Source of the DNA: Nitrospira sp.
Lineage (GTDB): Bacteria; Nitrospirota; Nitrospiria; Nitrospirales; Nitrospiraceae
Reading direction: 5' to 3'
DNA length: 63,851 bases
NCBI GenBank assembly: GCA_021323395.1
Contig: JAJONL010000007.1
Location: 1-63,851 of the forward strand
Shown here: one piece after another, positions 1 to 63,851 of the stretch
How the letters are laid out: the number at the start of each line of letters is the position of its first letter
How positions within the stretch are numbered: position 1 is the first letter of the stretch
The notes under the pieces: model-generated
What the model saw: only the letters and a program-made list of their open reading frames with translations
Told to the model about the DNA's origin: nothing
Databases searched by the model: none
Translations under genes and position numbers: made by a program

Positions 1-686
1 ATGCCCCGGCCGGAGAAAATGTGATCCACAGTGAGACGGGCCACCCCGTCGTTGCTGGCCAACACGTCGGTACCGAGCGGGGCACCGATGTCTTCCCCAT
101 TGTGAGGATTCCTGGCCTGCCCATTCATGATTCGGACGCTGCCGAAAATGCCGGTGCGTTTCCCTTGAACCGGCTCGATGAAACCGGCTCGCCACAGCCG
201 CATGGCTGATTCTTCAGCCAAGGCCTTGCGAACCTCTTCTTGTTCGGCCTTCCAGCGCGCAGCGGCCTTGTCATCCAGATCGACTTTATCTTTCGGCAGC
301 TTGAGATGTTCCACCGCAAACTTTTCTTTCACGACAGAGACCTGATAGCTGAAGCGCCGCGTCTGTTCGCCCAGTTGCGCGTCGATAGTCAATTCATGAC
401 CGCCCGGTTCATCCTGCAGATCGATCCCGAGCAATCCCACATATCCAGATCCGACTCCGCTGGTAGGGTCTGGAAACAAGGTAAGCGTGCGCCCGAGAAA
501 GCGGCCTTTGACCACTGTGGCGTCTTTCAACTCGGGCACCCTGATGACCACAATCTGGCCCTGCTTTCCGCTGAATTGTCCGTCGGCACCGCGATGCGCG
601 GGAACCGTGTTGGGGAACAATTCAACCGGAAACACGCTGGCCAGCAATACCACCGTAATGATGAGAAAACGATCGAGGGGCGACAT
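1..686 (-). CDS. M23-family peptidase, C-terminus cut by window edge
   Basis: Reading the minus strand from the ATG at 684-686 gives 228 codons open to the window edge. The first ~20 residues are hydrophobic and look like a signal peptide or anchor. The middle is a predicted beta-rich, non-catalytic region followed by a short charged helix. From about residue 185 the LytM/M23 core begins, with GIFGSVR, then NPHNGEDIGAPLG carrying the first zinc-ligand His and Asp, then GTDVLASNDGVA. The second half of the catalytic domain, with the HxH motif, lies outside the window. The family cleaves peptidoglycan cross-links in the periplasm. It starts 31 nt after pafA and may be read with it, but no functional link to the proteasome is evident. 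Confidence 0.85.
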   Translation of the reverse strand, partial: MSPLDRFLIITVVLLASVFPVELFPNTVPAHRGADGQFSGKQGQIVVIRVPELKDATVVKGRFLGRTLTLFPDPTSGVGSGYVGLLGIDLQDEPGGHELTIDAQLGEQTRRFSYQVSVVKEKFAVEHLKLPKDKVDLDDKAAARWKAEQEEVRKALAEESAMRLWRAGFIEPVQGKRTGIFGSVRIMNGQARNPHNGEDIGAPLGTDVLASNDGVARLTVDHIFSGRG

Positions 687-717
687 GATTTCGGCTCAAC
701 TCACATCCTGCTATAGA

Positions 718-2094
718 TCAGCGATAAAATCGCGCGCCGGAGACCTGGGATAATAACTCCTCCACCCGCCGGTTAACGGCGCTGAAGGGATCCATGCACA
801 AAATGGTCTCTTCCCAATAGCCATTCAACTTCAGGTAGGTCCAGTCGACGGTGTACGACCGGTTCTTGGCCCGGGCAAACCGGATGAAGTCGCCGCGGAC
901 TTTCGCTCGCGTCGTCTGCGGCGGCACCGACATGGCGCGCTGCACCGCCTCTTCCTCGACCACTCGAACGGCCATCCCTCGATTCTCCATCAGATAATAC
1001 AGCCCGCGGGTCCGCTTCACGTCATGAAACTGTAAATCCAGCAGGAAAACACGGGGATCATCCCAGCCGCAGTCTTTCTTTTCCGTGTACGATTGGATGA
1101 GATGTTTCTTCATGACCCAGTCGACCTCATGCAGCAGTTGCATGGGATCCTCTTCGAGCTGGTCCAGGACCGATATCCACTTTTCAAGCACATCATCCAA
1201 AACCTTATCATGGTCTTGCTCTGCCAGGAAGTCTTTCGCGCGCGCGACATAGACCCGCTGGATCTCGATGGCGGTCATCTGTCGGCCATCGTCCAGCTTC
1301 ACCCTTTTATTGAGTGTGGGATCACGGGAAATCTCTCGGATAGCCTTCACGGGATCTTCGAGTTCCATGCCGCTGACTGAAAACCCCGCCTCGATCATGG
1401 AAAGCACCAGAGTCGCGGTTCCCACCTTGAGGTAGGTGGCATATTCCGACATATTGGAATCCCCCACGATGATGTGGAGTCGTCGATATTTCTCCGCATC
1501 CGCATGGGGCTCGTCTCGCGTGTTGATGATGCTTCGCGAGGAGGTCGTCGAAGAGGAGGTTTTCTCATGAATGTGCTGCGCGCGCTGCGAGATAAAGTAC
1601 TGCGGCTTCCCCGACACTTTCAGCACTTTCCCGGCGCCGGAATAGATTTGCCGCGTCACAAAAAAAGGAATGAGCTGCTCGGTGACTTTCCAGAAATCGA
1701 CGTCCCGACGCATCAGATAGTTTTCGTGGCAACCGTAGGTATTGCCGAGCGAATCGGTGTTGTTCTTGAAAATGTAGATTTCGCCCGCCAGGCCTTCCTC
1801 ACGCAAACGCTCTTCCGCCGCCGGCAAGCAGGCTTCCAACAGGCGCTCACCGGCCTTGTCGTGTATGACCAGATCGAGAATGTTGTCGCATTCCGGCGTG
1901 GAGTATTCGGGATGGCAGCCCGTATCTTGGTAGAATCGCGCGCCGTTGACGAGGAACGCATTGGAGGGCCAACTGTTGGGAATCAGTCCTTCGAAGATAT
2001 ACCCCAGCACCTTTTCCATCGGCAGATAGATCTTCCCGTTCGGGGAGAAGATCAATCCGTATTCATTCTCCAGGCCAAAAATGCGTTGCTGCAT
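718..2094 (-). CDS. pafA: Pup--protein ligase PafA
   Basis: A 458-residue carboxylate-amine ligase of the glutamine-synthetase-like PafA/Dop family. PafA activates the C-terminal Glu of the Pup-type modifier with ATP and joins it to a substrate lysine, marking it for the proteasome. The N-terminus (MQQRIFGLENEYG) holds the Mg-binding Glu, and FYQDTGCHPEYS at about residues 54-64 holds the catalytic Asp57. The family signature INTRDEPHADAEKYRRLH follows. The start at 2094 is chosen over an ATG at 2118 because a purine-rich RBS lies before it and the predicted promoter at 2127-2155 would put the transcript start almost on the upstream ATG. It is the last gene of the proteasome locus but has its own promoter. 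The PafA-versus-Dop call rests on the short N-terminus; Dop carries an insert there. Confidence 0.93.
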   Translation of the reverse strand: MQQRIFGLENEYGLIFSPNGKIYLPMEKVLGYIFEGLIPNSWPSNAFLVNGARFYQDTGCHPEYSTPECDNILDLVIHDKAGERLLEACLPAAEERLREEGLAGEIYIFKNNTDSLGNTYGCHENYLMRRDVDFWKVTEQLIPFFVTRQIYSGAGKVLKVSGKPQYFISQRAQHIHEKTSSSTTSSRSIINTRDEPHADAEKYRRLHIIVGDSNMSEYATYLKVGTATLVLSMIEAGFSVSGMELEDPVKAIREISRDPTLNKRVKLDDGRQMTAIEIQRVYVARAKDFLAEQDHDKVLDDVLEKWISVLDQLEEDPMQLLHEVDWVMKKHLIQSYTEKKDCGWDDPRVFLLDLQFHDVKRTRGLYYLMENRGMAVRVVEEEAVQRAMSVPPQTTRAKVRGDFIRFARAKNRSYTVDWTYLKLNGYWEETILCMDPFSAVNRRVEELLSQVSGARFYR

Positions 2095-2126
2095 GGGTGC
2101 GTGACCTCTTGAAGCCATGTCCAGTC

Positions 2127-2155
2127 AGGATACACCGTGGCGCGCAGCGCTTCAA
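2127..2155 (-). promoter_or_regulatory. Predicted sigma70 promoter for pafA
   Basis: On the minus strand TTGAAG (2150-2155) and TATCCT (2127-2132) are separated by 17 nt, within the 157-nt gap between prcA and pafA. It implies that the ligase can be transcribed apart from the protease genes. Sequence match only. Confidence 0.55.
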
Positions 2156-2251
2156 CAGACGGGTGTGATTATGCTCCGAACACCGCGCGAGCCTCTCTGT
2201 CATGGTCTGCTGCGACGACGGATCGGAATACGGAAGGAGCGGGAACCGGCA

Positions 2252-2935
2252 CTAGGTGAGGAGTTGAGAGATGTCGATGCTGCTCAATCGTTTGAACTTC
2301 CGTCCTACTCGGGTTCGATCCAGCACGGCCACCTCGAGATTCTCTGAAGGGATTTTTTGACCGGCGACCTGCTCCAAGGCGGCGAGACAGCGTTTCAGAC
2401 TCTCCTTGAGTGTGGCCGGTTGGGTTGTGGCATGTTCACGCAAATATTGCTGAACGGCTTCCGACCGCCCCCCGATGACGGCAAAATTCTTCTCGTCGAC
2501 AATGCTTCCGTCGAAGGAAATGCGGTAGATCTCACTGGCTTGGCCGTTCGCCGAGACCTGCACCACGAGGATTTCTACCTCCAGCGGTTTGACATCGGTG
2601 CTAAAGGCCGTCCCCAAACTCTGCGAGTAGGCATTGGACAACGTCCGCGCGCTGACATCTTCGCGGCTGTACATATAGCCGGTCAGGTCCGCATGACGAA
2701 TGCCAGCTTTTCGAAGATGTTCGAACTCGCTGTACTTGCCGGCACCCGCGAACGCAATGCGATCGTACACCTCGGAGACCTTATGCAAAGATGTGCTGGG
2801 ATTATCCGCGGCAAGCAGAATGCCGTCATTGTATTCGAGCGCAATGATCGAACGCCCCTTGGCGATGCCCTTCCTGGCATACTCCGCCTTATCCTGCATC
2901 ATCTGTTCAGGCGAGACGTAGTAGGGCAACGGCAT
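2252..2935 (-). CDS. prcA: Proteasome subunit alpha
   Basis: A 227-residue alpha-type 20S subunit. Alpha subunits form the two outer seven-membered rings of the core particle, gate the chamber and dock the ATPase. The N-terminus has the actinobacterial gate-type sequence (YYVSPEQMMQDKAEYARKGIAKGRS), followed by the Ntn-hydrolase fold (GILLAADNPS, YDRIAFAGAGKYSEFE). There is no N-terminal catalytic Thr, as expected. An RBS (AAGGAG) lies within the end of prcB and only 3 nt separate the two genes, so they are translationally coupled. Length and motif order match PrcA of Actinobacteria and of Leptospirillum/Nitrospira-type bacteria. Confidence 0.94.
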   Translation of the reverse strand: MPLPYYVSPEQMMQDKAEYARKGIAKGRSIIALEYNDGILLAADNPSTSLHKVSEVYDRIAFAGAGKYSEFEHLRKAGIRHADLTGYMYSREDVSARTLSNAYSQSLGTAFSTDVKPLEVEILVVQVSANGQASEIYRISFDGSIVDEKNFAVIGGRSEAVQQYLREHATTQPATLKESLKRCLAALEQVAGQKIPSENLEVAVLDRTRVGRKFKRLSSIDISQLLT

Positions 2936-2938
2936 CGA

Positions 2939-3766
2939 CTAGGTTCTCCTTCGCTGCGCGATCATCGTTTCGAACAAGACCCGGACTCGTTCTTCGGGAA
3001 CATCCGTAATACCGTCCTGATTGACAATTTTCGCCGTGGGGTAGATGCCTCGAACCAGGTCAGGCCCTCCAGTTCCCACATCTTCATCTGCCGCATTGTA
3101 GAGCGCCAGAAGTCCGACTCGGATCGCCTCGTCTTCCGGCAGTCCTAATCGGTAATGCTCGCGCATCGTATTACGAGCATCTTTGCCGCCAGACCCGATG
3201 GAATGGTGGTCGGACTCTTCGTAGCGCCCTCCCGTGATATCGTACTTGAAAATTCGCCCTTCTTTCCTTTTCAGGTCATACCCGACATAGAGCGGCATGA
3301 CGACCAATCCTTGGAACACCATCGGCAGATTGGCCTTCACCATCTGTCCCAGTTTATTCGCCTTCCCCTCGCAAGAGAGCTGGACGCCCTCCAGTTTTTC
3401 ATAGTGTTCGAGTTCGGTCTGGAACAGTTTTGCCATCTCAATACAGGGTCCGGCTGCGCCGGCAATCGCCATGGCGGAATAATCGTCGATGCGAAAGACC
3501 TTTTCAATTCGGCGATCAGCGATCTGAAACCCTTCGGTGGCCCGGCGGTCTCCGGCAATAATGGCTCCATCCTGGTACTTTAAAGCCAACACCGTGGTCC
3601 CATGCGGGAGAGAGGATATGATTCCGGAGAGGCTCACCTCTTGGGATGTGGTCATGCGCTTTCCGCTCATGTCATTCAAACAAGGCGTCAATTCAGGATG
3701 GTGTTTGTTGAGGAAGTCAAAAAAACTCGGCCCGTCGTGATATGGAAGGAATGAACTGTTTTTCAT
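2939..3766 (-). CDS. prcB: Proteasome subunit beta, with propeptide
   Basis: A 275-residue beta-type catalytic subunit. The predicted autocleavage site is the HG|TT junction between Gly56 and Thr57, leaving a mature chain of 219 residues with Thr57 as nucleophile. Asp73 and Lys89 fall exactly at the canonical Asp17 and Lys33 positions. The propeptide resembles PrcB propeptides (FFDFLNKHHPEL). The start at 3766 is preferred; a longer reading to 3838 would overlap the end of dop with basic, non-family sequence. Only 13 nt separate it from the dop stop, with a poor Shine-Dalgarno, so it probably depends on translational coupling. In Actinobacteria a pup gene sits in this gap; here none fits. Confidence 0.94.
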   Translation of the reverse strand: MKNSSFLPYHDGPSFFDFLNKHHPELTPCLNDMSGKRMTTSQEVSLSGIISSLPHGTTVLALKYQDGAIIAGDRRATEGFQIADRRIEKVFRIDDYSAMAIAGAAGPCIEMAKLFQTELEHYEKLEGVQLSCEGKANKLGQMVKANLPMVFQGLVVMPLYVGYDLKRKEGRIFKYDITGGRYEESDHHSIGSGGKDARNTMREHYRLGLPEDEAIRVGLLALYNAADEDVGTGGPDLVRGIYPTAKIVNQDGITDVPEERVRVLFETMIAQRRRT

Positions 3767-3779
3767 GTGAACGTCGTGA

Positions 3780-5279
3780 TTACGTCGACAGTTTTTCGAG
3801 CAGCGCGGCCGCCGTTTCCGCCTGGGCCAAGAGCTCACCCGTCAGGGATTCGGTCCCGCGTAGAGGTTCCATCAACGGAATCCTCTTAATCTTATTCTGC
3901 CCGATATCGAACAATACCGACGTCCAACTTGCCCCGTAGACGGCGTTCGGGTATTTCTTGACGCACTGACCGCGAAAAAAGGCCCGCGTTCCGACCGGCG
4001 CCGTAAACTCCGCTCGCGCGATCTCATGGTCAAGAACAATGCGCTCGATCCTGTTGCTCCGTTCCAACGTATAATACAAACCCTTGTCCGGTCGAACGTC
4101 GTGATATTGCAGATCCATGAGCCGCACGCGCGGATCATCCCATCCGCAGGATTTGCGCTCCATATAGGATTCGATCAAATACCGCTTGGCCACCCAGTCC
4201 AGCTCTCGCACCAACGACCGAGGATCCCGTTCCAGACGGTCCAGCACATCTTCCCATCTCACGAGCACGTCCTTCGTCACCTGGTCGAGTTCATGACAGG
4301 CATAAAAATTTTGAGCAGCCTTCAAGTAGGCTCGCTGCACGTCGATCGCGGTGGTGGCCGTTCCATCGGCCAACTTGACGGTCTCCTTCACTTGAACATC
4401 TCGGGACACCTGCTTGATGGCAGCGATAGGATCCGCCAAATTGATTCGTGGAAGGTCAGCTCCGGCTTCCAACACATGCAACACAATGGACAGGGTGCCG
4501 ACCTTGAGATAGGTCGACAATTCCGCCATGTTGGCATCCCCGACAATCACGTGGAGCCGACGATACTTCGCCGAGTCCGAGTGCGGTTCATCGCGGGTAT
4601 TAATGATGGGACGTCGAACCATGGTATTCAGGTCGACAAGCGTCTCGAAGAAATCTGCCCGCTGCGAAAGTTGATACTCAATCGGACTGGTCTGATTTTC
4701 TGCTCCGACCTTGCCCGATCCAGCATAGATCGACCGAGTAACGAGAAACGGTGTGAGCGCCTGCGTGATCCGTTCAAACGACACCGCGCGCGATACAAGG
4801 TAATTCTCATGATACCCGTAGCTGTTGCCCTTGCCGTCTGAGTTGTTCTTATACAAGACGAACTGCTCACGTCCCCGCGCCTTGGTAATGCCGTCCAAGG
4901 ACTGAGCGATGATGTGCTCTCCCACTCGTTCAAAGGCCACAACCTCCCGGGCGTTCGTGCATTCCGGAGTCGAATATTCAGGATGGGCACCATCCACATA
5001 CAGTCGGCCGCCGTTGGCGAGAACCTTGTTCAATTGTCGGTTGTAATCCGGTCCCGGCCGTTCCCGCTCCCCATCCACTTCGAAGCCGCGCGCATCCAGT
5101 AAGGGATTTTCGTTCTCGTAATCCCACACCGCATGGGGCGCCGGCAAGTTCGGGTAATGTCCGATGAGGTGAAGGGAATTGGCGACCGGGTCGGCCGCAT
5201 TCGGATCGCGACTGGCGATACCGAATTCGGTCTCCGTGCCGATCACACGGGACAAATTGTGCGAGTGAGTGTCGTTCAT
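3780..5279 (-). CDS. dop: Depupylase/deamidase Dop
   Basis: A 499-residue PafA/Dop-family protein. Dop removes the modifier from tagged proteins and deamidates a Gln-ended modifier so that PafA can use it. The N-terminus has the active-site Glu motif (IGTETEFGIAS). The insert at about residues 27-90 marks Dop as opposed to PafA. The motif RLYVDGAHPEYSTPEC carries the nucleophilic Asp96. The shared INTRDEPHSDSAKYRRLH block follows. It lies 13 nt after mpa and 13 nt before prcB, in operon mpa-dop-prcB-prcA. Which modifier terminus (GGE, GGQ or other) it handles cannot be told here because no modifier gene is next to it. Confidence 0.93.
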   Translation of the reverse strand: MNDTHSHNLSRVIGTETEFGIASRDPNAADPVANSLHLIGHYPNLPAPHAVWDYENENPLLDARGFEVDGERERPGPDYNRQLNKVLANGGRLYVDGAHPEYSTPECTNAREVVAFERVGEHIIAQSLDGITKARGREQFVLYKNNSDGKGNSYGYHENYLVSRAVSFERITQALTPFLVTRSIYAGSGKVGAENQTSPIEYQLSQRADFFETLVDLNTMVRRPIINTRDEPHSDSAKYRRLHVIVGDANMAELSTYLKVGTLSIVLHVLEAGADLPRINLADPIAAIKQVSRDVQVKETVKLADGTATTAIDVQRAYLKAAQNFYACHELDQVTKDVLVRWEDVLDRLERDPRSLVRELDWVAKRYLIESYMERKSCGWDDPRVRLMDLQYHDVRPDKGLYYTLERSNRIERIVLDHEIARAEFTAPVGTRAFFRGQCVKKYPNAVYGASWTSVLFDIGQNKIKRIPLMEPLRGTESLTGELLAQAETAAALLEKLST

Positions 5280-5292
5280 GGATTATCAGGTA

Positions 5293-7062
5293 CTAGAGAT
5301 AGTGCCCGGTGTTCACGGTCTCGATTTGACGGGCTTCTGCAGGCCCGCCGCTGATCGTCCGAAGGTGGACAATTTTCTCGCCCTTCTTGCCGGCAACCTT
5401 CGCCCAATCATCCGGATTCGTGGTGTTCGGCAGATCCTCGTGCTCCTTGAACTCTTCCCGAATTGCCCGCACCAGATCCTCAGCCCGTAGACCGCTTCCC
5501 TCTTGGGCGATCGCCCGCTTGACGGCGAATTTCTTGGCGCGCGAGACGATGCCCTCGATCAAGGCGCCGCTGGCGAAATCTTTAAAATACAGCACTTCCT
5601 TTTCCCCGTTCGCATAGGTGACTTCGATGAATTTATTTTCGTCCGAAGTCGCGTACATGGCATCGACCGTCGTATTCATGAGCGAATCGACCAACGCCCG
5701 GGGGTCACCGCCATGCTTCTTCAGATCGTCTTCCGCGAAGGGTAAATCGGTCGTGACATACTTGGAGAAAATATCCCGCGCCGCAGCGGCATCGGGACGG
5801 CCTACCTTGACCTTGACATCCAACCGGCCCGCACGCAGCACCGCCGGATCGATCAGGTCCTGCCGGTTGCTCGCCCCGATGACAATCACGTTGTTCAACC
5901 GTTCTACCCCGTCGATCTCCGATAGAAACTGGGGTACGATGGTCGACTCGATGTCGGAGGAGATTCCTGTGCCGCGCGTGCGGAAGAGCGCGTCCATTTC
6001 GTCAAAGAACACGATGACCGGATGACCGTCATCAGCACGCTCCTTGGCCTTTTTGAATACTTCGCGCACCTGCCGTTCCGACTCCCCTACATACTTGTTC
6101 AGCAACTCAGGCCCTTTGACGTGCAAGAAATAACTGCGAAGTTGCTTGTCTTTCAAATGTCCCAGTTTCTTCGCGATGGAACTCGCGACGGCCTTGGCGA
6201 TCAGGGTCTTTCCACAACCGGGAGGACCATACAGCAACACGCCCTTCGGCGCATGCAGTTTGTAGTTCGAGAAGATGTGCGGATACAGAAACGGCAACTC
6301 CACGGCGTCACGCACCTGCTCAATTTCCCTCTGCAGGCCGCCGATGTGCTCATAGTCCACATCCGGCACTTCCTCCAGCACCAGTTCCTCGGCTTCCGAC
6401 TTCGGCAATTTTTCAATCACGCAACCGGAGCGGGCATCATACAATAAGTGGTCGCCGACACTGAGGCGCTCACTGAGCAACGGCTCGCCGAGTTCAGCGA
6501 CCTTTTCTTCATCGAAGTGCAATGTCACTAACGCCCGATTACCCTCCAAGACATCCTTGAGGCGCACCACTTCCCCTTGCACATCGAACCCACGCGCCTC
6601 AATGACATTCAGCGCTTCGTTCAGGATGACTTCCTGGCCCTTGCGGAGAGTTTTCGCTTTGATAGAGGGATGGAGACTGACCTTCATCTTGCGCCCGGAT
6701 ACGTAGACATTCCCCGTTCCATCGGTATCCAGACTGGAGAAAATGCCATAGGTGGAAGGCGGAGCGGTCAGCTTTTCGACCTCAGCTCGCAACGCTTCGA
6801 TTTGAGATTTCGCTTCTTGGAGGGTGGCGACAAGCTTTTCATTTTGTTTCGTCGTTTGCTCAAGCTGGTAGCGTGACTGGTAGAGCCGCCGAATTTCCTC
6901 TTCCATCGATTGGATTTGGATGCGAAGTTTTTCCACCTCGCGAGCATGTTCGTCGTTCTTATGTGTCACGATCCCCTCTCCGTCAGAAAGTGACTTGGTA
7001 AAGCGCTTGACGGAATCACGGAAGGACCGGAGTCGGCTTGAACTCCTTTTTGATTCGGCCAT
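5293..7062 (-). CDS. mpa: Proteasome-activating AAA+ ATPase (Mpa/ARC)
   Basis: A 589-residue AAA+ ATPase that unfolds tagged proteins and feeds them to the 20S core. Visible in order: a coiled coil (about residues 36-99, the Pup-docking region in homologues), two OB-like interdomain segments (about 105-220), then the AAA domain with Walker A GPPGCGKT at 279-286, Walker B VIVFFDEMDAL, and an arginine-rich second region of homology. The chain ends Gly-His-Tyr-Leu. Mycobacterial Mpa ends Gly-Gln-Tyr-Leu, and such HbYX-like tails insert into alpha-ring pockets, so the ATPase-core contact seems preserved. A GAGTAGGG RBS precedes the ATG. It is first in the operon. Confidence 0.95.
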   Translation of the reverse strand: MAESKRSSSRLRSFRDSVKRFTKSLSDGEGIVTHKNDEHAREVEKLRIQIQSMEEEIRRLYQSRYQLEQTTKQNEKLVATLQEAKSQIEALRAEVEKLTAPPSTYGIFSSLDTDGTGNVYVSGRKMKVSLHPSIKAKTLRKGQEVILNEALNVIEARGFDVQGEVVRLKDVLEGNRALVTLHFDEEKVAELGEPLLSERLSVGDHLLYDARSGCVIEKLPKSEAEELVLEEVPDVDYEHIGGLQREIEQVRDAVELPFLYPHIFSNYKLHAPKGVLLYGPPGCGKTLIAKAVASSIAKKLGHLKDKQLRSYFLHVKGPELLNKYVGESERQVREVFKKAKERADDGHPVIVFFDEMDALFRTRGTGISSDIESTIVPQFLSEIDGVERLNNVIVIGASNRQDLIDPAVLRAGRLDVKVKVGRPDAAAARDIFSKYVTTDLPFAEDDLKKHGGDPRALVDSLMNTTVDAMYATSDENKFIEVTYANGEKEVLYFKDFASGALIEGIVSRAKKFAVKRAIAQEGSGLRAEDLVRAIREEFKEHEDLPNTTNPDDWAKVAGKKGEKIVHLRTISGGPAEARQIETVNTGHYL

Positions 7063-7121
7063 CGCCCTACTCGCCGTATCGTTCGAAAGCCTTGTCAGTC
7101 ACGTCGTCTGCGTCTTTTCGG

Positions 7122-7150
7122 ATTCTAACATCCACATGGGGGGTGGTCAA
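7122..7150 (-). promoter_or_regulatory. Predicted sigma70 promoter of the proteasome operon
   Basis: Minus-strand TTGACC (7145-7150) and TAGAAT (7122-7127) with exactly 17 nt between, about 60 nt upstream of the mpa ATG. It would drive mpa-dop-prcB-prcA. Confidence 0.6.
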
Positions 7151-7214
7151 CTGCAGAGGACTTCATCTCGCAGGTGCATCTCGTTGAGACGCATGCAGGA
7201 CGGGGCGCCGCGCG

Positions 7215-7841
7215 TCATTCTGCACGCGCGATCGCGCAAAGGAGATCGCTGGTCGCTTGCTCCACATTCGGCGCGCTCAAAATCGACGACACAACGGCGA
7301 TGCCGAATCCACCCGCTCGCCGTACATCCTGCGCACGAGCGGCGGTGATTCCCCCGATTGCAAAAATCGGGATGCGAGTTATGCGCGCTGCCTGTTCAAG
7401 CAACCGCAGCCCGAGCGGCGGACCGTATTCTTGCTTCGACGGCGTCTCATAGATCGGGCCCAGCACCACAAAGTCAGCGCGATCGCATTCCGCGGCCATC
7501 ACACCCTCGACAGAGTGGACGGAGCGACCGATCAATTGCGGGGGGCGCAGGAGATCTCGTGCGACCGGCGTCGGCAGACTGCTCTCGCGCAAATGCGCTC
7601 CGTGAGAGGCGACTGCGAGAGCGAGGTCGATGCGGTCGTTGATGAAGACATGCGCTGCGGGAATCTCTCGAGAAAGGGTTTCCGCGATGACCAGCAGTTC
7701 ACGGGTGGACAGGTCTCGCTCGCGCAACTGCACTGCTCGCAGGCCCGCGCGTACGGCGCGCCCTACTACCGACAGGAGCGGACGCCCCGCTGTCTGACGG
7801 CGGTCGGTGACAAGATAAAGACGGAAGTCTACGGAGGACAT
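7215..7841 (-). CDS. ThiE/TenI-family protein, possibly thiazole tautomerase
   Basis: A 208-residue TIM-barrel protein of the thiamine phosphate synthase/TenI superfamily. LYLVTD, VQLRERDLS, FINDRIDLA and FAIGGI are recognisable. ThiE enzymes usually show HLGQ(E/D)DLP after the NDR strand. Here the segment is HLRESSLP, which is closer to TenI, the aromatase that isomerises the thiazole product of ThiG. The later motif TPSKQEYGPPLGLRLL occurs in both. Its position directly after thiS-thiG also fits TenI. Coupling of thiazole and pyrimidine remains possible and sequence inspection alone cannot decide. Confidence 0.85.
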   Translation of the reverse strand: MSSVDFRLYLVTDRRQTAGRPLLSVVGRAVRAGLRAVQLRERDLSTRELLVIAETLSREIPAAHVFINDRIDLALAVASHGAHLRESSLPTPVARDLLRPPQLIGRSVHSVEGVMAAECDRADFVVLGPIYETPSKQEYGPPLGLRLLEQAARITRIPIFAIGGITAARAQDVRRAGGFGIAVVSSILSAPNVEQATSDLLCAIARAE

Positions 7842-7855
7842 TAGGGGAAAGCTGT

Positions 7856-7907
7856 GAGTTCTGAGTCATGAGTGCTGAATAAACGCATTAAATCCAACTC
7901 AGAACTC
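7856..7907 (-). repeat. Inverted repeat between thiG and thiE/tenI
   Basis: GAGTTCTGAGT (7856-7866) and its exact complement (7897-7907) form an 11-bp stem with a 30-nt AT-rich loop in the 74-nt gap. There is no clear U-run, so it is more likely an RNA-processing or attenuation hairpin, or a mobile intergenic repeat, than a strong terminator. Confidence 0.5.
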
Positions 7908-7915
7908 AAAACTTC

Positions 7916-8695
7916 TCAGAGCATGCCCTCGATTGGGCTGCTGGCCGTTGCGTACAGTTTGCGGGGAATGCGGCCCGCTTTGTAGGCCAGCCGGCCGGCC
8001 CAGACGGCATACTTCATGGCTTCGGCCATTGCGAAGGGATCCTGCGCACCGGCAATCGCGGTATTCATCAAGACAGCGTCCGCGCCATATTCCATCGCGA
8101 GCGCCGCGTCGGAAGCCGTTCCAACGCCGGCGTCGACGATAATGGGCACTTTGACCGTTTCCATGATGATTTTGAGGTTGTAGGGATTTCTGATACCAAG
8201 GCCGGACCCGATGGGAGCCGCCAGCGGCATCACGGCAGGACAACCGATATCCACCAGCTTCTTGGCAACGATCGGGTCGTCGTTCGTATAGGGCAGCACG
8301 ATGAAGCCTTCTTTGATCAGAATCTTCGCCGCTTCAATCAATCCGGCCGTGTCTGGAAACAGGGTCTTTTCGTCGCCCAGCACTTCCAGCTTTACCAGAT
8401 CGGACACACCGGCCGCTCGCGCCAAACGAGCGTATCGGACGGCATCCTCCACCGTGTAACAGCCGGCCGTGTTGGGGAGGATGATGTATTTTTTCGGATC
8501 GAGATAGTCCAGTAAGTTTTCTTTGGAGCGATCGGTAATGTTGACACGGCGAACCGCAACTGTGACCACGTCGGCGCCTGAGGCGTCGATCGCTTTTTTG
8601 GTCTCCACGAAATTTTTGTATTTTCCGGTCCCGACCCAGAGACGGGACTTGAATTCTCTGCCGGCAATCATCAATCGATCGTTGATCGTATCCAT
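7916..8695 (-). CDS. thiG: Thiazole synthase
   Basis: A 259-residue (beta/alpha)8 enzyme that condenses dehydroglycine, deoxyxylulose 5-phosphate and the ThiS thiocarboxylate to the thiazole phosphate of thiamine. The N-terminal [10 protein letters not shown], the VRRVNI segment, [23 protein letters not shown] and [15 protein letters not shown] are typical. The Schiff-base lysine falls in KLEVLGD. The ATG at 8695 is preferred; an upstream ATG at 8719 lies inside thiS and adds a non-conserved leader. It follows thiS directly in the same operon. Confidence 0.95.
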
Positions 8696-8702
8696 AGCTA
8701 AA

Positions 8703-8909
8703 TTACTCCGCGCCCCCACCGATGAAGCTTAATATTTCCAGCCGGTCCCCCTCGCGCAGGCCGCGGGTCTCGAAATCATTGCGATCCAAAATTTCCAGGT
8801 TCAATTCCACTGCCACGCGATCCGCCCGAATGTCCAAGTCCTGTAGCAACGCCGCCACGGTCTGCCCTTCACCAACTCCGCGAGATTCACCGTTGACCTG
8901 GATGGTCAT
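8703..8909 (-). CDS. thiS: Sulfur carrier protein ThiS
   Basis: A 68-residue ubiquitin-fold sulfur carrier whose C-terminal Gly is adenylated and converted to a thiocarboxylate for ThiG. MTIQVNGE, the [11 protein letters not shown] strand and [12 protein letters not shown] are family features. Unusually the chain does not stop at Gly: it ends Gly-Gly-Gly-Ala-Glu before TAA (checked codon by codon at 8703-8720). Two residues would have to be removed, or an internal Gly used differently. The ATG at 8909 is favoured over an in-frame GTG at 8915. It is first in the thiS-thiG-thiE/tenI operon. Confidence 0.93.
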
Positions 8910-8933
8910 CACCACACCCCACTTTGCCTTGTC

Positions 8934-8963
8934 ATCCTATGAAACAGGAAAACCGGTTGTCAA
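8934..8963 (-). promoter_or_regulatory. Predicted sigma70 promoter of the thi operon
   Basis: Minus strand TTGACA (8958-8963), 18 nt, then TAGGAT (8934-8939), about 25 nt before the thiS ATG. The short leader leaves no room for a TPP riboswitch. Confidence 0.6.
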
Positions 8964-9038
8964 CCGGACTTGCCCAGGCCTTGCCGTTTGCCACCCATTG
9001 CCCGCACAATGAGGCTCACCCCTTCGTAATTCAGACGT

Positions 9039-9527
9039 ATGGACGATCGCAGCAGTCAACTCGCCCAACTCTTTCGCGCCATGGCGAATCTTTTGGCTGC
9101 TCGGCGCGCCAATCCTTATCGAATTCGGGCGTACCGTAAAGCGGCCGACTCGATCCTCACCATATCGGGGGATATTGCCGACCTCGCGTCACGACGCCAA
9201 CTTCAGGCGATTCCAGGAATTGGGCGCGATTTGTCAGAAAAGATAGAGGAGTTCCTGGCAACGGGAACGATGCGCGCCTATGAGGAACTCAAAACGCCAT
9301 TGCCTGAGGCCGTCGCGGAATGGGCGTCACTACCTGGACTCTCAGATGCCTTGGTGAGTTACTTGTACTTCCGGCTGAATATCCGCACGCTGGCCGACCT
9401 GGAGACCCTGGTTGAGTCTCATATGCTAAGAACTCAACCAGGATTTTCGGGATCGGAAGACTCGCTGCTCGCAGCCATCCGCGAGCAACAACGGACATCG
9501 CCCGTTAGGCGGGACGAAGCTCCTTGA
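9039..9527 (+). CDS. Stand-alone PolX/Pol-beta-type N-terminal HhH protein
   Basis: A 162-residue protein that looks like the N-terminal 8-kDa-like domain plus helix-hairpin-helix segment of PolX/DNA polymerase beta. LAARRANPYRIRAYRKAA and LQAIPGIGRDLSEKIEEFL are characteristic of that region. The nucleotidyltransferase and PHP domains that normally follow are absent, and the ORF has its own stop. It could be a DNA-binding accessory protein or a relic. Its last 23 nt overlap the end of ctpA on the other strand (9505-9527). Function inferred from domain only. Confidence 0.75.
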   Translation: MDDRSSQLAQLFRAMANLLAARRANPYRIRAYRKAADSILTISGDIADLASRRQLQAIPGIGRDLSEKIEEFLATGTMRAYEELKTPLPEAVAEWASLPGLSDALVSYLYFRLNIRTLADLETLVESHMLRTQPGFSGSEDSLLAAIREQQRTSPVRRDEAP

Positions 9528-10851
9528 AAATCTTCCAAGTCTTCAACAATTCAACCGCCTTCTGAAGCTGGAGGTCGTCCTCCAGTGAGAGCTCTCCAGC
9601 CGCCTCGACCGCCGGTGCAGCACCGTTTTTATGCGTGGAATCCTCGCCCGGCTTCGGAGAAGCGGGCGCATCCTTGCCCGCAGCAGGCGTCTTGGCCGTC
9701 TTTGGCTCCGCCTCTTTGCTGTCCTTTTCTCCAGCCTTGGCCACGGTCTGGGCCTGCAGCTTCACCACAATATCCGGCGTGATGCCGGTCGACTGAATCG
9801 AACGGCCCTTGGGCGTATAATACTTGGCGGTCGTCAGGCGGAGGCCCGATCCATCGCCCAGCGGCAGAATCGTCTGCACGGACCCCTTGCCGAATGAGGT
9901 CGTCCCAACAATGACGGCCCGCCCCCAGTCCTGTAACGCGCCGGCCACGATCTCCGACGCACTGGCAGATCCTTCATTGACGAGAATGATCATCGGGGAG
10001 TCTTCGAGGGTCTCCTTCGTTTTCGAGAACCATTCGTCTTTTTTTCCCTCGCGGCCCTTGGTATACACGATCAGCTTCCCGTTTCCCACGAACTGTTCGG
10101 ACACATCCACTGCTGCCGTCAACAAACCGCCAGGGTTGTTCCGAAGGTCGAGGACCGTCCCCTGAAGCTTCTGCTCCTTAAACTGCTTGAGTGCTCGACC
10201 CAGATCTCTTCCCGTCGCCTCCTGAAACTGTGTCAATCTCACGTACCCGATCGTATTGTCGATCACCTTGAATTTGACGCTTTCGATCTTGATCGTGTCG
10301 CGCACGAGCGAGAATGCCAGCGGATCCGTCGTGCCGTCGCGTTGAATGGTGAGGTTGACCTTGGTGCCTTTGGGGCCCCGCATTTTCTGCACGGCATCCA
10401 TCAGCGTCAAATCTTTAGTGGGCTCGTCGTTGACCTTGGTAATGAAATCGCCCGCCTTAATACCGGCACGATGCGCCGGCGTCCCTTCAATGGGAGCGAT
10501 CACGGCTAACCGATTCTCTTTCACACCGATCTGAATCCCCACGCCGCCGAATTCGCCCTTGGTCTCGACCTGCATCTCCTTGTACATGTCAGGCGTCATA
10601 TAGGCCGAATGCGGATCGAGCGTCGAAAGCATCCCGCGGATCGCGCCCTGCACCAGATCCTTTACCTTGGTGTCATCGACATAGTGCTTTTGCACCTGCG
10701 TCAAGACTTCGGAAAAGGTACGGAGTTCTTCATAGGTTTCGGAGGCATGGCCGGTCCGTTCCAAGCCCTTTTCCAGGACAATGCCGATCCCCAGGGCTAC
10801 CGTGACCATCAGCAAGAGATATAACCACCGCCGGCTTCGCCGCTGTTCCAT
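9505..10851 (-). CDS. ctpA: Carboxyl-terminal processing protease (S41)
   Basis: A 448-residue periplasmic S41A protease with an N-terminal membrane anchor (about residues 9-25). A PDZ domain (GVGIQIG to about residue 180) binds substrate tails. The protease core holds the Ser of GSASASEI and the Lys of TSFGKGSVQT as the Ser-Lys dyad. A lysine/alanine-rich linker precedes the C-terminal segment. The start at 10851 has a strong GGAAGGA RBS; an upstream in-frame ATG at 10953 lies within envC. CtpA-type proteases often control peptidoglycan hydrolases, which fits its position right after envC. Confidence 0.93.
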   Translation of the reverse strand: MEQRRSRRWLYLLLMVTVALGIGIVLEKGLERTGHASETYEELRTFSEVLTQVQKHYVDDTKVKDLVQGAIRGMLSTLDPHSAYMTPDMYKEMQVETKGEFGGVGIQIGVKENRLAVIAPIEGTPAHRAGIKAGDFITKVNDEPTKDLTLMDAVQKMRGPKGTKVNLTIQRDGTTDPLAFSLVRDTIKIESVKFKVIDNTIGYVRLTQFQEATGRDLGRALKQFKEQKLQGTVLDLRNNPGGLLTAAVDVSEQFVGNGKLIVYTKGREGKKDEWFSKTKETLEDSPMIILVNEGSASASEIVAGALQDWGRAVIVGTTSFGKGSVQTILPLGDGSGLRLTTAKYYTPKGRSIQSTGITPDIVVKLQAQTVAKAGEKDSKEAEPKTAKTPAAGKDAPASPKPGEDSTHKNGAAPAVEAAGELSLEDDLQLQKAVELLKTWKIFKELRPA

Positions 10852-10876
10852 AACGTGGGTTCCTTCCTTCCGAGAC

Positions 10877-12079
10877 CTACCGTTTTGAAAGCCACACGAG
10901 GGGATCCACTGGTTCGGCCCCCTCACGGAGCTCAAAATAAAGCGTATTCTCACCAGTCATCCCCGTGTCTCCCGTTTCACCGATCGCCTCCCCGGCTCCA
11001 ATTCTGCTTCCGACGGACGTCAGAATTTTCGAGGCATGGGCGTAGAGTGAGAAGACTCCGTTGGCGTGATCCACGATTATAACGAGTCCGTAGCCTTTCA
11101 ACCAGTCCGCATACACGACCTGACCGGCAAGCACCGACCGTATATTACTCCCTTCTGCGGCGCGAATCTCAATCCCTTTTCTTTGGATATAGGTGTTAAA
11201 CGTGGGATGTTTCTGCCTTCCGAAATAGGACACCACTTGCCCATCAGTGGGCCAGAGAAGGGTCCCTCGCAAAGCCCTAAGCCCGCCGCCCATAGAAGGG
11301 GGACGAGTTGCCATCGCCGCCCGGCGCCTGGTCTCTAATTCCTTTAAGAGGCTATCGACCCGCGAGGCGGAACGCTCCAGTTCCTCCACCGCCCGATCAT
11401 GCGATTCCTTTTCCTGAATAATTTTGGCGAGATAGACTCGTTTCTCCTTTTTGAGTCCCTGGATCTGGACCAACTTTTCCTCGGTGCTGATTTTGTAGGC
11501 CAAGATGCCCTGACGAGCCTCTTCTCGACTCCGCTCGACCTCGGCGATCCGTTCGGCATCCTTCCGGTAGGTCTCCATGATGTCGTATTCTCGCTGCGTC
11601 ACTGCCGACAGATACCGGAATCGCCGCTGAAAGTCTCCCGAGGAACTGGCCGCCAGCAGTGTCTTCAAATGCCAGAACCGCCCTTCCACGTACTGGACCC
11701 GTAGGCGGGCGGCAATGGCATCCTGTCGCTCATCGATGCGCTCAGACAGGCGGCTCAACTGCACATTCATATGCTCGATTTCCACGTCCTTCTTCTTCAG
11801 CTTCTTTCGAATGTCTTGATGTTCCTGCCGATAGCGGACCAGCCGCTCATCCAGCGACTGAAGACCTTGGAGGACCGACTCGCGTTTCTTTTCCGCTTCG
11901 TCTGCCTTCTTCCGTTTCTCCACGATCGTGCCGCGGAGCCTTTCCAAGGTTTTCTTTTCCTGTTCGATTTTGTCCGCATACGAATCCTTACGTTCCGCAG
12001 GGGCAGTTGTAGGCATGGCCCACAAGGTCACTTGAATGACCCACACGATGACGCTCCAACGGATCCACGTCATGATCAT
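10877..12079 (-). CDS. envC: EnvC-like murein hydrolase activator
   Basis: A 400-residue secreted protein: signal peptide (about 1-28), long coiled coil (about 30-255) and a C-terminal LytM domain (about 285-395). The LytM zinc ligands are lost: the first His position reads RKGIEI instead of HxGxD, and HFE reads YFE. As in E. coli EnvC this suggests an activator of septal amidases, not an enzyme. The ATG overlaps the ftsX stop (ATGA), matching the known FtsEX-EnvC partnership in which FtsX recruits the coiled coil. Confidence 0.9.
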   Translation of the reverse strand: MIMTWIRWSVIVWVIQVTLWAMPTTAPAERKDSYADKIEQEKKTLERLRGTIVEKRKKADEAEKKRESVLQGLQSLDERLVRYRQEHQDIRKKLKKKDVEIEHMNVQLSRLSERIDERQDAIAARLRVQYVEGRFWHLKTLLAASSSGDFQRRFRYLSAVTQREYDIMETYRKDAERIAEVERSREEARQGILAYKISTEEKLVQIQGLKKEKRVYLAKIIQEKESHDRAVEELERSASRVDSLLKELETRRRAAMATRPPSMGGGLRALRGTLLWPTDGQVVSYFGRQKHPTFNTYIQRKGIEIRAAEGSNIRSVLAGQVVYADWLKGYGLVIIVDHANGVFSLYAHASKILTSVGSRIGAGEAIGETGDTGMTGENTLYFELREGAEPVDPLVWLSKR

Positions 12080-12975
12080 GCACGTCCCTCGCCGAACCGC
12101 AACAGCGAGAGAAAACTACCCGAAAAACCCAAAAACAATCCGACCAGCACCAATACGATGCACATTTCCAACGGAAAAAAGGTGAGTAAGGCTTCGACGC
12201 CGAGAAATCGGCTGGTCGACCGGATTTCATGCCGAAACAACTCGAAGCCGGCTTTCAAGATGACCAAGGAGAGCGCGCTGCCGAGCAGACCCAGGGCCGC
12301 CCCCTCAAGCAGGTAGGGCACACGAATAAAGGTCGTGCTCGCCCCAATCATGCCCAGAATTTCGATTTCTTCGCGGCGGGAATACAGTGCCAAGCGGATG
12401 GTATTGGCGATAATCGTCACCGATGCGGCCGACAAAATGACACCGACGATGATGGCGGCGAGCTCAATGTACTTGACCAAGCTGGCGAGGGCCTCAACCC
12501 AGGCCTGGTTATATTGAACCTGCCCGACCCCGGGAATCGATTGCGCGCGATCAGCCCACCGTCGCATGGCGTCGGAGGAACGGGACGCTGCCGCAAGGGT
12601 CACCACAAAGGAGGCCGGCAACGGATTCTGTCCGAGACCTTGCAACAGATGCGATTCAGCCGGAAACTGCGCTTGGAAATCCGCCAGCGCCTGTTCTTTG
12701 GAGACAAACGTCAAGGCGGCAACCGCTCGATCAGCTTGTAACTGTTGCTCAATCTCGTTCCTAACATGGCCGGTCACGTCGTCTTGGAGATAGACCATCA
12801 CCTGGATATCCTGCTCCAGAGACGATGCCATCGCCCTCAGATTGACGTACAGCAGTAAAAAGACTCCCACGCAAGCAAACGTAAAGGCTGTCGTCGCCAC
12901 CGCGACCACCGTGGTGGTACGGTTTGTCAGCACATTCGCGAGGGCCTCCCGTAAGAGATACAGCAAGCGCCTCAT
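12076..12975 (-). CDS. ftsX: Cell division protein FtsX
   Basis: A 299-residue membrane protein. A cytoplasmic N-terminus is followed by TM1 (about 22-45), a large periplasmic loop (about 50-165) that in homologues contacts EnvC, and three further TM segments (about 175-195, 220-245, 270-292). The C-terminal MacB/FtsX permease motif (ILGMIGAS) is present. It overlaps ftsE by 4 nt and envC by 4 nt, so ftsE-ftsX-envC-ctpA form one tightly coupled unit governing septal peptidoglycan hydrolysis. Confidence 0.93.
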   Translation of the reverse strand: MRRLLYLLREALANVLTNRTTTVVAVATTAFTFACVGVFLLLYVNLRAMASSLEQDIQVMVYLQDDVTGHVRNEIEQQLQADRAVAALTFVSKEQALADFQAQFPAESHLLQGLGQNPLPASFVVTLAAASRSSDAMRRWADRAQSIPGVGQVQYNQAWVEALASLVKYIELAAIIVGVILSAASVTIIANTIRLALYSRREEIEILGMIGASTTFIRVPYLLEGAALGLLGSALSLVILKAGFELFRHEIRSTSRFLGVEALLTFFPLEMCIVLVLVGLFLGFSGSFLSLLRFGEGRA

Positions 12976-13640
12976 GCGGACACCTGCTCATGCGACACCA
13001 GCTTGCCCTGGTCCAGGGTGATGACCCGCCGATTGACCTGCGCCAACACGTTGGGATCGTGCGTCGCGACAATGACCGTGGTGCCTCGGGCATTGATCGA
13101 TTTGAACAGCTCGATGATTTCACTCGTCAGCTCGGGATCCAGATTGCCTGTCGGCTCATCGGCCAGGAGCACGATCGGACCATTCACGATCGCTCGGGCG
13201 ATGCAGATGCGTTGTTGCTCGCCGGTGGAGAGGCCGGGTGGAAAAAGATCTTTTTTATGGTCCAGTCCGACCGCCCGCAGGGCCTCCGTCACTTTTCGTC
13301 GAATTTCCCCATTCGCGGCGCCTTGAACCAAGAGGGGCAATGACACATTGTCGAAGACGGTTTTCTTCGGAAGGAGACGAAAATCCTGCAACACCACGCC
13401 GACTTTCCGACGCAGCAAGGGGATTTCGGACGGTCGCAACTTCGCCAAGCTGCGGCCTTGCATGAAAATCTGTCCTTCCTCAGGTCGTTCGGCTCCGATC
13501 AATAACTTCAAGAGCGTCGATTTTCCGGCCCCGCTGGGACCCATCAGAAGAATGAACTCACCCTTCTCGACCTCCAGCGTAATGTCCGAGAGCGCCAAGC
13601 GGCGATCATAATATTTTGAGACGTGAAAGAGTTGAATCAT
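12972..13640 (-). CDS. ftsE: Cell division ATP-binding protein FtsE
   Basis: A 222-residue ABC ATPase driving the FtsX conformational change. Walker A GPSGAGKST, Q-loop VVLQDFRLL, signature LSTGEQQRI and Walker B VLLADEPTGNLD are all intact. The start is set at the ATG at 13640 (MIQLFHVSKYYD), the usual FtsE N-terminus; an ATG four codons upstream is possible. First gene of the ftsEX-envC-ctpA operon. Confidence 0.95.
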   Translation of the reverse strand: MIQLFHVSKYYDRRLALSDITLEVEKGEFILLMGPSGAGKSTLLKLLIGAERPEEGQIFMQGRSLAKLRPSEIPLLRRKVGVVLQDFRLLPKKTVFDNVSLPLLVQGAANGEIRRKVTEALRAVGLDHKKDLFPPGLSTGEQQRICIARAIVNGPIVLLADEPTGNLDPELTSEIIELFKSINARGTTVIVATHDPNVLAQVNRRVITLDQGKLVSHEQVSA

Positions 13641-13739
13641 GGATGGTAGCAACCATGGCGGTTCAGGCTCAGTGATAACCGGATCTCTCTATGGGAATGA
13701 CGCGAGCGACGCCGGCGACAGGAGCACCTGCTTCTCATC

Positions 13740-14126
13740 CTACCATCGCAGATCATCCCCATCGAGGTCGAATGCATTCGCAATATGCTGCACGGCGTCC
13801 ACAGTCGTGACATCATCCTGTATGAGGACAACGTCGAAGCGACAAGAGCGGTTTCGAATACGATGTTGGGCGAGATATTGCGTGGCCAGTTGAATTAATT
13901 TACCGCGCTTGCGGGCATCGACCGCTTCGATTGCCCCGCCGAAAGTCCCCGTCCGCCGTCGCTTGACTTCCACGAAGACCAGAACCCCCTGGTCATCGGC
14001 GACTAGATCGAGCTCGCCCAACGGGGACCGCACCTTGCGGCCGAGGATTCGAAACCCCCGCTGCCGCAGGTAGACCTCGGCTCGCCCCTCTCCTTCATCT
14101 CCTACCGTTCGGCGTGAGTCGCGCAT
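13740..14126 (-). CDS. yraN: YraN/UPF0102 endonuclease-fold protein
   Basis: A 128-residue UPF0102 protein with the PD-(D/E)XK-like core: GELDLVADD followed by LVFVEVKRRR. The role of the family is unknown, though a Holliday-junction-type nuclease fold is accepted. The ATG at 14126 is preferred because upstream sequence encodes the end of rnhB in another frame. rnhB-yraN adjacency is common in bacteria. Confidence 0.88.
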   Translation of the reverse strand: MRDSRRTVGDEGEGRAEVYLRQRGFRILGRKVRSPLGELDLVADDQGVLVFVEVKRRRTGTFGGAIEAVDARKRGKLIQLATQYLAQHRIRNRSCRFDVVLIQDDVTTVDAVQHIANAFDLDGDDLRW

Positions 14127-14142
14127 CGCGAGGCGTCGATGG

Positions 14143-14817
14143 TTACAGGCGCTGGACGGCCGGTGGGAATCCCAGCGCATTGCCTGACAGGAGATGCTGC
14201 ACCGGAGCGAAGGTACAACGATGGATCGGACAGGGCCCGTGCTGTCGGAGCAGACGCAGGTGCTCCGGAGTGCTATACCCCTTGTGTTCGGCAAAGTTGT
14301 ATTGAGGGTACCAGCGATGATACTCGATCATGAATCGATCGCGCGTCACCTTGGCAATGATCGAGGCCGCAGCAATGGAGCAGGACAGTCCATCGCCGTT
14401 GATGATAGGACGCTGCGGAACGCAAAGTCCAGGAATGGTCACGGCATCCAAGAGCAGGAAGTCCGGAGAGAGCGGCAAAGCCTGTACGGCGCGCCGCATT
14501 GCCAACCGGGTCGCTTGAAGGATATTGAGGCGGTCAATCTCAGCTTCACTCGCCGATCCAATGCCGATGCCCATTGCTCGACGCACGATTTCAGCAAATA
14601 ACCGAACCCGGTCCGGTTCACCCACCTGTTTGGAATCGTCCAGCCCTGCCAGACTGCAGCGTCGTGGCAAAACCACCGCAGCCGCGACCACGGGACCGGC
14701 CAGTGGCCCACGTCCGGCCTCATCGAGACCGGCAATGCGCCGGTACCCACGGCATCTGGCCTCCACCTCGAACTCTTCGGTGGGTCGTCCTGGTGTCGGG
14801 TTCGAAGTGCCAACCAA
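14143..14817 (-). CDS. rnhB: Ribonuclease HII
   Basis: A 224-residue RNase HII that cuts RNA in RNA-DNA hybrids and at single ribonucleotides. The acidic site is visible in GLDEAGRGPLAGPV, LLDAVTIPG and the conserved HKGYSTPEH. The start is uncertain: the reading frame opens with a TTG at 14817 and has no ATG before the conserved domain. It sits in the trmD-rplS-rnhB-yraN order seen in many bacteria. Confidence 0.93.
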   Translation of the reverse strand: MVGTSNPTPGRPTEEFEVEARCRGYRRIAGLDEAGRGPLAGPVVAAAVVLPRRCSLAGLDDSKQVGEPDRVRLFAEIVRRAMGIGIGSASEAEIDRLNILQATRLAMRRAVQALPLSPDFLLLDAVTIPGLCVPQRPIINGDGLSCSIAAASIIAKVTRDRFMIEYHRWYPQYNFAEHKGYSTPEHLRLLRQHGPCPIHRCTFAPVQHLLSGNALGFPPAVQRL

Positions 14818-14867
14818 ACGTATGCCCCTAAGCTTACTGTCAACTGGACATCGGCACGAATGATCGC

Positions 14868-15281
14868 TCAGGCCTTGGCGGCCGCAGCGGTTTCCGCCGC
14901 TTCTAGCTTGGCAGCGACCTGTGCTTTGCTTTCGACTTTGAACTCTCGGTCTTCCACCTTCGCAAACTTGCCCTTCTTCGTGCGGAGATAGTAGAGCTTC
15001 GCCCGTCGGACGCGGCCTTGCCTCACCACATCCACTTTGGCCACATTGGGCGAATGGATGGGAAACGTCCGCTCGACGCCGACATTATAAGACAGCTTGC
15101 GTACCGTGAAGGTCTCGCTGTTCAGCGTTCCTTTTCTGGCGATGACCGTTCCTTCATAGACCTGGATGCGTTCTTTTTCCCCCTCGACCACCTTCACATG
15201 GACACGAACGGTATCCCCGATCTCGAACTTGGGCACCGTCTTCTTGGTTAAGGATCGTTGGATCCGTTCTAGCCGATTCAT
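14868..15281 (-). CDS. rplS: 50S ribosomal protein L19
   Basis: A 137-residue L19 at the 30S-50S interface. [10 protein letters not shown], the [10 protein letters not shown] strand, [10 protein letters not shown] and RRAKLYYLR are canonical. A GAGGAGGG RBS supports the ATG at 15281. The alanine/glutamate tail of about 15 residues is longer than in E. coli. Part of the rpsP-rimM-trmD-rplS operon. Confidence 0.97.
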
Positions 15282-15298
15282 AATCTTCCCTCCTCCTC

Positions 15299-16072
15299 TC
15301 AACGAACAGGTACTTGAACAAGACTCTCTTGCATCACTTCATTCAACAATTGCCTATCTGCCGGTCCGAGTTCGCAATCTCGCAGCAAATCCGGTCGCTT
15401 CAAATAGGTATTCCGCAACGCTTCCTTGCGGCGCCACAGCCGAATGGCCTCATGGTGGCCAGAAACCAGAACCTCCGGAACCACCATTCCCCGCACGTCG
15501 GCCGGCCTGGTGTAATGCGGATATTCCAACAATCCCTCGGTGAAGGATTCCTCGACAGCCGAGGCCGCGTCTCCCAGCACGCCCGGGATCAAGCGGGTCG
15601 CAGCATCAATCATCACCAAGGCCGCCAACTCTCCGCCGGTCAGCACATAGTCGCCAACTGAAATTTCCTCAGGACGCAAGGCCAGTTGGACGCGCTCATC
15701 GATACCTTCATAGTGCCCACAGAGAAACACGACCACTCGTGTATCCTGTGCCAAGGACTGCGCCAGTGCCTGGGTAAAGGGCCGCCCTTGTGGCGTCGGC
15801 ACAATCACCCGCAATGTCGCATGAGGATCCGACAATTGATAGGCGGCAGCCAGCGCGTCGACGGCCCGCAGAATGGGTTCCGCTTTCATGACCATTCCGG
15901 CTCCGCCTCCATAGGGCACATCATCGGCGGTCTTATGGCGATCAAAGGTATGGTCGCGCAAATTCTGGACCGAGACCTCCAGCAATCCCTTCTCCTGAGC
16001 GCGCTTGAGGATACTCTGGCCAAGAACCGGGGCAACCATGTCGGGGAACAATGTCAGGACGGCGCAGCGCAT
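15299..16072 (-). CDS. trmD: tRNA (guanine-N1)-methyltransferase
   Basis: A 257-residue SPOUT methyltransferase that makes m1G37 in tRNA, preventing frameshifting. [23 protein letters not shown] and [11 protein letters not shown] form the knotted SAM site. It is 1 nt from rimM and 17 nt from rplS, in the universal ribosome-maturation operon. Confidence 0.97.
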
Positions 16073-16073
16073 C

Positions 16074-16601
16074 TTACAGATCTCCGAACCCCTCGGGCAA
16101 TCGCACTGTCATCACTCGCCCCGCCACATCCACCGCCACCACGACCTGTTTCGCCGCAGGAATCAACACGTCCTTACCGTCCTGCCGGACCACGAAGGAC
16201 TGATTGTCGGACATGTCCAAAACACTTTCCAAGCGGCCCAACAGGGTCCCGGCTTCATCCTGCACGAGCATACCGATCAAGTCACATTGATAATATTGAT
16301 CGGCCGGCAACGCCGGCGAGTCTCCTCGGGGGGCTTGGAGAAATCCTCCGCGAAACTCGGCGACCTGCTCGGGAGTGGTAAAGGCTTCAAACCCCATAAT
16401 CCACGTCGGCCCACCGGGCCGCACGTGGGTCACAACGGTCTCGAGGGTCTTTCCTCCCGACCCCGCAATCGTCACCTGGCGCAGTGCCTCGAACCGTCCG
16501 GGCACGTCACTGAGCGAACGCACGCGCGCCTCACCTCGCACCCCAAAGGACCGTTCGATCCTTCCGATGGTGACCAGTTCTGCTTGATCGGACGACGCCA
16601 T
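16074..16601 (-). CDS. rimM: 16S rRNA processing protein RimM
   Basis: A 175-residue 30S maturation factor with an N-terminal beta-barrel (TIGRIERSFGVRGEARV) and a C-terminal PRC-barrel (YYQCDLIGMLV onward, ending VMTVRLPEGF). It binds S19 during 30S head assembly. It sits between rpsP and trmD with 10-nt and 1-nt gaps. Confidence 0.95.
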   Translation of the reverse strand: MASSDQAELVTIGRIERSFGVRGEARVRSLSDVPGRFEALRQVTIAGSGGKTLETVVTHVRPGGPTWIMGFEAFTTPEQVAEFRGGFLQAPRGDSPALPADQYYQCDLIGMLVQDEAGTLLGRLESVLDMSDNQSFVVRQDGKDVLIPAAKQVVVAVDVAGRVMTVRLPEGFGDL

Positions 16602-16611
16602 GAAACCCCTA

Positions 16612-16920
16612 TTATTTCTTGCTCTTCTCCGTCTTTTCGCCCTTCACGGTCTTCTCCGCCTTTTCGGTCTCGAATTCCTTCCAGACCCCATGCCGCTTGA
16701 GCAGCGTCCGCACGGTGACGGTAGGCTGGGCCCCATGCCGCAACCAGCTCAACACCCGCTCCGACTTCAACACCGGCACGGCCGGATCCTTCAGCGGATC
16801 GAAAATGCCGAGAATCTCCAGAAACCGTCCGTCACGGGGTTTCCGCGAATCCGCGGCAATGACTCGATACATCGGCCGCTTATGTCTCCCCGTTCGTGCC
16901 AATCGTAAATGAACTGCCAT
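16612..16920 (-). CDS. rpsP: 30S ribosomal protein S16
   Basis: A 102-residue S16: MAVHLRLARTG, KRPMYRVIAADSR, DGRFLEILGIFDP and ERVLSWLRHGAQPT are conserved. The tail is lysine/glutamate-rich and longer than in E. coli. The ATG at 16920 follows AGGAGGTTCTG. First of the rpsP-rimM-trmD-rplS unit, just after ffh. Confidence 0.97.
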   Translation of the reverse strand: MAVHLRLARTGRHKRPMYRVIAADSRKPRDGRFLEILGIFDPLKDPAVPVLKSERVLSWLRHGAQPTVTVRTLLKRHGVWKEFETEKAEKTVKGEKTEKSKK

Positions 16921-17027
16921 CAGAACCTCCTTCAATCAATGCGCCGTCAAGCCATCGGCCGTAGGCGCTCAGTTATTGTCGCTCATCCACCCTTCAACGC
17001 TGCAACGTGCAGCCCACCCACTGTTCA

Positions 17028-18374
17028 TCACATTCCGCGAAACATTTGCGCCAATTGCCGCCGGCCACCGGATCCCGACATCACCTTGGCAATTTTTCTG
17101 GCCTGCAAAAACTGTTTGATCAAGCGGTTGACTTCTTGCACGCTCGTCCCGCTGCCGCGCGCAATCCGCTTCTTCCGGCTGCCGTTGATCACCGTATGGT
17201 CGCGCCGTTCCCGTTTGGTCATGGAGTCGATGATGGCTGCGACCCGCTTCATTTCTTTTTCCGGCAACCCATCATTCGTCAGGTCTTTCAACTTTTGGCC
17301 GCCCGGCAACATGCCGAGGATTTGCTCGAACGAACCCAAACGATTCATCTGTCCGAGCTGAGACCGAAAATCCTCCAGCGTGAAGGTGTTGCTGGTCAGC
17401 TTCTTTTGAGCGGCTTCGGCCTCTTCCCGTGTAAATGTTTCCTGGGCCTTTTCGATCAAAGAGAGGACATCGCCCATCCCGAGAATCCGCGAGGCCATCC
17501 GATCCGGATGGAACGGCTCCAGCGCATCGAGCTTCTCTCCCATACCGAGAAACTTGATCGGTTTGCCGGTGACGGCTCGGATCGAGAGCACCGCACCGCC
17601 GCGTGCGTCCCCCTCGACTTTGGTCAGGATGACACCCGTCAGTCCCACCTGCCGGTCGAACTGGCCGGCCATATTGACGGCATCCTGGCCGGTCATGGCA
17701 TCGGCAACCAGCAACACCTCATGGGGAGTTACGGCCTGCTTGACCGCCACGAGTTCGGCCATCAATTCGTCGTCGACGTGCAGGCGTCCGCCGGTGTCCA
17801 GCAGGATGAGGTCGTAGCCCTGTTCTTGGCCGCGCTCCACTCCTCGCTCGCAAATGCGCACCACATCGGCACGGGACGCGTCGACTTGATCGAACCGGTG
17901 CACATCGATGCCCAAATCCTGTCCCAGGCTGGCCAGCTGATCACCGGCCGCAGGCCGGCGCGGATCGGCGGCCACGAGCAACACGCGTTTTCCTTGGCTT
18001 TTGAACAGGCGGGCCAGCTTGCCAGAGGTCGTGGTTTTCCCCGCGCCCTGCAAACCCACCATCATGACAATAGTCGGCGGCCTAGAGGCGAGGCTGATGC
18101 CGGACCGTTCACCGCCCATCATGCCGCGGAGTTCGTCCCAGACGACTTTGACGACCTGATGGCCGGGGGTCAGACTTTTCAGCACTTCCTGACCCACCGC
18201 CTTTTCACGCACGCGATCCAGGAACTCCTTGACGACCTTGAAATTGACGTCCGCCTCAAGCAAGGCGAGACGCACTTCCTTCAACGCCTCAGCGATATTC
18301 TCCTCCGTGAGCGTTCCCTGCCCGCGAAGCTTCTTGAGAATCCGTTCGAATTTTTCGCTCAGCGCGTCAAGCAC
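17028..18374 (-). CDS. ffh: Signal recognition particle GTPase
   Basis: A 448-residue SRP54 protein. N domain (1-90), G domain with GLQGAGKTTT, DTGGR, TKVEGDARGG, and a C-terminal M domain with the SRP-RNA-binding SGTSVQEVNRLIKQF. It delivers nascent inner-membrane proteins to FtsY. The start is a GTG at 18372-18374, the first codon matching the family N-terminus (LDALSEKFE). The promoter at 18462-18489 gives a leader of nearly 100 nt. No 4.5S RNA gene was recognised nearby. Confidence 0.96.
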   Translation of the reverse strand: MLDALSEKFERILKKLRGQGTLTEENIAEALKEVRLALLEADVNFKVVKEFLDRVREKAVGQEVLKSLTPGHQVVKVVWDELRGMMGGERSGISLASRPPTIVMMVGLQGAGKTTTSGKLARLFKSQGKRVLLVAADPRRPAAGDQLASLGQDLGIDVHRFDQVDASRADVVRICERGVERGQEQGYDLILLDTGGRLHVDDELMAELVAVKQAVTPHEVLLVADAMTGQDAVNMAGQFDRQVGLTGVILTKVEGDARGGAVLSIRAVTGKPIKFLGMGEKLDALEPFHPDRMASRILGMGDVLSLIEKAQETFTREEAEAAQKKLTSNTFTLEDFRSQLGQMNRLGSFEQILGMLPGGQKLKDLTNDGLPEKEMKRVAAIIDSMTKRERRDHTVINGSRKKRIARGSGTSVQEVNRLIKQFLQARKIAKVMSGSGGRRQLAQMFRGM

Positions 18375-18461
18375 CAGTCACCAAAGAAAAAGGCCATCGA
18401 AGCCCGGTTCGAGCCAGATCTCCGATCGCCTCGAAAAGTCTCAAAAAATAGCATCGGGCAG

Positions 18462-18489
18462 TCTATAGAACGGGGGGTCGTGAAGTCAA
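18462..18489 (-). promoter_or_regulatory. Predicted sigma70 promoter of ffh
   Basis: Minus strand TTGACT (18484-18489), 16 nt, TATAGA (18462-18467). It lies in the 389-nt divergent gap between ffh and the DUF4321 gene, otherwise free of recognisable genes. Confidence 0.55.
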
Positions 18490-18684
18490 GATATGCGGGC
18501 TCAAACATGACTCGACGCCGGGGCTACCGACGGAGTCTTCTTCCTTTACTATCGACCAATTCAGCCGAATACGACCGGCTCACTTAGCTATTCCACTTCG
18601 CGCATTCATACTCGGGAAAAATGGCAGGACGAAGACCTTTGCCTGTCGCCACATAGCGGATGGTCGCGTCTGGCATGCACTTTG

Positions 18685-18713
18685 TTGACATCATTTTATG
18701 CTTCCGATATGGT
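18685..18713 (+). promoter_or_regulatory. Predicted sigma70 promoter of the DUF4321 gene
   Basis: TTGACA (18685-18690), 17 nt, TATGGT (18708-18713), about 50 nt before the ATG at 18764. Confidence 0.6.
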
Positions 18714-18763
18714 GCCCGACGACGGCAACCGCATCGACCCGTCCACATGAGGAGAGACATCGA

Positions 18764-19024
18764 ATGAGAAAATCGATCGGCGTTCTGCTGATCTTTATCC
18801 TGATCGGCGGCATGCTGGGCGGGATTTTCGGAGAAATTCTTCGAGTGATGGCTCCGAACGGCACCATTCAAAACATTTTCGCCAGCAACTTCTCACCCGG
18901 CATCAACCCTCCGTTGACCATTGATCTGGTCCTTCTCAAACTGACGTTCGGCTTCAGCATTAAGGTCAGCCTGCTCAGCGTGCTGGGAATGTTTCTCGGT
19001 GCCTATCTCTATAAACAGATGTAA
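18764..19024 (+). CDS. DUF4321-like small membrane protein
   Basis: An 86-residue protein with two hydrophobic segments (about 5-27 and 62-84) around a short polar loop. The glycine-rich first segment and the overall layout resemble DUF4321 proteins of unknown function. GAGGAGAG precedes the ATG. It is the only plus-strand gene between ffh and uvrB. Confidence 0.75.
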   Translation: MRKSIGVLLIFILIGGMLGGIFGEILRVMAPNGTIQNIFASNFSPGINPPLTIDLVLLKLTFGFSIKVSLLSVLGMFLGAYLYKQM

Positions 19025-19049
19025 GGGCGATTGTCGCCGGTGATGACCC

Positions 19050-21047
19050 CTACCGTGCCAGTTCGAGCGCCGTCAGCTTCAATGCCCTGATTCGATTCCG
19101 TAGCTCGGCCGCCCGTTCAAACTCCAACTGCTTCGCCGCTGCCTTCATCTCCACTTCCAGCCGCTGCACCAACTGCGCCACATCCTCTTCAGTTTTATAG
19201 GCCGTCGGCGTTTCAGCCGCCATGTCCAGTTGAACGTAATCCAACTCTCCGGTCGCGTATTCGAGCGTGGGAATGCTTTTTTTGATGCTTTCCGGAGTGA
19301 TCCCATGGGCTTCATTGTACAGCTCTTGGATATGACGCCTGCGCTTTGTTTCTTCGATGGCATGCCGCATCGAGTCGGTGACCCTATCGCCGTAAAAAAT
19401 CACGCGCCCCTCCAAGTTTCTCGCCGCGCGTCCAGCGGTTTGAATCAACGACCGATGGGAGCGGAGATACCCTTCCTTGTCCGCATCCAGAATCGCCACT
19501 AAACTGACTTCCGGCAGATCGAGGCCCTCTCGCAACAGATTGATCCCCACCAGCACATCAAAGACGCCTCGCCGGAGGTCGCGAATAATCTCTGCCCGCT
19601 CCAGGGTCTTAATGTCCGAGTGCAGATACCGCACCTTCACCCCGAGGTCGTGATAATACTCCGTGAGGTCTTCGGCCATTCGTTTGGTCAAGGTGGTCAC
19701 CAGGACACGATTGCCCTTGGCCGCTTCCGCACGCACTTCGGCCAACAAGTTATCGACCTGCCCCTTCGCCGATCGCACGTCGATGAGGGGATCCATCAAA
19801 CCGGTCGGCCTGATGATCTGCTCGATCACTTCACCCTTGCCGTGCTCCAACTCATAGGGTCCCGGCGTCGCCGACACGTAGATCACCTGCTTCAGCATCC
19901 GCTCGAACTCGGTAAACTTCAACGGGCGATTATCGACGGCGGACGGCAGCCGGAACCCATAGTCCACGAGCGTCCGTTTCCGCGAAAAGTCGCCTTCGTA
20001 CATGCCGCCGACCTGCGGCACCGTCGCGTGCGACTCGTCGACGATCAACAAAAAGTCCTTGGGAAAATAATCCAACAGGGTCGGCGGAGGATCTCCCGGT
20101 GCGCGACCGCTCAGATGGCGCGAATAGTTCTCGATCCCGTGGCAGTATCCCATGGCGCGAATCATCTCGAGATCGAACTTGGTGCGCTGCTCGATCCGTT
20201 GCGCCTCGAGTAACTGACCGTTTTTCCTGAATGCCGCCACTCGGGCATCCAATTCTTCCTCTATCCCTGTAATCGCACGTTCGTACCGATCCGGAGCAAT
20301 GAGATAGTGTGTATTCGGATAGATGGCGATCTTCGGCAACTTGCCCAATGATTTGCCGGTGAGAGGGTCGATTTCATGAATCGCATCCACGACATCGCCA
20401 AAGAGTTCGATACGCACCGACTTCGCTTCCGACGAAGCCGGAAAGATTTCGATCACATCGCCGCGCGCGCGAAAGGTCCCGCGGTGGAAATCCATGTCAT
20501 TGCGCGCATACTGAATATCGACCAGCTTTGCCAGGATCTTTTCGCGTCGGGTCTCCATCCCCTCTTCGAGGTACACCAACATGTCGTGGTAGACCTCCGG
20601 CGACCCGAGGCCGTATATGCATGAAACCGACGACACGATCAGCACATCGTTGCGCTGCAGCAACGATGTCGTCGCCGCATGGCGCATCTGGTCGATCGCA
20701 TCGTTGATCGAGGCATCCTTCGCAATGTACGTGTCGCTCTGCGGAATATAGGCTTCCGGCTGGTAGTAATCGTAGTAGCTGATGAAGTACTCGACGGCAT
20801 TGTGGGGAAAGAACTGCTTGAATTCCTGGTAGAGCTGACCCGCCAAGGTCTTATTGTGCACGAGGACCAGCGTCGGCTTCTGTACCTGCTCGATTACATT
20901 GGCCATCGTGAAGGTCTTGCCGGATCCCGTGACGCCGAGCAGGACCTGATGCTGTTTCCCGCTCAGGATTCCGGATGTCAGCTTCGTAATGGCTTGTCCC
21001 TGATCACCGCAGGGAATGAATGGAGCTTCGAGTTTGAAAGAGGGCAT
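19050..21047 (-). CDS. uvrB: Excinuclease ABC subunit B
   Basis: A 665-residue UvrB, full length. Walker [10 protein letters not shown], the beta-hairpin region with [15 protein letters not shown], helicase motifs DESHATVPQ and QTAGRAARN, and the C-terminal UVR motif that binds UvrC. It verifies DNA damage after UvrA loading. No LexA-type box was recognised upstream. The uvrA paralogue at 45.2 kb is broken, so the partner UvrA must be elsewhere in the genome. Confidence 0.97.
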
Positions 21048-21173
21048 AACTGAATCATCTTAGCATGCGCACCAACCGGAGCGCCGCTGCCCTGACAGCC
21101 GGTTCCGTCATTACTTGCGGGTGCTCAGAGTCAGGCTTATAGCATTGAGGGAGTCGTCAACTTGTATTCTGCC

Positions 21174-21196
21174 GCCGTGACGCTGACCGTCACGGC
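21174..21196. repeat. Inverted repeat upstream of uvrB
   Basis: GCCGTGACG and its complement flank a 5-nt loop in the 229-nt gap between uvrB and the FKBP gene. There is no U-run on either side. A second GC-rich palindrome lies near 21232-21262. Confidence 0.4.
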
Positions 21197-21276
21197 GATT
21201 CGGAAGGCACTACACCGGCGCGGCATGAGCCGGTTGTTCAGCCGGCCGGCCCGCCGGCCTGTGAATACGGAGTCGC

Positions 21277-21813
21277 CTAGGGCGTCTTGCTGTCGGGGAC
21301 GTCCGAGGTGTCGCCCTTTTCCACTTTGACGATATTCACATCGAAGGTGAGCATCTTGCCCGCCAGCGGATGATTGAGATCGATGAGCACTTTCTTTTCA
21401 TCCACTTCCAAGACCTTCACCAACCGATTGTCCGCCGCTTGCAAGATGTCTCCCACCTTCACATCCTTGGGAAGCTTGTCTTTATCGACAGACTGCCGCA
21501 ATTTATTGTTATAGGGACCGTAGGCATCCTGCGCCGCCACGTCGATCCGCCGCTTCTGGCCGGCTTTCATCCCATCGAGGGCTTTCTCCAATCCAGGGAC
21601 AATCTCATGCGCGCCCTGCAGGAACGTGATCGGCGCCTGGCCGACATTGGAGTCGGCCACGCTCTTGTCCGGAAGCGTCAAGGTATATTCCAACGACACC
21701 TTCATGCCATCGGCGATTGCCAGATCGCTTTGTGCATGGACTTGCTCGCTGAATACGTGTCCGCAGCTCATAACTATCAACAGGCTCAGCAATAGGTGAC
21801 GTCCCTGTCTCAT
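21277..21813 (-). CDS. Secreted FKBP-type (SlyD-like) peptidyl-prolyl isomerase
   Basis: A 178-residue protein with a signal peptide (about 1-27, ending VHAQS). It then has a SlyD-like split FKBP domain: VSLEYTLTLPDKSVADSN, ITFLQGAHEIVPGLEKAL, an insert-in-flap segment, and LIDLNHPLAGKMLTFDV. It should catalyse prolyl isomerisation and chaperoning in the periplasm. The ATG at 21813 has a GAGGAGGAG RBS; an upstream ATG at 21846 is not favoured. Confidence 0.9.
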   Translation of the reverse strand: MRQGRHLLLSLLIVMSCGHVFSEQVHAQSDLAIADGMKVSLEYTLTLPDKSVADSNVGQAPITFLQGAHEIVPGLEKALDGMKAGQKRRIDVAAQDAYGPYNNKLRQSVDKDKLPKDVKVGDILQAADNRLVKVLEVDEKKVLIDLNHPLAGKMLTFDVNIVKVEKGDTSDVPDSKTP

Positions 21814-21872
21814 TGACGCTCCTCCTCGATCATGCTTGGCCAGCAATCCCTGCCGGCCAAGCGGCTCCTACA

Positions 21873-23198
21873 CTATTGTCCACGACGTGGCGCGGCAGGG
21901 CGATCAGAACGCCAGCCTCGGCCACCCTGCCTGCCTCTCGAATCCTGCGGCGTCGCATTTGGTCGTTCTCCCATCCGGCGCGGCCGAGCCTCGCGACCAC
22001 GATTATCATGTCTGGAAGGGCCGTTCGATTCAGGCTCATTGACGGGAGGCGGCAACGTCGCCAAGGTAGGCAGCGTCAATCGATTCGTTTGAATCCGCAA
22101 GCGGCGAACCATGGCCAAGTACTCGCGCTCCTCTTGCGGGGACAGAATCAAGAGCGTCGCGCCGGCCCGTTCCGCGCGCCCTGTCCGACCGGTGCGATGG
22201 ACATAGGACGTCGGATTGCCGGGCAACTCATAATGAATGACCTGCGACACAGCCGGCACATCCAGTCCCCGAGCCGCCACATCGGTCGCCACCAGCGATC
22301 GCAGACGCCCTGAGCGGAATGCCGTAAGAGTGCGCTCTCGTTGAGCCTGCGAATGGTTGCCGGTAATTGCGCCCACCGACGCCGGCTCACCACCCAGACG
22401 GGCCGCCAAGCGTTTCACTTTATACTTTTGATCACAAAAGACCATCGACTGCTCGCCGGTCACCGCCTGTTGAATCAGCGTGTGAATCAACTGCACACGC
22501 GAAGATTCGCTCGGCACCACATAGTAGGCATGGGTGATCGTGGTAGGCGTATTCACACCGGGATCCACCGCGGTGCGAGCAGGATTCTTCAACATCGATT
22601 CCGCCAGCGTCAGAATTTCCGGCGAAAAGGTCGCGGAGAACAGCATGGTCTGCCGTTGCTCCGGCAGCAATTTCAGAATACGTTGAATGTCGCGCAAAAA
22701 TCCACGGTCCAACATCTGATCGGCTTCGTCAATGACCACGTACTCAATGCCACGCAGATCCAGATGGCGCGTTCCAGCCACATCCAACAAGCGTCCAGGG
22801 GTTCCGATCACAATCAACGGCGGCTGGCGCAAGGCCCGGTAATGCCGCTCGATGGGAATCCCGCCATACACCGCCAGTGACGTGACCGTCTGCGGAGCAT
22901 ATTTACGGAGTTCCATTTCGATCTGAAGGGCCAACTCACGCGTGGGTGCCAGCACCAGCGCTCGCGGCAATCGTGAAAGGCCAGCAGCCTTCCAGCCTTC
23001 TTTGACTGCCCGTTCGATCAAGGGAATAAGAAACGCCAGCGTTTTCCCGCTCCCGGTTTTGGCCTGAGCCAACAGGTCGCGCCCTTCCAGCGCCAGCGGA
23101 ATAGCGGCCTTTTGAATGGGAGTTGGCGCAGCAAAACCAGCCTGCTGCAGACGGTCAGCGAGAAACGAGGTCAGAGACAATTCGGCAAACGACACCAT
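21873..23198 (-). CDS. DEAD-box ATP-dependent RNA helicase (RhlE-like)
   Basis: A 441-residue helicase. Q motif PTPIQ, motif I AKTGSGKT, Ia PTRELA, II DEAD, III SAT, V ATDVAARGLD and VI HRTGRTGR are intact. The last ~70 residues are Arg/Gly/Pro-rich and probably bind RNA. Such helicases act in ribosome assembly and RNA decay, often at low temperature. It lies downstream of the RRM gene but is separated from it by a terminator hairpin. AGGAG precedes the ATG. Confidence 0.94.
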   Translation of the reverse strand: MVSFAELSLTSFLADRLQQAGFAAPTPIQKAAIPLALEGRDLLAQAKTGSGKTLAFLIPLIERAVKEGWKAAGLSRLPRALVLAPTRELALQIEMELRKYAPQTVTSLAVYGGIPIERHYRALRQPPLIVIGTPGRLLDVAGTRHLDLRGIEYVVIDEADQMLDRGFLRDIQRILKLLPEQRQTMLFSATFSPEILTLAESMLKNPARTAVDPGVNTPTTITHAYYVVPSESSRVQLIHTLIQQAVTGEQSMVFCDQKYKVKRLAARLGGEPASVGAITGNHSQAQRERTLTAFRSGRLRSLVATDVAARGLDVPAVSQVIHYELPGNPTSYVHRTGRTGRAERAGATLLILSPQEEREYLAMVRRLRIQTNRLTLPTLATLPPPVNEPESNGPSRHDNRGREARPRRMGERPNATPQDSRGRQGGRGWRSDRPAAPRRGQ

Positions 23199-23281
23199 AA
23201 CACTTCACTCCTAAATCTCTATCTTGGGAAAACAGGGGCAGCCAATGTGATGGCCCTGCAAACCAGAGAGAGGACAACACG

Positions 23282-23320
23282 GTAAGAAAAACGCAGGGGC
23301 TACCCTAGCGGCAGCCCCTG
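23282..23320 (-). terminator. Rho-independent terminator after the RRM gene
   Basis: On the minus strand CAGGGGCT pairs with AGCCCCTG across a GC-rich loop (23294-23320), followed by CGTTTTTCTT. It lies about 25 nt after the RRM gene stop. Confidence 0.75.
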
Positions 23321-23346
23321 AATAGGTTTTGCAAAACGAACACAGC

Positions 23347-23649
23347 TTAGTGCCGGCCCCCGCCCATGCCACGTCCGCCGCCACCACCGCCGGAGCGGGG
23401 CTCCTGCGGGCGAGCTTCGTTCACGGTCAGGGTGCGGCCACCGAACTGCGTTCCATTCAAGGCGTTAATGGCGGCTTGCGCCTCGGAATCCCCCGACATT
23501 TCCACGAAGCCAAAACCCCGTGATTGGCCCGTAAACTTGTCTGTGATGATGCGCGCTGACGTCACCGCCCCGTGCACCGCGAACAGATCGCTCAATTGCT
23601 GCTCGGTGGTTGAATATGGCAAGCCGCCGACGTAGATCTTCGAACCCAT
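23347..23649 (-). CDS. RRM-domain RNA-binding protein
   Basis: A 100-residue protein with one RRM: RNP2 IYVGGLPY and RNP1 RGFGFVEM, followed by a glycine-rich tail. It resembles cyanobacterial Rbp and other bacterial cold-inducible RRM proteins. AAAGGAGG precedes the ATG. The leader region up to ~23800 (within a 275-nt gap to the next gene) holds no other gene I can see and could be a structured 5' UTR. The neighbouring helicase suggests a shared role in RNA remodelling, which is inference. Confidence 0.93.
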   Translation of the reverse strand: MGSKIYVGGLPYSTTEQQLSDLFAVHGAVTSARIITDKFTGQSRGFGFVEMSGDSEAQAAINALNGTQFGGRTLTVNEARPQEPRSGGGGGGRGMGGGRH

Positions 23650-23924
23650 TGGGTTCCTCCTTTGAGAATATAATGGTGTTGTCTGGGACTCGAGAAAGAA
23701 ACGAGGAAGGAATGGGGCGAAGATGCAAACACAGCGGCAATCTTAGCTCTGGCTTCCGAAATTCCCGGGAAGAACCCAAAACAACATCGATTCGGGCCCT
23801 GTAACTCTTTTTCTACTTCACCACCAAGGCCCTTCGCAATGAAGCACCTTCACTGTATATTACTGAAATTGGAAAGGCAAGCTTGAAAATGCTCGACGAG
23901 AAATGAGGGTTCATGGTCTGTTGC

Positions 23925-24785
23925 CTAATAAGCAGCCGGTGCTGACAATGGACGGCTGGAGTACAAGGGAGCGGCATTGAAATTATCGAAATGAGCCGAT
24001 GCCCCTCCTCGCACCACAAGCCCTACCTGCCCCATCCCGAGGGCCTGGTCCTCGACGGATAGAGCCAGACTCCCGTCAAACACAGTCTCCACGAAATCCT
24101 TACTGATGATGGTATTGCGCTGTACGCGAAGCGTATGCCACTCCACCGGCTTGACCTTGAGCGTGGCGCGCCCAAGCACCGACTCTTTCCCCTCGATTAC
24201 CCTCACCACTTCAATGGCCTTGCGGGCAAGGTCCACAACCGCCGCATAGTAATTGGTGGAATTTTTGAGTCCAAACACGATACCGGCCTGCCCCGTCGTG
24301 GCGCCGGCTGCCTGATGAATACGGATGACTAGGTCGGGGTATTCATACTGAAACCCTTGCGCGACGAGTAATTCCACGCAGGTGGCACATGAAGACATCC
24401 CCCGCACAACATTGGGGGCCGAGGGCGAGGTCGGCTGCGCCTGAATTTTCCATGAGCTATCGGATTGCTCTCCGGCAGCCAGCACCGTGAATCCCTTGGG
24501 AAGCTCGCCCACTTGATCCTTGTCGAACGTCCAGTCGTTGAACAGCTGAGGATTAGCCTGTTGACGTAAATGCTCCGCCTTTTCAGCGGACGTTTCCTTT
24601 GAAACGGCCCACGTTTCTCTGGGTGTGTACATTGACAAGCCCATGACCAGCACCACAGCGACCAGACACGGCACCGCGCATTGAAGGCGCCATCTGAAAG
24701 ACCGGTCACGACGATCACCTGTCCGCCCCTTCCGGACCAACTCATTTTTCTGTGACACGGGAGTATTCCTCCGGGAAGATCTCAC
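23925..24785 (-). CDS. Membrane-anchored protein with a concanavalin/LamG-like fold
   Basis: A 286-residue protein starting at a GTG whose GTGA overlaps the preceding gene's stop. A basic N-terminus precedes one hydrophobic segment (about residues 37-54). The exported part has GEQSDSSWKIQ, YPDLVIRIHQAAGA, GIVFGLKNSTNYYAAVVD and GQVGLVVRGGASAHFDNF, the pattern of laminin-G/DUF1080-type beta-sandwiches. No catalytic residues are recognisable. It probably binds carbohydrate or protein outside the membrane. Function unknown. Confidence 0.7.
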   Translation of the reverse strand: MRSSRRNTPVSQKNELVRKGRTGDRRDRSFRWRLQCAVPCLVAVVLVMGLSMYTPRETWAVSKETSAEKAEHLRQQANPQLFNDWTFDKDQVGELPKGFTVLAAGEQSDSSWKIQAQPTSPSAPNVVRGMSSCATCVELLVAQGFQYEYPDLVIRIHQAAGATTGQAGIVFGLKNSTNYYAAVVDLARKAIEVVRVIEGKESVLGRATLKVKPVEWHTLRVQRNTIISKDFVETVFDGSLALSVEDQALGMGQVGLVVRGGASAHFDNFNAAPLYSSRPLSAPAAY

Positions 24786-25027
24786 AATTTCGGGTGAGAT
24801 GACTTGATCTGAATGATGTCCTGTTGAAACCGATCGCGTTCAGCGAGAATTTTCTTTCGCCGCCATCCGCGCAATGTCCACCATTTTATCTTGTCTATGA
24901 ACGTCACCACTGGCGGAGGAGTGCTCCCGACAGGCCCGTGCTGAAAGTCATATCCTTCATGCGTCCCTTGATTTTGGCGGAATCGCGCATACTGATCGTC
25001 GTAGAGTCCTTTCCCTTGTTCTGCCAT
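24782..25027 (-). CDS. Small hypothetical protein, operon with the downstream gene
   Basis: An 81-residue protein of no recognised family. It has a polar Tyr/Gln-rich first half, then an amphipathic basic stretch (IDKIKWWTLRGWRRKK) and a charged C-terminus. Translational overlap (GTGA) with the following gene supports that it is real. It could associate peripherally with the membrane. Confidence 0.6.
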   Translation of the reverse strand: MAEQGKGLYDDQYARFRQNQGTHEGYDFQHGPVGSTPPPVVTFIDKIKWWTLRGWRRKKILAERDRFQQDIIQIKSSHPKL

Positions 25028-25221
25028 ACGCCCTATCCCTTGCTGACCCTATCCATTTTCATGCGTCGCATGTCGCAAGCTCCATCCTCAATGAAACAGC
25101 CACGCGCGGCCGGAAACCGATAGTACACGGACCCCTCCGCACTCTGCAATGGGACCATTTCCTTGTGTTATAGTGCAGACGCCGTGGCGTATCCGCGCTG
25201 ATTTGAAGACGAGGCCAGTGG

Positions 25222-25659
25222 ATGGATCTTGGTCAACAGCCACCTCGCCGATGGAGCGACACCCTGGCAGGGATGATCTGGTTGCCGCGGTTGATCGACA
25301 AGGTGCGCGCCTTTCAGGCCGGCACCCTGGGCACCTATGCCTATCCCTCCGCCTTGGATCAATCCTTCATGCGTCGGTTCCACTTCACGCCGGCCTTCAT
25401 CGAACCTCTCGTTCGTGAGACGCCATCGGATGACGCCATCGGTGCAGCAGTCCGAGAGCACCTACGCCTGACGGACGAAGAAATAGAACAGCGCTGTGCG
25501 ATATTCCAGGAGAAGTATCGGTTCGCATTGGCGGTACTTGATCGGGATGACGGGTATGTTCGCGGGCTCGGCTATCCCATTCCGCGCTTTCTTCAGGCTC
25601 CACTCTGGCGATGGTACCAGCACTGGTCCGCGCAGAAGGCCTCCGCCACCTCCATCTGA
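25222..25659 (+). CDS. DUF5069-family protein
   Basis: A 145-residue protein with the DUF5069 layout: the IWLPRLIDKVRA segment near the N-terminus and a compact helical remainder ending GYPIPRFLQAP. The function of the family is unknown. Its TGA overlaps the ATG of the M28 peptidase gene (TGATG), so the two may be co-translated. Confidence 0.78.
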   Translation: MDLGQQPPRRWSDTLAGMIWLPRLIDKVRAFQAGTLGTYAYPSALDQSFMRRFHFTPAFIEPLVRETPSDDAIGAAVREHLRLTDEEIEQRCAIFQEKYRFALAVLDRDDGYVRGLGYPIPRFLQAPLWRWYQHWSAQKASATSI

Positions 25660-27251
25660 TGCGATGTAACCGCGCCATGCCGACTGAGTTTCCCTTGCAG
25701 CCAGATGGCCATCTCGTCGCCTCATCCCACACTCGCTGGCTCTTCTTACTGATTATCGGCACGCTGCTGAGTATCGCAACGAATCAGAGTTTCGCAGAGA
25801 CCTCATCCGAGGCACCTACTCCACTTACCCAAGCTCTGCAGCTGATTTCCAGCGACCGCATGCTGGCGGACATCCGTGCATTAACGGGACCGGAATTCAA
25901 TGGACGCCAGACCGGAACCCCCGACGACCTGGCATCCGCCGAGTTTGTTCAAGGACGATTTCTAGATCTGCATGGGGAACGCTCCCCCGGCTCTGCCTCC
26001 GACACCTTGCACGATCGTCTCCCCGACCGAACCTGGCTCCAATCCGCGTCGGCCCGCCACACCACGATCGGTCAGGCTCCCCTCCTGCATCTCTTACTCG
26101 CCACTGGCTCTCCGCCGACCCTCATCGGCACCGATTACCTTCCCATTCTCGATTCTCCCTCTGCGGACCTCCAGGCACCTCTTGTGTTTGTGGGGTACGG
26201 AATTTCTGATCCCGCAGGCGGAATCGACGAATATGCAGGGATGGATGTGCGCAACAAAGTGGTTTTGTTTCTCCGGGGCAAACCGGAGCGATATGGCAAA
26301 TCGGTGTCCCATGCCGACAAGGTGCGCGCGGCCCAAGCACGCGGTGCCATCGGCTTCCTCACCGCTACCGGCCCCATCCTTAATGCCTATGAAACTCGTC
26401 GCGGCATCACAGGCCGGCCAAGCGCATTGTATGGGTTGATGGACTCACATGAAACAATTCCTGGAGCCTGGATCAGTACATCCCTGGCCTCCGCTACTCT
26501 TAATGCCCATCAGCCGGAAGGCGCTGACCGGCTACGCATCTTGCAGCAGCATATCAACGAGAGCCTCACCCCGCGATCGATCACACTTGATGTCGAAGCG
26601 GCCATGCAGTGGAGCAGCGTCCAACGAGACGGCACCCTTCACAACGTCATCTCCATCCTGTCGGGGCAGGACCCGGCCCATCAACATGAGACCATCGTGA
26701 TGGGGGCCCATCGAGATCATTTCGGCCGACAGGGTGGGCTGCTGTTTGCAGGCGCCGACGATAATGCTTCAGGCACGGCGGTGATCTTGGAGGTGGCGCG
26801 AGTGCTTGCCTCGACGGGGACCGGTCTCACACGATCAATCGTGCTGGTGTCGTTCAGCGGGGAAGAACAGGGGCTGCTGGGCTCTAAATTTTACGTCGCT
26901 CACCCGATCGTACCATTGCCCTCAACGGTTGCGATGATCAATGTAGATCACGCTGGAGTCGGGAACGGACGACTCACCGTTGGCGTGACCGGGCTGGAAA
27001 AAACCGTCGCTCAAGAAGCTGGACGGAAATCAGGGCTTGCCGAGCGCCTCGACATTTTTGGCTTCTTTCCCGGTGGAGATCATGTCCCCTTCAAAGAGGC
27101 CGGCATCCCCACCGTTACGATCGTGAGCGGCGGGACCCACCCGCATTTTCATCACCCCACCGATACCGTGGATTCGCTGAGTCCCGACATCCTCACAGCC
27201 GCTGCGCAGTACGTGCTTACGCTGGCCTGGCAACTCGCCGACACTCCCTAG
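25659..27251 (+). CDS. Exported M28-family zinc peptidase with PA-type insert
   Basis: A 530-residue peptidase. After a long polar N-region, a hydrophobic signal/anchor (WLFLLIIGTLLSIA) precedes the exported part. A PA-like insert spans roughly residues 150-300. The M28 dizinc site is visible: HRDHFG, GADDNASG, SFSGEEQGLLGS, NVDHAGVG and HFHHPTDTVDSL. It likely trims peptides in the periplasm. The start is placed at the overlapping ATG (25659); an ATG at 25677 is an alternative and neither has a good Shine-Dalgarno. Confidence 0.88.
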   Translation: MRCNRAMPTEFPLQPDGHLVASSHTRWLFLLIIGTLLSIATNQSFAETSSEAPTPLTQALQLISSDRMLADIRALTGPEFNGRQTGTPDDLASAEFVQGRFLDLHGERSPGSASDTLHDRLPDRTWLQSASARHTTIGQAPLLHLLLATGSPPTLIGTDYLPILDSPSADLQAPLVFVGYGISDPAGGIDEYAGMDVRNKVVLFLRGKPERYGKSVSHADKVRAAQARGAIGFLTATGPILNAYETRRGITGRPSALYGLMDSHETIPGAWISTSLASATLNAHQPEGADRLRILQQHINESLTPRSITLDVEAAMQWSSVQRDGTLHNVISILSGQDPAHQHETIVMGAHRDHFGRQGGLLFAGADDNASGTAVILEVARVLASTGTGLTRSIVLVSFSGEEQGLLGSKFYVAHPIVPLPSTVAMINVDHAGVGNGRLTVGVTGLEKTVAQEAGRKSGLAERLDIFGFFPGGDHVPFKEAGIPTVTIVSGGTHPHFHHPTDTVDSLSPDILTAAAQYVLTLAWQLADTP

Positions 27252-27375
27252 CAGGATGCGGGAAAAGTCCGCCAGCGGCGTTCTCGCATCGCTCAGAGGC
27301 TCCACGTACCTAAGGAGTACGCATCGCCTCTTCACTCGCTGCGGCCTTGCTGAACGGTCTTTTTGCGCATCCTGC
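27251..27375. repeat. Long intergenic hairpin repeat, copy 1
   Basis: A ~125-nt imperfect palindrome that begins at the M28 stop. Outer arms GCAGGATGCG...AAAAG and CTTTTTGCGCATCCTGC pair, and inner arms end in CGTAC/GTACG. The interior contains CTCGCTGCGGCCTTGCTG. Copy 2 at 48002-48125 shares the outer arms, the inner CGTAC arms and the GCAAGGCCGCAGCGAG motif. The size and intergenic siting suggest a dispersed MITE- or REP-like element. Confidence 0.75.
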
Positions 27376-27575
27376 GGCTGTTCTGATACCAACCGACCTT
27401 GCAAGCGGCTCGCGGCCTATTGTGCAAAAATCGATTTTTCCCGCAGCCTGATAGCGCCATGAAGCGCGGCAACTACCTCACTCTCTTCCGAGATACGTCG
27501 CCGCCGTGGTTGAGGCCGGCGAGTCCCGTTCAAACCACTGATTCGCCCCCAATGAGAACACGCGTCGGCAAACCC

Positions 27576-29741
27576 TCATTTCACCGACACGACTTCGACC
27601 TGACCTTCCCGACGAATGACGGTGATGCCGACGTCGAAATCGTGGCGCCGTAAGAGCAGATCGACGGAGGCCGTTCCCACCTTCAAATTCTTGATCTGCA
27701 TCTCGCCCACGAATCTCGGCAGAATGGGGTAGTGGAAGATGACCTTGCGTTCCGACGCAATGATCGACAGGCCGAGACAGGCCTGCAGGGCCATGAATGC
27801 CGACCCCGCCGCCCAGGCTTGGGGATTACAAGCCACGGGATACCGCGTCAACCCTTGACCGGGCCGTCGCACAAATCCACAGAACAGCTCCGGCAAACGA
27901 TGGAAATCGAGGACGAGGCTGACTTCGAACAAACCCGTCATGACTTTTTCGACCGCCTCCTTCAGGCCGTATCGCGCGAAGCCTACGGCAATCATCGCAT
28001 TGTCGTGAGGCCACACCGATCCATTGTGATACGACATCGGGTTATACCGGCGTTCGGAATCGGCAAGGGTTCGAATCCCCCATCCGCTGAACATTTCATC
28101 GGACAGGAGCGTGTCGGCCAATCGCTGGGCATGTTCGTCGGTCGCGATGCCTGTGTAGAGGCAATGGCCCGCGTTGGACGTTTTGATTCGGCAGGGCCGC
28201 TTCTGACCATCCAAGGCCAAGGCATAGGTGGAAAGGTCATCGCACCAAAAAGCTTCCTCGAATCGCTCTCTCAGCGACCGGGCCTGCCGTCGAAGCTGAC
28301 TGGCCCGATCCGCATCACCCATGGCATCCGCTAGCTTGGCAGCCTGCAGTTTCGCGTCATATACATAGCCCTGCACCTCACAGAGGGCGATCGGCCCTTC
28401 CGCCAATGAGCCATCTTCGTGCGAAATCGAATCCTGGGAGTCTTTCCAGCCTTGATTGTCCAAGCCGGTCGGCGATTTGCGCACATACTCGAGAAACCCA
28501 TCACGATCAGGGTCACCGTAGCTATCCATCCAGGTCAATGCCGCCTCGACATTACCCCAAATGGATTCCACGAATGCCAGATCCGCTGTCCGCTCATAGT
28601 ATGCCCCAGCCAACATGACGAACAATGGGGTGGAATCGACGCTGCCATAGTAGACTCCGAACGGAATCTCACCCAAGGCCGCCATTTCGCCCTTGCGCGT
28701 TTCATGAAGAATCTTTCCAGGCTCGGCGTCCTGTCCCGGATTCACTTCTCTAGCCTGGGTGGACGCCAGATAAGCCAAGACCCCGCGCGCCAATCCCGGT
28801 CTGATCCACAAACACTCCAAGGCCGTGATGATCCCATCCCGCCCGAACGGCGTACTGAACCAGGGCACCCCGGCGTAAGGATAGGGGCCTTCCTTGGTGT
28901 CTGTGACCATCATGCACACATCCAGCAATGAACGATTCCACCAGGCGTTAAATTGGGCATTGGAGGTCTGAATGGCACAATCCTGGGGCTGTTCTGCGCC
29001 GAATATTAGACCGGCGTCAGCCATGGCCGCATCGTAGGTCAAAAACGTCCGGGAGTCCTGCGACAGATCACAAGCCACAATCACTGCCACCGCAGCTTCC
29101 CCCTTCGGATCGAGCTCCACTTCGAACGTCGCTTGCGAGGCCGTGATCTCCTGAGGAATCGGTGAGAAATGGATTCTGGTCTCCCGGGTCACCTCATCCA
29201 GCCCTTCGTACTTCAGCACCAGCAGGTCCTTCTGCAAGACGTTCGGCAACTGGGTGCCCTTCCGCTCCCGTTTCTTCCCGCGCACTTCAAAGATATCCGC
29301 AAAGTCGGCTTCAAAGCGGATCGAAAGAGTCATCTTCACCGGCGCCAGGCTGTAGTTCGAGAGACGAAACCGCTCGTAGCTCACTCCGTTCCAAAGAAAA
29401 CGCGATCGAAAGACATGGACACTGCCACGCGGGATGGCGATCCGACCATCCCGATACAGGTCCGGATTCGTAAGATCCACGGCGAGCAAGGCATTGTCTT
29501 CTTTCACCATCGAACTCAGCAGCATCGGCCGGTCATTGTTGAGGAACAATTCCTGTCGGGACAAAAATCTGGTCCCTTGATGAAACAGTCCCTGGGTGCC
29601 GCGGCCCACCGGTTGTATATCGCCATAGCGGTCAAACACACCGAATGTCTCGCCATGTTTCAGCACACGCGTGCGGTCGTCCGCCATCGATGAGCTGGCC
29701 AGGATATAAAATCGATCGTTGACGTTGATGATTTCTTCCAC
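27576..29741 (-). CDS. Amylo-alpha-1,6-glucosidase / glycogen-debranching-type glycosidase
   Basis: A 721-residue protein with an N-terminal bis-domain typical of bacterial debranching enzymes (residues ~1-300). The C-terminal (alpha/alpha)6 barrel contains WFSTPFGRDGIITALE, a motif region of GH-type glucosidases, and YHNGSVWPHDNAMIA. It would hydrolyse alpha-1,6 or related glucosidic bonds in storage glucan. The start is a GTG at 29741 with CAGGAGG five to six nt upstream; a longer GTG-initiated reading to 29783 lacks such an RBS. Neighbouring GT4 and MFS genes suggest carbohydrate metabolism, which is inference. Confidence 0.87.
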   Translation of the reverse strand: MEEIINVNDRFYILASSSMADDRTRVLKHGETFGVFDRYGDIQPVGRGTQGLFHQGTRFLSRQELFLNNDRPMLLSSMVKEDNALLAVDLTNPDLYRDGRIAIPRGSVHVFRSRFLWNGVSYERFRLSNYSLAPVKMTLSIRFEADFADIFEVRGKKRERKGTQLPNVLQKDLLVLKYEGLDEVTRETRIHFSPIPQEITASQATFEVELDPKGEAAVAVIVACDLSQDSRTFLTYDAAMADAGLIFGAEQPQDCAIQTSNAQFNAWWNRSLLDVCMMVTDTKEGPYPYAGVPWFSTPFGRDGIITALECLWIRPGLARGVLAYLASTQAREVNPGQDAEPGKILHETRKGEMAALGEIPFGVYYGSVDSTPLFVMLAGAYYERTADLAFVESIWGNVEAALTWMDSYGDPDRDGFLEYVRKSPTGLDNQGWKDSQDSISHEDGSLAEGPIALCEVQGYVYDAKLQAAKLADAMGDADRASQLRRQARSLRERFEEAFWCDDLSTYALALDGQKRPCRIKTSNAGHCLYTGIATDEHAQRLADTLLSDEMFSGWGIRTLADSERRYNPMSYHNGSVWPHDNAMIAVGFARYGLKEAVEKVMTGLFEVSLVLDFHRLPELFCGFVRRPGQGLTRYPVACNPQAWAAGSAFMALQACLGLSIIASERKVIFHYPILPRFVGEMQIKNLKVGTASVDLLLRRHDFDVGITVIRREGQVEVVSVK

Positions 29742-29883
29742 GTGAGCCTCCTGCAATCTCAAGGCGTATCCGAAAGACGACACTCGTCGCGCCTGCGACC
29801 CGCATCGCCCTCTAGCCAGCTGTTCTTGATTCTGCCTGCACCGTCGGCACAGATCGGAGCGGAGATCGACCTTATACAGGTCC

Positions 29884-31275
29884 TCAGCGGCTCGTGGGCT
29901 GTGTCACCATCGCGACGGGAGGCTCCGCCTCTCCCAACTCATGATGATTGGCCTCTGTCCAATTGGTCCGTATCCACCGCACCACCCAGACTGATACGAG
30001 GGCTGAGAGGAAGAGACCCACTCCGATACCGAACACGCTGGGACGTTCCCCAAACTCCTGCGTCACCCAACCGAAGATCGTCATACCCGCGATAGCCGAG
30101 GTCATCGCCCCCAAGTTGTAAATCGCCAGCACTCGACCTAACAGTGAGGTGGGAGCAATCTCCTGCAAAACGCCCCACGCCACCGGCGTCAGCGTCCCGG
30201 CGCCCATGCCGATGATGACCATCAGCGCGGCTGCCGCCAGCCGGTTCGACGTTACGATTAATCCGAGCAGTGCCAGGCCGCTGATGAAACTTGACACCGC
30301 CATTAGCTGAATGCGCCGAGGGAGGGTCCAAGCGGACAGCGACACCAGGCCCAACGACACCAACAACAGACCGACGCCGAAAGCGGACCATAGATAACCG
30401 ACTTCGATAGGACCAAGGTCCAGCAGTTTCTTGCCGAACACGGGAAAGAGCGTACTGAACGCGCTCGTGGCAAAGGTATACATCGAAGCAGCTCCGATCA
30501 GCATCAGAATGATTCGTTGCCGCCGCAGCACATAGTGGAACCCGTCGACGACATCACGAAACGTCCCGGCCAGAGAGGACTCGCTTTCCGGAACCGTCTC
30601 GGCGCGGGGAAACCGGATGAAGAGAAAACACGCCGCCGACACCACATAACTGACGGCATTCACACAGAGCACCTCCTGCGAGCTCATGGTCGCAATCCCG
30701 ACTCCGCTCAGGGCCGGCCCGAGAATGATACCGATGCTGGTCGTCGTCTGAAGAAGGGCATTGGCCGCAGTAAATTCATGGCGGGACACCAACGATGGAA
30801 TTGCCGCAGTCAATGCGGGACCGAAGACGGCCGAGGCGACGGCATGGACGAACACCATTAAATAGAGCCGTTCGATGCTGAACGCCTCCACTGGTATGAG
30901 GCAAGGTATCACGCCCAGGACGACGGCTCGTATCAGGTCGCTGCTGATCAGGAGGAGTTTCTTGGGTACTCGGTCGACGACGACCCCGATGAAGGGACCG
31001 AACAGAATGGGCGGCAACGTTTGAAGCAGCCCGATCATGGTCGTTTTGAGGGGAGACCCGGTGATGGAATAGACGAACCAGAGTAGGGCGAGCTTGGATA
31101 CGCCATCGCCGACTTGCGAGACCATCTGGCCCCACCAGACCAGCGTGAAGTCGCGCGTCAACAGCTGCGGCGACCACTTCACGTTCGGGCGTCCTGCCCC
31201 TCCGCTGACGGGCTGTGGTTTCATACCCTCAGCTGATTGCCGGCCGGAACTCCCTGTACCGATGGGCTCATCCAA
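29884..31275 (-). CDS. MFS exporter (MFS_3/EntS-like), copy 1
   Basis: A 463-residue transporter with 12 predicted membrane helices. GQMVSQVGDGVSKLALLWFVY, FGPFIGVVVDRVPKK (motif A-like) and SLVSRHEFTAANALLQTTTSIGIILGPALSG are features of the EntS/MFS_3 drug or siderophore exporters. It is clearly homologous to the protein at 32498-33781. It starts 5 nt after the BON-protein stop, so it is co-transcribed with that gene. The substrate is unknown. Confidence 0.88.
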   Translation of the reverse strand: MDEPIGTGSSGRQSAEGMKPQPVSGGAGRPNVKWSPQLLTRDFTLVWWGQMVSQVGDGVSKLALLWFVYSITGSPLKTTMIGLLQTLPPILFGPFIGVVVDRVPKKLLLISSDLIRAVVLGVIPCLIPVEAFSIERLYLMVFVHAVASAVFGPALTAAIPSLVSRHEFTAANALLQTTTSIGIILGPALSGVGIATMSSQEVLCVNAVSYVVSAACFLFIRFPRAETVPESESSLAGTFRDVVDGFHYVLRRQRIILMLIGAASMYTFATSAFSTLFPVFGKKLLDLGPIEVGYLWSAFGVGLLLVSLGLVSLSAWTLPRRIQLMAVSSFISGLALLGLIVTSNRLAAAALMVIIGMGAGTLTPVAWGVLQEIAPTSLLGRVLAIYNLGAMTSAIAGMTIFGWVTQEFGERPSVFGIGVGLFLSALVSVWVVRWIRTNWTEANHHELGEAEPPVAMVTQPTSR

Positions 31276-31280
31276 GAATC

Positions 31281-32279
31281 CTATTCCCCGGCGATCAGCC
31301 GCACTGCGTCAGTATTGACGGCCCGCACACCTGGGACTTGCCGAGCGGCCTGAGCCGCTTCCAGCACAATGATTTGGAACCGCGTGTTTCCACTCAGAGT
31401 GACGACGCCGTCCTCGGTTTTTACATCGAATTTTACAGATTGCAAGGTTTTGCTCTTCTCGAACCGCTCCTTGACCAGTTGAGTCACCACCTTGTCTCGC
31501 TCTGCGACAAGACTATGCGTCGCGTCCGATTCGATTTTGAGACGATTTTCCACCGCATGCACACCTTCGAGACATCGCACGATATCAGTGGCCGCCTTCT
31601 TATCCGACTCTTGAGAGACTTTCCCGAGCAAGACAAGATCCTTGTCCTTGGCGTCCACCTCGATTTCATAGGGAAACAGTCTTGGATCACCGATCAGCGC
31701 AAGCTTGGCCGTCACCATGGAAGAACGTATGGGCTTCTTCGGTTCAGGCTCCGCTGCCTTGGGACGCTCTCCCGCGGCATTATCCCCCGGCGCTACGATT
31801 GCCTCGGTCGTTGCCCTCGGCTCTACCGCATGGGGCACCGTCGGACAAGGATTTTCAAGTGTCACCTCAGACTCCTTGGATTTCTGCTCAGAGTCTTTCG
31901 ATTTCTGTTCAGGTTCTTTGAGCTTTTCGGATTCTTTCGGCTTGTGTTCAGACTCTTTTTGTTTTGCCGGCGGTTCTTTGGTTTTAGGTTCTGGGTCCTT
32001 TGGTTTACTCTCCGTCTCTTTGACTTTGGTCTCACTCTCTTTAGGTTTCGGGTCGGCTTCCTTGGACTTCTGCTCGGCCGGCCTCGACTCGGCGTCTTTC
32101 AGTTTGAGATCGGGTTCCTTCAGTTTCACCTCAGGTTCTTTGGGTCGCTGACTCGGAGACGACGGCTCAAGCTTTCCCTCGGGCGTCGGCTCCGTCCCCA
32201 TCGCGACACCCCCTGCGCTAAACAGCACGACAGCCAGCGCCAGTGATCTCCTCAGAGAAACAGAATGAGTCATCCGCAT
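31281..32279 (-). CDS. BON-domain protein with Lys/Glu/Pro repeat region
   Basis: A 332-residue exported protein. Signal peptide (about 1-27), then about 120 residues of degenerate KPKES/KEPE-type repeats, extended and highly charged, which may span periplasm or cell wall. Two BON domains follow in the C-terminal half (KLALIGDPRLFPYEIEVDAK and VDVKTEDGVVTLSGNTRF-like segments). BON domains bind phospholipid and maintain envelope integrity. The spacer repeats also make the region prone to length change. It is located between the two MFS genes. Confidence 0.85.
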   Translation of the reverse strand: MRMTHSVSLRRSLALAVVLFSAGGVAMGTEPTPEGKLEPSSPSQRPKEPEVKLKEPDLKLKDAESRPAEQKSKEADPKPKESETKVKETESKPKDPEPKTKEPPAKQKESEHKPKESEKLKEPEQKSKDSEQKSKESEVTLENPCPTVPHAVEPRATTEAIVAPGDNAAGERPKAAEPEPKKPIRSSMVTAKLALIGDPRLFPYEIEVDAKDKDLVLLGKVSQESDKKAATDIVRCLEGVHAVENRLKIESDATHSLVAERDKVVTQLVKERFEKSKTLQSVKFDVKTEDGVVTLSGNTRFQIIVLEAAQAARQVPGVRAVNTDAVRLIAGE

Positions 32280-32497
32280 ACACCCCTCATATGTTGGAAT
32301 TACACAGCGGCTACAGAGCCCTTATCGAACGCACATCATGACCATCGAGCGAGGGAGGCGAGAGGCCTAGAGTAAAAGACATACGCGAGGCACGAAGAGA
32401 AAGCAACCCTGTGGAGCCTCTCGGAACGAGCGGCAATACGAGCCCCCGAAGCGGGGCGCCTCCAGGCCTGTGAACCAAACGATGACGAGGGAAAAGA

Positions 32498-33781
32498 TTA
32501 TGCGACGACCGGACTCACTGCCAGTTCACGGCGGCTGACCTGCACCGTGACCATAGCAGTGAGCAAGAGAAGTAACCCGATACCGATGAGACTCACAGCA
32601 GGACCCAACGCGTCGGCCGCCCATCCGAACCCCACCATGCCCACCATCGCCGAGGCCATGCCTCCGGTACTGAACGTCGTGAACACGCGCCCCAGCAAAT
32701 GCTCAGGCGTGACTTCCTGGAGCATCGCCCATACCACCGGATAGAACAGCGAGGTGCTTCCTCCGATGACAACGATCAATAGGAAGGTGCTGAAGAGAAC
32801 GGGCGTTTGGATCAATCCCAAGGCGCAGACCGCAATGCCGCCGATTGCCAAAGAGCGGCCGATCTTCACGATCCGATCCTGAAACGTCCCTTGGGGAGTT
32901 CGGGCGAGCCAAATGGAAGCTCCCAGCATGCCGATACCCAAGGCTGACCATAACCAGCCCAATTCCATCGGACCCACTTGTAAAAGCTCCTTCGCCACCA
33001 CGGGGAGAAGAAACACAAAGGCGCTGATCGCAAGGTTGTACAGGACCGCGGTCACCATCAATGCGAAGACCACCCGGTGTTGAAGAAACACGAAACGAAA
33101 CCCCACCATCATATCTTGAATGACCGGCGTCGAGAGGGCATTCAATCCCTTCACAGCCCGATTGTCACGGACCCGGATCGGCAGGAGGAAAAGTGCGGAC
33201 ACGAAAAAGGTCGCGGCATCCACATAGAGAACATTTTGCACGCCGATGAGCGCGATGCCGAGTCCGCTCATCGCCGGGCCCAATAAGACACCGATGTTGG
33301 TGGTGCTCTGAAGGAATGCATTCGCCGTCGTCAGTTGGGAGCGTCGGACGATCAGGGGTACCGAGGATGCCAGGGCCGGACCAAATATGGTGGAGACGAT
33401 GGAGATGAGGAACACCAGAACGTACAACCGTTCGAGAGTCAGCATGTCGAACGTATAGAAAAGCGGTATCAGAAGCACCATCAACGTTCGTAACAAGTCA
33501 ACGACGATCATGACGCTTTTCTTGGGAAGACAATCGAGGTACACCCCGATGAGCGGGCCGAACACCAGGGGGGGGATGGTCTGCAACAGGCCGATGGCGG
33601 TCATTTTCAAAGCCGACCCGGTCAGCTCGTACACAAACCAGAGGAGCGCAACCTTACTTAGTCCATCGCCGACCTGCGAGACGACTTGGCCGGCCCACAA
33701 ACACCCGAAATCGCGGGTGCCCAATAACCGCCAACCGGACGCAGTTGTCGCGTCGGAATGGGAGTGTGACTCATCTGCCAT
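32498..33781 (-). CDS. MFS exporter (MFS_3/EntS-like), copy 2
   Basis: A 427-residue transporter paralogous to the one at 29884-31275 (shared GQVVSQVGDGLSKVALLWFVYELTGS, FGPLIGVYLDCLPKK, TTANAFLQSTTNIGVLLGPAMSG). The ATG at 33781 follows GGAAGGACAAGC; upstream in-frame sequence overlaps the glycosyltransferase gene and is rejected. A GC-rich hairpin at 32441-32458 lies beyond the stop but lacks a U-run. The pair probably arose by local duplication with the BON gene between them. Confidence 0.88.
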   Translation of the reverse strand: MADESHSHSDATTASGWRLLGTRDFGCLWAGQVVSQVGDGLSKVALLWFVYELTGSALKMTAIGLLQTIPPLVFGPLIGVYLDCLPKKSVMIVVDLLRTLMVLLIPLFYTFDMLTLERLYVLVFLISIVSTIFGPALASSVPLIVRRSQLTTANAFLQSTTNIGVLLGPAMSGLGIALIGVQNVLYVDAATFFVSALFLLPIRVRDNRAVKGLNALSTPVIQDMMVGFRFVFLQHRVVFALMVTAVLYNLAISAFVFLLPVVAKELLQVGPMELGWLWSALGIGMLGASIWLARTPQGTFQDRIVKIGRSLAIGGIAVCALGLIQTPVLFSTFLLIVVIGGSTSLFYPVVWAMLQEVTPEHLLGRVFTTFSTGGMASAMVGMVGFGWAADALGPAVSLIGIGLLLLLTAMVTVQVSRRELAVSPVVA

Positions 33782-33815
33782 GCTTGTCCTTCCGCGAGGG
33801 TGAGATCGCGCCAGC

Positions 33816-34889
33816 TTAGAGGTTCGAAGCCTGTTGCTGCCCCGACGCACCCGGGAGAGCCGCCGCATCGGTAATCAACTGTTGATAAATCTTCACGTAA
33901 TCGAGCGTCATCCGTTGTGCGGTGAAACGCTCGTCGAACACCTGACGGCACCGGCGTCGATCGAGGGTGGCGAGCTTCTCCACTTGACTGACCATTTCGT
34001 CCAGATTTTCGCTGATCAACCCCGTCGCACCATGATCGATGAGTTCCGGAATAGACCCTCGTCGATAGGCAAGGACCGGGGTGCCGCAGGCAAGGCTTTC
34101 GATCAACACGAGGCCGAACGGTTCCGGCCAGTCGTAGGGACAGACAAGGCCGATCGCGTTCCCGATAAATTCGCTCTTCTGCGCATCGGTGATTTCTCCC
34201 ACGAATTCAATCAGGGGATGATCGAGTAGCGGCTCCACGACTCGCTCGAAGTACGCACGATCGGCCGGATCGACTTTGGCAGCCATCTTCAAAGGGAGCC
34301 CCACACGCTTGGCCAGTTCAATAGCCTGATCCGGGCACTTTTCAGGGGAGACGCGACCGAGAAAGGCCAGATACTTGCCCGGCTCCGCGTTAAACGTATA
34401 GAGGTCTTTGGGCAGGCCATGATAGACGGTATTGGCCCAGTTGCACCAGGAGAGGGGACGTCGTTGTGAATTGGAAATCGACACCAGCGGGAGCTCGGCA
34501 AAATCACGAAAGACCGGCACGAGTTCAGGCAAATCCAACCGGCCATGGAGCGTCGTCACCACCGGGACACGGCATCGGCGCGAGAGGGAGAAGGCCAAAA
34601 AGTCGAGATGCGAATGGATGATATCAAAGCGGTCGGCGGCGCAGAAGACTTGCTCCATCATTTGAATGAGAGGCGCTTCGCGATTGAAGATCCCCGTGTT
34701 CAAACGTAGAGCCTGCTGACAGGGGGCTTCCAGTTTTGCTTGCGTGACTGAATCACCACTGGCGAACAATGTCACTTCATGTCCCTGGCGTACCAGTTCC
34801 TCCGTCAAATAGGAGACAATGCGCTCGGTTCCCCCATATAGTTTCGGAGGGACACTCTCCCATAGGGGTGAAACCTGGGCAATCCTCAT
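33816..34889 (-). CDS. GT4-family glycosyltransferase
   Basis: A 357-residue GT-B enzyme. The N-terminal LYGGTERIVSYLTEELVRQGHEVTLFASGDS and the C-terminal GRVSPEKCPDQAIELAKRVG plus EPFGLVLIESLACGTPVLAYRRGSIPE identify family GT4. It transfers a sugar from a nucleotide donor; acceptor and donor cannot be told. It starts the minus-strand group GT4-MFS2-(BON-MFS1)-debranching enzyme. Confidence 0.9.
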   Translation of the reverse strand: MRIAQVSPLWESVPPKLYGGTERIVSYLTEELVRQGHEVTLFASGDSVTQAKLEAPCQQALRLNTGIFNREAPLIQMMEQVFCAADRFDIIHSHLDFLAFSLSRRCRVPVVTTLHGRLDLPELVPVFRDFAELPLVSISNSQRRPLSWCNWANTVYHGLPKDLYTFNAEPGKYLAFLGRVSPEKCPDQAIELAKRVGLPLKMAAKVDPADRAYFERVVEPLLDHPLIEFVGEITDAQKSEFIGNAIGLVCPYDWPEPFGLVLIESLACGTPVLAYRRGSIPELIDHGATGLISENLDEMVSQVEKLATLDRRRCRQVFDERFTAQRMTLDYVKIYQQLITDAAALPGASGQQQASNL

Positions 34890-35339
34890 GAGTACGATCT
34901 CCTTTGCTCTCGACTTTCAAATAGTCAACGACACCAGCACATTGAGTTATAGCGACCACTCAACATCTACCGCGCCGTTAAGCTGACGCATTCTTTCTGG
35001 TCTGCGATCCTGATTCAATTGACATCTTTGAGCCAGGCTTATAGTTTTTGTCGCCTCCTCACGCATTACGCACCTCATCACCTGTCGGACACCTGACGAG
35101 CCCTCGCTAAAGCAAACGACATACCGCCAAGTCGATCGAGCGTGACACCGTCTCTCAGCATGTCAATAATGAATGATAATCAACAGCTTGAGAGTGGAGA
35201 CCGAAGAAAGACTAGTCGGCATCTTGGAAAGTCATAGCTGTGGATTCTGTTGATAACTCTCCGCGCGACGAAAATAAGTGTGACAGGCACGCCCCGTCAA
35301 ACCAAACCGCCTCAGCGGTCAGCTTAATGAAGAAGCATG
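34890..35339. other. 450-nt intergenic region with a Fur-box-like site
   Basis: No gene is recognisable. At about 35164-35184 the AT-rich stretch AATGAATGATAATCAAC resembles half of a Fur box (TGATAATCA core). The glycosyltransferase and EntS-like exporters lie downstream on the minus strand. The rest is ordinary intergenic sequence. Confidence 0.35.
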
Positions 35340-35735
35340 TTAGGGGATATCATCGAGGATTGTGGATTGGATGGGGGGCACAGGTCCCACCTCTCGCGGC
35401 ACGGGAGGAAACACCAGCGGGAAACCGATCTGGTTGGCCCCCTGTATCAATCCGATAGACAGCTGAGGTCCCAGCGTCATCATCGCCCCGCTCCAGGCCT
35501 GTCCCGTCGTGGGATTGCGAAAGTTATATGATTGGAAATTATTCCCGAAATTGTAGATATATCCCTGGGTGCCCTGATTATCCAGATACAAATTGCCCGG
35601 TCCCACGAGACCGAACAGCGGGGCGACTCCACCCCCTAGACCTCGTACACCGGAGACGGATTGGGCTGCCGCAAAGAGTGGAGAGCAGAGCGTCACGAAC
35701 CCAATGACTGCCAGCCTGAACGCCCGCTGATACAT
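35340..35735 (-). CDS. Small exported hypothetical protein
   Basis: A 131-residue protein with a clear signal peptide (MYQRAFRLAVIGFVTLCSPLFAAAQS). The mature part is rich in Gly, Asn, Pro and Tyr (GYIYNFGNNFQSYNF) without recognised domain. The ATG at 35735 is favoured by the signal peptide; two upstream ATGs add a basic leader. It is divergent from the TolC-like gene, sharing a ~110-nt promoter region. Confidence 0.6.
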   Translation of the reverse strand: MYQRAFRLAVIGFVTLCSPLFAAAQSVSGVRGLGGGVAPLFGLVGPGNLYLDNQGTQGYIYNFGNNFQSYNFRNPTTGQAWSGAMMTLGPQLSIGLIQGANQIGFPLVFPPVPREVGPVPPIQSTILDDIP

Positions 35736-35845
35736 GGCCCCCGCCTTTCCCTTCAGCATGGACAGCAATCTCCGTTTATGGTACCACCCCAGCATTGTTG
35801 AAAGTGAGTATGGCGCAACCCCCCGCCCGCATCAAGGAGTTTGTT

Positions 35846-37396
35846 ATGACGAATCGAATCCTCCCGGGATTCTTCCTCATCGGAACTGCGACGGCACTCC
35901 TTATCTCGACCACGACCGCTTCGTTCGGCCTGGAAGTCACCAAGCCGGTTCCCACCGAACGTCGCGAAGCGGTATCGCTCGCCGATGCCGTCGTCAAAGC
36001 GCTTCAAAACAATCTTGATATCCATATCGGTCGACAAACCAGAGAGAGCCGCCTGGCCGACATTGTGATCGAGCAGGCCAAGTTCGACCCGACGGTCAGT
36101 CTGAACGGGCAATACAACCGGCAGGTCGCGCCGCTCAACCGGCCGATATTGGGATTCACGGGCGCCGCCCTGCAGGACATTACGAAATTTGACCAGAACA
36201 CGTCGTCCGTGACCGCCGATATCACCCAAAACCTTCCCACCGGCGCGAATTACGACATCAATTATAGCCCTCAGCGCAGCTATGTCAGCGGCCCCAATAC
36301 CTTCCTGTTCAATCCCGCCTGGACGGGCGGCCTCGCCTTGACGGTGACCCAACCGCTCTTGAAGAACTTCGGGAGCGAGTTAAATCGGACGTTCATCACC
36401 ATTGCGCAAAACAATGCCACGGTCGAACAACACGTCTTTCTCGACCGGGTCCTGACCGTCATCGCCACGGTCGAGCAGACCTTCTGGGAAATGGTGTTCG
36501 CGAACGAGAATCTCAAGGTCGCGCAGGCTGCGCTCAAGGCGGCGGAAGAACTCTTAGCCAGCAATCGGGCCAAAGCGAAGGCCGGGGTCATGTCGATTGT
36601 GGACGTGCTGCAGGCAGAAGCCGCAGTCGCCTCGCGGGTCGAACAAATCCTCGTGGCGGAAAAGTCCATTCGCGATCAGGAGGATCAGTTACGCCGTCTG
36701 TTGAATCCGGCTGAGGAAGAATTGCGGCAGGACCTGCGGCTGATCCCCGTCGACCCGCCCATGACATCACTGGAAGCCATCAGTCTACAGGAAGCGATCG
36801 ACATGGCTATCGAGCGCCGTCCGGAAATTCTCCAAGCCGGCAAAAATGTCGAGACGAGCGACCTCAATACGAAGTTTGCCAAGAACCAGATGCTCCCCAC
36901 CCTCTCGTTTCAAGGCACGATGGGACTCACGGGGCTCGGCGCCGACTACAATGACGCGACCAGACGGAATTTCGGAGGCGACTTTTATAACTACGGAGCC
37001 GGTCTGGTCCTCAGTTATCCGCTTGGAAATCGCTCCGCCTACAGCACCTACAACAAACGCCAATTGGAAGCGCGCAATGCCCAGGCCTCCTTGCAGAGCG
37101 TTCGGCAACAAGTCATCGTGGGCGTCCGTGAAGCAGTCCGTCGCGTGCATACGGATTTCAAACGCATTGAGACCACCCGGTCCGCCCGCATCATGGCCGA
37201 AAAACAATTACAGGCCGAACAGGAACGATTAAAAGTCGGCCTCAGCACCACCCGATTCGTGCTCGACTTTCAGCGCGACCTGGCGACCGCGCAAGGAAAT
37301 GAACTTCGAGCCATTCTGGATTACAATAAATCCCTCTCCAATCTAGCTCGCAATAAGGCCACCACGCTCGAACGGTACAGCCTGAAACTCGAATGA
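35846..37396 (+). CDS. TolC-family outer membrane efflux protein
   Basis: A 516-residue outer membrane factor: signal peptide (about 1-28), then two OEP repeats of long helices (SLADAVVKALQNNLDIHIGRQ and AISLQEAIDMAIERRPEIL). It forms the trimeric exit duct for type I secretion or RND efflux. The ATG at 35846 has AAGGAG; no inner-membrane partner pump is adjacent. The CPBP gene follows after 6 nt. Confidence 0.9.
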   Translation: MTNRILPGFFLIGTATALLISTTTASFGLEVTKPVPTERREAVSLADAVVKALQNNLDIHIGRQTRESRLADIVIEQAKFDPTVSLNGQYNRQVAPLNRPILGFTGAALQDITKFDQNTSSVTADITQNLPTGANYDINYSPQRSYVSGPNTFLFNPAWTGGLALTVTQPLLKNFGSELNRTFITIAQNNATVEQHVFLDRVLTVIATVEQTFWEMVFANENLKVAQAALKAAEELLASNRAKAKAGVMSIVDVLQAEAAVASRVEQILVAEKSIRDQEDQLRRLLNPAEEELRQDLRLIPVDPPMTSLEAISLQEAIDMAIERRPEILQAGKNVETSDLNTKFAKNQMLPTLSFQGTMGLTGLGADYNDATRRNFGGDFYNYGAGLVLSYPLGNRSAYSTYNKRQLEARNAQASLQSVRQQVIVGVREAVRRVHTDFKRIETTRSARIMAEKQLQAEQERLKVGLSTTRFVLDFQRDLATAQGNELRAILDYNKSLSNLARNKATTLERYSLKLE

Positions 37397-37402
37397 TCAG
37401 GC

Positions 37403-38086
37403 ATGATCCGGCCTGAGGACACGCGAGCGATTCATTCGACTCAGGTCCCCGAACGGGGAGCATCCCTGGTCCTGCTCCCGATTGCGGCGACGATCCTGTT
37501 TTATTGTTCTCCGGCTTCTCTCCAACAGTACCGCCCCTATCAGTTTCTGCCACAGTTCTGTGCTTACGCAGCCTTACTGGTTTGGACGGCTCTCAACACC
37601 GCCTGCATTCAGCGCCTGGGGTTGCATTTCACACTCATTCCACAAGGGCTCCGGTGGGGATTGATCACGGGCCTCTTCCTCGGAGCGATCAATGCGTGGG
37701 TCATTCTCTATCTGGTGCCTTATGGGGGAGGAGATTACAAATTTCTGGCCGACACGCCCCATGCAAGAATTCCGATGGGACTCATGGTGCCATGGTTTAT
37801 CGGCTTCATCGCCGTCATGGTCGAGCTGAATTTTCGTGGTTTCCTTTTGGGACGGCTCCTCGCGCTGCGGATCTCACGGTCGACTGCAATAGGGACGAGC
37901 GCCTTGCTGTTTGCGTTCGATCCCTTTCTAGTGGCAACCTTTCACCAGCTCCATTGGATTGCCGTTTGGGACGGGTTGGTGTGGGGAATGCTGTGGGTGA
38001 CATTCCGAAACCTCTACGTCACGATCGTGGCCCATGCCGTGGAGGTCATCGTGCTTTACGTGGTCATGCGAATCATGCTGGCATGA
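37403..38086 (+). CDS. CPBP-type intramembrane protease
   Basis: A 227-residue protein with about seven membrane helices. The CPBP/Abi core shows VELNFRGFLLGRL (usual EExxxR, here the first Glu is Val), a histidine region near FHQLHW and AHAVEV. Loss of the first Glu weakens the case for full activity. It is 6 nt after the TolC-like gene. Confidence 0.75.
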   Translation: MIRPEDTRAIHSTQVPERGASLVLLPIAATILFYCSPASLQQYRPYQFLPQFCAYAALLVWTALNTACIQRLGLHFTLIPQGLRWGLITGLFLGAINAWVILYLVPYGGGDYKFLADTPHARIPMGLMVPWFIGFIAVMVELNFRGFLLGRLLALRISRSTAIGTSALLFAFDPFLVATFHQLHWIAVWDGLVWGMLWVTFRNLYVTIVAHAVEVIVLYVVMRIMLA

Positions 38087-38179
38087 CCTTTCCGATCCAC
38101 CGTCTCAATAGTTCAAGTTATCGTTAATGTCTCTACTGTCTTCCTACCAATAAGGTGATGAACAACCTGCGGCCCTCCT

Positions 38180-39199
38180 ATGAACCCCTCCTTCTCCAGC
38201 CACCTCGTCAATGACGTCTTCGGAGACCCGGGCTTATTCGTCGAAGTGCGTTGGTCAAAACGCGCCCTGTTATTCGACCTCGGTCACAATGATGCGCTCG
38301 GTCCGACCCGCCTGTTACGTGCCGGCGATATTTTCATCTCGCATACTCACATGGACCACTTCATCGGCTTTGATGCGCTGCTCCGCGTCGCCCTCCGCCG
38401 AGGCAAGACCCTGCGGCTCTATGGGCCTCCCGGCCTGATCGCCAATGTTCAAGGAAAACTTCATGGCTATACCTGGAACTTGGTAGACGGCTATCCGCTC
38501 GCCATTGCTGTGCAGGAATTCCATGCCCACACAATTCACAGCGCGACCTTTCATGCCACCGACGGATTTCTTCGTCGAGATGCGCCGGAAATTCCTGTCA
38601 TTGGCCACGCAAGCCATGGCTCATTTTGCATCCTCGAAGACCCCATGTTCACCGTTCAGGCTGTAGCGCTGAATCACCGCATCTCCTCCTTCGGGTATGC
38701 GCTCCAAGAGCCGTTCCATGTGAACATCAATAAGGAACGGTTGCACGAAGCGGGACTCCCGGTCGGCTACTGGCTCAAGGAAGTGAAGCAGTACCTGTGG
38801 CAAGGCAAGCCGGACGACTTTCGCTTCCGGGCCACGCTGTACCATGAACATCACAGGGAGGAGCGGGAGTTTGTGCTGGGCGACGTTCGTGAACGATTCG
38901 TGACCATCAGCCGCGGCCAGAAAATCGCCTATGTTGTAGACGCGCGGTACGACGAAGAAAATGAAGCCAAGATCATCGAACTTGCGCGAAGCGCCGACAT
39001 CTTTTACTGTGAGGCCCCGTTTCTGGATCAGGACGCGGAGAAGGCCTGGGAGCGTTACCACCTCACCGCCAGGCAGGCAGGCCTCATGGCCAGGAAAGCC
39101 GGCGTGCGCGAACTGGTCGTGTTTCATTTCTCGCCGCGCTACACAGGCCTCGGTCATCAGATCGTGGCAGAAGCCCAAGGGGCATTTCGAGAAGGATGA
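38180..39199 (+). CDS. MBL-fold hydrolase, RNase Z-like
   Basis: A 339-residue metallo-beta-lactamase protein. The zinc motif HTHMDH lies at about residues 55-60, and later GHASHGS, VVDARY and the C-terminal HFSPRY supply further ligands. Domain layout is close to ribonuclease Z-type nucleases, but the exosite arm is not obvious. Substrate uncertain: tRNA 3' processing or another phosphodiester. Confidence 0.78.
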   Translation: MNPSFSSHLVNDVFGDPGLFVEVRWSKRALLFDLGHNDALGPTRLLRAGDIFISHTHMDHFIGFDALLRVALRRGKTLRLYGPPGLIANVQGKLHGYTWNLVDGYPLAIAVQEFHAHTIHSATFHATDGFLRRDAPEIPVIGHASHGSFCILEDPMFTVQAVALNHRISSFGYALQEPFHVNINKERLHEAGLPVGYWLKEVKQYLWQGKPDDFRFRATLYHEHHREEREFVLGDVRERFVTISRGQKIAYVVDARYDEENEAKIIELARSADIFYCEAPFLDQDAEKAWERYHLTARQAGLMARKAGVRELVVFHFSPRYTGLGHQIVAEAQGAFREG

Positions 39200-39211
39200 A
39201 GGAGGTCGAGG

Positions 39212-39550
39212 ATGGGTGAATGGGCGAAGTACGGATTGTACTTCCTATTGGGCGGCACGATTGTCAGCGTCTCCACCTACCTGGGGTCGCAAGGCCGATC
39301 CTTCCTGGCTGCCTTTGCCAGCACCTTTCCCGCCATGACAGGCGCCACGTTTATCCTCATCTATCTCAACGGCGGCAGCGAACACCTCGTCACCTACGCC
39401 AAGAACCTATTGTGGTTTGTGCCGCCCTGGCTCGTCTACGTCGGCTGCATGATCTACGGCGTCGAGCGTGTCGGCTTCTGGCTCTCCATGGCCGGCTCTC
39501 TGGCCCTCTACATGGGCTGCGTGGGGCTGGTGAAACTGCTAGCGCGATAG
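39212..39550 (+). CDS. Small four-helix membrane protein (GlpM/DUF3147-like)
   Basis: A 112-residue protein with four hydrophobic segments. The pattern GLYFLLGGTIVS and FASTFPAMTGATF resembles GlpM/DUF3147 membrane proteins. It lies 12 nt after the MBL gene, probably in one unit. Function unknown. Confidence 0.65.
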   Translation: MGEWAKYGLYFLLGGTIVSVSTYLGSQGRSFLAAFASTFPAMTGATFILIYLNGGSEHLVTYAKNLLWFVPPWLVYVGCMIYGVERVGFWLSMAGSLALYMGCVGLVKLLAR

Positions 39551-39668
39551 GTAGCCCTGCACAAGTCTCGCCTGTTTCGACATTCGCCTCCCTGTCACGT
39601 ATACTCCGTCGTAGAATGCCCACCCAGACAGAATCGCAGCAAACCTCGCCATCAAGGAGTCTCGCGAG

Positions 39669-40064
39669 ATGGACGCCGGCATGATCGGGCAATTTCTCAA
39701 TCAACACATTCCGAACGTGATCGCGATCTATCAATTCGGATCGCAGGCTCATGGCACCGCTCGCCCCACGAGTGATCTGGATGTGGCCGTCCTGGCCCGG
39801 GACCCGATCCCCGCTGAACAGCGGTTCCACCTCGCACAGGACTTGGCCGCGCAACTCCACCGCGATGTGGACCTCTTGGACCTCCGCACCGCGTCCACCG
39901 TGATGCGGATGCAGGTGCTCGCGACCGGACAATGCCTGGAAACAAGGGACGATCAAGCGAAAGCCGAGTTCGAAATGTACGCCTATGCTGACTATGCGAG
40001 ACTGAACGAGGAACGGCGGGAGTTGGTGCAGGGCATTCAAGAGCGCGGACTCGTGTATGGCTGA
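39669..40064 (+). CDS. mntA: MntA-type nucleotidyltransferase antitoxin
   Basis: A 131-residue minimal nucleotidyltransferase with GSQAHGTARPTSDLDVAVL, the GSx10DxD active site, and a third acidic residue in HRDVDLLDL. In HEPN/MNT pairs MntA adenylylates the HEPN toxin on tyrosine. AAGGAG precedes the ATG. It overlaps the downstream HepT by 8 nt. Confidence 0.88.
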   Translation: MDAGMIGQFLNQHIPNVIAIYQFGSQAHGTARPTSDLDVAVLARDPIPAEQRFHLAQDLAAQLHRDVDLLDLRTASTVMRMQVLATGQCLETRDDQAKAEFEMYAYADYARLNEERRELVQGIQERGLVYG

Positions 40065-40470
40065 TGATGTCATCCTCAACAAAGCCGCCAGCATCGAACG
40101 CTGCCTGCTTCGCATTGTGGAGGAGTATGGTGGGGACCGGCAGAATCTCTCAGCCAATCAGACCAAGCAAGATGCGATCATTCTCAACTTGCAACGGGCC
40201 TGTGAGACGTCCATCGACCTGGCCATGTACGTCATCAGCCGGCGCCGACTGGGGTTGCCGCAGGAAAGTCGAGACGCCTTCACCCTGTTACAGACCGCGA
40301 ATATTCTCCCAGCAGATCTCGCGACACGCATGCATCGGATGGTCGGCTTCCGCAATGTGGCCGTCCATGAATACACCCGCCTGAACCTCGACATCGTCCA
40401 TACGATCATTACCACACATCTGGACGACTTCCGCGCCTTCTCCTCGACGATTGTGAAAACCTGCGCATAA
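40057..40470 (+). CDS. hepT: HepT-type HEPN toxin
   Basis: A 137-residue all-helical HEPN (DUF86) RNase. The catalytic Rx4HxY motif is intact as RNVAVHEY near residue 98-105. The family cleaves RNA, and the Tyr is the AMPylation target of MntA. With the upstream gene it forms a complete type VII toxin-antitoxin pair, unlike the second pair at 57.8-58.5 kb whose HepT is broken. Confidence 0.88.
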   Translation: MADDVILNKAASIERCLLRIVEEYGGDRQNLSANQTKQDAIILNLQRACETSIDLAMYVISRRRLGLPQESRDAFTLLQTANILPADLATRMHRMVGFRNVAVHEYTRLNLDIVHTIITTHLDDFRAFSSTIVKTCA

Positions 40471-40565
40471 TTGTTCTCTGGCGAGGCAACAGCGAGGCTG
40501 GGTCACCACCCGGGTTCAGTCCCATTAAATAAAAAACGTTCTTTTCCTTTAAGGTCTGGTGCCCA

Positions 40566-40664
40566 CTATAAAAACCGCCCCGGACTTATCCAGGATAGGC
40601 TTACCTGCATGAGGGAATCGGCGGGAATCACGAACTGCAAAATGAGCGGCAACAGCCATTCCAT
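40566..40664 (-). CDS. Possible 32-residue hydrophobic peptide
   Basis: A short minus-strand frame opening with ATG after GAGAGGAGG, beginning MEWLLPLILQFVIPADSLM. The RBS is strong but there is no recognisable family; it lies 3' of the decayed primase. Confidence 0.3.
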   Translation of the reverse strand: MEWLLPLILQFVIPADSLMQVSLSWISPGRFL

Positions 40665-40684
40665 GACGAACCTCCTCTCGGGAG

Positions 40685-41911
40685 TCATGCTCCCCACCAC
40701 TGATGAAACGGGATGGCCTGACTCATCGCGTCGCGCACCGCTTGCCCTCCGTCCGACCGTAGAAGTGACATGAGCACGCCTTGGGACGGCACGGACATAA
40801 CACGAAGTTGCCGCGCCTCGCGTTCCAGTCTTTCAATGAAGCGAAACTCGGTCACCGGCCTGTAGCCTTTGAGATCGAAAGCACAGACGAAGGCTTGGCC
40901 GAACGACAGCAGCGTCCGCAGCCTGACGGGATCTGTCGCGCTGTCGAACAGGTAAACGACATTCTCGATGCCGGCATTGTGCAATGCGATGACCTCCCAT
41001 GATGTCTCTGCAACCAGCAGCATCTTGTGACGGCTGAAATCCGGTGGCCAAGTCGGATGGGAAAAGATCAGCCTACGCAGCCGCCGCTCCGAGTGGGATA
41101 ACGTGTCTTGCGTCCAGTCTGCCTGCAGAGACTCATCCCGTGATGTGAGATTGCGCTTCATAACCCCCCCAGCTACGCCCAGTAGAGTCGCAGATCGGAA
41201 TGAGCAGGTTGCCGCCACCATAGCGATCGATCAGCTTCTGCTCGCCATCGTCGTTCACGTAAGCCGTTTGCAGGAGTTTGGGAATAGAGAACCCAGCGGC
41301 GATTAAGTGGCGGCTCAAGAGATCGTCCGGTTCGGGCGGCGCATAGCCAAGCCGAAACCGCTTGATCGTGGATTGCATGATACCAATGGTCAGCCAAACA
41401 TGCTCGGGCCATCGCCCCTTCCGGTCTTTCATAGAGCAGTTCATGGTAGAAGCGCTGCGATTCCTCCAGCATTCTGCAGGCATGTTCGTTCTCACGACGA
41501 CGGCCCTTGAGCATGCCGGAATTCAACATCGCCTCGAGACGCGACTCGGCCTCACCCTGATGCAGACCTTCGGTTCTGGCGTAAAACTCGATCGCCGATC
41601 CCCTCCGCCTCGCACCATCTGCACGCGAAGGATTCCGATCCCACCTGAAAGCCCGCTTCGCCGCAAAAGAGACAATGGGATGGCTCCCGCATCGGTTTCG
41701 CCACAATCCCTCGCGGGCGCTTCAAGGACGAACCAAAGCGCGCGACCACCTCGACACAGTCCAAGTCATCCTTGATGTTTTCTAAGCGCTCCGGCTCCAG
41801 GAGCGGCCACACGCGTCCTGCGTACGGAATATCAGAAGCCGGATTCGTGGCTATGCCGCACTTTCGGTACTGCACTATCAGCAGACCGACCGAGCCATGG
41901 CGCGAGGGCAC
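40685..41911 (-). pseudogene. DnaG-like primase, multiply frameshifted
   Basis: Primase pieces appear in order along the minus strand but in shifting frames. The zinc finger region (LLEPERLENIKDDLDCVEVV then CLFCGEAGF, CRWC) is at ~41.55-41.85 kb in one frame. AIEFYARTEGLHQGEAE follows in a second frame. IKRFRLGYAPPEPDDLL and LLIPICDSTGR lie in a third. A Toprim-like segment (LLVAETSWEVIALHNAGIENVVYLFDSA) is at ~41.0 kb. At least three frameshifts are needed. It resembles a secondary DnaG-type primase, possibly from a mobile element, now inactive. Confidence 0.8.
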
Positions 41912-42298
41912 TCAAACCGATTGTCGCGGCAGATTTGAAGAGATTCCGTCTCGTCAGCATGATCACCCTCCCGGTAGATTGACGAGAGGACGCTACCATG
42001 CAGGCGTGACAGAGAATGTCACAGGGAGTGAGAGGACCATATCAGACGAGGACCGGCGAGTACTCCAGCACCAATATCACCCACGGTGACTCTAATGGCA
42101 CTCATAGAAGGCAACCTGCTTGGGCTCCAACTGCGCGCGTCCAACGAGGGTCTTCCGAGACCGCGCGTTGCGCGAGGTGCGCGACGCGAAGAATAATGAG
42201 CGTCACGTTTGCGCACGCCGGCGAGACGGTGAGCCGGCAGTGTCACCCGAGGAGACCAACAGGCCGGTCCCATTTCCCGGCACAATTCTTTGATAGCT
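41912..42298. other. 387-nt region without a convincing gene
   Basis: It lies between two pseudogenes. The longest plausible short frame is 42095-42196 plus (33 codons, ending GARREE), without RBS or family. Probably decayed sequence. Confidence 0.4.
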
Positions 42299-43289
42299 CT
42301 AGTGATAACGGTCTAAGGCGCGATGCAGGTGAGATTTCACGGCTTCAACGAGAGCTTGAGGTTCCAGCACCCTGGCTTCCTGACCCCAGGAGAGAACCTA
42401 CGAAGCGAGTTCATCCATGTCACCGGCGGTGAAGGAAACAATCACCGAACCATCGTTTAGGCGCTCGACCCGTTGACTCGGATGCCAGCGACGCTCCTTT
42501 ACCAGATAGGCAACATCCGGTGTGAACTGAATGCGGACCATCTGAGCAGGCTCATCGATTAGACCAAACAGGTTCTCATAGACCTGATCCAGCCTGAGTC
42601 CCTCAGGCAGACTGAATCGATCTTCCAGCACCACTACCGACACGATCCGCTCAACCTCAAATATGCGCAGCTGTTTCGCCCGATGCGAATAGCCGACCAC
42701 ATACAACCCGAACTGGTGCAGCAACAGCAGATAGGGATCGATGTGATGTTCCACCGGCTCATCATAGTCCGGCCTGCGATGCAGGAGGACGACGGTGCAT
42801 TGGAGGAGCAACGCCTTCTGAAGTTGTTTGAGAACGGTCTTCCGCCCCCCGTACCGGTCCGGAGCGCGGTAGGAACACCTGATTGATGCGTGCCAGATGA
42901 TTGAGCACTTTGCACGGCAAACCAGCCTCGACTTTCTTGATGAGGCTGTCGAGATCATCCGTCAGCGGCGTGCCTTGCAGATATCCAAGGTGACTCTCGG
43001 CGAAGTGCAGCGCCATAAGTTCGTAGGGCGACACCGTAATCGGCGGGAGACCCTTGTAGCCCAGCGGCAGTTGCCAGGTCTTCTCGCTATCCCCGTCGGA
43101 TTGCTCCAGCGGATGCCCTTCTTCCTGAACGCGATCCAAGTCGCAATAGACCTGTCGCCTTGAGACGCTGAACTCCTCAGCCAAATCCTTGAGCGTCATC
43201 GACCGGCTCGACAGTGCGCGCAACATGCGGGTAAGCCGCATCGGCCTGGCTAGAGGCCTTGGGACGTCGACCTCTTTGTGCTGCCACAT
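42299..43289 (-). pseudogene. HTH-WYL transcriptional regulator, frameshift plus internal stop
   Basis: The N-terminal half (residues 1-135 from the ATG at 43289) has a DeoR/HTH_11 domain (TLKDLAEEFSVSRRQVYCDLDRV). Near 42.86 kb, at a G-run, the frame is lost and the WYL domain continues in another frame (VLKQLQKALLLQCTVVLLHRR to AGDMDELAS). A TAG at 42398-42400 then interrupts a still-homologous, in-frame tail (VLSWGQEARVLEP to RALDRYH) that ends at the TAG at 42299. WYL regulators sense nucleotides or damage and often control defence loci. Two independent lesions make this a pseudogene. Confidence 0.85.
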
Positions 43290-43374
43290 TCCCTCCTCCT
43301 CTCATCTCTCAGACGAATATAAAGGCTACCGGCCATCTATCGCGAATAAGTTAAAGTCATTCTTGATGGTCAAT

Positions 43375-43560
43375 CAAAAGTGCTCTTGGAGTAAGCCACC
43401 CCGACTATTCCTCATCATTCACATCAAGTTATTTCGTGGTCAGTCCGAGCGAGTCTTGAGCACCCATTGGTGAAGACTTTCGCCCGCTCAACGTCGGCCT
43501 CGTGCACAGGCGTCGCTGGGTGAAGGGCGAATGGAGTGAGCGCGAGTGGCATTGGCTAGA
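43375..43560 (-). pseudogene. 3' fragment of an arylamine N-acetyltransferase gene
   Basis: Minus-strand conceptual translation gives QCHSRSLHSPFTQRRLCTR then PTLSGRK and a degraded end with stops. This matches the C-terminal part of the neighbouring NAT (YYHSHSPDSPFAQQCIY, PTLTGRN). DNA identity is also visible (e.g. TTGGTGAAGA versus TCGGTGAAGA and GCGAAGGGCGAAT versus GTGAAGGGCGAAT). It is in the same orientation as the NAT at 44.5-45.1 kb, on the far side of VapBC. Confidence 0.75.
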
Positions 43561-43809
43561 GGCTATGTTTTACATGTGATCCTGTCAACCAAATCAGGAG
43601 AGACATAGCCGTATTCGGGAGATCGGCGAGCCGCTTGTCCAAATGAGGCCATCGAAAGAACCGACGACTCGCCGCTCGGAAGCCTCTCTCGCACAGGATT
43701 GAAGACTGATAGCTAAGCGATATCCATGACAAGACATTTTCCATCTCGTTGAAGATTCCTGGTGATCAGACTATACTGGTCATGTCAACAAGTACCTGGA
43801 GGCTGCCTC

Positions 43810-44103
43810 ATGAAGTCCACACAGGTCTCTGAACTCAAGGCCACGCTAAGCCAGTGTTTGGCCAAGGTGAAGGCTGGGGAGGAGTTGATCGTCATGGAAC
43901 GGGGCAGACCCATCGCCAAGTTGGTCCCGATGCCGCGACAGAGGGACACGGAGACCGCCCAGCTCGCTGACTTGGTGCGGGCCGGCTTGGTCCGCAGGGG
44001 GTCGGGGAAATTACCGGTCGGGTTCTGGAAGCTTCCGCGCCCGAAGGACCGGAAAGGGCGGGCGTTGCAAGCCTTACTTACTGACCGTGCCGAGGGCCGA
44101 TGA
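43810..44103 (+). CDS. vapB: Phd/YefM-type antitoxin (VapB-like)
   Basis: A 97-residue antitoxin. The N-terminal MKSTQVSELKATLSQCLAKVKAGEE and MERGRPIAKLVPM form the Phd/YefM DNA-binding fold; the C-terminal half would wrap the toxin. TGGAGG precedes the ATG at 43810. Its last 4 nt overlap the PIN-domain gene (ATGA), so the two are co-translated and probably autoregulated. Confidence 0.88.
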   Translation: MKSTQVSELKATLSQCLAKVKAGEELIVMERGRPIAKLVPMPRQRDTETAQLADLVRAGLVRRGSGKLPVGFWKLPRPKDRKGRALQALLTDRAEGR

Positions 44104-44531
44104 AGTTCTGGGATGCCTCGGCGCTGATCCCGCTCTGCTTGGATGAATTGCCGACCGCCTCGTTGAGGAAGTTCGCGGAGGAGGATGAGGCCATTGTGGC
44201 CTGGTGGGCGACACCGGTGGAATGTTATTCGGCATTCGCTCGGCTGAGACGTGAAGAACTCCTCACCACCAAGGAAGAAGAGCAGGCCCGGACTGTCCTT
44301 ACGGCGTTGGCAGCGGAATGGACGGAGATCGAGCCGAGTCGCGCCGTTCGGGAACAAGCAGGACGAGCACTCCTGCTGCATCCGCTCCGAGCGGCGGATG
44401 CACTACAACTCGCTGCTGCGCTGGTATGGAGTCGGGGGCAAACGATGGGGCATCACTTTGTCTGTCTCGATCAGCGCCTCCGAGAAGCAGCTCGACGCGA
44501 GGGGTTTACCCTGTTGCCACCTGTTCCTTGA
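44100..44531 (+). CDS. vapC: PIN-domain toxin (VapC-like)
   Basis: A 143-residue PIN ribonuclease. Acidic residues are placed as in VapC: WDASALIPL near the N-terminus, the Glu in VECYSAF, the Asp in RAADALQLAAAL and FVCLDQRL. It should cut tRNA or other RNA when freed from its antitoxin. Its end overlaps the end of the NAT pseudogene on the opposite strand. Confidence 0.9.
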   Translation: MKFWDASALIPLCLDELPTASLRKFAEEDEAIVAWWATPVECYSAFARLRREELLTTKEEEQARTVLTALAAEWTEIEPSRAVREQAGRALLLHPLRAADALQLAAALVWSRGQTMGHHFVCLDQRLREAARREGFTLLPPVP

Positions 44532-45137
44532 CCGGCCTGAACTGTCCTTCGGCAACGAGTCCAAAGTGCTTCTGGAGCAGCTGCTTATACTCTTCTTCAG
44601 TTTTCACATGAACCTCTTTCGCAGTCCGTCCCCGCGGATCTTGAGCCGCCGATCGGTGAAGATGTTCCGCCCTGTCAGCGTCGGCATCGTATAAATGCAT
44701 TGCTGCGCGAAGGGCGAATCGGGTGAGTGCGAATGGTAATAATTCGCGAACGTATAATCCACCGGCAAGCAGGGATCGAGCGCGAAGGAGATAGAGGCTC
44801 GCCCAGGTATCTTCAATTTCACATTGCAGGAGATACTCCCCTCGCCCAATCCGTTCAGTTCGAAACAGCAGCCGCCACGGCGACGGAGCACGATTTTCTG
44901 AAACCAGGCCGGCGGATCAAGCGAGATCGGCTGCCCCAGATGAACGTCCAGGTTCTCGAACGGCACGCTCAACACATGAGCCAGATGCAGCGCGCGCAAT
45001 GTCTCAACCGAAGGAGTCATCGACCCTTCATAGCCGATTCGCGCGAGATAGCCCCGGTAGTCGAACCGATCCCCTCCTTTTTGAAGACACGACGGCATTG
45101 TACAATCCGACCAGGCTGATCGCACCATCCGCCACAT
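44506..45137 (-). pseudogene. Arylamine N-acetyltransferase with internal deletion and frameshift
   Basis: The N-terminal part has normal NAT sequence including the catalytic Cys region RRGGCCFELNG. Directly after it the sequence jumps to the late domain (SFALDPCLPVDYTFANYYHSHSPDSPF), so about 90 residues with the catalytic His and most of domain II are gone. The reading frame is lost again near 44.61 kb, after which the true tail (EEYKQLLQKHFGLVAEGQF) continues in another frame. Two lesions indicate an inactive gene. Confidence 0.85.
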
Positions 45138-45207
45138 TGTGACGACATTGCGGTCGCCCTCTGCGCTTGCTACGATGATCGGTCTTTCTCAGGAAGGAAC
45201 CGACGCC

Positions 45208-47923
45208 GTGGCACACCGTAGTCCACCAGATCGCACCGCGAATGACCTAATCGTCGAAGGCGCGCGCCAAAACAATCTCAAGAACATTTCGCTGCGGATA
45301 CCTCACGACAAGGTCACTGCGATCACCGGCCTCTCGGGATCGCAAAGTGAACCGTCCCGATGTCGATCGTATGGTCAACATTCGCCCCGCGATCGCCATC
45401 GAACAGAAAAATCCGATCCGCACGGCCCGCTCGACGGTCGGCACCGCCACGGAACTCGCTGATCTCCTGCGGCTCCTCTTCGCCAAAATCGGCAAGCCCG
45501 TCTGCCCGGATTGTAACCAGGAGGCACGGGGTTACCACCCTGGGTCGCTGGCCGAGGAGTTGCTGGCGCAATTTGCCGATGCGCGTGCGATGATTCTCTT
45601 CCCCATTAAGGACCTTGGTCCCGGTCACGACCGATCGCTGCTCGACTCACTCTTGAAACGCGGCTTCACCAGGCTGCGGTGCGGCGACGAACTGCTGGAT
45701 CTCCACGAGCAGGCCGTACTTCCGGAGATACGCGAATCTGGCATTCAGGTCGTGCTGGATCGACTCGTCCTCCGAGCGGACAACCGCCATCGGTTGATCG
45801 AAGCCATTGAGATGGCGTTTCAGGAAGCCGAGGGTGTCTGTCAGGTCGAGGTCATCGGACATGGGTTCCGGACCTACAGCACGCACTTTCGCTGTCAGGG
45901 TTGCGGACGGACCTTCGAGCCGTTGCGGCCGCTGTTGTTTTCGTTCAACCATCCGTTGGGCGCCTGTCCCGAGTGCAAAGGATTCGGGAATATCTTGCGT
46001 TACGACCAAGACCTGGTCATCCCGGATCGCAGCAAGTCGCTCGCCGGCGGCGTCATCGAGCCTTGGAGCAAGCCGGGCTCAGACTGGTGGCAGAAACAGA
46101 TGTTGTTGGGGATGAAAAAGTTGGGGGTCGATCTGACGGTTCCCTTTCAGGAACTTCCCACCGAGGTGCAGCAGCTGATGTGGGAAGGCAGCGACCAGGT
46201 GGAAGGCGTCCGGCAATACTTCGATTATTTGGAAACCAAACGCTACAAACTCCACGTGCGAGTGCTGCTGAGCCGGTACCGCAGCCCTGCCACCTGCCCG
46301 ACGTGCCAGGGGAGCCGACTGAAGCCGGCCGCGCGATTCGTCAAGCTGGCAGGACATGACTTTGTGCAGCTCAATGAACTTACTATTGAGTCGGCGGCCG
46401 CCTGGTTTCAGCGCCTGGCCCTGCCCGCGTTCGATGCAGAAATCGCCAAAGACATTCTGCGTCAGCTCCACGCCAAGCTGAATTTTCTGCTCCGCGTCGG
46501 GCTGAGCTATCTCACGCTCTCCCGCCAGACCAAAACACTCTCCGGGGGAGAAGCGCAGCGAATTGCGCTGGCCAATCAGCTCGGCTCTCGTTTGGTGGGC
46601 ACCCTCTACGTCTTGGATGAACCGACCATCGGGCTCCATGCGCGCGACACGGCCACCCTCGCCGGTATTCTCCGTGACCTGGCCGACCATGGCAATACCG
46701 TCGTCGTGGTGGAACATGATCCGATGATGATTCGCGCTGCCGATCACCTCGTCGAACTGGGTCCCGGTTCAGGAGAACGGGGTGGCCACATCGTCTGCGC
46801 CGCGCCGCGAGAGCAATTCATCGGCGATCCGAACTCCCTCACCGCCCGTTACTTGCGAGGCGAAGAGCGCATTCCCCTTCCCAAAAGCCGCCGTTCGGGC
46901 AACGGCAAAATCCTGAGCATCGCCGGCGCAGCGGAACACAATCTAAAGAACCTCGTGGTCAAGATTCCACTGCACATGTTGGTCTGTGTAACCGGCGTGT
47001 CCGGATCGGGGAAAAGCACACTCATCGAGAAGACATTGTACCGTGCCGCGGCCCGCGCCTTTCGGGTCGAATCCCTGCCGATGGGAAGGTTTCAGGCCAT
47101 CAAGGGGTTGGAACATGTGAAAGGGGTGCGCCTGATCGATCAGCAACCGATCGGCCGGACGCCCCGTTCGAACCCCATCACGTACTTAAAAGCGTTCGAT
47201 GAAATTCGTACTCTGTTTGCCTCCGAACGAGATGCCTTACGACAGGGTCTCACACCAGGGCACTTTTCGTTCAATGCTGCCGGAGGGCGCTGCGACCGGT
47301 GCGAGGGTAACGGCTACGAAAAATTGGAGATGTATTTCTTCGAAGACATTTATGCCACATGCGAACAGTGCAACGGCCGTCGATTCAAACCGGAGATCCT
47401 CGGCATTCGGTATCGCGGCAAAACCATCCACGATGTGCTGAGCCTGACGGTGACCGAAGCGCAGGGTTTCTTCTCCGGATCGCCCAAGCTGACCGAAAAG
47501 CTCTATCTACTGTCTTCGATCGGCCTGGGCTACCTGAAGCTGGGCCAAGCGGCTACGACTCTCTCAGGTGGCGAAGCCCAGCGGTTGAAGATCGCCGCCG
47601 AATTGAAAGATCCGTCGGCACATCATCTGCTCTATATTTTGGACGAGCCGACCACCGGCCTCCATCTCGACGATATCAAGAAGCTGCTGGCGGTCCTGCA
47701 CAAACTCGTGGACGCGGGCAATACCCTCATCGTCGTGGAACACAATCTGGATGTCATCAAGACGGCCGACTGGGTGATCGACCTCGGGCCGGAAGGAGGA
47801 GAAGCAGGCGGGTATATCATCGCCGAAGGACGACCCGAACAGGTGGCGAAGGTCGCCCAGTCCCACACAGGGAGGTTTCTGGCGAAGATGCTCAGCGGAG
47901 CCGCCCCACCTCGTGAAATGTGA
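45208..47923 (+). pseudogene. uvrA: uvrA paralogue lacking the first Walker A
   Basis: Translation from the GTG at 45208 (RBS AGGAAGGA) gives a normal UvrA N-terminus to ITGLSGS. The rest of Walker A and about 30 residues after it are absent, and the frame changes at about 45345. From 45347 an 858-codon frame runs to the end: both zinc modules, signature TLSGGEAQRI and Walker B of NBD-I, and a complete NBD-II with GVSGSGKSTL, LSGGEAQRLK and YILDEPTTGLH. NBD-I therefore cannot bind ATP normally. A GTG at 45347 could restart translation. Repair activity is unlikely; class appears UvrA2-like from the divergent insertion pattern. Confidence 0.85.
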
Positions 47924-48001
47924 AGCGTATCTCGTCAAAGGATCGGAGGGCCCCGCTTCTCGCGAATATGAACGAGGAAATATGAGCGACAACTATAGGT
48001 A

Positions 48002-48125
48002 CAGGATGTTAATAAGGCTCGTTCAGCAAGGCCGCAGCGAGCGAAACACCGAGGCGTACTTATTACGTACGTCGCAGGTGTTGAGCGAGGCGAGAACGCA
48101 GCTGGCGAGCCTTTTTAACATCCTG
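48002..48125. repeat. Long intergenic hairpin repeat, copy 2
   Basis: A 124-nt imperfect palindrome between the uvrA relic and yqgE. Outer arms CAGGATGTTAATAAGGCTCG and the complement of CGAGCCTTTTTAACATCCTG pair with one mismatch; inner arms end in GTAC/GTAC. Same family as 27251-27375. Confidence 0.75.
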
Positions 48126-48686
48126 TTAGTTGCAGGAGGGATCGAACGGCATATCTGCGTAATGCCGCGAGTCGTCGTCTAACGACAGGAGGATATCGGA
48201 CCAAATTTGCGTGGGGTTTTTCTCGAAGAGGATCGAGGGATCAGCCGGCAGGGTAATCCATGAACCGGTTTGCATCTCGGATTCCAATTGGCCCGGCCCC
48301 CATCCGGAATAGCCCAGGTAAGCGCGAAACGACTCTTTGTCCGGCTGCTGAGTCAGAATGCGCTCCATGATCTCCAAATCGCCTCCGAGGCAGACACCCT
48401 CAATCACCTGGTGCGAATTCTCAGGAGTGTGGTTGATCCGATAGAGCATCATCACTTGGTTGGTCTGAACCGGCCCGCCGGCATAGAGCACGTGCGGCTG
48501 TCCTTCCAAGATGGGAACCTGGGGCAATGCCTCCGAAATGGACATCCCCGTCGGGCGGTTGACGATGACCCCCAACGCGCCTTCCGGCCCATGCTCGCAC
48601 AGGAGCACCACCGCCTGCCGAAAGTTCGGGTCCTTTAACGCCGGCGCGGCCACTAACAGAATGCCTTTCCCGAGGGGAGTCATCAT
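48126..48686 (-). CDS. YqgE/AlgH family protein (UPF0301)
   Basis: A 186-residue protein with GKGILLVAAPALKDPNFRQAVVLLCEH at its N-terminus and GALGVIVNRPTGMSI, the standard YqgE/AlgH sequences. The family function is unresolved (linked to alginate regulation in Pseudomonas). The stop abuts hairpin repeat copy 2. An ATG one codon in is an equal start. Confidence 0.92.
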   Translation of the reverse strand: MMTPLGKGILLVAAPALKDPNFRQAVVLLCEHGPEGALGVIVNRPTGMSISEALPQVPILEGQPHVLYAGGPVQTNQVMMLYRINHTPENSHQVIEGVCLGGDLEIMERILTQQPDKESFRAYLGYSGWGPGQLESEMQTGSWITLPADPSILFEKNPTQIWSDILLSLDDDSRHYADMPFDPSCN

Positions 48687-48750
48687 GGCTCATCCTACCC
48701 TGTGCTTGCGAACGACGCAAGGTGAGCCAGGGAAGATGATGCCGTGAAGG

Positions 48751-49542
48751 CTAGACACCATATAAAGCCGGACGGCGATCGCGCAGGAGATCATTGTACG
48801 AATTGAGCGCCTTCGTTCTCGCTTCTGCCGGGTCAATCTCGACGATCGCCAGGTCGTCGGCCTCACGAGGGGCACGATGCAAAATGCTGCCGCGCGGACT
48901 CACGATTTCGCTCATCCCAATAAAGGTTAACCGCTCCTTTCCACCGCGGGCTTCGCTGCCGATCCGATTCGCCGTTACGCTGAAGACCCGATTTTCCAAG
49001 CAACGCGTCACCATCGAGTCCGGACAGTGCGGCAGCACCAGGTTGGAAGGATGCGCGATGATATCCGCCCCCTGCAACGCCAGGGTACGGGCCGCCTCCG
49101 GATAAAACCAGTCGAAGCAGATCATGACACCGACCTTGGCAATTCCGATGTCCCACACGTGAAATCCGCTGTCGCCCGGCATAAAAAACAGCGTTTCCTC
49201 GAAAAAGAGATGGGTTTTTCGATAACAGCCGATGAAGCCTTTCGGCCCGACCACCACCGCCGAATTGAAACATTGCAGGCCGGCCCGCTCCGGCAACCCT
49301 GCTACGATCGTGACTCTCCGGCGTCTCGCCAGATCCGCCAACCATTTGGTAGTTTCCCCATCCGGAACCGGTTCCGCAAGCCGCAGCACTTCTTCCTTGG
49401 ATATGAACTGGTAACCGGTCGCAAACAGTTCCGGCAAGACGATGAGATCGGCCTCCACCTGTTCGAGTCGAGCCGTCACCAGGTCGAGATTGCGAGCGAC
49501 CTCGCCGAAGACCGGATCAAATTGGAAGTATCCGACTCGCAT
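48751..49542 (-). CDS. Carbon-nitrogen hydrolase (nitrilase superfamily)
   Basis: A 263-residue amidase-type enzyme with the Glu-Lys-Cys triad in PELFATGYQF, YRKTHLF and MICFDWFYPE. Plausible activities are omega-amidase or N-carbamoyl hydrolysis; substrate unknown. The ATG at 49542 (MRVGYFQFDP) fits the family N-terminus; the upstream in-frame codon at 49566 lies within a terminator hairpin. Confidence 0.9.
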   Translation of the reverse strand: MRVGYFQFDPVFGEVARNLDLVTARLEQVEADLIVLPELFATGYQFISKEEVLRLAEPVPDGETTKWLADLARRRRVTIVAGLPERAGLQCFNSAVVVGPKGFIGCYRKTHLFFEETLFFMPGDSGFHVWDIGIAKVGVMICFDWFYPEAARTLALQGADIIAHPSNLVLPHCPDSMVTRCLENRVFSVTANRIGSEARGGKERLTFIGMSEIVSPRGSILHRAPREADDLAIVEIDPAEARTKALNSYNDLLRDRRPALYGV

Positions 49543-49560
49543 GACGCTGCCTTTCAGAAC

Positions 49561-49596
49561 AAACAAAAAGCGGGCAGGGATTCCCCTGCCCGCTTC
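49561..49596 (-). terminator. Rho-independent terminator after smbP
   Basis: Minus strand AAGCGGGCAGGG, short loop, CCCTGCCCGCTT, then TTTTTGTTTG. Stem of 12 bp located about 30 nt beyond the smbP stop. Confidence 0.85.
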
Positions 49597-49627
49597 ACTT
49601 CAGACACCGTTGCCGCGCAAGAGCTCC

Positions 49628-49984
49628 TTACATGCCCTCTGACAGATGGGGAATGGCGTTTTCCACCGCCTTCGTCGCCACATCGGCGTGTCCGGCCTTG
49701 CCGTGTTCGATTCCGTCTTTCAAACCCTTGATTCCTTCAGCCACGTGAGGATTCTTGGTATCGGTCATCGCCCCCTCGGCATGCTTCAGCGCCGTTTCCG
49801 CATGCTTGACTAATTCTTCCGCATGCCCTTTTTTCCCGTGCATTACCGCCTCCTTCGCATGGTCAACCGCCTCCGCCTGATGTTTATTTCCTGCTGCGAA
49901 GGCCACACCGGCAATCATCGGCGCCCCGACGAGCGCCAACATGACACCGGTTACCACGACTCCCCGCCACTTAGCCGTCTGCAT
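49628..49984 (-). CDS. SmbP-like histidine-rich metal-binding protein
   Basis: A 118-residue exported protein. Signal peptide (about 1-31, ending AFAAG), mature part of alternating HAKEA/KHAE/HGKKGHAE heptad-like repeats with about ten His. It resembles SmbP of Nitrosomonas europaea, a periplasmic four-helix metal-binder (Cu, Ni and others). GGAGG precedes the ATG. A strong terminator follows, so it is a monocistron. Likely role: copper buffering for copper-rich nitrifier enzymes, by analogy. Confidence 0.85.
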   Translation of the reverse strand: MQTAKWRGVVVTGVMLALVGAPMIAGVAFAAGNKHQAEAVDHAKEAVMHGKKGHAEELVKHAETALKHAEGAMTDTKNPHVAEGIKGLKDGIEHGKAGHADVATKAVENAIPHLSEGM

Positions 49985-50061
49985 GGAACGCCTCCTCTGT
50001 AAGTATGTGCACTGCATCAATGTATCACTTGGGTTCAGCATAAAGAGGGCTCTGCATCCTG

Positions 50062-50955
50062 TCAAGACGGCCGCATCCCGGTCGGCACCGTAGCTTCCGT
50101 CAATCCCAGGAGCTTCTGCAAGGCAAGCAGATCTTTTTCTACGGGGCACGCAAAATCCCGGCTCCACTCCCACCAGGATCCGGGATAGTTGCGCACATGT
50201 TCGTAACCGGCGAGCCGCAGGATGAAGTAGAGCCAACCGGCGCGGACGCCACCCGTGCAGTAACAGATCGTGTCGTGCGCCGGATTGAGTCCTTTGAGAT
50301 CCAACTGCGCCTTGATCGTCGGCAGGTCTTTCACCGTCGCATCGGAGTTGAGGAACCCGCTCCAGGCGACATGCACGGCGCCAGGGACATGACCGGGGCG
50401 CGGGATGCCGGAAACTTCTTTTCCCAAGTACTCTTCGAGACTGCGGGCATCCACAATCGTCGTCGCGGGATGCGGCTTGCGCACGATCCCTTTCAACTCG
50501 TCTTTCATGATGACGGCTGAATCGACCGGCGCCACGGTGAAGTTTCCTGGCGCTGTGCGCGCCACCCCATGTTCGAAGGGACGACGTTCCTCGATCCACT
50601 TCACCCATCCGCCGTCCAGCACCTTCAGATTTTTATGTCCGAAGTATTCCAACATCCAAAACATGCGGCCTTCATCGCCCCAGTTGTCGAAGGGGTTGGA
50701 ATAGATCACGACCTCGCTGGCCTGGTTGATGCCGAGCGATTGCAGCCGCTTCTCGATCCGTTTCAGATCCGGATCCAGCAGTCCCTTGGCCACGGCGTCG
50801 GGGTCGCTATACTCATGCCAGGTGGAATGCACGGCGCCGGGGATATGGCCGCCGAATTCGTAGGCCGCTCGCCCGCGCACGTCGATAATGACAAGTCCGG
50901 GCTGCCCTAATCGTCGTTGAAGTGTTTCACTGTCGATCAATAATGGATGTTGCAT
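50062..50955 (-). CDS. Thiosulfate/3-mercaptopyruvate sulfurtransferase
   Basis: A 297-residue tandem rhodanese. The first domain (VIIDVRGRAAYEFGGHIPGAVH) lacks a catalytic Cys loop; the second has the active-site CYCTGGVRAGW. It transfers sulfane sulfur to cyanide or thiols. The ATG at 50955 has AGAGGC upstream and the conserved HPLLIDSE N-terminus; an earlier in-frame start overlaps the divergent integrase fragment. Confidence 0.9.
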   Translation of the reverse strand: MQHPLLIDSETLQRRLGQPGLVIIDVRGRAAYEFGGHIPGAVHSTWHEYSDPDAVAKGLLDPDLKRIEKRLQSLGINQASEVVIYSNPFDNWGDEGRMFWMLEYFGHKNLKVLDGGWVKWIEERRPFEHGVARTAPGNFTVAPVDSAVIMKDELKGIVRKPHPATTIVDARSLEEYLGKEVSGIPRPGHVPGAVHVAWSGFLNSDATVKDLPTIKAQLDLKGLNPAHDTICYCTGGVRAGWLYFILRLAGYEHVRNYPGSWWEWSRDFACPVEKDLLALQKLLGLTEATVPTGMRPS

Positions 50956-51007
50956 CGTGTAGCCTCTGGATGAGTTCAGCGAACACCAGCTTACCGAACC
51001 AGGACCA

Positions 51008-51715
51008 ATGAACACAACCGGACTCTTGCTGAAACGCGGAAATGGCTATCACTGGCGTATCTCCCTTTTAGGGAAGCAGCTCTGGAAGTCACTTCAAACT
51101 AGCGACCATGAGACCGCCGTGGTACGGTCTTCCTACTTGGCGGCGCGAGTAGCGGCTACGCGGATTGAATGTGCAGGCGCTACCCGAGGCCATCTGATTG
51201 AGAGGGTGAAGGCGGTCATGGATCAAGCCTTGAAGGACATCATTGCTCGATGGGTTGATCAGGAGCTAGACAAAACGGAGCAGGCGCGAGCGGTCTCCCC
51301 TTCCACTTCGCCCGATGGGGACGATGACGCCTACACTGAAACCGACATCTGGACGGACCTCTGGGAGGAATCCACTGAACAGCTTGAAGAGAACCGGCTC
51401 TACGCCGTGGCCGATCTGGCCGCGACTCTCTTGCAGGGGCTCCAGCTTGAATCCGCACAACTCGCCCGGTTCAAGCGGGAACTACTCAAAGCTCGGACTG
51501 CGCTCTACCGGGAGGAAACTCGGCGATCACGCGGCGACTATGGTAATCATCTGGAGGAAATCCAACGGAACTCGCAGCGCAACCAGGAAGTCCTTCAGCC
51601 AAACCCCCTATCGAGCCTTCCCGCTACCTCTGTACCCATTGGGGAAGCGTTCGCCGACTACATGCGAGAACACCTCCGCTTTCTCGACGCGCTTGACGAG
51701 CTGGAGGTCCTTTGA
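51008..51715 (+). pseudogene. Tyrosine-recombinase N-terminal fragment (DUF6538-like)
   Basis: A 235-codon frame whose first ~60 residues (LLKRGNGYHWRISLLGKQLWKSLQTSDHETA) match the arm-binding/DUF6538 region at the front of phage-type integrases. It ends at a TGA just as the core-binding domain begins (GEAFADYMREH). The catalytic RHRY domain is absent here and not found downstream. It marks the left edge of a degraded island between the rhodanese and cytochrome genes. Confidence 0.65.
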
Positions 51716-51764
51716 TCAGGAAGCGCGCGGTCTACGGATTCGGTAACACGATGGAAAACTAACA

Positions 51765-52511
51765 ATGGACGGCCTCTACAACGAGACTCTTCACCATTTG
51801 GACAAGGCATTCAGAAAGCTCCAAGGGATGGTTCCGGCTCCGCAACGGGTTCCCCTTGGAGATGGGTACGTGTATCGTTATGTGGAAAAGACGATACAAC
51901 AAGCGGTTATTCAGAAGCTCGCGCGTGTCGTCTCAGGTCTTCATGCTGCCCGTCTTCTACTTGAGAATGGGTTCCTCCAAGAGCAGGGAGCCATCCATCG
52001 AATGTTGGACGAGTTTCATGAGGATGTTTTGTTCCTCTCGTATGCGATTATTGGTGGGGAACAAATACCCGAGCATGACAAATTCCTCCAGCATTTCTAT
52101 CAAGAAGATGAGAAGCTTTATATGGTTAGGCGCAAGAAAATTCAGACATACAATGCGGAGTTTGAAAGCAAATGGACAGGCGAAAGTTCAGACAGAGGCG
52201 TGAAGCTTTCACGGACGCTCTACAGTAGTTACTCCCGCTTTGTTCATGGGGTTTCTTCACACATCATGGATATGTATGGAGGAGATCCGAGAAGGTTTCA
52301 CCTACATGGCATGCAAGGAACATCAAGACAAGAAGAGCATCGGTATGACCTCTACAATCCATTCTTCCGGGCCATCATTGGCTTTGCGGTTGCAGCGGAG
52401 GCTTTTGGGGACCGCGATCTAAGCCTAACACTGCATACATTTCTTCTCGATTTCGACAGGCAATCGGGGAGAAATAATGCCTTCCGGGGCAGCGATAGCC
52501 AATCTAAGTAG
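51765..52511 (+). CDS. Hypothetical helical protein, AT-richer than its surroundings
   Basis: A 248-residue protein of no firmly recognised family. It is predicted mainly helical. The segment YSRFVHGVSSHIMDMYGGD with His and Arg nearby recalls HEPN-like or abortive-infection proteins but does not meet the motif strictly. Base composition is visibly AT-richer than the adjoining housekeeping genes and the RBS is poor, suggesting transfer. Possibly cargo of the lost integrase element. Confidence 0.6.
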   Translation: MDGLYNETLHHLDKAFRKLQGMVPAPQRVPLGDGYVYRYVEKTIQQAVIQKLARVVSGLHAARLLLENGFLQEQGAIHRMLDEFHEDVLFLSYAIIGGEQIPEHDKFLQHFYQEDEKLYMVRRKKIQTYNAEFESKWTGESSDRGVKLSRTLYSSYSRFVHGVSSHIMDMYGGDPRRFHLHGMQGTSRQEEHRYDLYNPFFRAIIGFAVAAEAFGDRDLSLTLHTFLLDFDRQSGRNNAFRGSDSQSK

Positions 52512-52549
52512 GTTCACGGAGACAATGACAACCTTCGTCACACCGCTAC

Positions 52550-52729
52550 TCAACCTTTGTCACGACCTCCCTTCAACTCCCTGTCGATCCTTCCTAAGAG
52601 CTGGTCGAAGTGATTGACATACCGGGAATGGTCTCGTACGAGCTTCGCGATACGTTGATGTATTGCCCTGGCCGCGCTCGGCACAAAGGGATTGTCGAGA
52701 CTGACTCGCCTTAGTATCCCGCCTTGCAC
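52550..52729 (-). CDS. Possible small protein overlapping the metallothionein gene
   Basis: A 59-residue minus-strand frame from a GTG at 52729, overlapping the metallothionein end by 19 nt. SLDNPFVPSAARAIHQRI followed by HFDQLLGRIDRELKGG gives a credible amphipathic helix composition. No family or clear RBS, so only tentative. Confidence 0.4.
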   Translation of the reverse strand: MQGGILRRVSLDNPFVPSAARAIHQRIAKLVRDHSRYVNHFDQLLGRIDRELKGGRDKG

Positions 52730-52863
52730 CCCGGATGCTCACACGGACACGTCTTCGACTCTCCTACAGGCACCTTCGCAGCTTCCCGGCATGTGTCGCT
52801 ACAATAGGCATCCTCGGCGATCTGACAATGACACGCGGGATGGGCGCATTTAGTGGGAGCCAT
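52711..52863 (-). CDS. Bacterial metallothionein-like protein
   Basis: A 50-residue protein with nine Cys and three His: KCAHPACHCQ, YCSDTC, then KTCPCEHPGCKAGY. The spacing is close to the SmtA/prokaryotic metallothionein family that binds Zn or Cd in a Cys/His cluster. The ATG is at 52861-52863, the TAA at 52711. It lies inside the degraded island and is probably cargo. Confidence 0.82.
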   Translation of the reverse strand: MAPTKCAHPACHCQIAEDAYCSDTCREAAKVPVGESKTCPCEHPGCKAGY

Positions 52864-52888
52864 TGGGTAGACCTCCTTCGTGAGACGT

Positions 52889-53116
52889 TCAAAGCCTGGT
52901 TCTCATTTGCCTAATTTTCTCCTTTCGGCTCTCCATCCAGGTATTGAACTGAGCGGCGAGAAATGGGTAGTCCGTCAAGAGTCGTCGCAGTCGCTCGGCT
53001 TGTCGGTCAGCTTCGGTATTCGCTTTGAGCGCCGGTCTTAGCTTCGCCTTGATCACGGAGAGTTTGGCCTTGGCCTTGCTCCGAAGGGCCTGCTGTTTCT
53101 GTGCTGCATTGGTCAT
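52889..53116 (-). CDS. Small basic hypothetical protein
   Basis: A 75-residue protein of lysine/arginine-rich helical character (QKQQALRSKAKAKLSVIKA, then LLTDYPFLAAQFNTWM). It weakly resembles the 62-residue protein at 54094-54282 in size, charge and the LLxDxP segment. ATG at 53116 chosen for the paralogue match. Function unknown. Confidence 0.5.
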   Translation of the reverse strand: MTNAAQKQQALRSKAKAKLSVIKAKLRPALKANTEADRQAERLRRLLTDYPFLAAQFNTWMESRKEKIRQMRTRL

Positions 53117-53329
53117 ACTCCTATGATCATGGAAGGGAGTAGCCTTGCCCACTGGGTATATCCCCACCTAGGCGGGAGCATTAGACCCGCACCACTTCAT
53201 CTTCCCGGAACTGGTTCTTGAGGAACTATTAACTCATTCGAGCCGTGCCGTCTCTAGACACATCCCGAACCGATTAGTACACTACTGGTAATGAGCTTTC
53301 ACCCTCCAGCTGTTCAAGGAGGTCCCTGT

Positions 53330-53485
53330 ATGGAATTTCAATTCAGGTCGGAAATCCGCGACTTCATCGCTGCATCTGAGACCATCCTGTCGCCCACTCA
53401 CTTAGTCCCGCCCATGACTGTTGAGGAGAAGCAACTCGTACTAGTCTACGTCACAGAGTTGGCGGTACGGTGCAAGGAAGAGTAG
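53330..53485 (+). CDS. Small paralogous protein, copy A
   Basis: A 51-residue protein: SEIRDFIAASETILSP, then MTVEEKQLVLVYVTEL. It aligns with copy B at 53524-53724 over about 40 residues. The ATG at 53330 follows GGAGGTCCCTGT. No known family. Confidence 0.6.
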   Translation: MEFQFRSEIRDFIAASETILSPTHLVPPMTVEEKQLVLVYVTELAVRCKEE

Positions 53486-53523
53486 ACCCTTAGCTCTTGT
53501 CTCTGTGACAGCCCGTGTCAAGT

Positions 53524-53724
53524 CTACGTATTGTACCGAACCGGCAGGCCCTTCGCCCACGGATTGCCAGAGCGCGAGAGATTCAGCACGTACTCCGCAA
53601 TCATGGTGCATTCTTCGTTGGTCAGTTCTATTGGGCGTAGAGCAGGTGAGAGAAGGGCTTCACTGGCGAGGACAAATTGCAGAACTTCCTTGCTTACTTC
53701 CTTTCGCTCAGCAACGTCAAGCAT
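53524..53724 (-). CDS. Small paralogous protein, copy B
   Basis: A 66-residue protein with EVLQFVLASEALLSP and ELTNEECTMIAEYVLNL, paralogous to copy A and convergent to it (38 nt apart). AGGAGG precedes the ATG. Shared pattern ASE-x2-LSP-x6/7-LT-x-EE-x4-A/V-x-YV-x-x-L. Function unknown. Confidence 0.65.
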   Translation of the reverse strand: MLDVAERKEVSKEVLQFVLASEALLSPALRPIELTNEECTMIAEYVLNLSRSGNPWAKGLPVRYNT

Positions 53725-53862
53725 GGCAGACCTCCTTTGAGTGCGTGGGTGTCCATACGGTATCGAACCCTAGGGATGTTCGTCAAGACCGAAAGACCTG
53801 TATATTGCTCACATGGCCTATCGACATCCAGGGGTTGTCCCTAGGACTAGGTGCCACGGTGG

Positions 53863-53953
53863 GGAGGTACCCCTCCCCAGTTTGAGAGCACAATCGACCG
53901 GCTTCGGCCGGCCTGCGAGGGGTACCCCCATGCCAGTTTGAGAGCAGAATCGA
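53863..53953 (+). repeat. Two direct repeats with a small hairpin between
   Basis: Copies of about 35 nt at 53863-53897 and 53918-53953 share GGTACCCC..CCAGTTTGAGAGCA.AATCGA; between them CCGGCTTCGGCCGG folds. The layout looks like repeated terminal sites of an insertion element. No transposase gene is near. The rest of the 369-nt gap (53725-54093) has nothing recognisable. Confidence 0.6.
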
Positions 53954-54093
53954 TTCTGGACTTCCCTTTAACAATCAACAACTTAAGCGTTTTGATTCTG
54001 CTCTATGGTAGGTATGGGCTTAGTGGAGGGGGTCTTCAGCCTACTTTTCAGCCTTCTAAAGACCGCCACCAGCCTCACAAAGACTCCCACTAC

Positions 54094-54282
54094 TCAGGAC
54101 ATTGCGCGACCTTCCCTTAGCTCCCGATTGATGTTCGCTATGACCACCTCGAACCGTACGGCCTTCTCAGGATGATCGAGTAGGAGACGTTTCACTCTGG
54201 CAAGGAGTGTTCTGACTGGCTTGACCTTGGCTTGTACCTTCGCTCGATGGTCTCGCTGACGTTCTGCGTCTGACTTAGGCAT
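54094..54282 (-). CDS. Small basic hypothetical protein
   Basis: A 62-residue, very basic helical protein (DAERQRDHRAKVQAKVKP, LLLDHPEKAVRFEV). Similar in style to the one at 52889-53116. The ATG at 54282 is chosen because upstream sequence is unlike a coding region. Function unknown; DNA or RNA contact is conceivable from charge. Confidence 0.5.
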   Translation of the reverse strand: MPKSDAERQRDHRAKVQAKVKPVRTLLARVKRLLLDHPEKAVRFEVVIANINRELREGRAMS

Positions 54283-54376
54283 GATGGAACTCCTGTGGAT
54301 GCTTGGTGTCGTGATGGTGAAAAGAGTCACGGTGACATTGTCGTGACGGGTCGATCGGTCACAGGACCGCGCTGGA

Positions 54377-54496
54377 ATGTGGATCAGTACCGGGAAGGCT
54401 CTGCGAAAGAAGGGCATGGGCATGTGCCGGATTGCTGATGAGGTCGGGCTCAGCAGTCGGACGGTCTGGAGGCTGTGCCAACAGGAGGCCGCCTAA
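54377..54496 (+). pseudogene. Resolvase/recombinase C-terminal HTH remnant
   Basis: A 39-codon frame: GKALRKKGMGMCRIADEVG followed by LSSRTVWRLCQQ, typical of the C-terminal helix-turn-helix of serine recombinases and some transposases. The catalytic part is missing. Confidence 0.5.
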
Positions 54497-54863
54497 GGCC
54501 GAACGAAGACGCCACAACGGCTGAGAGATAGCATCCCTGGCCTGAGCCACAGCGTACATGCACACAAGCCGCTTGCCTGGCCGTAGGGCTGGCCTTGAGC
54601 GCGGCCTTACTTGGCGTCGGAGATCGGCCTGTCCCATGCACCCAGCCGAGACCTACCCCAGCGGGGGGAAGCTGCTTCCGGCGCACCACGAATACCCTGA
54701 CAAAGTTTTTGGGAAAATTTGGGGGTCGAAGCTGCTACCCGTTCTTACCCCTGTGAGTGCTACTCAAGACCGGGCGTACCGCCTAACATGGCGTAGTGTC
54801 AGGGCTTGTTGACGGTTGCAAAACCCATGTTGCATGGGTTCCTCGATCTCGGTCGGTGAATAC
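54497..54863. other. 367-nt region with no recognisable gene
   Basis: Right end of the degraded island, next to the cytochrome gene stop. No ORF with RBS or family, no RNA gene and no clear terminator seen. Confidence 0.4.
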
Positions 54864-56138
54864 TTATCCCTTGGACGCTGCTGGATGCAGACAGGCCATC
54901 GGCGGCGGCTCCGGCAAGGGATCGGCGAAGGCCGCCGCCAGCCCTTCCTTCAGCGGCACTTCCCGCTCATACACTGTAAAGGCGTAGGGATCGTCCCCCA
55001 TCAGGCCATACTTGTTCCGTAACATCTCGTGCTGCCCGTCGGTCAGAATGTGGTACCGGACATGGGCCTTCAGCGTCAATTCCTTCGGGGCATCCGGCAT
55101 CCGGTAGGAAAATTGATAATCCCGGCTGGCCAGCGGCAGGAGACGGTTATCGTACAACTCCACGATGGCCGGTTGCCACATGATCCAGCGCCCCATCGTA
55201 TGGCTTTTCTCGGCCAGGACCTGCTGATTGCCGTCTTTCACCGTAAACTCGACCGTGAAGTGGCGGTCCGGATCGCCGGTTGGAATTTTATGCCCGGCCC
55301 CGGCGTTCATCAACGTCAAGGTCACCGTGACCTGCTCGCCCGGTTTTGGGTCTGAAGGATCGACCTTCACTTGGATCGCCGCCGCCCGCTTGACCATGTC
55401 GGGATCATGGCCTCCGCGCCACAAGTGCCGCCTCCCACGCCTGATCGGTCCGTTCTCGGCAACCGGGCGGTCCACTTCCGGCATATGACAACTTTGGCAG
55501 ATAAAGCCTCGCTCTTGCATGAAGTATTTGCCTTCATACTCGGCGTAGGTCCCACAGGGGCCGACATTGTAGAACTGGGCCGGCCCCGAGACCACATTGT
55601 GGCAGCGCGAACAGTACTGCGCGGTGCGGAAACTCGGATCGAACTTCGTCGGATGTGGCGCAGCCGAATCGTCGAAGGGACCGAGAATGACCCCGTCACG
55701 GACATGGCAGGCCGCGCAGGTAATGGCTTCCTTCTGATACTCCGGATCATAGTGCGGATTAGGCTCCTGCGTGGCCTTCTCCACCCGACCGCGGGGAATG
55801 TCCTTGATCAAGGTCGGCTGCTGATTTTCCAGCGGGCTGTGGCAATTCAAACAGACCCAGACATGTTTATCTTTTTTCCAATAGGCCTGGAAGAACGGGT
55901 CTTCATAGGCATGGGCATGGATGCTCGTCTTCCACTCGTCATAAATTTCGCGATGGCACTGCCCGCAGGATTCCGCCTTCAGGCTGGTCAAACCTTCCGG
56001 GATCTTTTGGAACGGAATCGCATGGGCATAGTCCGACCGCAGCCCAAAGATCACGACCGGCTTCACCTCCGTATAATAGAGGTAAACGGCGCCGGCGACC
56101 GTCGCAACGCCCAGGAGAATTTTTATCCAGAGCTTCAT
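54864..56138 (-). CDS. Membrane-anchored pentaheme cytochrome c
   Basis: A 424-residue protein with an N-terminal anchor (about 5-22) and five CxxCH heme sites at residues 58-62, 96-100, 141-145, 176-180 and 214-218. The C-terminal ~190 residues are a beta-rich domain without hemes. The arrangement resembles cytochrome c554/NapC-type electron carriers. It likely passes electrons on the periplasmic side of the membrane. The ATG overlaps the HDAC-like gene stop by 4 nt. Confidence 0.9.
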   Translation of the reverse strand: MKLWIKILLGVATVAGAVYLYYTEVKPVVIFGLRSDYAHAIPFQKIPEGLTSLKAESCGQCHREIYDEWKTSIHAHAYEDPFFQAYWKKDKHVWVCLNCHSPLENQQPTLIKDIPRGRVEKATQEPNPHYDPEYQKEAITCAACHVRDGVILGPFDDSAAPHPTKFDPSFRTAQYCSRCHNVVSGPAQFYNVGPCGTYAEYEGKYFMQERGFICQSCHMPEVDRPVAENGPIRRGRRHLWRGGHDPDMVKRAAAIQVKVDPSDPKPGEQVTVTLTLMNAGAGHKIPTGDPDRHFTVEFTVKDGNQQVLAEKSHTMGRWIMWQPAIVELYDNRLLPLASRDYQFSYRMPDAPKELTLKAHVRYHILTDGQHEMLRNKYGLMGDDPYAFTVYEREVPLKEGLAAAFADPLPEPPPMACLHPAASKG

Positions 56139-57079
56139 GCCTCGACCAACGATTGGATATGCCGCTCGACCGACGCCGCCAATGCCGTCAGGTTATACCC
56201 ACCTTCAAGTGACGACAGCAGGCGCCCCCGGCAATGTCGAGTGGCAATGCCGGCCACGATGGCCGTGAGATCTGCGTAACCTTCTTCCGTCAGTCCCATG
56301 CTCGCCAACGGATCGTCGCGGTGTGCGTCGAAGCCGGCCGAGACAATGACAAAGTCAGGCTGGAACGCATCGGCAGCCGGCACCAACACCCTCTGAAAGA
56401 CGGCACGGTACCCATCGTCGCCTTCACCCGCCTCCATCGGCACATTGATGGTGAGACCTTCCGCCGCACCGCTTCCACGTTCAGTAGCGCGTCCGGTTCC
56501 AGGGTAATGCGGATATTGATGGGTGCTGAAGAACAATACCGAGGAGTCTCGGTCGAAACTATGCTGCGTGCCGTTGCCGTGATGCACATCCCAATCGACA
56601 ATGAGCACTCGCTGCAGGCCGTACCGTTTCTGCACATAGCGCGCGGCAATCGCCACGTTGTTGAACAGACAGAAGCCCATCGCTCGATCGGCCTCCGCAT
56701 GGTGCCCAGGTGGGCGCACGGCGCAAAAGGCATGCTGAACCTGGCCGGCCATGATGGCGTCTACCCCAGCCAATGCCCCCCCCGCCGCGAGATACGCGGC
56801 AGTGAGCGACCCTGGCGACATGGAGGTATCGGCATCCAATGAAATGCGTCCGTGAGGTGGCGCCTGCTGCCTCAATAACGCGACGTAACCGGGCTGATGC
56901 ACGAGCGTCACCCATTCGTCCTCGGCTTCTCGTGGTTGGATCCTGGTCAGTTTAGCGGCCGTCCCGCTCTGTGCAAGTCGTTGCATGATCGCACGGAGCC
57001 GGTTGGGCGACTCCGGATGTCCGGCGCCCATGTCATGTTCAAGATAGCGTGGATCGTAAATGAGACCGGTGTTTCCCAT
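56135..57079 (-). CDS. Histone-deacetylase-family deacylase (AcuC/HDAC-like)
   Basis: A 314-residue arginase-deacetylase fold. The HH-dyad (RPPGHHAEADRAMGFC), zinc ligands DWDVHHGNGTQ and SAGFDAHRDDP are all present. Family members remove acetyl or acyl groups from lysine or polyamines. The ATG at 57079 (MGNTGLIYDPRYLEHD) is preferred over an upstream one that adds basic sequence. Coupled to the pentaheme gene by ATGA overlap, though no shared function is evident. Confidence 0.9.
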   Translation of the reverse strand: MGNTGLIYDPRYLEHDMGAGHPESPNRLRAIMQRLAQSGTAAKLTRIQPREAEDEWVTLVHQPGYVALLRQQAPPHGRISLDADTSMSPGSLTAAYLAAGGALAGVDAIMAGQVQHAFCAVRPPGHHAEADRAMGFCLFNNVAIAARYVQKRYGLQRVLIVDWDVHHGNGTQHSFDRDSSVLFFSTHQYPHYPGTGRATERGSGAAEGLTINVPMEAGEGDDGYRAVFQRVLVPAADAFQPDFVIVSAGFDAHRDDPLASMGLTEEGYADLTAIVAGIATRHCRGRLLSSLEGGYNLTALAASVERHIQSLVEA

Positions 57080-57127
57080 GTCGGAGTCCGTGAAACGTCG
57101 TTCGTATCTCGCGCGAAGCAAGAGCAA

Positions 57128-57210
57128 ATGGCTGATAGCCTATAGCGTATGGTCGAACCGGAGGCGGGTACAGGTTTTCTGACCTCAGCTATACGCCATC
57201 AGCCATACGC
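57128..57210. repeat. Intergenic inverted repeat
   Basis: Arms ATGGCTGATAGCCTATAGCG (57128 on) and the complement of CTATACGCCATCAGCCATAC (57189-57208) fold a long hairpin over a GC-rich loop. It lies in the divergent gap between the HDAC and TPR genes. Confidence 0.55.
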
Positions 57211-57329
57211 TCAGATCCCTCACGATACGATCTCCTTCGTCAGACTAGCACGCAGGAATCGCCATAGACAATGATCGGAAACGCGTGTTACGGTCGCTTT
57301 TTACTTCGCAGCAGCACCTAGGAGAGATG

Positions 57330-57647
57330 ATGCCCAATCCGAGAATTGAACCGCTAAAAAAAGTGTTGGCGATCGACCCGAACGACGAGGTGGCTTGGTT
57401 CGGCTTGGGAAAAGCCTACATGGAGGATAGCAATTGGGCGGAAGCCGTGACGGCCCTTCAGGGTTGCATCAAGGTCAAACCCACCTATTCGGCGGCTTTT
57501 TATGCATTGGCGCAGTCGCTTCTCAAGCTGAGCCGCTTCGACGAATGCCGCCAAGTGGCTGACGAAGGCATTGCCGTGTCCACCAAGAACGGCGATGCGA
57601 TGGTGACGAAGAACCTGGAAGCCTTGAAGAGCACGCTCCCTGCCTGA
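57330..57647 (+). CDS. Small TPR-repeat protein
   Basis: A 105-residue protein with about two and a half TPR units (DEVAWFGLGKAYMEDSNW, SAAFYALAQSLLKLSRFDEC). It is a protein-interaction scaffold without enzymatic features. Two adjacent ATGs follow GGAGAG; the second, at 57330, has the better spacing. A decayed copy of its 3' end lies at 58509-58575. Confidence 0.82.
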   Translation: MPNPRIEPLKKVLAIDPNDEVAWFGLGKAYMEDSNWAEAVTALQGCIKVKPTYSAAFYALAQSLLKLSRFDECRQVADEGIAVSTKNGDAMVTKNLEALKSTLPA

Positions 57648-57832
57648 CAGCTCAGAAAAGACCTCTAGCCCCTGCCTTCAAAGGCACCTCACTGTGAATA
57701 TAGCTGGACAGTCCGCGCGGCTGGTTGATGTTCCCGCTAGAGCCGGCTTTCGGCTCGACAGGAAAATCGTGCCGGCATAGAATGACGTCAGCGATTAAAC
57801 ATTCACGTCCGCTCCCCAAGACAATGGAAGCC

Positions 57833-58126
57833 ATGAAGACGATCAGTGACATTCGTCGCATTATTCATCAGCATCAGGAAGCGCTGGCTACCAAATATGG
57901 CATCAATGTTGTGGGATTGTTCGGATCATACGCTCGGCAGGAACAGCGCCCGGATAGCGATATCGATTTGCTGGCCGATATTCTGAAGCCCATCAGCCTA
58001 TTCGAACTTGTCGGAGCAGAACTGTATCTCGCTGAGGTTCTCAATGCGAAAGTGGATTTGGTTCCCCGGCGGGACCTGCGAGAAGAATTAAAAGCAGCCA
58101 TTTTGCGGGATACCGTCACCCTATGA
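57833..58126 (+). CDS. mntA: MntA-type nucleotidyltransferase, second copy
   Basis: A 97-residue minimal nucleotidyltransferase: LFGSYARQEQRPDSDIDLLAD gives GSx10DxD, and the third acid is in AKVDLVP. Upstream in-frame ATGs (57725, 57782, 57824) are possible; 57833 fits the family N-terminus. Its partner HepT directly downstream (overlap of 4 nt) is frameshifted, so this is probably an orphan antitoxin now. Confidence 0.85.
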   Translation: MKTISDIRRIIHQHQEALATKYGINVVGLFGSYARQEQRPDSDIDLLADILKPISLFELVGAELYLAEVLNAKVDLVPRRDLREELKAAILRDTVTL

Positions 58127-58479
58127 CCCGACACGTTGCGCTGTATGTAAAGGACATACTTTCCAGCATGCGTGATGCAGAGCAGTTCATCGAGGGAATG
58201 TCTTATCCAGCAATTCCTCGATGATAAGAAAACGTTCAACGCCGTGGTGCGGGCAGTCGAAGTGATCGGAGAGGCCGCCAAGAACGTACGTTCCACAATT
58301 CCTGCCCAATACCCCGCCATTCCGTGGAAGGAAATGGCCGGCATGCGAGACAAAGTCACGCACTTCTATTTTTCGGGGTCGACCGGGAAGCGATTTGGTT
58401 GGCAGTGAAGGAGCGAATCCCCTCCCTGAAGCCGACGATTGAGCAAATACTCAAAGACCTGCATTCCGCCGAGGCGTGA
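58123..58479 (+). pseudogene. hepT: HepT (DUF86) toxin broken by two frameshifts
   Basis: The start (MTRHVALYVKDILSSMRDAEQF) reads to IPR and a stop. One nucleotide away, QQFLDDKKTFNAVVRAVEVIGEAAK continues the domain. The RDKVTHFYF segment near 58.36 kb matches the Rx4HxY site, after which a T-run shifts the frame again into FGVDREAIWLAVKERIPSLKP to the true stop at 58479. The toxin cannot be made without frameshifting. Confidence 0.85.
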
Positions 58480-58508
58480 GGCCGCGCACCCTTCCATGCG
58501 GCATCACG

Positions 58509-58575
58509 GTCTCACCAAACGGCGATGCAATGGTGAGGAAGAGTCTGGAAGCCCTGGACAATTCCCTTACGTGGA
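58509..58575 (+). pseudogene. Decayed copy of the TPR gene 3' end
   Basis: SPNGDAMVRKSLEALDNSL here matches TKNGDAMVTKNLEALKSTL at the end of the TPR protein (57.6 kb). DNA similarity is clear over about 65 nt in direct orientation. It lies just beyond the broken HepT. Confidence 0.75.
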
Positions 58576-58585
58576 CCGGGAGCCT

Positions 58586-58912
58586 TCACGCGGATGCGGC
58601 GCCCGTCTCGTCATCGTCTCCGGCCTTCGCCGCTTCTTCGTCGCGCTGCGCAAGCGTCATGGCCACCTCATCGAGCCATCGGCCGGCTCCATCCAACACC
58701 TCCCGCACCAACGGTTCCGGGTGACCGGTGCGCTTCATCGTCCACTGACACAGGTAACCCAGCAGATCTTCCCGCTCGAAGCGACGCGTCGATTGCATGG
58801 AGAGCACCGACAATTCCGACAGGCCTGTCCGGAGAATCTCGGCCACCGTGTCCCGTCCATAGGAGGTGGCGGCAGTCACATATTGAATGGCCCGATTGAT
58901 TTCTTGTTCCGT
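58586..58912 (-). CDS. Hypothetical helical protein
   Basis: A 108-residue protein starting at a GTG (58912) with AGGTGAAG before it; the promoter at 58932-58959 excludes the longer reading to 59044. TEQEINRAIQYVTAATSYG and FEREDLLGYLCQW suggest a compact helical domain, with an acidic C-terminus (DDDETGAASA). No family recognised. Confidence 0.65.
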   Translation of the reverse strand, partial: TEQEINRAIQYVTAATSYGRDTVAEILRTGLSELSVLSMQSTRRFEREDLLGYLCQWTMKRTGHPEPLVREVLDGAGRWLDEVAMTLAQRDEEAAKAGDDDETGAASA

Positions 58913-58931
58913 CACGGCTTCACCTGCCGGG

Positions 58932-58959
58932 ATTGTAACATCCGAACCGCACCTGTCAA
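58932..58959 (-). promoter_or_regulatory. Predicted sigma70 promoter
   Basis: Minus strand TTGACA (58954-58959), 16 nt, TACAAT (58932-58937), about 13 nt of leader before the GTG at 58912. It fixes the start of that gene. Confidence 0.6.
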
Positions 58960-59067
58960 CGGTGTGCCTGTCGCTCCATATGCCCCTCGAAGAATCTACA
59001 AGCTCACCGCTTCCGACGATGGTATGATCCCTCACATTGTTCACCCTTATTATCGGAGCACTCGACT

Positions 59068-60882
59068 ATGGCCGTCGCGCGCAAGACCGTCCCTTCCCCT
59101 CGATCACGCCGTTCGCTTTCGTCCCGCGAGTTTGCCGATCATTGGGAGCTGTCCGACCTGGTGACCGATCCGGTACGACAATTCGACCGCTATCTGAAAG
59201 ACTTGAGCGCACAGGTCGCGCGATTCGAATCAGCGCGCGCCGGCCTGGCCGCGACAATGCCGGAACAGACCTTTCTGGATCTGCTGACGCTGTCGGAACA
59301 GATCGCCCGAGACTCGGGCCGGCTGGGGGCCTATGCCTATCTCTGGTTTTCTGAAGATACGAAACAGCTGCAGGCCCGCTCGTTCAAGAACAAAGTCGAG
59401 GAGCAGCTCACCGCGCTCCACAACCATCTTTTGTTCTTCGATCTCTGGTGGCAGGGCGTGGATGCGCCGAATGCGGAACGCCTCATGGCGAACAGCGGAG
59501 GCTTCCGCTATCACTTGGAGACCATCCGGCGCTTTAAGCCGCATACGCTCTCGGAAGCGGAAGAGAAGATCATCAACATCAAGAACATCACCGGCCAAAG
59601 CGCCGTCCATCAGCTCTACGATATCGTCACCAATGGCTTCACCTTCACGATGCGCGTCGGAGGCAAGAAAAAGACGATGAACCGGGAGGCATTGACAGCT
59701 TATCTGCGCAGCCCGAAAGCGGCGCAGCGGGAGGCCGCCTATCGGGAAATGTATCGCGTGTATGAATCTCACCAGGATCTGCTCGGCGAACTCTACAAGA
59801 CGCTGGTCAGCGACTGGAAAGCGGAGAATCTCCAGTTGCGCCATTTTGCCACACCGATGGCGACCCGCAACCTGAGCAATGACATTCCCGATCAAGCCGT
59901 GGACGCGCTGCTGTCCGTCTGCATGAAGAACGCCCCGATCTTTCAGCGTTACTTCGGCCTGAAGGCGCGGCTCTGCAAAATCAAACGGATGAACCGGTAC
60001 CATATCTATGCCCCGCATCGTGCGGAACAGAAGACGTACCGTTACGCGGATGCGGTTCGAATGGTGCTGGATGCGTACCATGGGTTTTCGCCGCGGCTCG
60101 CTGAGCTGGCGCAACGCGTATTCGCCGATCGCCACATCGATGCCCGCACCAAGCCTGGGAAACTCGGCGGGGCCTACTGTTACAGCGTCACACCTGGTCT
60201 GACGCCCTATGTCATGCTGAATTTCACCGGGGAAGCCCGCGACATCGCGACCATGGCTCACGAGTTGGGCCATGCCGTTCATGGAATGATGGCTGAGCAG
60301 CACAACGTCTTCACATTTCACTCGACCTTGCCGCTGGCGGAAACGGCGTCGGTGTTCGGCGAACGCGTGCTTTCGGACGCGTTGATGGCGTCGGAAACCA
60401 GCAAGCCGGTGAAGCAGAGCCTGCTGGTCAATCAATTGGATGACATCTATGCCACGGTGATGCGTCAGGCCTATTTCGTCGCCTTCGAACGCACCGCTCA
60501 CGACATGGTCGCGCAGGGAGCGACGACGACCGATTTGGGCAAGACCTACCTGACGCTGCTCCGGCAGCAATTCGGAAAGGCGCTCCGAGTGCCGCAGGAG
60601 TTCCAATGGGAATGGCTCACCATTCCTCACATTTACGCGAGCCCGTTTTATTGTTATGCCTACAGTTTCGGAAATTTACTCGTCCTGGCGCTCTATCGTA
60701 TGTACCAGGAGCAAGGCAGCGCATTTGTTCCGAAATATTTGGAACTGTTGGCCGCCGGCGGCTCCAAGGCCCCCCAGGAAATTTTAAATGAGGTGGGCGT
60801 CGATATGAACTCGGAGGCCTTCTGGCAATCCGGATTCGATGCGATTGCAGGGATGGTGGATCAGCTGGAACAAACGATGTGA
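59068..60882 (+). CDS. pepF: Oligoendopeptidase F (M3 family)
   Basis: A 604-residue cytoplasmic zinc metallopeptidase of the PepF clade. The HELGHAVHG zinc site lies at about residue 398 and the third ligand Glu in LAETASVFGE about 25 residues on; QQFGKALRVPQEFQWEW and HIYASPFYCYAYSFGN are conserved C-terminal blocks. It degrades short peptides, possibly those leaving the proteasome. A 466-codon frame on the opposite strand is a shadow. Confidence 0.95.
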   Translation: MAVARKTVPSPRSRRSLSSREFADHWELSDLVTDPVRQFDRYLKDLSAQVARFESARAGLAATMPEQTFLDLLTLSEQIARDSGRLGAYAYLWFSEDTKQLQARSFKNKVEEQLTALHNHLLFFDLWWQGVDAPNAERLMANSGGFRYHLETIRRFKPHTLSEAEEKIINIKNITGQSAVHQLYDIVTNGFTFTMRVGGKKKTMNREALTAYLRSPKAAQREAAYREMYRVYESHQDLLGELYKTLVSDWKAENLQLRHFATPMATRNLSNDIPDQAVDALLSVCMKNAPIFQRYFGLKARLCKIKRMNRYHIYAPHRAEQKTYRYADAVRMVLDAYHGFSPRLAELAQRVFADRHIDARTKPGKLGGAYCYSVTPGLTPYVMLNFTGEARDIATMAHELGHAVHGMMAEQHNVFTFHSTLPLAETASVFGERVLSDALMASETSKPVKQSLLVNQLDDIYATVMRQAYFVAFERTAHDMVAQGATTTDLGKTYLTLLRQQFGKALRVPQEFQWEWLTIPHIYASPFYCYAYSFGNLLVLALYRMYQEQGSAFVPKYLELLAAGGSKAPQEILNEVGVDMNSEAFWQSGFDAIAGMVDQLEQTM

Positions 60883-60895
60883 TCACGATGGCGTG

Positions 60896-60927
60896 CCGCC
60901 CTCGGCCGCATGAGCGGTCGAGGGCGA
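60896..60927. terminator. Hairpin between convergent genes
   Basis: GCCCTCGGCCGC and GCGGTCGAGGGC pair with one mismatch across ATGA, between pepF (+) and the DUF2934 gene (-). There is no U-run. It may act as a weak bidirectional terminator. Confidence 0.5.
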
Positions 60928-60936
60928 CGCTGATCG

Positions 60937-61182
60937 TTAGATGCGCACGGCGGTTTTGTCGTATACATCTGCCTGTCCCAATACCTCGTGCTCCGCTTCC
61001 AACCAGTCACGCAGATGGTAACCGTCCAAACAGCCACGTTGAACGTAGAGCTCATGAGCCCGTGCTGCAATTCTGACTTGAACGTCCTGCACAGGCCCAG
61101 GACCGTTCACACGCGCGGACGGTGGCGCGGCTTGTTTCACCGGCCGCGTGGCGGCCTTCGCCGACGCCGTCTTCTTCTTCAT
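60937..61182 (-). CDS. DUF2934-domain protein
   Basis: An 81-residue protein with a lysine/alanine-rich N-terminus and the DUF2934 core VRIAARAHELYVQRGCLDGYHLRDWLEAEHEVL. The family function is unknown. GGGGGAAGG precedes the ATG at 61182. The following 267 nt (to 61449) contain no further gene I can support. Confidence 0.8.
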   Translation of the reverse strand: MKKKTASAKAATRPVKQAAPPSARVNGPGPVQDVQVRIAARAHELYVQRGCLDGYHLRDWLEAEHEVLGQADVYDKTAVRI

Positions 61183-61449
61183 ACCTTCCCCCTTACTCCT
61201 CAGTTTCAGTCGCCGCACCCGATATAGCTCACGGGATTCTTCACGCGCGACTTCTGAGCCGCACAATACCATATTCGGAGCGATTCTGGTAACGCCGCAG
61301 AACCGTGCCCTCTCGTTCCAACCGATCCACTGTCAAGAACGCTTGAGAGGCCGTGAAGACCGGTGGATTGCGCCATACGACCCACAATGGCCGAGTCAGT
61401 GCCCATCGTGGCTGGGGCAGTGTGGCATCGGACAGCGATCGGCGTTGTA

Positions 61450-61914
61450 TCAGTCGGCTCCTGCGACGGGTCCCTGAAGCGCTACAGCAGGCTCGGTCGG
61501 TTCAGGAAGTCTCTGGGGTGACATGTCGCCTGCATGCGCCGCATAACCAGATGCCACCGCCTCTGCCAAGGCCTGCAATAGCTCCTGCGGTGCGAATGGT
61601 TTAGGAACCAGCGCGCTGGCGCCTTGTTTCTGGAGCGTCAGGGGCAAATCGGTCAGGTCGGCGGAAAGGAGAACGACCGGCACCTCAGGCCACATCATGC
61701 GGGACAGTAACAGCAGGCGCACACCATCGAGGCGAGGCAGGCTGTACTCCGCCACAACCGCATCAAAGCGCCATTTCTTCATTTCAACCAATGCTTCCAT
61801 GCCGTCAGCAGCTTGATGGACGTTATAACCTGCTTGATGGAGTAGCGTGACGATCAAGCGACGTACGCCCCCCTCGTCATCCGCGACCAACACGCGTTTC
61901 CCATATCCGTTCAT
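61450..61914 (-). CDS. Response-regulator receiver protein with Asp-to-Glu at the phospho-site
   Basis: A 154-residue single REC domain with a ~40-residue tail. The acidic pair DDE (12-14) and Lys105 (VPKPF) are present, but the phosphoacceptor position in DAVVAEYSLPRLDG is Glu56, not Asp. Glu at this site often mimics the phosphorylated state, so the protein may be constitutively on or may act as a scaffold. No output domain; no kinase nearby. Confidence 0.88.
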   Translation of the reverse strand: MNGYGKRVLVADDEGGVRRLIVTLLHQAGYNVHQAADGMEALVEMKKWRFDAVVAEYSLPRLDGVRLLLLSRMMWPEVPVVLLSADLTDLPLTLQKQGASALVPKPFAPQELLQALAEAVASGYAAHAGDMSPQRLPEPTEPAVALQGPVAGAD

Positions 61915-61944
61915 ACGCCTGCCTTAGCATTGCATGTGGTGCAT

Positions 61945-62238
61945 TTAGGAATCACCACCACTGGAGGGTGACGCCGGCGTTCCCTCCAGTACCACGGCTC
62001 CTTCCCCGGGGCCCCTGTGTGGCAGCCTCTCTTCCAACCATACCCCTCGCCGCCGCGGACCAGGCCGCTTACTCCGACAAAGTTGATCGGGCATGGAGCG
62101 CGCGCGGCGAATCAGCGAATCCTCCAGGTTGCCGCAATTGAGGCAGCGTATGAAGGGCACCCACGTGTGGATCGATCCTTCCTGAGGATGACACAGTATC
62201 TCGCTCACCATCAGTCCCTGACATCGGCTGCAGGACAT
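61945..62238 (-). CDS. Small zinc-ribbon-like protein
   Basis: A 97-residue protein with CSRCQG near the N-terminus and CLNCGN about 30 residues later, a typical zinc ribbon. The C-terminal half is Arg/Pro/Gly-rich and low in complexity. GGAGGGGAAGAG precedes the ATG. Function unknown. Confidence 0.7.
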   Translation of the reverse strand: MSCSRCQGLMVSEILCHPQEGSIHTWVPFIRCLNCGNLEDSLIRRARSMPDQLCRSKRPGPRRRGVWLEERLPHRGPGEGAVVLEGTPASPSSGGDS

Positions 62239-62272
62239 CTCTTCCCCTCCTTCACACCATTGATCTGAATAG

Positions 62273-63178
62273 TTACTGTCCTCGTCCCGTCGCTTCTTGC
62301 TCCGCATGCAGGAGGGCTTCGGAAGAGGCCTTCGCCCCGCGATCCTGATCCGGGTTGATGAGAATCGGCACACGCAGATTATCCGGCAACAACACCATTT
62401 TGGCGTTCGGACTGTCGTACAGCTTGTAGCGCAGATACTCCGCGGTCAGCGTTTTCGTAATCGTCTCCTGCGCCCTAGCCTGGCCGAGCGCTCGTATCTT
62501 TACCCCTTCGGCCTCGCCTTCCGACTTGATTCGGATTGTATCGCCCTCCCCCAGCACTCGACGCCTGGCGATCTCCGCGTCTTTTTCGGCGATGACGAGT
62601 TCAAACTCCTTTTGTTCCTTTTCCTGCTCCTTGGCCTGCTTGCGTTCGACTGCTTCCAAGACAATCTTGGCTAATTCGATATCGGCCAACGCCACGCTGT
62701 GCACTTCCAAATGGCGCCCTTTTAATTTTTCCACCACCACGGCCTGGACCTTACTGGCGATCTCCGCACTCATCTCCGGCACCGACACCATCGGATAGTT
62801 CGACACCACACTTCGCACCGCGGCCAGTAGTTCCGGTCTCACCACCCGCGGATAAAAGTCCGGCCCGATCTCCTGCGCAAGGAAATACACCTCTCCGGCA
62901 ATCGGGCGCATGATGATGGCTGGCTTCAACTTGACCAACAAATCATCGGCACTGAGTGCATCCACCAGTTCGGTGTAGCTCTGTAGCCGCACGTCATAGA
63001 CGAATACATCGTTCCATGGGGCTCTCCAATAGAATCCGGACTTCAACGTCTCGGTCGTCAATCCTTCCGACAACGGATACCACCGGAGCCCGCGCTGTCC
63101 CGGATCCACAGTCGTTCCACAGCTCTCTAGGCCGCCGAGCGCGGCGATGATCAAGAGGATCGTCGCATATCGCCACAT
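62273..63178 (-). CDS. SPFH/prohibitin-family membrane protein
   Basis: A 301-residue protein: N-terminal hydrophobic segment (about 3-20) ending near a Cys (ESCGTT, an imperfect lipobox), SPFH domain (about 25-185) and a Glu/Lys-rich coiled coil (about 195-260). Such proteins form membrane scaffolds, sometimes with FtsH-type proteases. The ATG at 63178 (MWRYATILL) has AAAGGTGG upstream. It follows a small lipoprotein gene at a 32-nt gap. Confidence 0.85.
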   Translation of the reverse strand: MWRYATILLIIAALGGLESCGTTVDPGQRGLRWYPLSEGLTTETLKSGFYWRAPWNDVFVYDVRLQSYTELVDALSADDLLVKLKPAIIMRPIAGEVYFLAQEIGPDFYPRVVRPELLAAVRSVVSNYPMVSVPEMSAEIASKVQAVVVEKLKGRHLEVHSVALADIELAKIVLEAVERKQAKEQEKEQKEFELVIAEKDAEIARRRVLGEGDTIRIKSEGEAEGVKIRALGQARAQETITKTLTAEYLRYKLYDSPNAKMVLLPDNLRVPILINPDQDRGAKASSEALLHAEQEATGRGQ

Positions 63179-63210
63179 AGCCGCCACCTTTCTGTCCTGC
63201 ACCTGCTGGC

Positions 63211-63579
63211 TTACGGAGATTCAGGCCGGATAGAGGGAGAAGCCTGTCCACCCCGAACCAACCCCCGATGTTGTGCTGCCGTTCGCTCTTGCTCTTGCGC
63301 CGCGTCCTCATACGATTGGGCCAATAACCGAGTTCCCTGCACCCAATCTGAATGAGCCCCAAAGAGCCGTTCATAGACTTCGACCCGACGAAACAAATCT
63401 TGCGCCATGTGCCGAAACCGCACGGCTTCCTGAACATAGAACACGGCAATCTTTCGCTGATCCTTGGTGGGATCAGAAGCCGTCAAATCGAGCTCGGTTC
63501 CCGTATTCACACAACCGAGCAGAACGCAGGTTTCAGCGAGCACAAGCCATCTGATGCCGGTCCGCCATAACGCTCGCAT
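63211..63579 (-). CDS. Small predicted lipoprotein
   Basis: A 122-residue protein with a signal sequence ending LLGC (lipobox) at about residue 23. The mature part is helical and charged (FRHMAQDLFRRVEVYERLFG). Upstream GTG at 63585 overlaps the stop of the next gene (GTGA) and is an alternative start. Neighbour of the SPFH gene. Confidence 0.65.
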   Translation of the reverse strand: MRALWRTGIRWLVLAETCVLLGCVNTGTELDLTASDPTKDQRKIAVFYVQEAVRFRHMAQDLFRRVEVYERLFGAHSDWVQGTRLLAQSYEDAAQEQERTAAQHRGLVRGGQASPSIRPESP

Positions 63580-63581
63580 GG

Positions 63582-63848
63582 TCACATCCGGACGCAGGGC
63601 TCATCGGACGTGACGGGCGGCTGTTCGCACCAATGTCGCCACACGACCTCATAATCCCCTGCGAGCGGCATCAATTCGATGTGTTGTTGATGGCACAACC
63701 GATTCAAGGCCACAAATATCGAACGCCAACTATAGGCAGGAAGCGACTCCGCCAGCGCGAGAAAGGTAAGGCGACGGTGATGCTGCAGCAAGACAAGAAT
63801 CTGTCGATCGACGACAGCCTCGGCCGGTCGAAATTCGTGAGATTCCAT
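63582..63848 (-). CDS. Small winged-helix-like protein
   Basis: An 88-residue protein with LVLLQHHRRLTFLALAESL and WRSIFVALNRLC, which resembles a winged-helix DNA-binding layout, then a short beta segment. The ATG at 63848 is three nt from the window end, so a longer N-terminus beyond the window cannot be excluded. First gene of a unit with the lipoprotein and SPFH genes. Confidence 0.5.
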   Translation of the reverse strand: MESHEFRPAEAVVDRQILVLLQHHRRLTFLALAESLPAYSWRSIFVALNRLCHQQHIELMPLAGDYEVVWRHWCEQPPVTSDEPCVRM

Positions 63849-63851
63849 CAC

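Follow-up and report, generated by a model that had tools for sequence, protein, structure and literature searches.

The window, a 63,851-nucleotide stretch of the genome of a Nitrospira sp., contains a long hairpin that starts exactly where a gene stops, which raises the question of what this hairpin is and how it came to lie there. An earlier note had described it as one of two diverged copies of a repeat and had offered three readings: a MITE, a terminator-like RNA, or a structured RNA. We conclude, with a probability of about 0.88, that it belongs to a short non-coding MITE of the IS5 type, which lands on YTAR targets that overlap stop codons and whose hairpin is kept paired by matching mutations.

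The extent first given for the repeat, 27251-27375, is that of the hairpin alone. The whole of copy 1 is a complete 207-bp element at 27248-27454, in which a YTAR target, a terminal repeat, a hairpin of ~123 nt, a tail of ~60 bp, a second terminal repeat, and the target again follow one another (Table 1). The stop codon of the 546-aa ORF upstream is the TAG at 27249-27251 and the hairpin begins at the next base, 27252, just as the earlier note had it. This ORF, which may resemble M28 peptidases, is matched over its C-terminal 199 aa in 27 of the 28 other genomes of the genus. Within the hairpin, the arms CAGGATGCG (27252-27260) and CGCATCCTG (27366-27374) pair, and inner CGTAC/GTACG arms are present. 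The stem had been called near-perfect, which it is not throughout, as a G-G mismatch and internal loops are present. The predicted RNA fold of 27252-27375 has an energy of -58.2 kcal/mol (z -4.9), and 0 of 200 shuffles were equally stable.

The diverged second copy at 48.0 kb was recovered at 48001-48126, in the opposite orientation. It also adjoins a stop codon, the TAA of a 186-aa ORF that presumably resembles YqgE/AlgH proteins. A tail, a right terminal repeat, and a matched target copy were not recognised at copy 2. Its fold has a z of -8.0 on the plus strand and -6.9 on the minus strand. A covariance model whose training alignment included both window copies scored copy 1 at 144.9 bits and copy 2 at 116.3 bits in a search of the window; beyond these, the matches up to E 1 were the same places on the other strand.

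Table 1. Features of the two copies in the window and of the ORFs that they adjoin
Feature	Position	Strand	Remark
Left target tetranucleotide CTAG (YTAR)	27248..27251	+	Family-wide YTAR duplication
Left terminal inverted repeat CAGGATGCGGGAAAA, doubling as the hairpin's outer arm on the 5' side	27252..27266	+	
Long hairpin, conserved, the constant module of the family	27252..27374	+	Fold z -4.9; double changes in 27/39 pairs
Inner inverted arm CTTTTTGCGCATCCTG, in which the terminal repeat recurs imperfectly inside the element	27359..27374	+	Conservation about that of the terminal repeats
Variable tail	27376..27435	+	Least conserved part; sequence or length differs in several congener copies
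Right terminal inverted repeat, minus-strand reading CAGGCTGCGGGAAAA	27436..27450	-	
Right target copy, now ATAG	27451..27454	+	One change from CTAG
Upstream ORF, 546 aa	25611..27251	+	Stop codon inside the target
Copy 2, hairpin only, diverged	48001..48126	-	Fold more stable than that of copy 1
Copy 2 target tetranucleotide CTAA	48126..48129	-	Holds the TAA stop codon, 48126-48128
ORF reading into copy 2, 186 aa	48126..48686	-	Matches in 28/28 other genomes of the genus

Further copies, whose absence would have refuted the earlier note, were found in the source genome (an assembly of 3.5 Mb in 234 contigs) and its relatives. With copy 1 as the query, at least 50 places in the source genome were matched, E falling below 1e-17 for at least 40 (40 of 127 candidates scored). 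The 3'-arm pattern, which is asymmetric, has 28 bases, and allows up to 3 mismatches, gave 55 matches against 0 for its reversed control, and the terminal-repeat pattern gave 151 against 1. Covariance model R1 returned at least 75 matches (117 of 1714 candidates scored), which is not a copy count because a palindrome can match on both strands at each place, as happened at both of the window copies.

The typical element has the order seen in copy 1: YTAR, left terminal repeat, hairpin (~123 nt), tail, right terminal repeat, and YTAR. In its hairpin, the left terminal repeat pairs with a similar inverted arm further in. In many aligned copies, the shared sequence continues beyond the hairpin, and the tail, which is variable in length and sequence, closes with the second terminal repeat, TTTTTCCGCAGCCTG, followed by YTAR. 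The commonest size is 207-209 bp, found in 41 of the 64 elements with identical flanking 4-mers; the others range from 131 to 364 bp. Five congener copies (L298, L300, L304, L305, and L309) have an altered tail and retain the right terminal repeat and matched target. At L091, L219, and L302, the inner arm itself forms the end of the element, with CTAG next to it.

Other variants were seen in individual loci. On the minus strand of L024, a complete 203-bp element is nested in a longer member of the MITE family. The copies at L026, L031, and L033 of the source genome break off after GCTGCGGCC, within about three bases of one point, and have unlike sequence beyond it. At L041, L043, L024 (1512, minus), and L009 (2907, plus), the centre of the hairpin is swapped for another G+C-rich segment, which contains a small inverted repeat of its own.

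Matches to the DNA of the element were present in all 29 genomes of the genus that were searched, the source genome included. One of them, G004, had only two matches, both weak, and 0 matches to the 3'-arm pattern; it has 14 DUF772 matches of equal score, yet the 3'-arm match of the MITE is absent. Over the phylum, the 3'-arm pattern was found in 89 of 295 genomes sampled. It occurs in 76 of the 79 genomes from the same family and in 13 of the 18 from one sister family; the 198 genomes from elsewhere in the phylum had 0. The top count was 126 (G228). The highest counts, 100-126 per genome (for example in G228, G170, and G100), come from another genus of the family, and one genome of the sister family (G145) had 52 matches. 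Among the matches listed, at least 80, the titles of the exact-match records name Nitrospira, Nitrospiraceae, Nitrospirae, or Nitrospirota. No match to the element was found in plasmid and phage collections.

The flanks of the elements argue for transposition. Terminal repeats that face each other at a distance of 100-450 bp were collected as pairs, with any four flanking bases allowed, and 75 of the 407 distinct pairs had YTAR on both sides. These were CTAG/CTAG in 37, CTAA/CTAA in 15, TTAG/TTAG in 9, and CTAG with CTAA or TTAG in 14, which makes the flanks identical in 61 of 75; CTAA was combined with TTAG in 0. Asymmetric tetranucleotides discriminate between a duplicated target and an extended inverted repeat. 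Since the flanks match and CTAA/TTAG mixtures are missing, the tetranucleotide is duplicated host sequence, and from these direct repeats of YTAR it follows that the element transposes. Most of the remaining facing pairs appear to join a left repeat to an inner arm, or to be decayed or accidental. The target evidence is imperfect in places: the right target of copy 1 is ATAG and not CTAG, copy 2 lacks a matched target, and the left YTAR is missing at 93 hairpin places (duplicates included) compared with 134 distinct places where it is present.

Insertion sequences with the ends of the MITE were found in congeners. There are four: L100 and L117 (both 1,325 bp, G020), L105 (1,322 bp, G018), and L104 (1,324 bp, G001). 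The sequence CTAGCAGGCTGCGGAAAAA lies at both ends of L100/L117 (G020) and L105 (G018), and the left end of the MITE family differs from the IS ends by one mismatch in 19. The directly repeated targets are CTAG at L100, L105, and L117, and TTAG at L104, whose transposase frame contains a TGA. A further locus, L099 (G014), has one MITE-like end. The transposase of L100 matches the IS5-family model NF033581 (5e-85, 285.3 bits, cut-off 140) and PF01609 (50.4 bits, cut-off 23), and with 203 bits it falls under the cut-off of 270 for the IS1182 model NF033551. The MITE and the four insertion sequences have ~20 terminal bases in common per end, plus short matches at chance level, and the interior of the MITE is therefore not derived from these insertion sequences. 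Among the 29 genomes of the genus, a DUF772 transposase domain was found in 20. The L117 protein was matched in 11 at E up to 1e-40 and in five (G001, G002, G014, G018, and G020) at an identity of at least 77%. In the source assembly, no complete cognate insertion sequence was found: the L117 transposase had 0 matches at E up to 1e-40, and a DUF772 search gave one match, a remnant with other ends. Mobilisation in trans is therefore inferred from the relatives. The cognate insertion sequence may have been lost from the 234-contig assembly.

Other transposases were considered as partners. An IS1182-type element was rejected as the main one, as the ends of the L067 remnant and of L114/L126 differ from those of the MITE. 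The L126 protein scores above the IS1182 cut-off, and the ends of L126 and L114 start with CTAGGAGCCTGTC. Insertion sequences of the L110 type (CAGGCTGTTGACAAA) have ends that are similar to those of the MITE and not identical. No terminal repeat was found at the PF01609 loci of the source genome (L044, L045, and L046). L024 (C51:3600-6100 of the source genome) carries, on the minus strand at ~810-1530, a second CTAG-flanked repeat with the end CTAGGAGYCTGTYCGAGTAAT, and the end of the broken DUF772 transposase locus of the same genome, L067, matches that repeat. Contigs C214, C101, C191, and C47 (L047-L050) end soon after an IS end, CTAGCAGGCTGTTGACAAA, and by eye the start of the L047 protein is like the L110 transposase. 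The insertion sequence at these contig ends is probably a multi-copy one that broke the assembly.

Empty sites were found at both window loci. The copy 1 gene was found in 27 relatives, and in 26 of these no terminal repeat lies within ~300 bp after the stop codon; the other (G028, L248) has a different element behind the gene, with TTAA on its left. Among the matches listed, the sequence flanking copy 1 is collinear with that in the relatives. At the copy 2 gene, the element is absent in G002 and G016, the relatives whose protein is most similar. A hairpin also lies at the stop codon of this gene in G020 (L291), and a decayed one in G007 (L286); G011 and G013 have weak remnants, and in G018 (L290) the sequence begins as the ends of a different IS5-type element do. 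Because of the target duplications, the insertion sequences with the same ends, and the empty copy 1 sites, the identification as an IS5-type MITE is well supported. Terminal repeats and many copies add to these, and of the three readings in the earlier note it is the MITE that stands.

The hairpin starts at the stop codon because YTAR contains TAA or TAG. When empty sites were rebuilt for 58 matched-target elements, 21 were at a stop codon, 27 were intergenic, and 10 were inside an ORF. The background consisted of the CTAG, CTAA, and TTAG sites outside elements, of which 198 were at a stop codon, 539 were intergenic, and 1255 were inside an ORF; it was taken from the studied loci with duplicates removed, and TTAA, absent among the 75 pairs, was omitted. 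Insertions inside ORFs were strongly depleted (p about 3e-12). Of the non-disruptive sites, 21/48 were at stop codons compared with 198/737 in the background, an about twofold enrichment (Fisher p 0.019) that is modest, with crude longest-ORF gene models and loci of one lineage behind it. No preference was seen for the orientation of the element to genes, as the hairpin side was read into in 49/134 cases and the tail side in 24/78 (p 0.45). A reading-frame control was noisy, with 62/268 other frames also open for 80 codons, and the comparison based on gene models was therefore relied on.

The hairpin is also the part of the element in which pairing has been maintained. The copy 1 structure has 39 pairs. 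When 91 hairpins were placed on it, 89.2% of cells were paired and 27 of the pairs had double changes. The compensatory changes whose absence would have counted against the earlier note thus exist: 216 cells were double-changed, compared with 62 in shuffles (sd 5.7; 0 of 500 as high), where the structure was taken from copy 1, itself among the rows, and the shuffles ignore relatedness. Slid structures gave 26-74 such cells. Without two wrongly included rows, the values were 89.4%, 26 pairs, and 214 cells. Covariation is clearest at a pair that reads U-A in 51 of the 91 hairpins and G-C in 37. RNAalifold alone predicted 21 pairs, 14 of them with double changes. Some cells are G-U, and pairs are broken at the end of helix 4 (the last pair, in 57 rows) and in helix 2 (in 26 and 34 rows).

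The tail, by comparison, drifts. Mean identity among 26 matched-target elements not picked through the 3'-arm pattern was 0.96 for the left repeat, 0.93 for the hairpin, 0.97 for the inner arm, 0.80 for the tail, and 0.94 for the right repeat. Because terminal repeats served to find these elements and GTTCTCGC to orient them, the values for the ends and for part of the hairpin are too high. In the elements of the source genome alone (n=9), the identity of the tail was 0.73. The G-G mismatch is kept in 80/91 hairpins and the unpaired GTTCT loop (columns 36-40) is conserved at 97-100%, and therefore more than symmetry is kept. The earlier note had supposed base pairing under selection or a mobile element. 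The element is mobile and its hairpin covaries; covariation alone does not prove selection, and may come partly from shared ancestry or from template switching that homogenises the arms.

What the pairing is for can be read in several ways. The hairpin could be a structured RNA, or a signal for 3'-end processing, stabilisation, or ribosome pausing in host genes, with the transposon as a mere vehicle. REP sequences within 15 nt of a stop codon are reported to stall ribosomes in the accessible text of PMC12306157. Both window hairpins begin at a stop codon, copy 2 has the more stable fold after the loss of its tail, and the covariation is strong and is joined by a conserved loop and mismatch. 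Against this, a 3'-end role tied to orientation finds no echo in the orientation of the elements to genes, a search of the window against Rfam at the gathering score gave 0 matches, as did one of 27200-27500 that allowed E up to 1, and copy 1 is absent in all but one of the 27 relatives, in the sense given above. Selection at the level of the element, for moving or being tolerated, fits the data and explains the covariation equally well. A selected host function would also fit the covariation, and is unsupported by orientation, conservation of the copy 1 insertion, Rfam, and the terminator scan. We therefore regard the host signal as unlikely. It is similarly doubtful that IS5-type transposition has seeded a functional RNA module, with a selected structure, behind stop codons across two Nitrospirota families, where it would serve as a mobile 3'-UTR element next to the stop codon, be it an mRNA-end stabiliser, a terminator, or a ribosome-pausing stem.

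Pairing could instead be a by-product. Template switching is a known mutational process for quasi-palindromes, and during replication it could equalise the arms of a palindrome with no selection. Such homogenisation should erase the G-G mismatch and the asymmetric loops, yet they persist, the mismatch at the frequency given above, and this makes the explanation improbable as well.

The element could also carry a bidirectional transcription terminator, in line with the terminator-like RNA of the earlier note. Its GC-rich stem is flanked by a strongly conserved A-tract and T-tract (columns 18-21 with 124-127). In the predicted fold, however, the T-tract does not trail the stem but is paired within it to the A-tract, and a simple scan found 0 terminator-like sites in 27150-27560 and 47880-48250. 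With no orientation preference either, the terminator reading is quite unlikely. A promoter scan also gave 0. Movement as single-stranded DNA of a REP/REPIN by a tyrosine HUH transposase (RAYT), which palindromic, intergenic, many-copied sequence and one Y1_Tnp match in the source genome might suggest, is very improbable and was rejected, as it is contradicted by the 4-bp YTAR target duplications, a DDE-type insertion sequence has the same ends as the element, and the sole Y1_Tnp locus (2,980 bp) contains no match to the hairpin profile or to the terminal-repeat motif.

For the IS5-type MITE, a mechanism can be proposed. A cognate IS5-type transposase would bind the terminal repeats and insert the element at YTAR. 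As YTAR holds TAA or TAG and would be restored at both ends, an insertion at a gene end of the form ...YTAA or ...YTAG would leave the protein unchanged. Most insertions inside genes would be purged, so that end-of-gene sites would become common. The hairpin would arise when the left terminal repeat pairs with the similar inner inverted arm, and compensatory change would maintain the pairing. Tentatively, and at somewhat less than even odds, the hairpin may be kept since it is useful to the element itself, either because an RNA stem at the 3' end lets genes tolerate the element behind them or because it aids transposition.

The MITE family accounts for a common repeat of Nitrospira genomes. 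A target that contains TAA or TAG offers a testable mechanism by which mobile elements settle at gene ends and leave proteins unharmed. With tens of copies in many genomes of two families, the MITE also provides a large natural set for asking why such an element keeps a covarying hairpin. No description of the family was found in the literature covered by our search, outside which most subscription journals lie.

Several known systems resemble the Nitrospira MITE. REP sequences differ from it as shorter units that depend on an HUH transposase and are not known to duplicate their target. Like it, they are palindromes, and some lie close behind stop codons (PMC12306157). Nitrospira moscoviensis is in the table of genomes scanned for REPs in that paper, whose accessible text does not describe the element. 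A search of 20,395 E. coli records with the 208-bp element returned nothing at E 1e-3, which tells against similarity to enterobacterial ERIC. ERIC is also known as RU-1. In the accessible text of PMC2759123, RU-1 is 127 bp, and it is similar to the Nitrospira MITE in its length, intergenic position, and MITE-like character. IS5-family insertion sequences are another such system. The insertion sequences with the MITE's ends have a transposase of the NF033581 family, terminal repeats, and a 4-bp YTAR duplication, and YTAR is a reported IS5 target in the part of PMC10359306 available to us; the MITE differs from them in that it has no transposase and shares with the four just ~20 terminal bases. 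MITEs with IS5-family ends are already known, as BrickBuilt of Porphyromonas gingivalis is described as an IS5-derived MITE in the accessible text of PMC4596501. According to the same text, BrickBuilt is multi-copy, has ends like those of full-length IS5-family elements, and has a core of its own, a minisatellite, and the Nitrospira MITE shares this plan (PMC4596501). Unlike BrickBuilt, its core is a covarying hairpin with an internal arm that resembles the terminal repeat, its target is YTAR whereas the duplications of BrickBuilt vary (PMC4596501), and it is found in two bacterial families.
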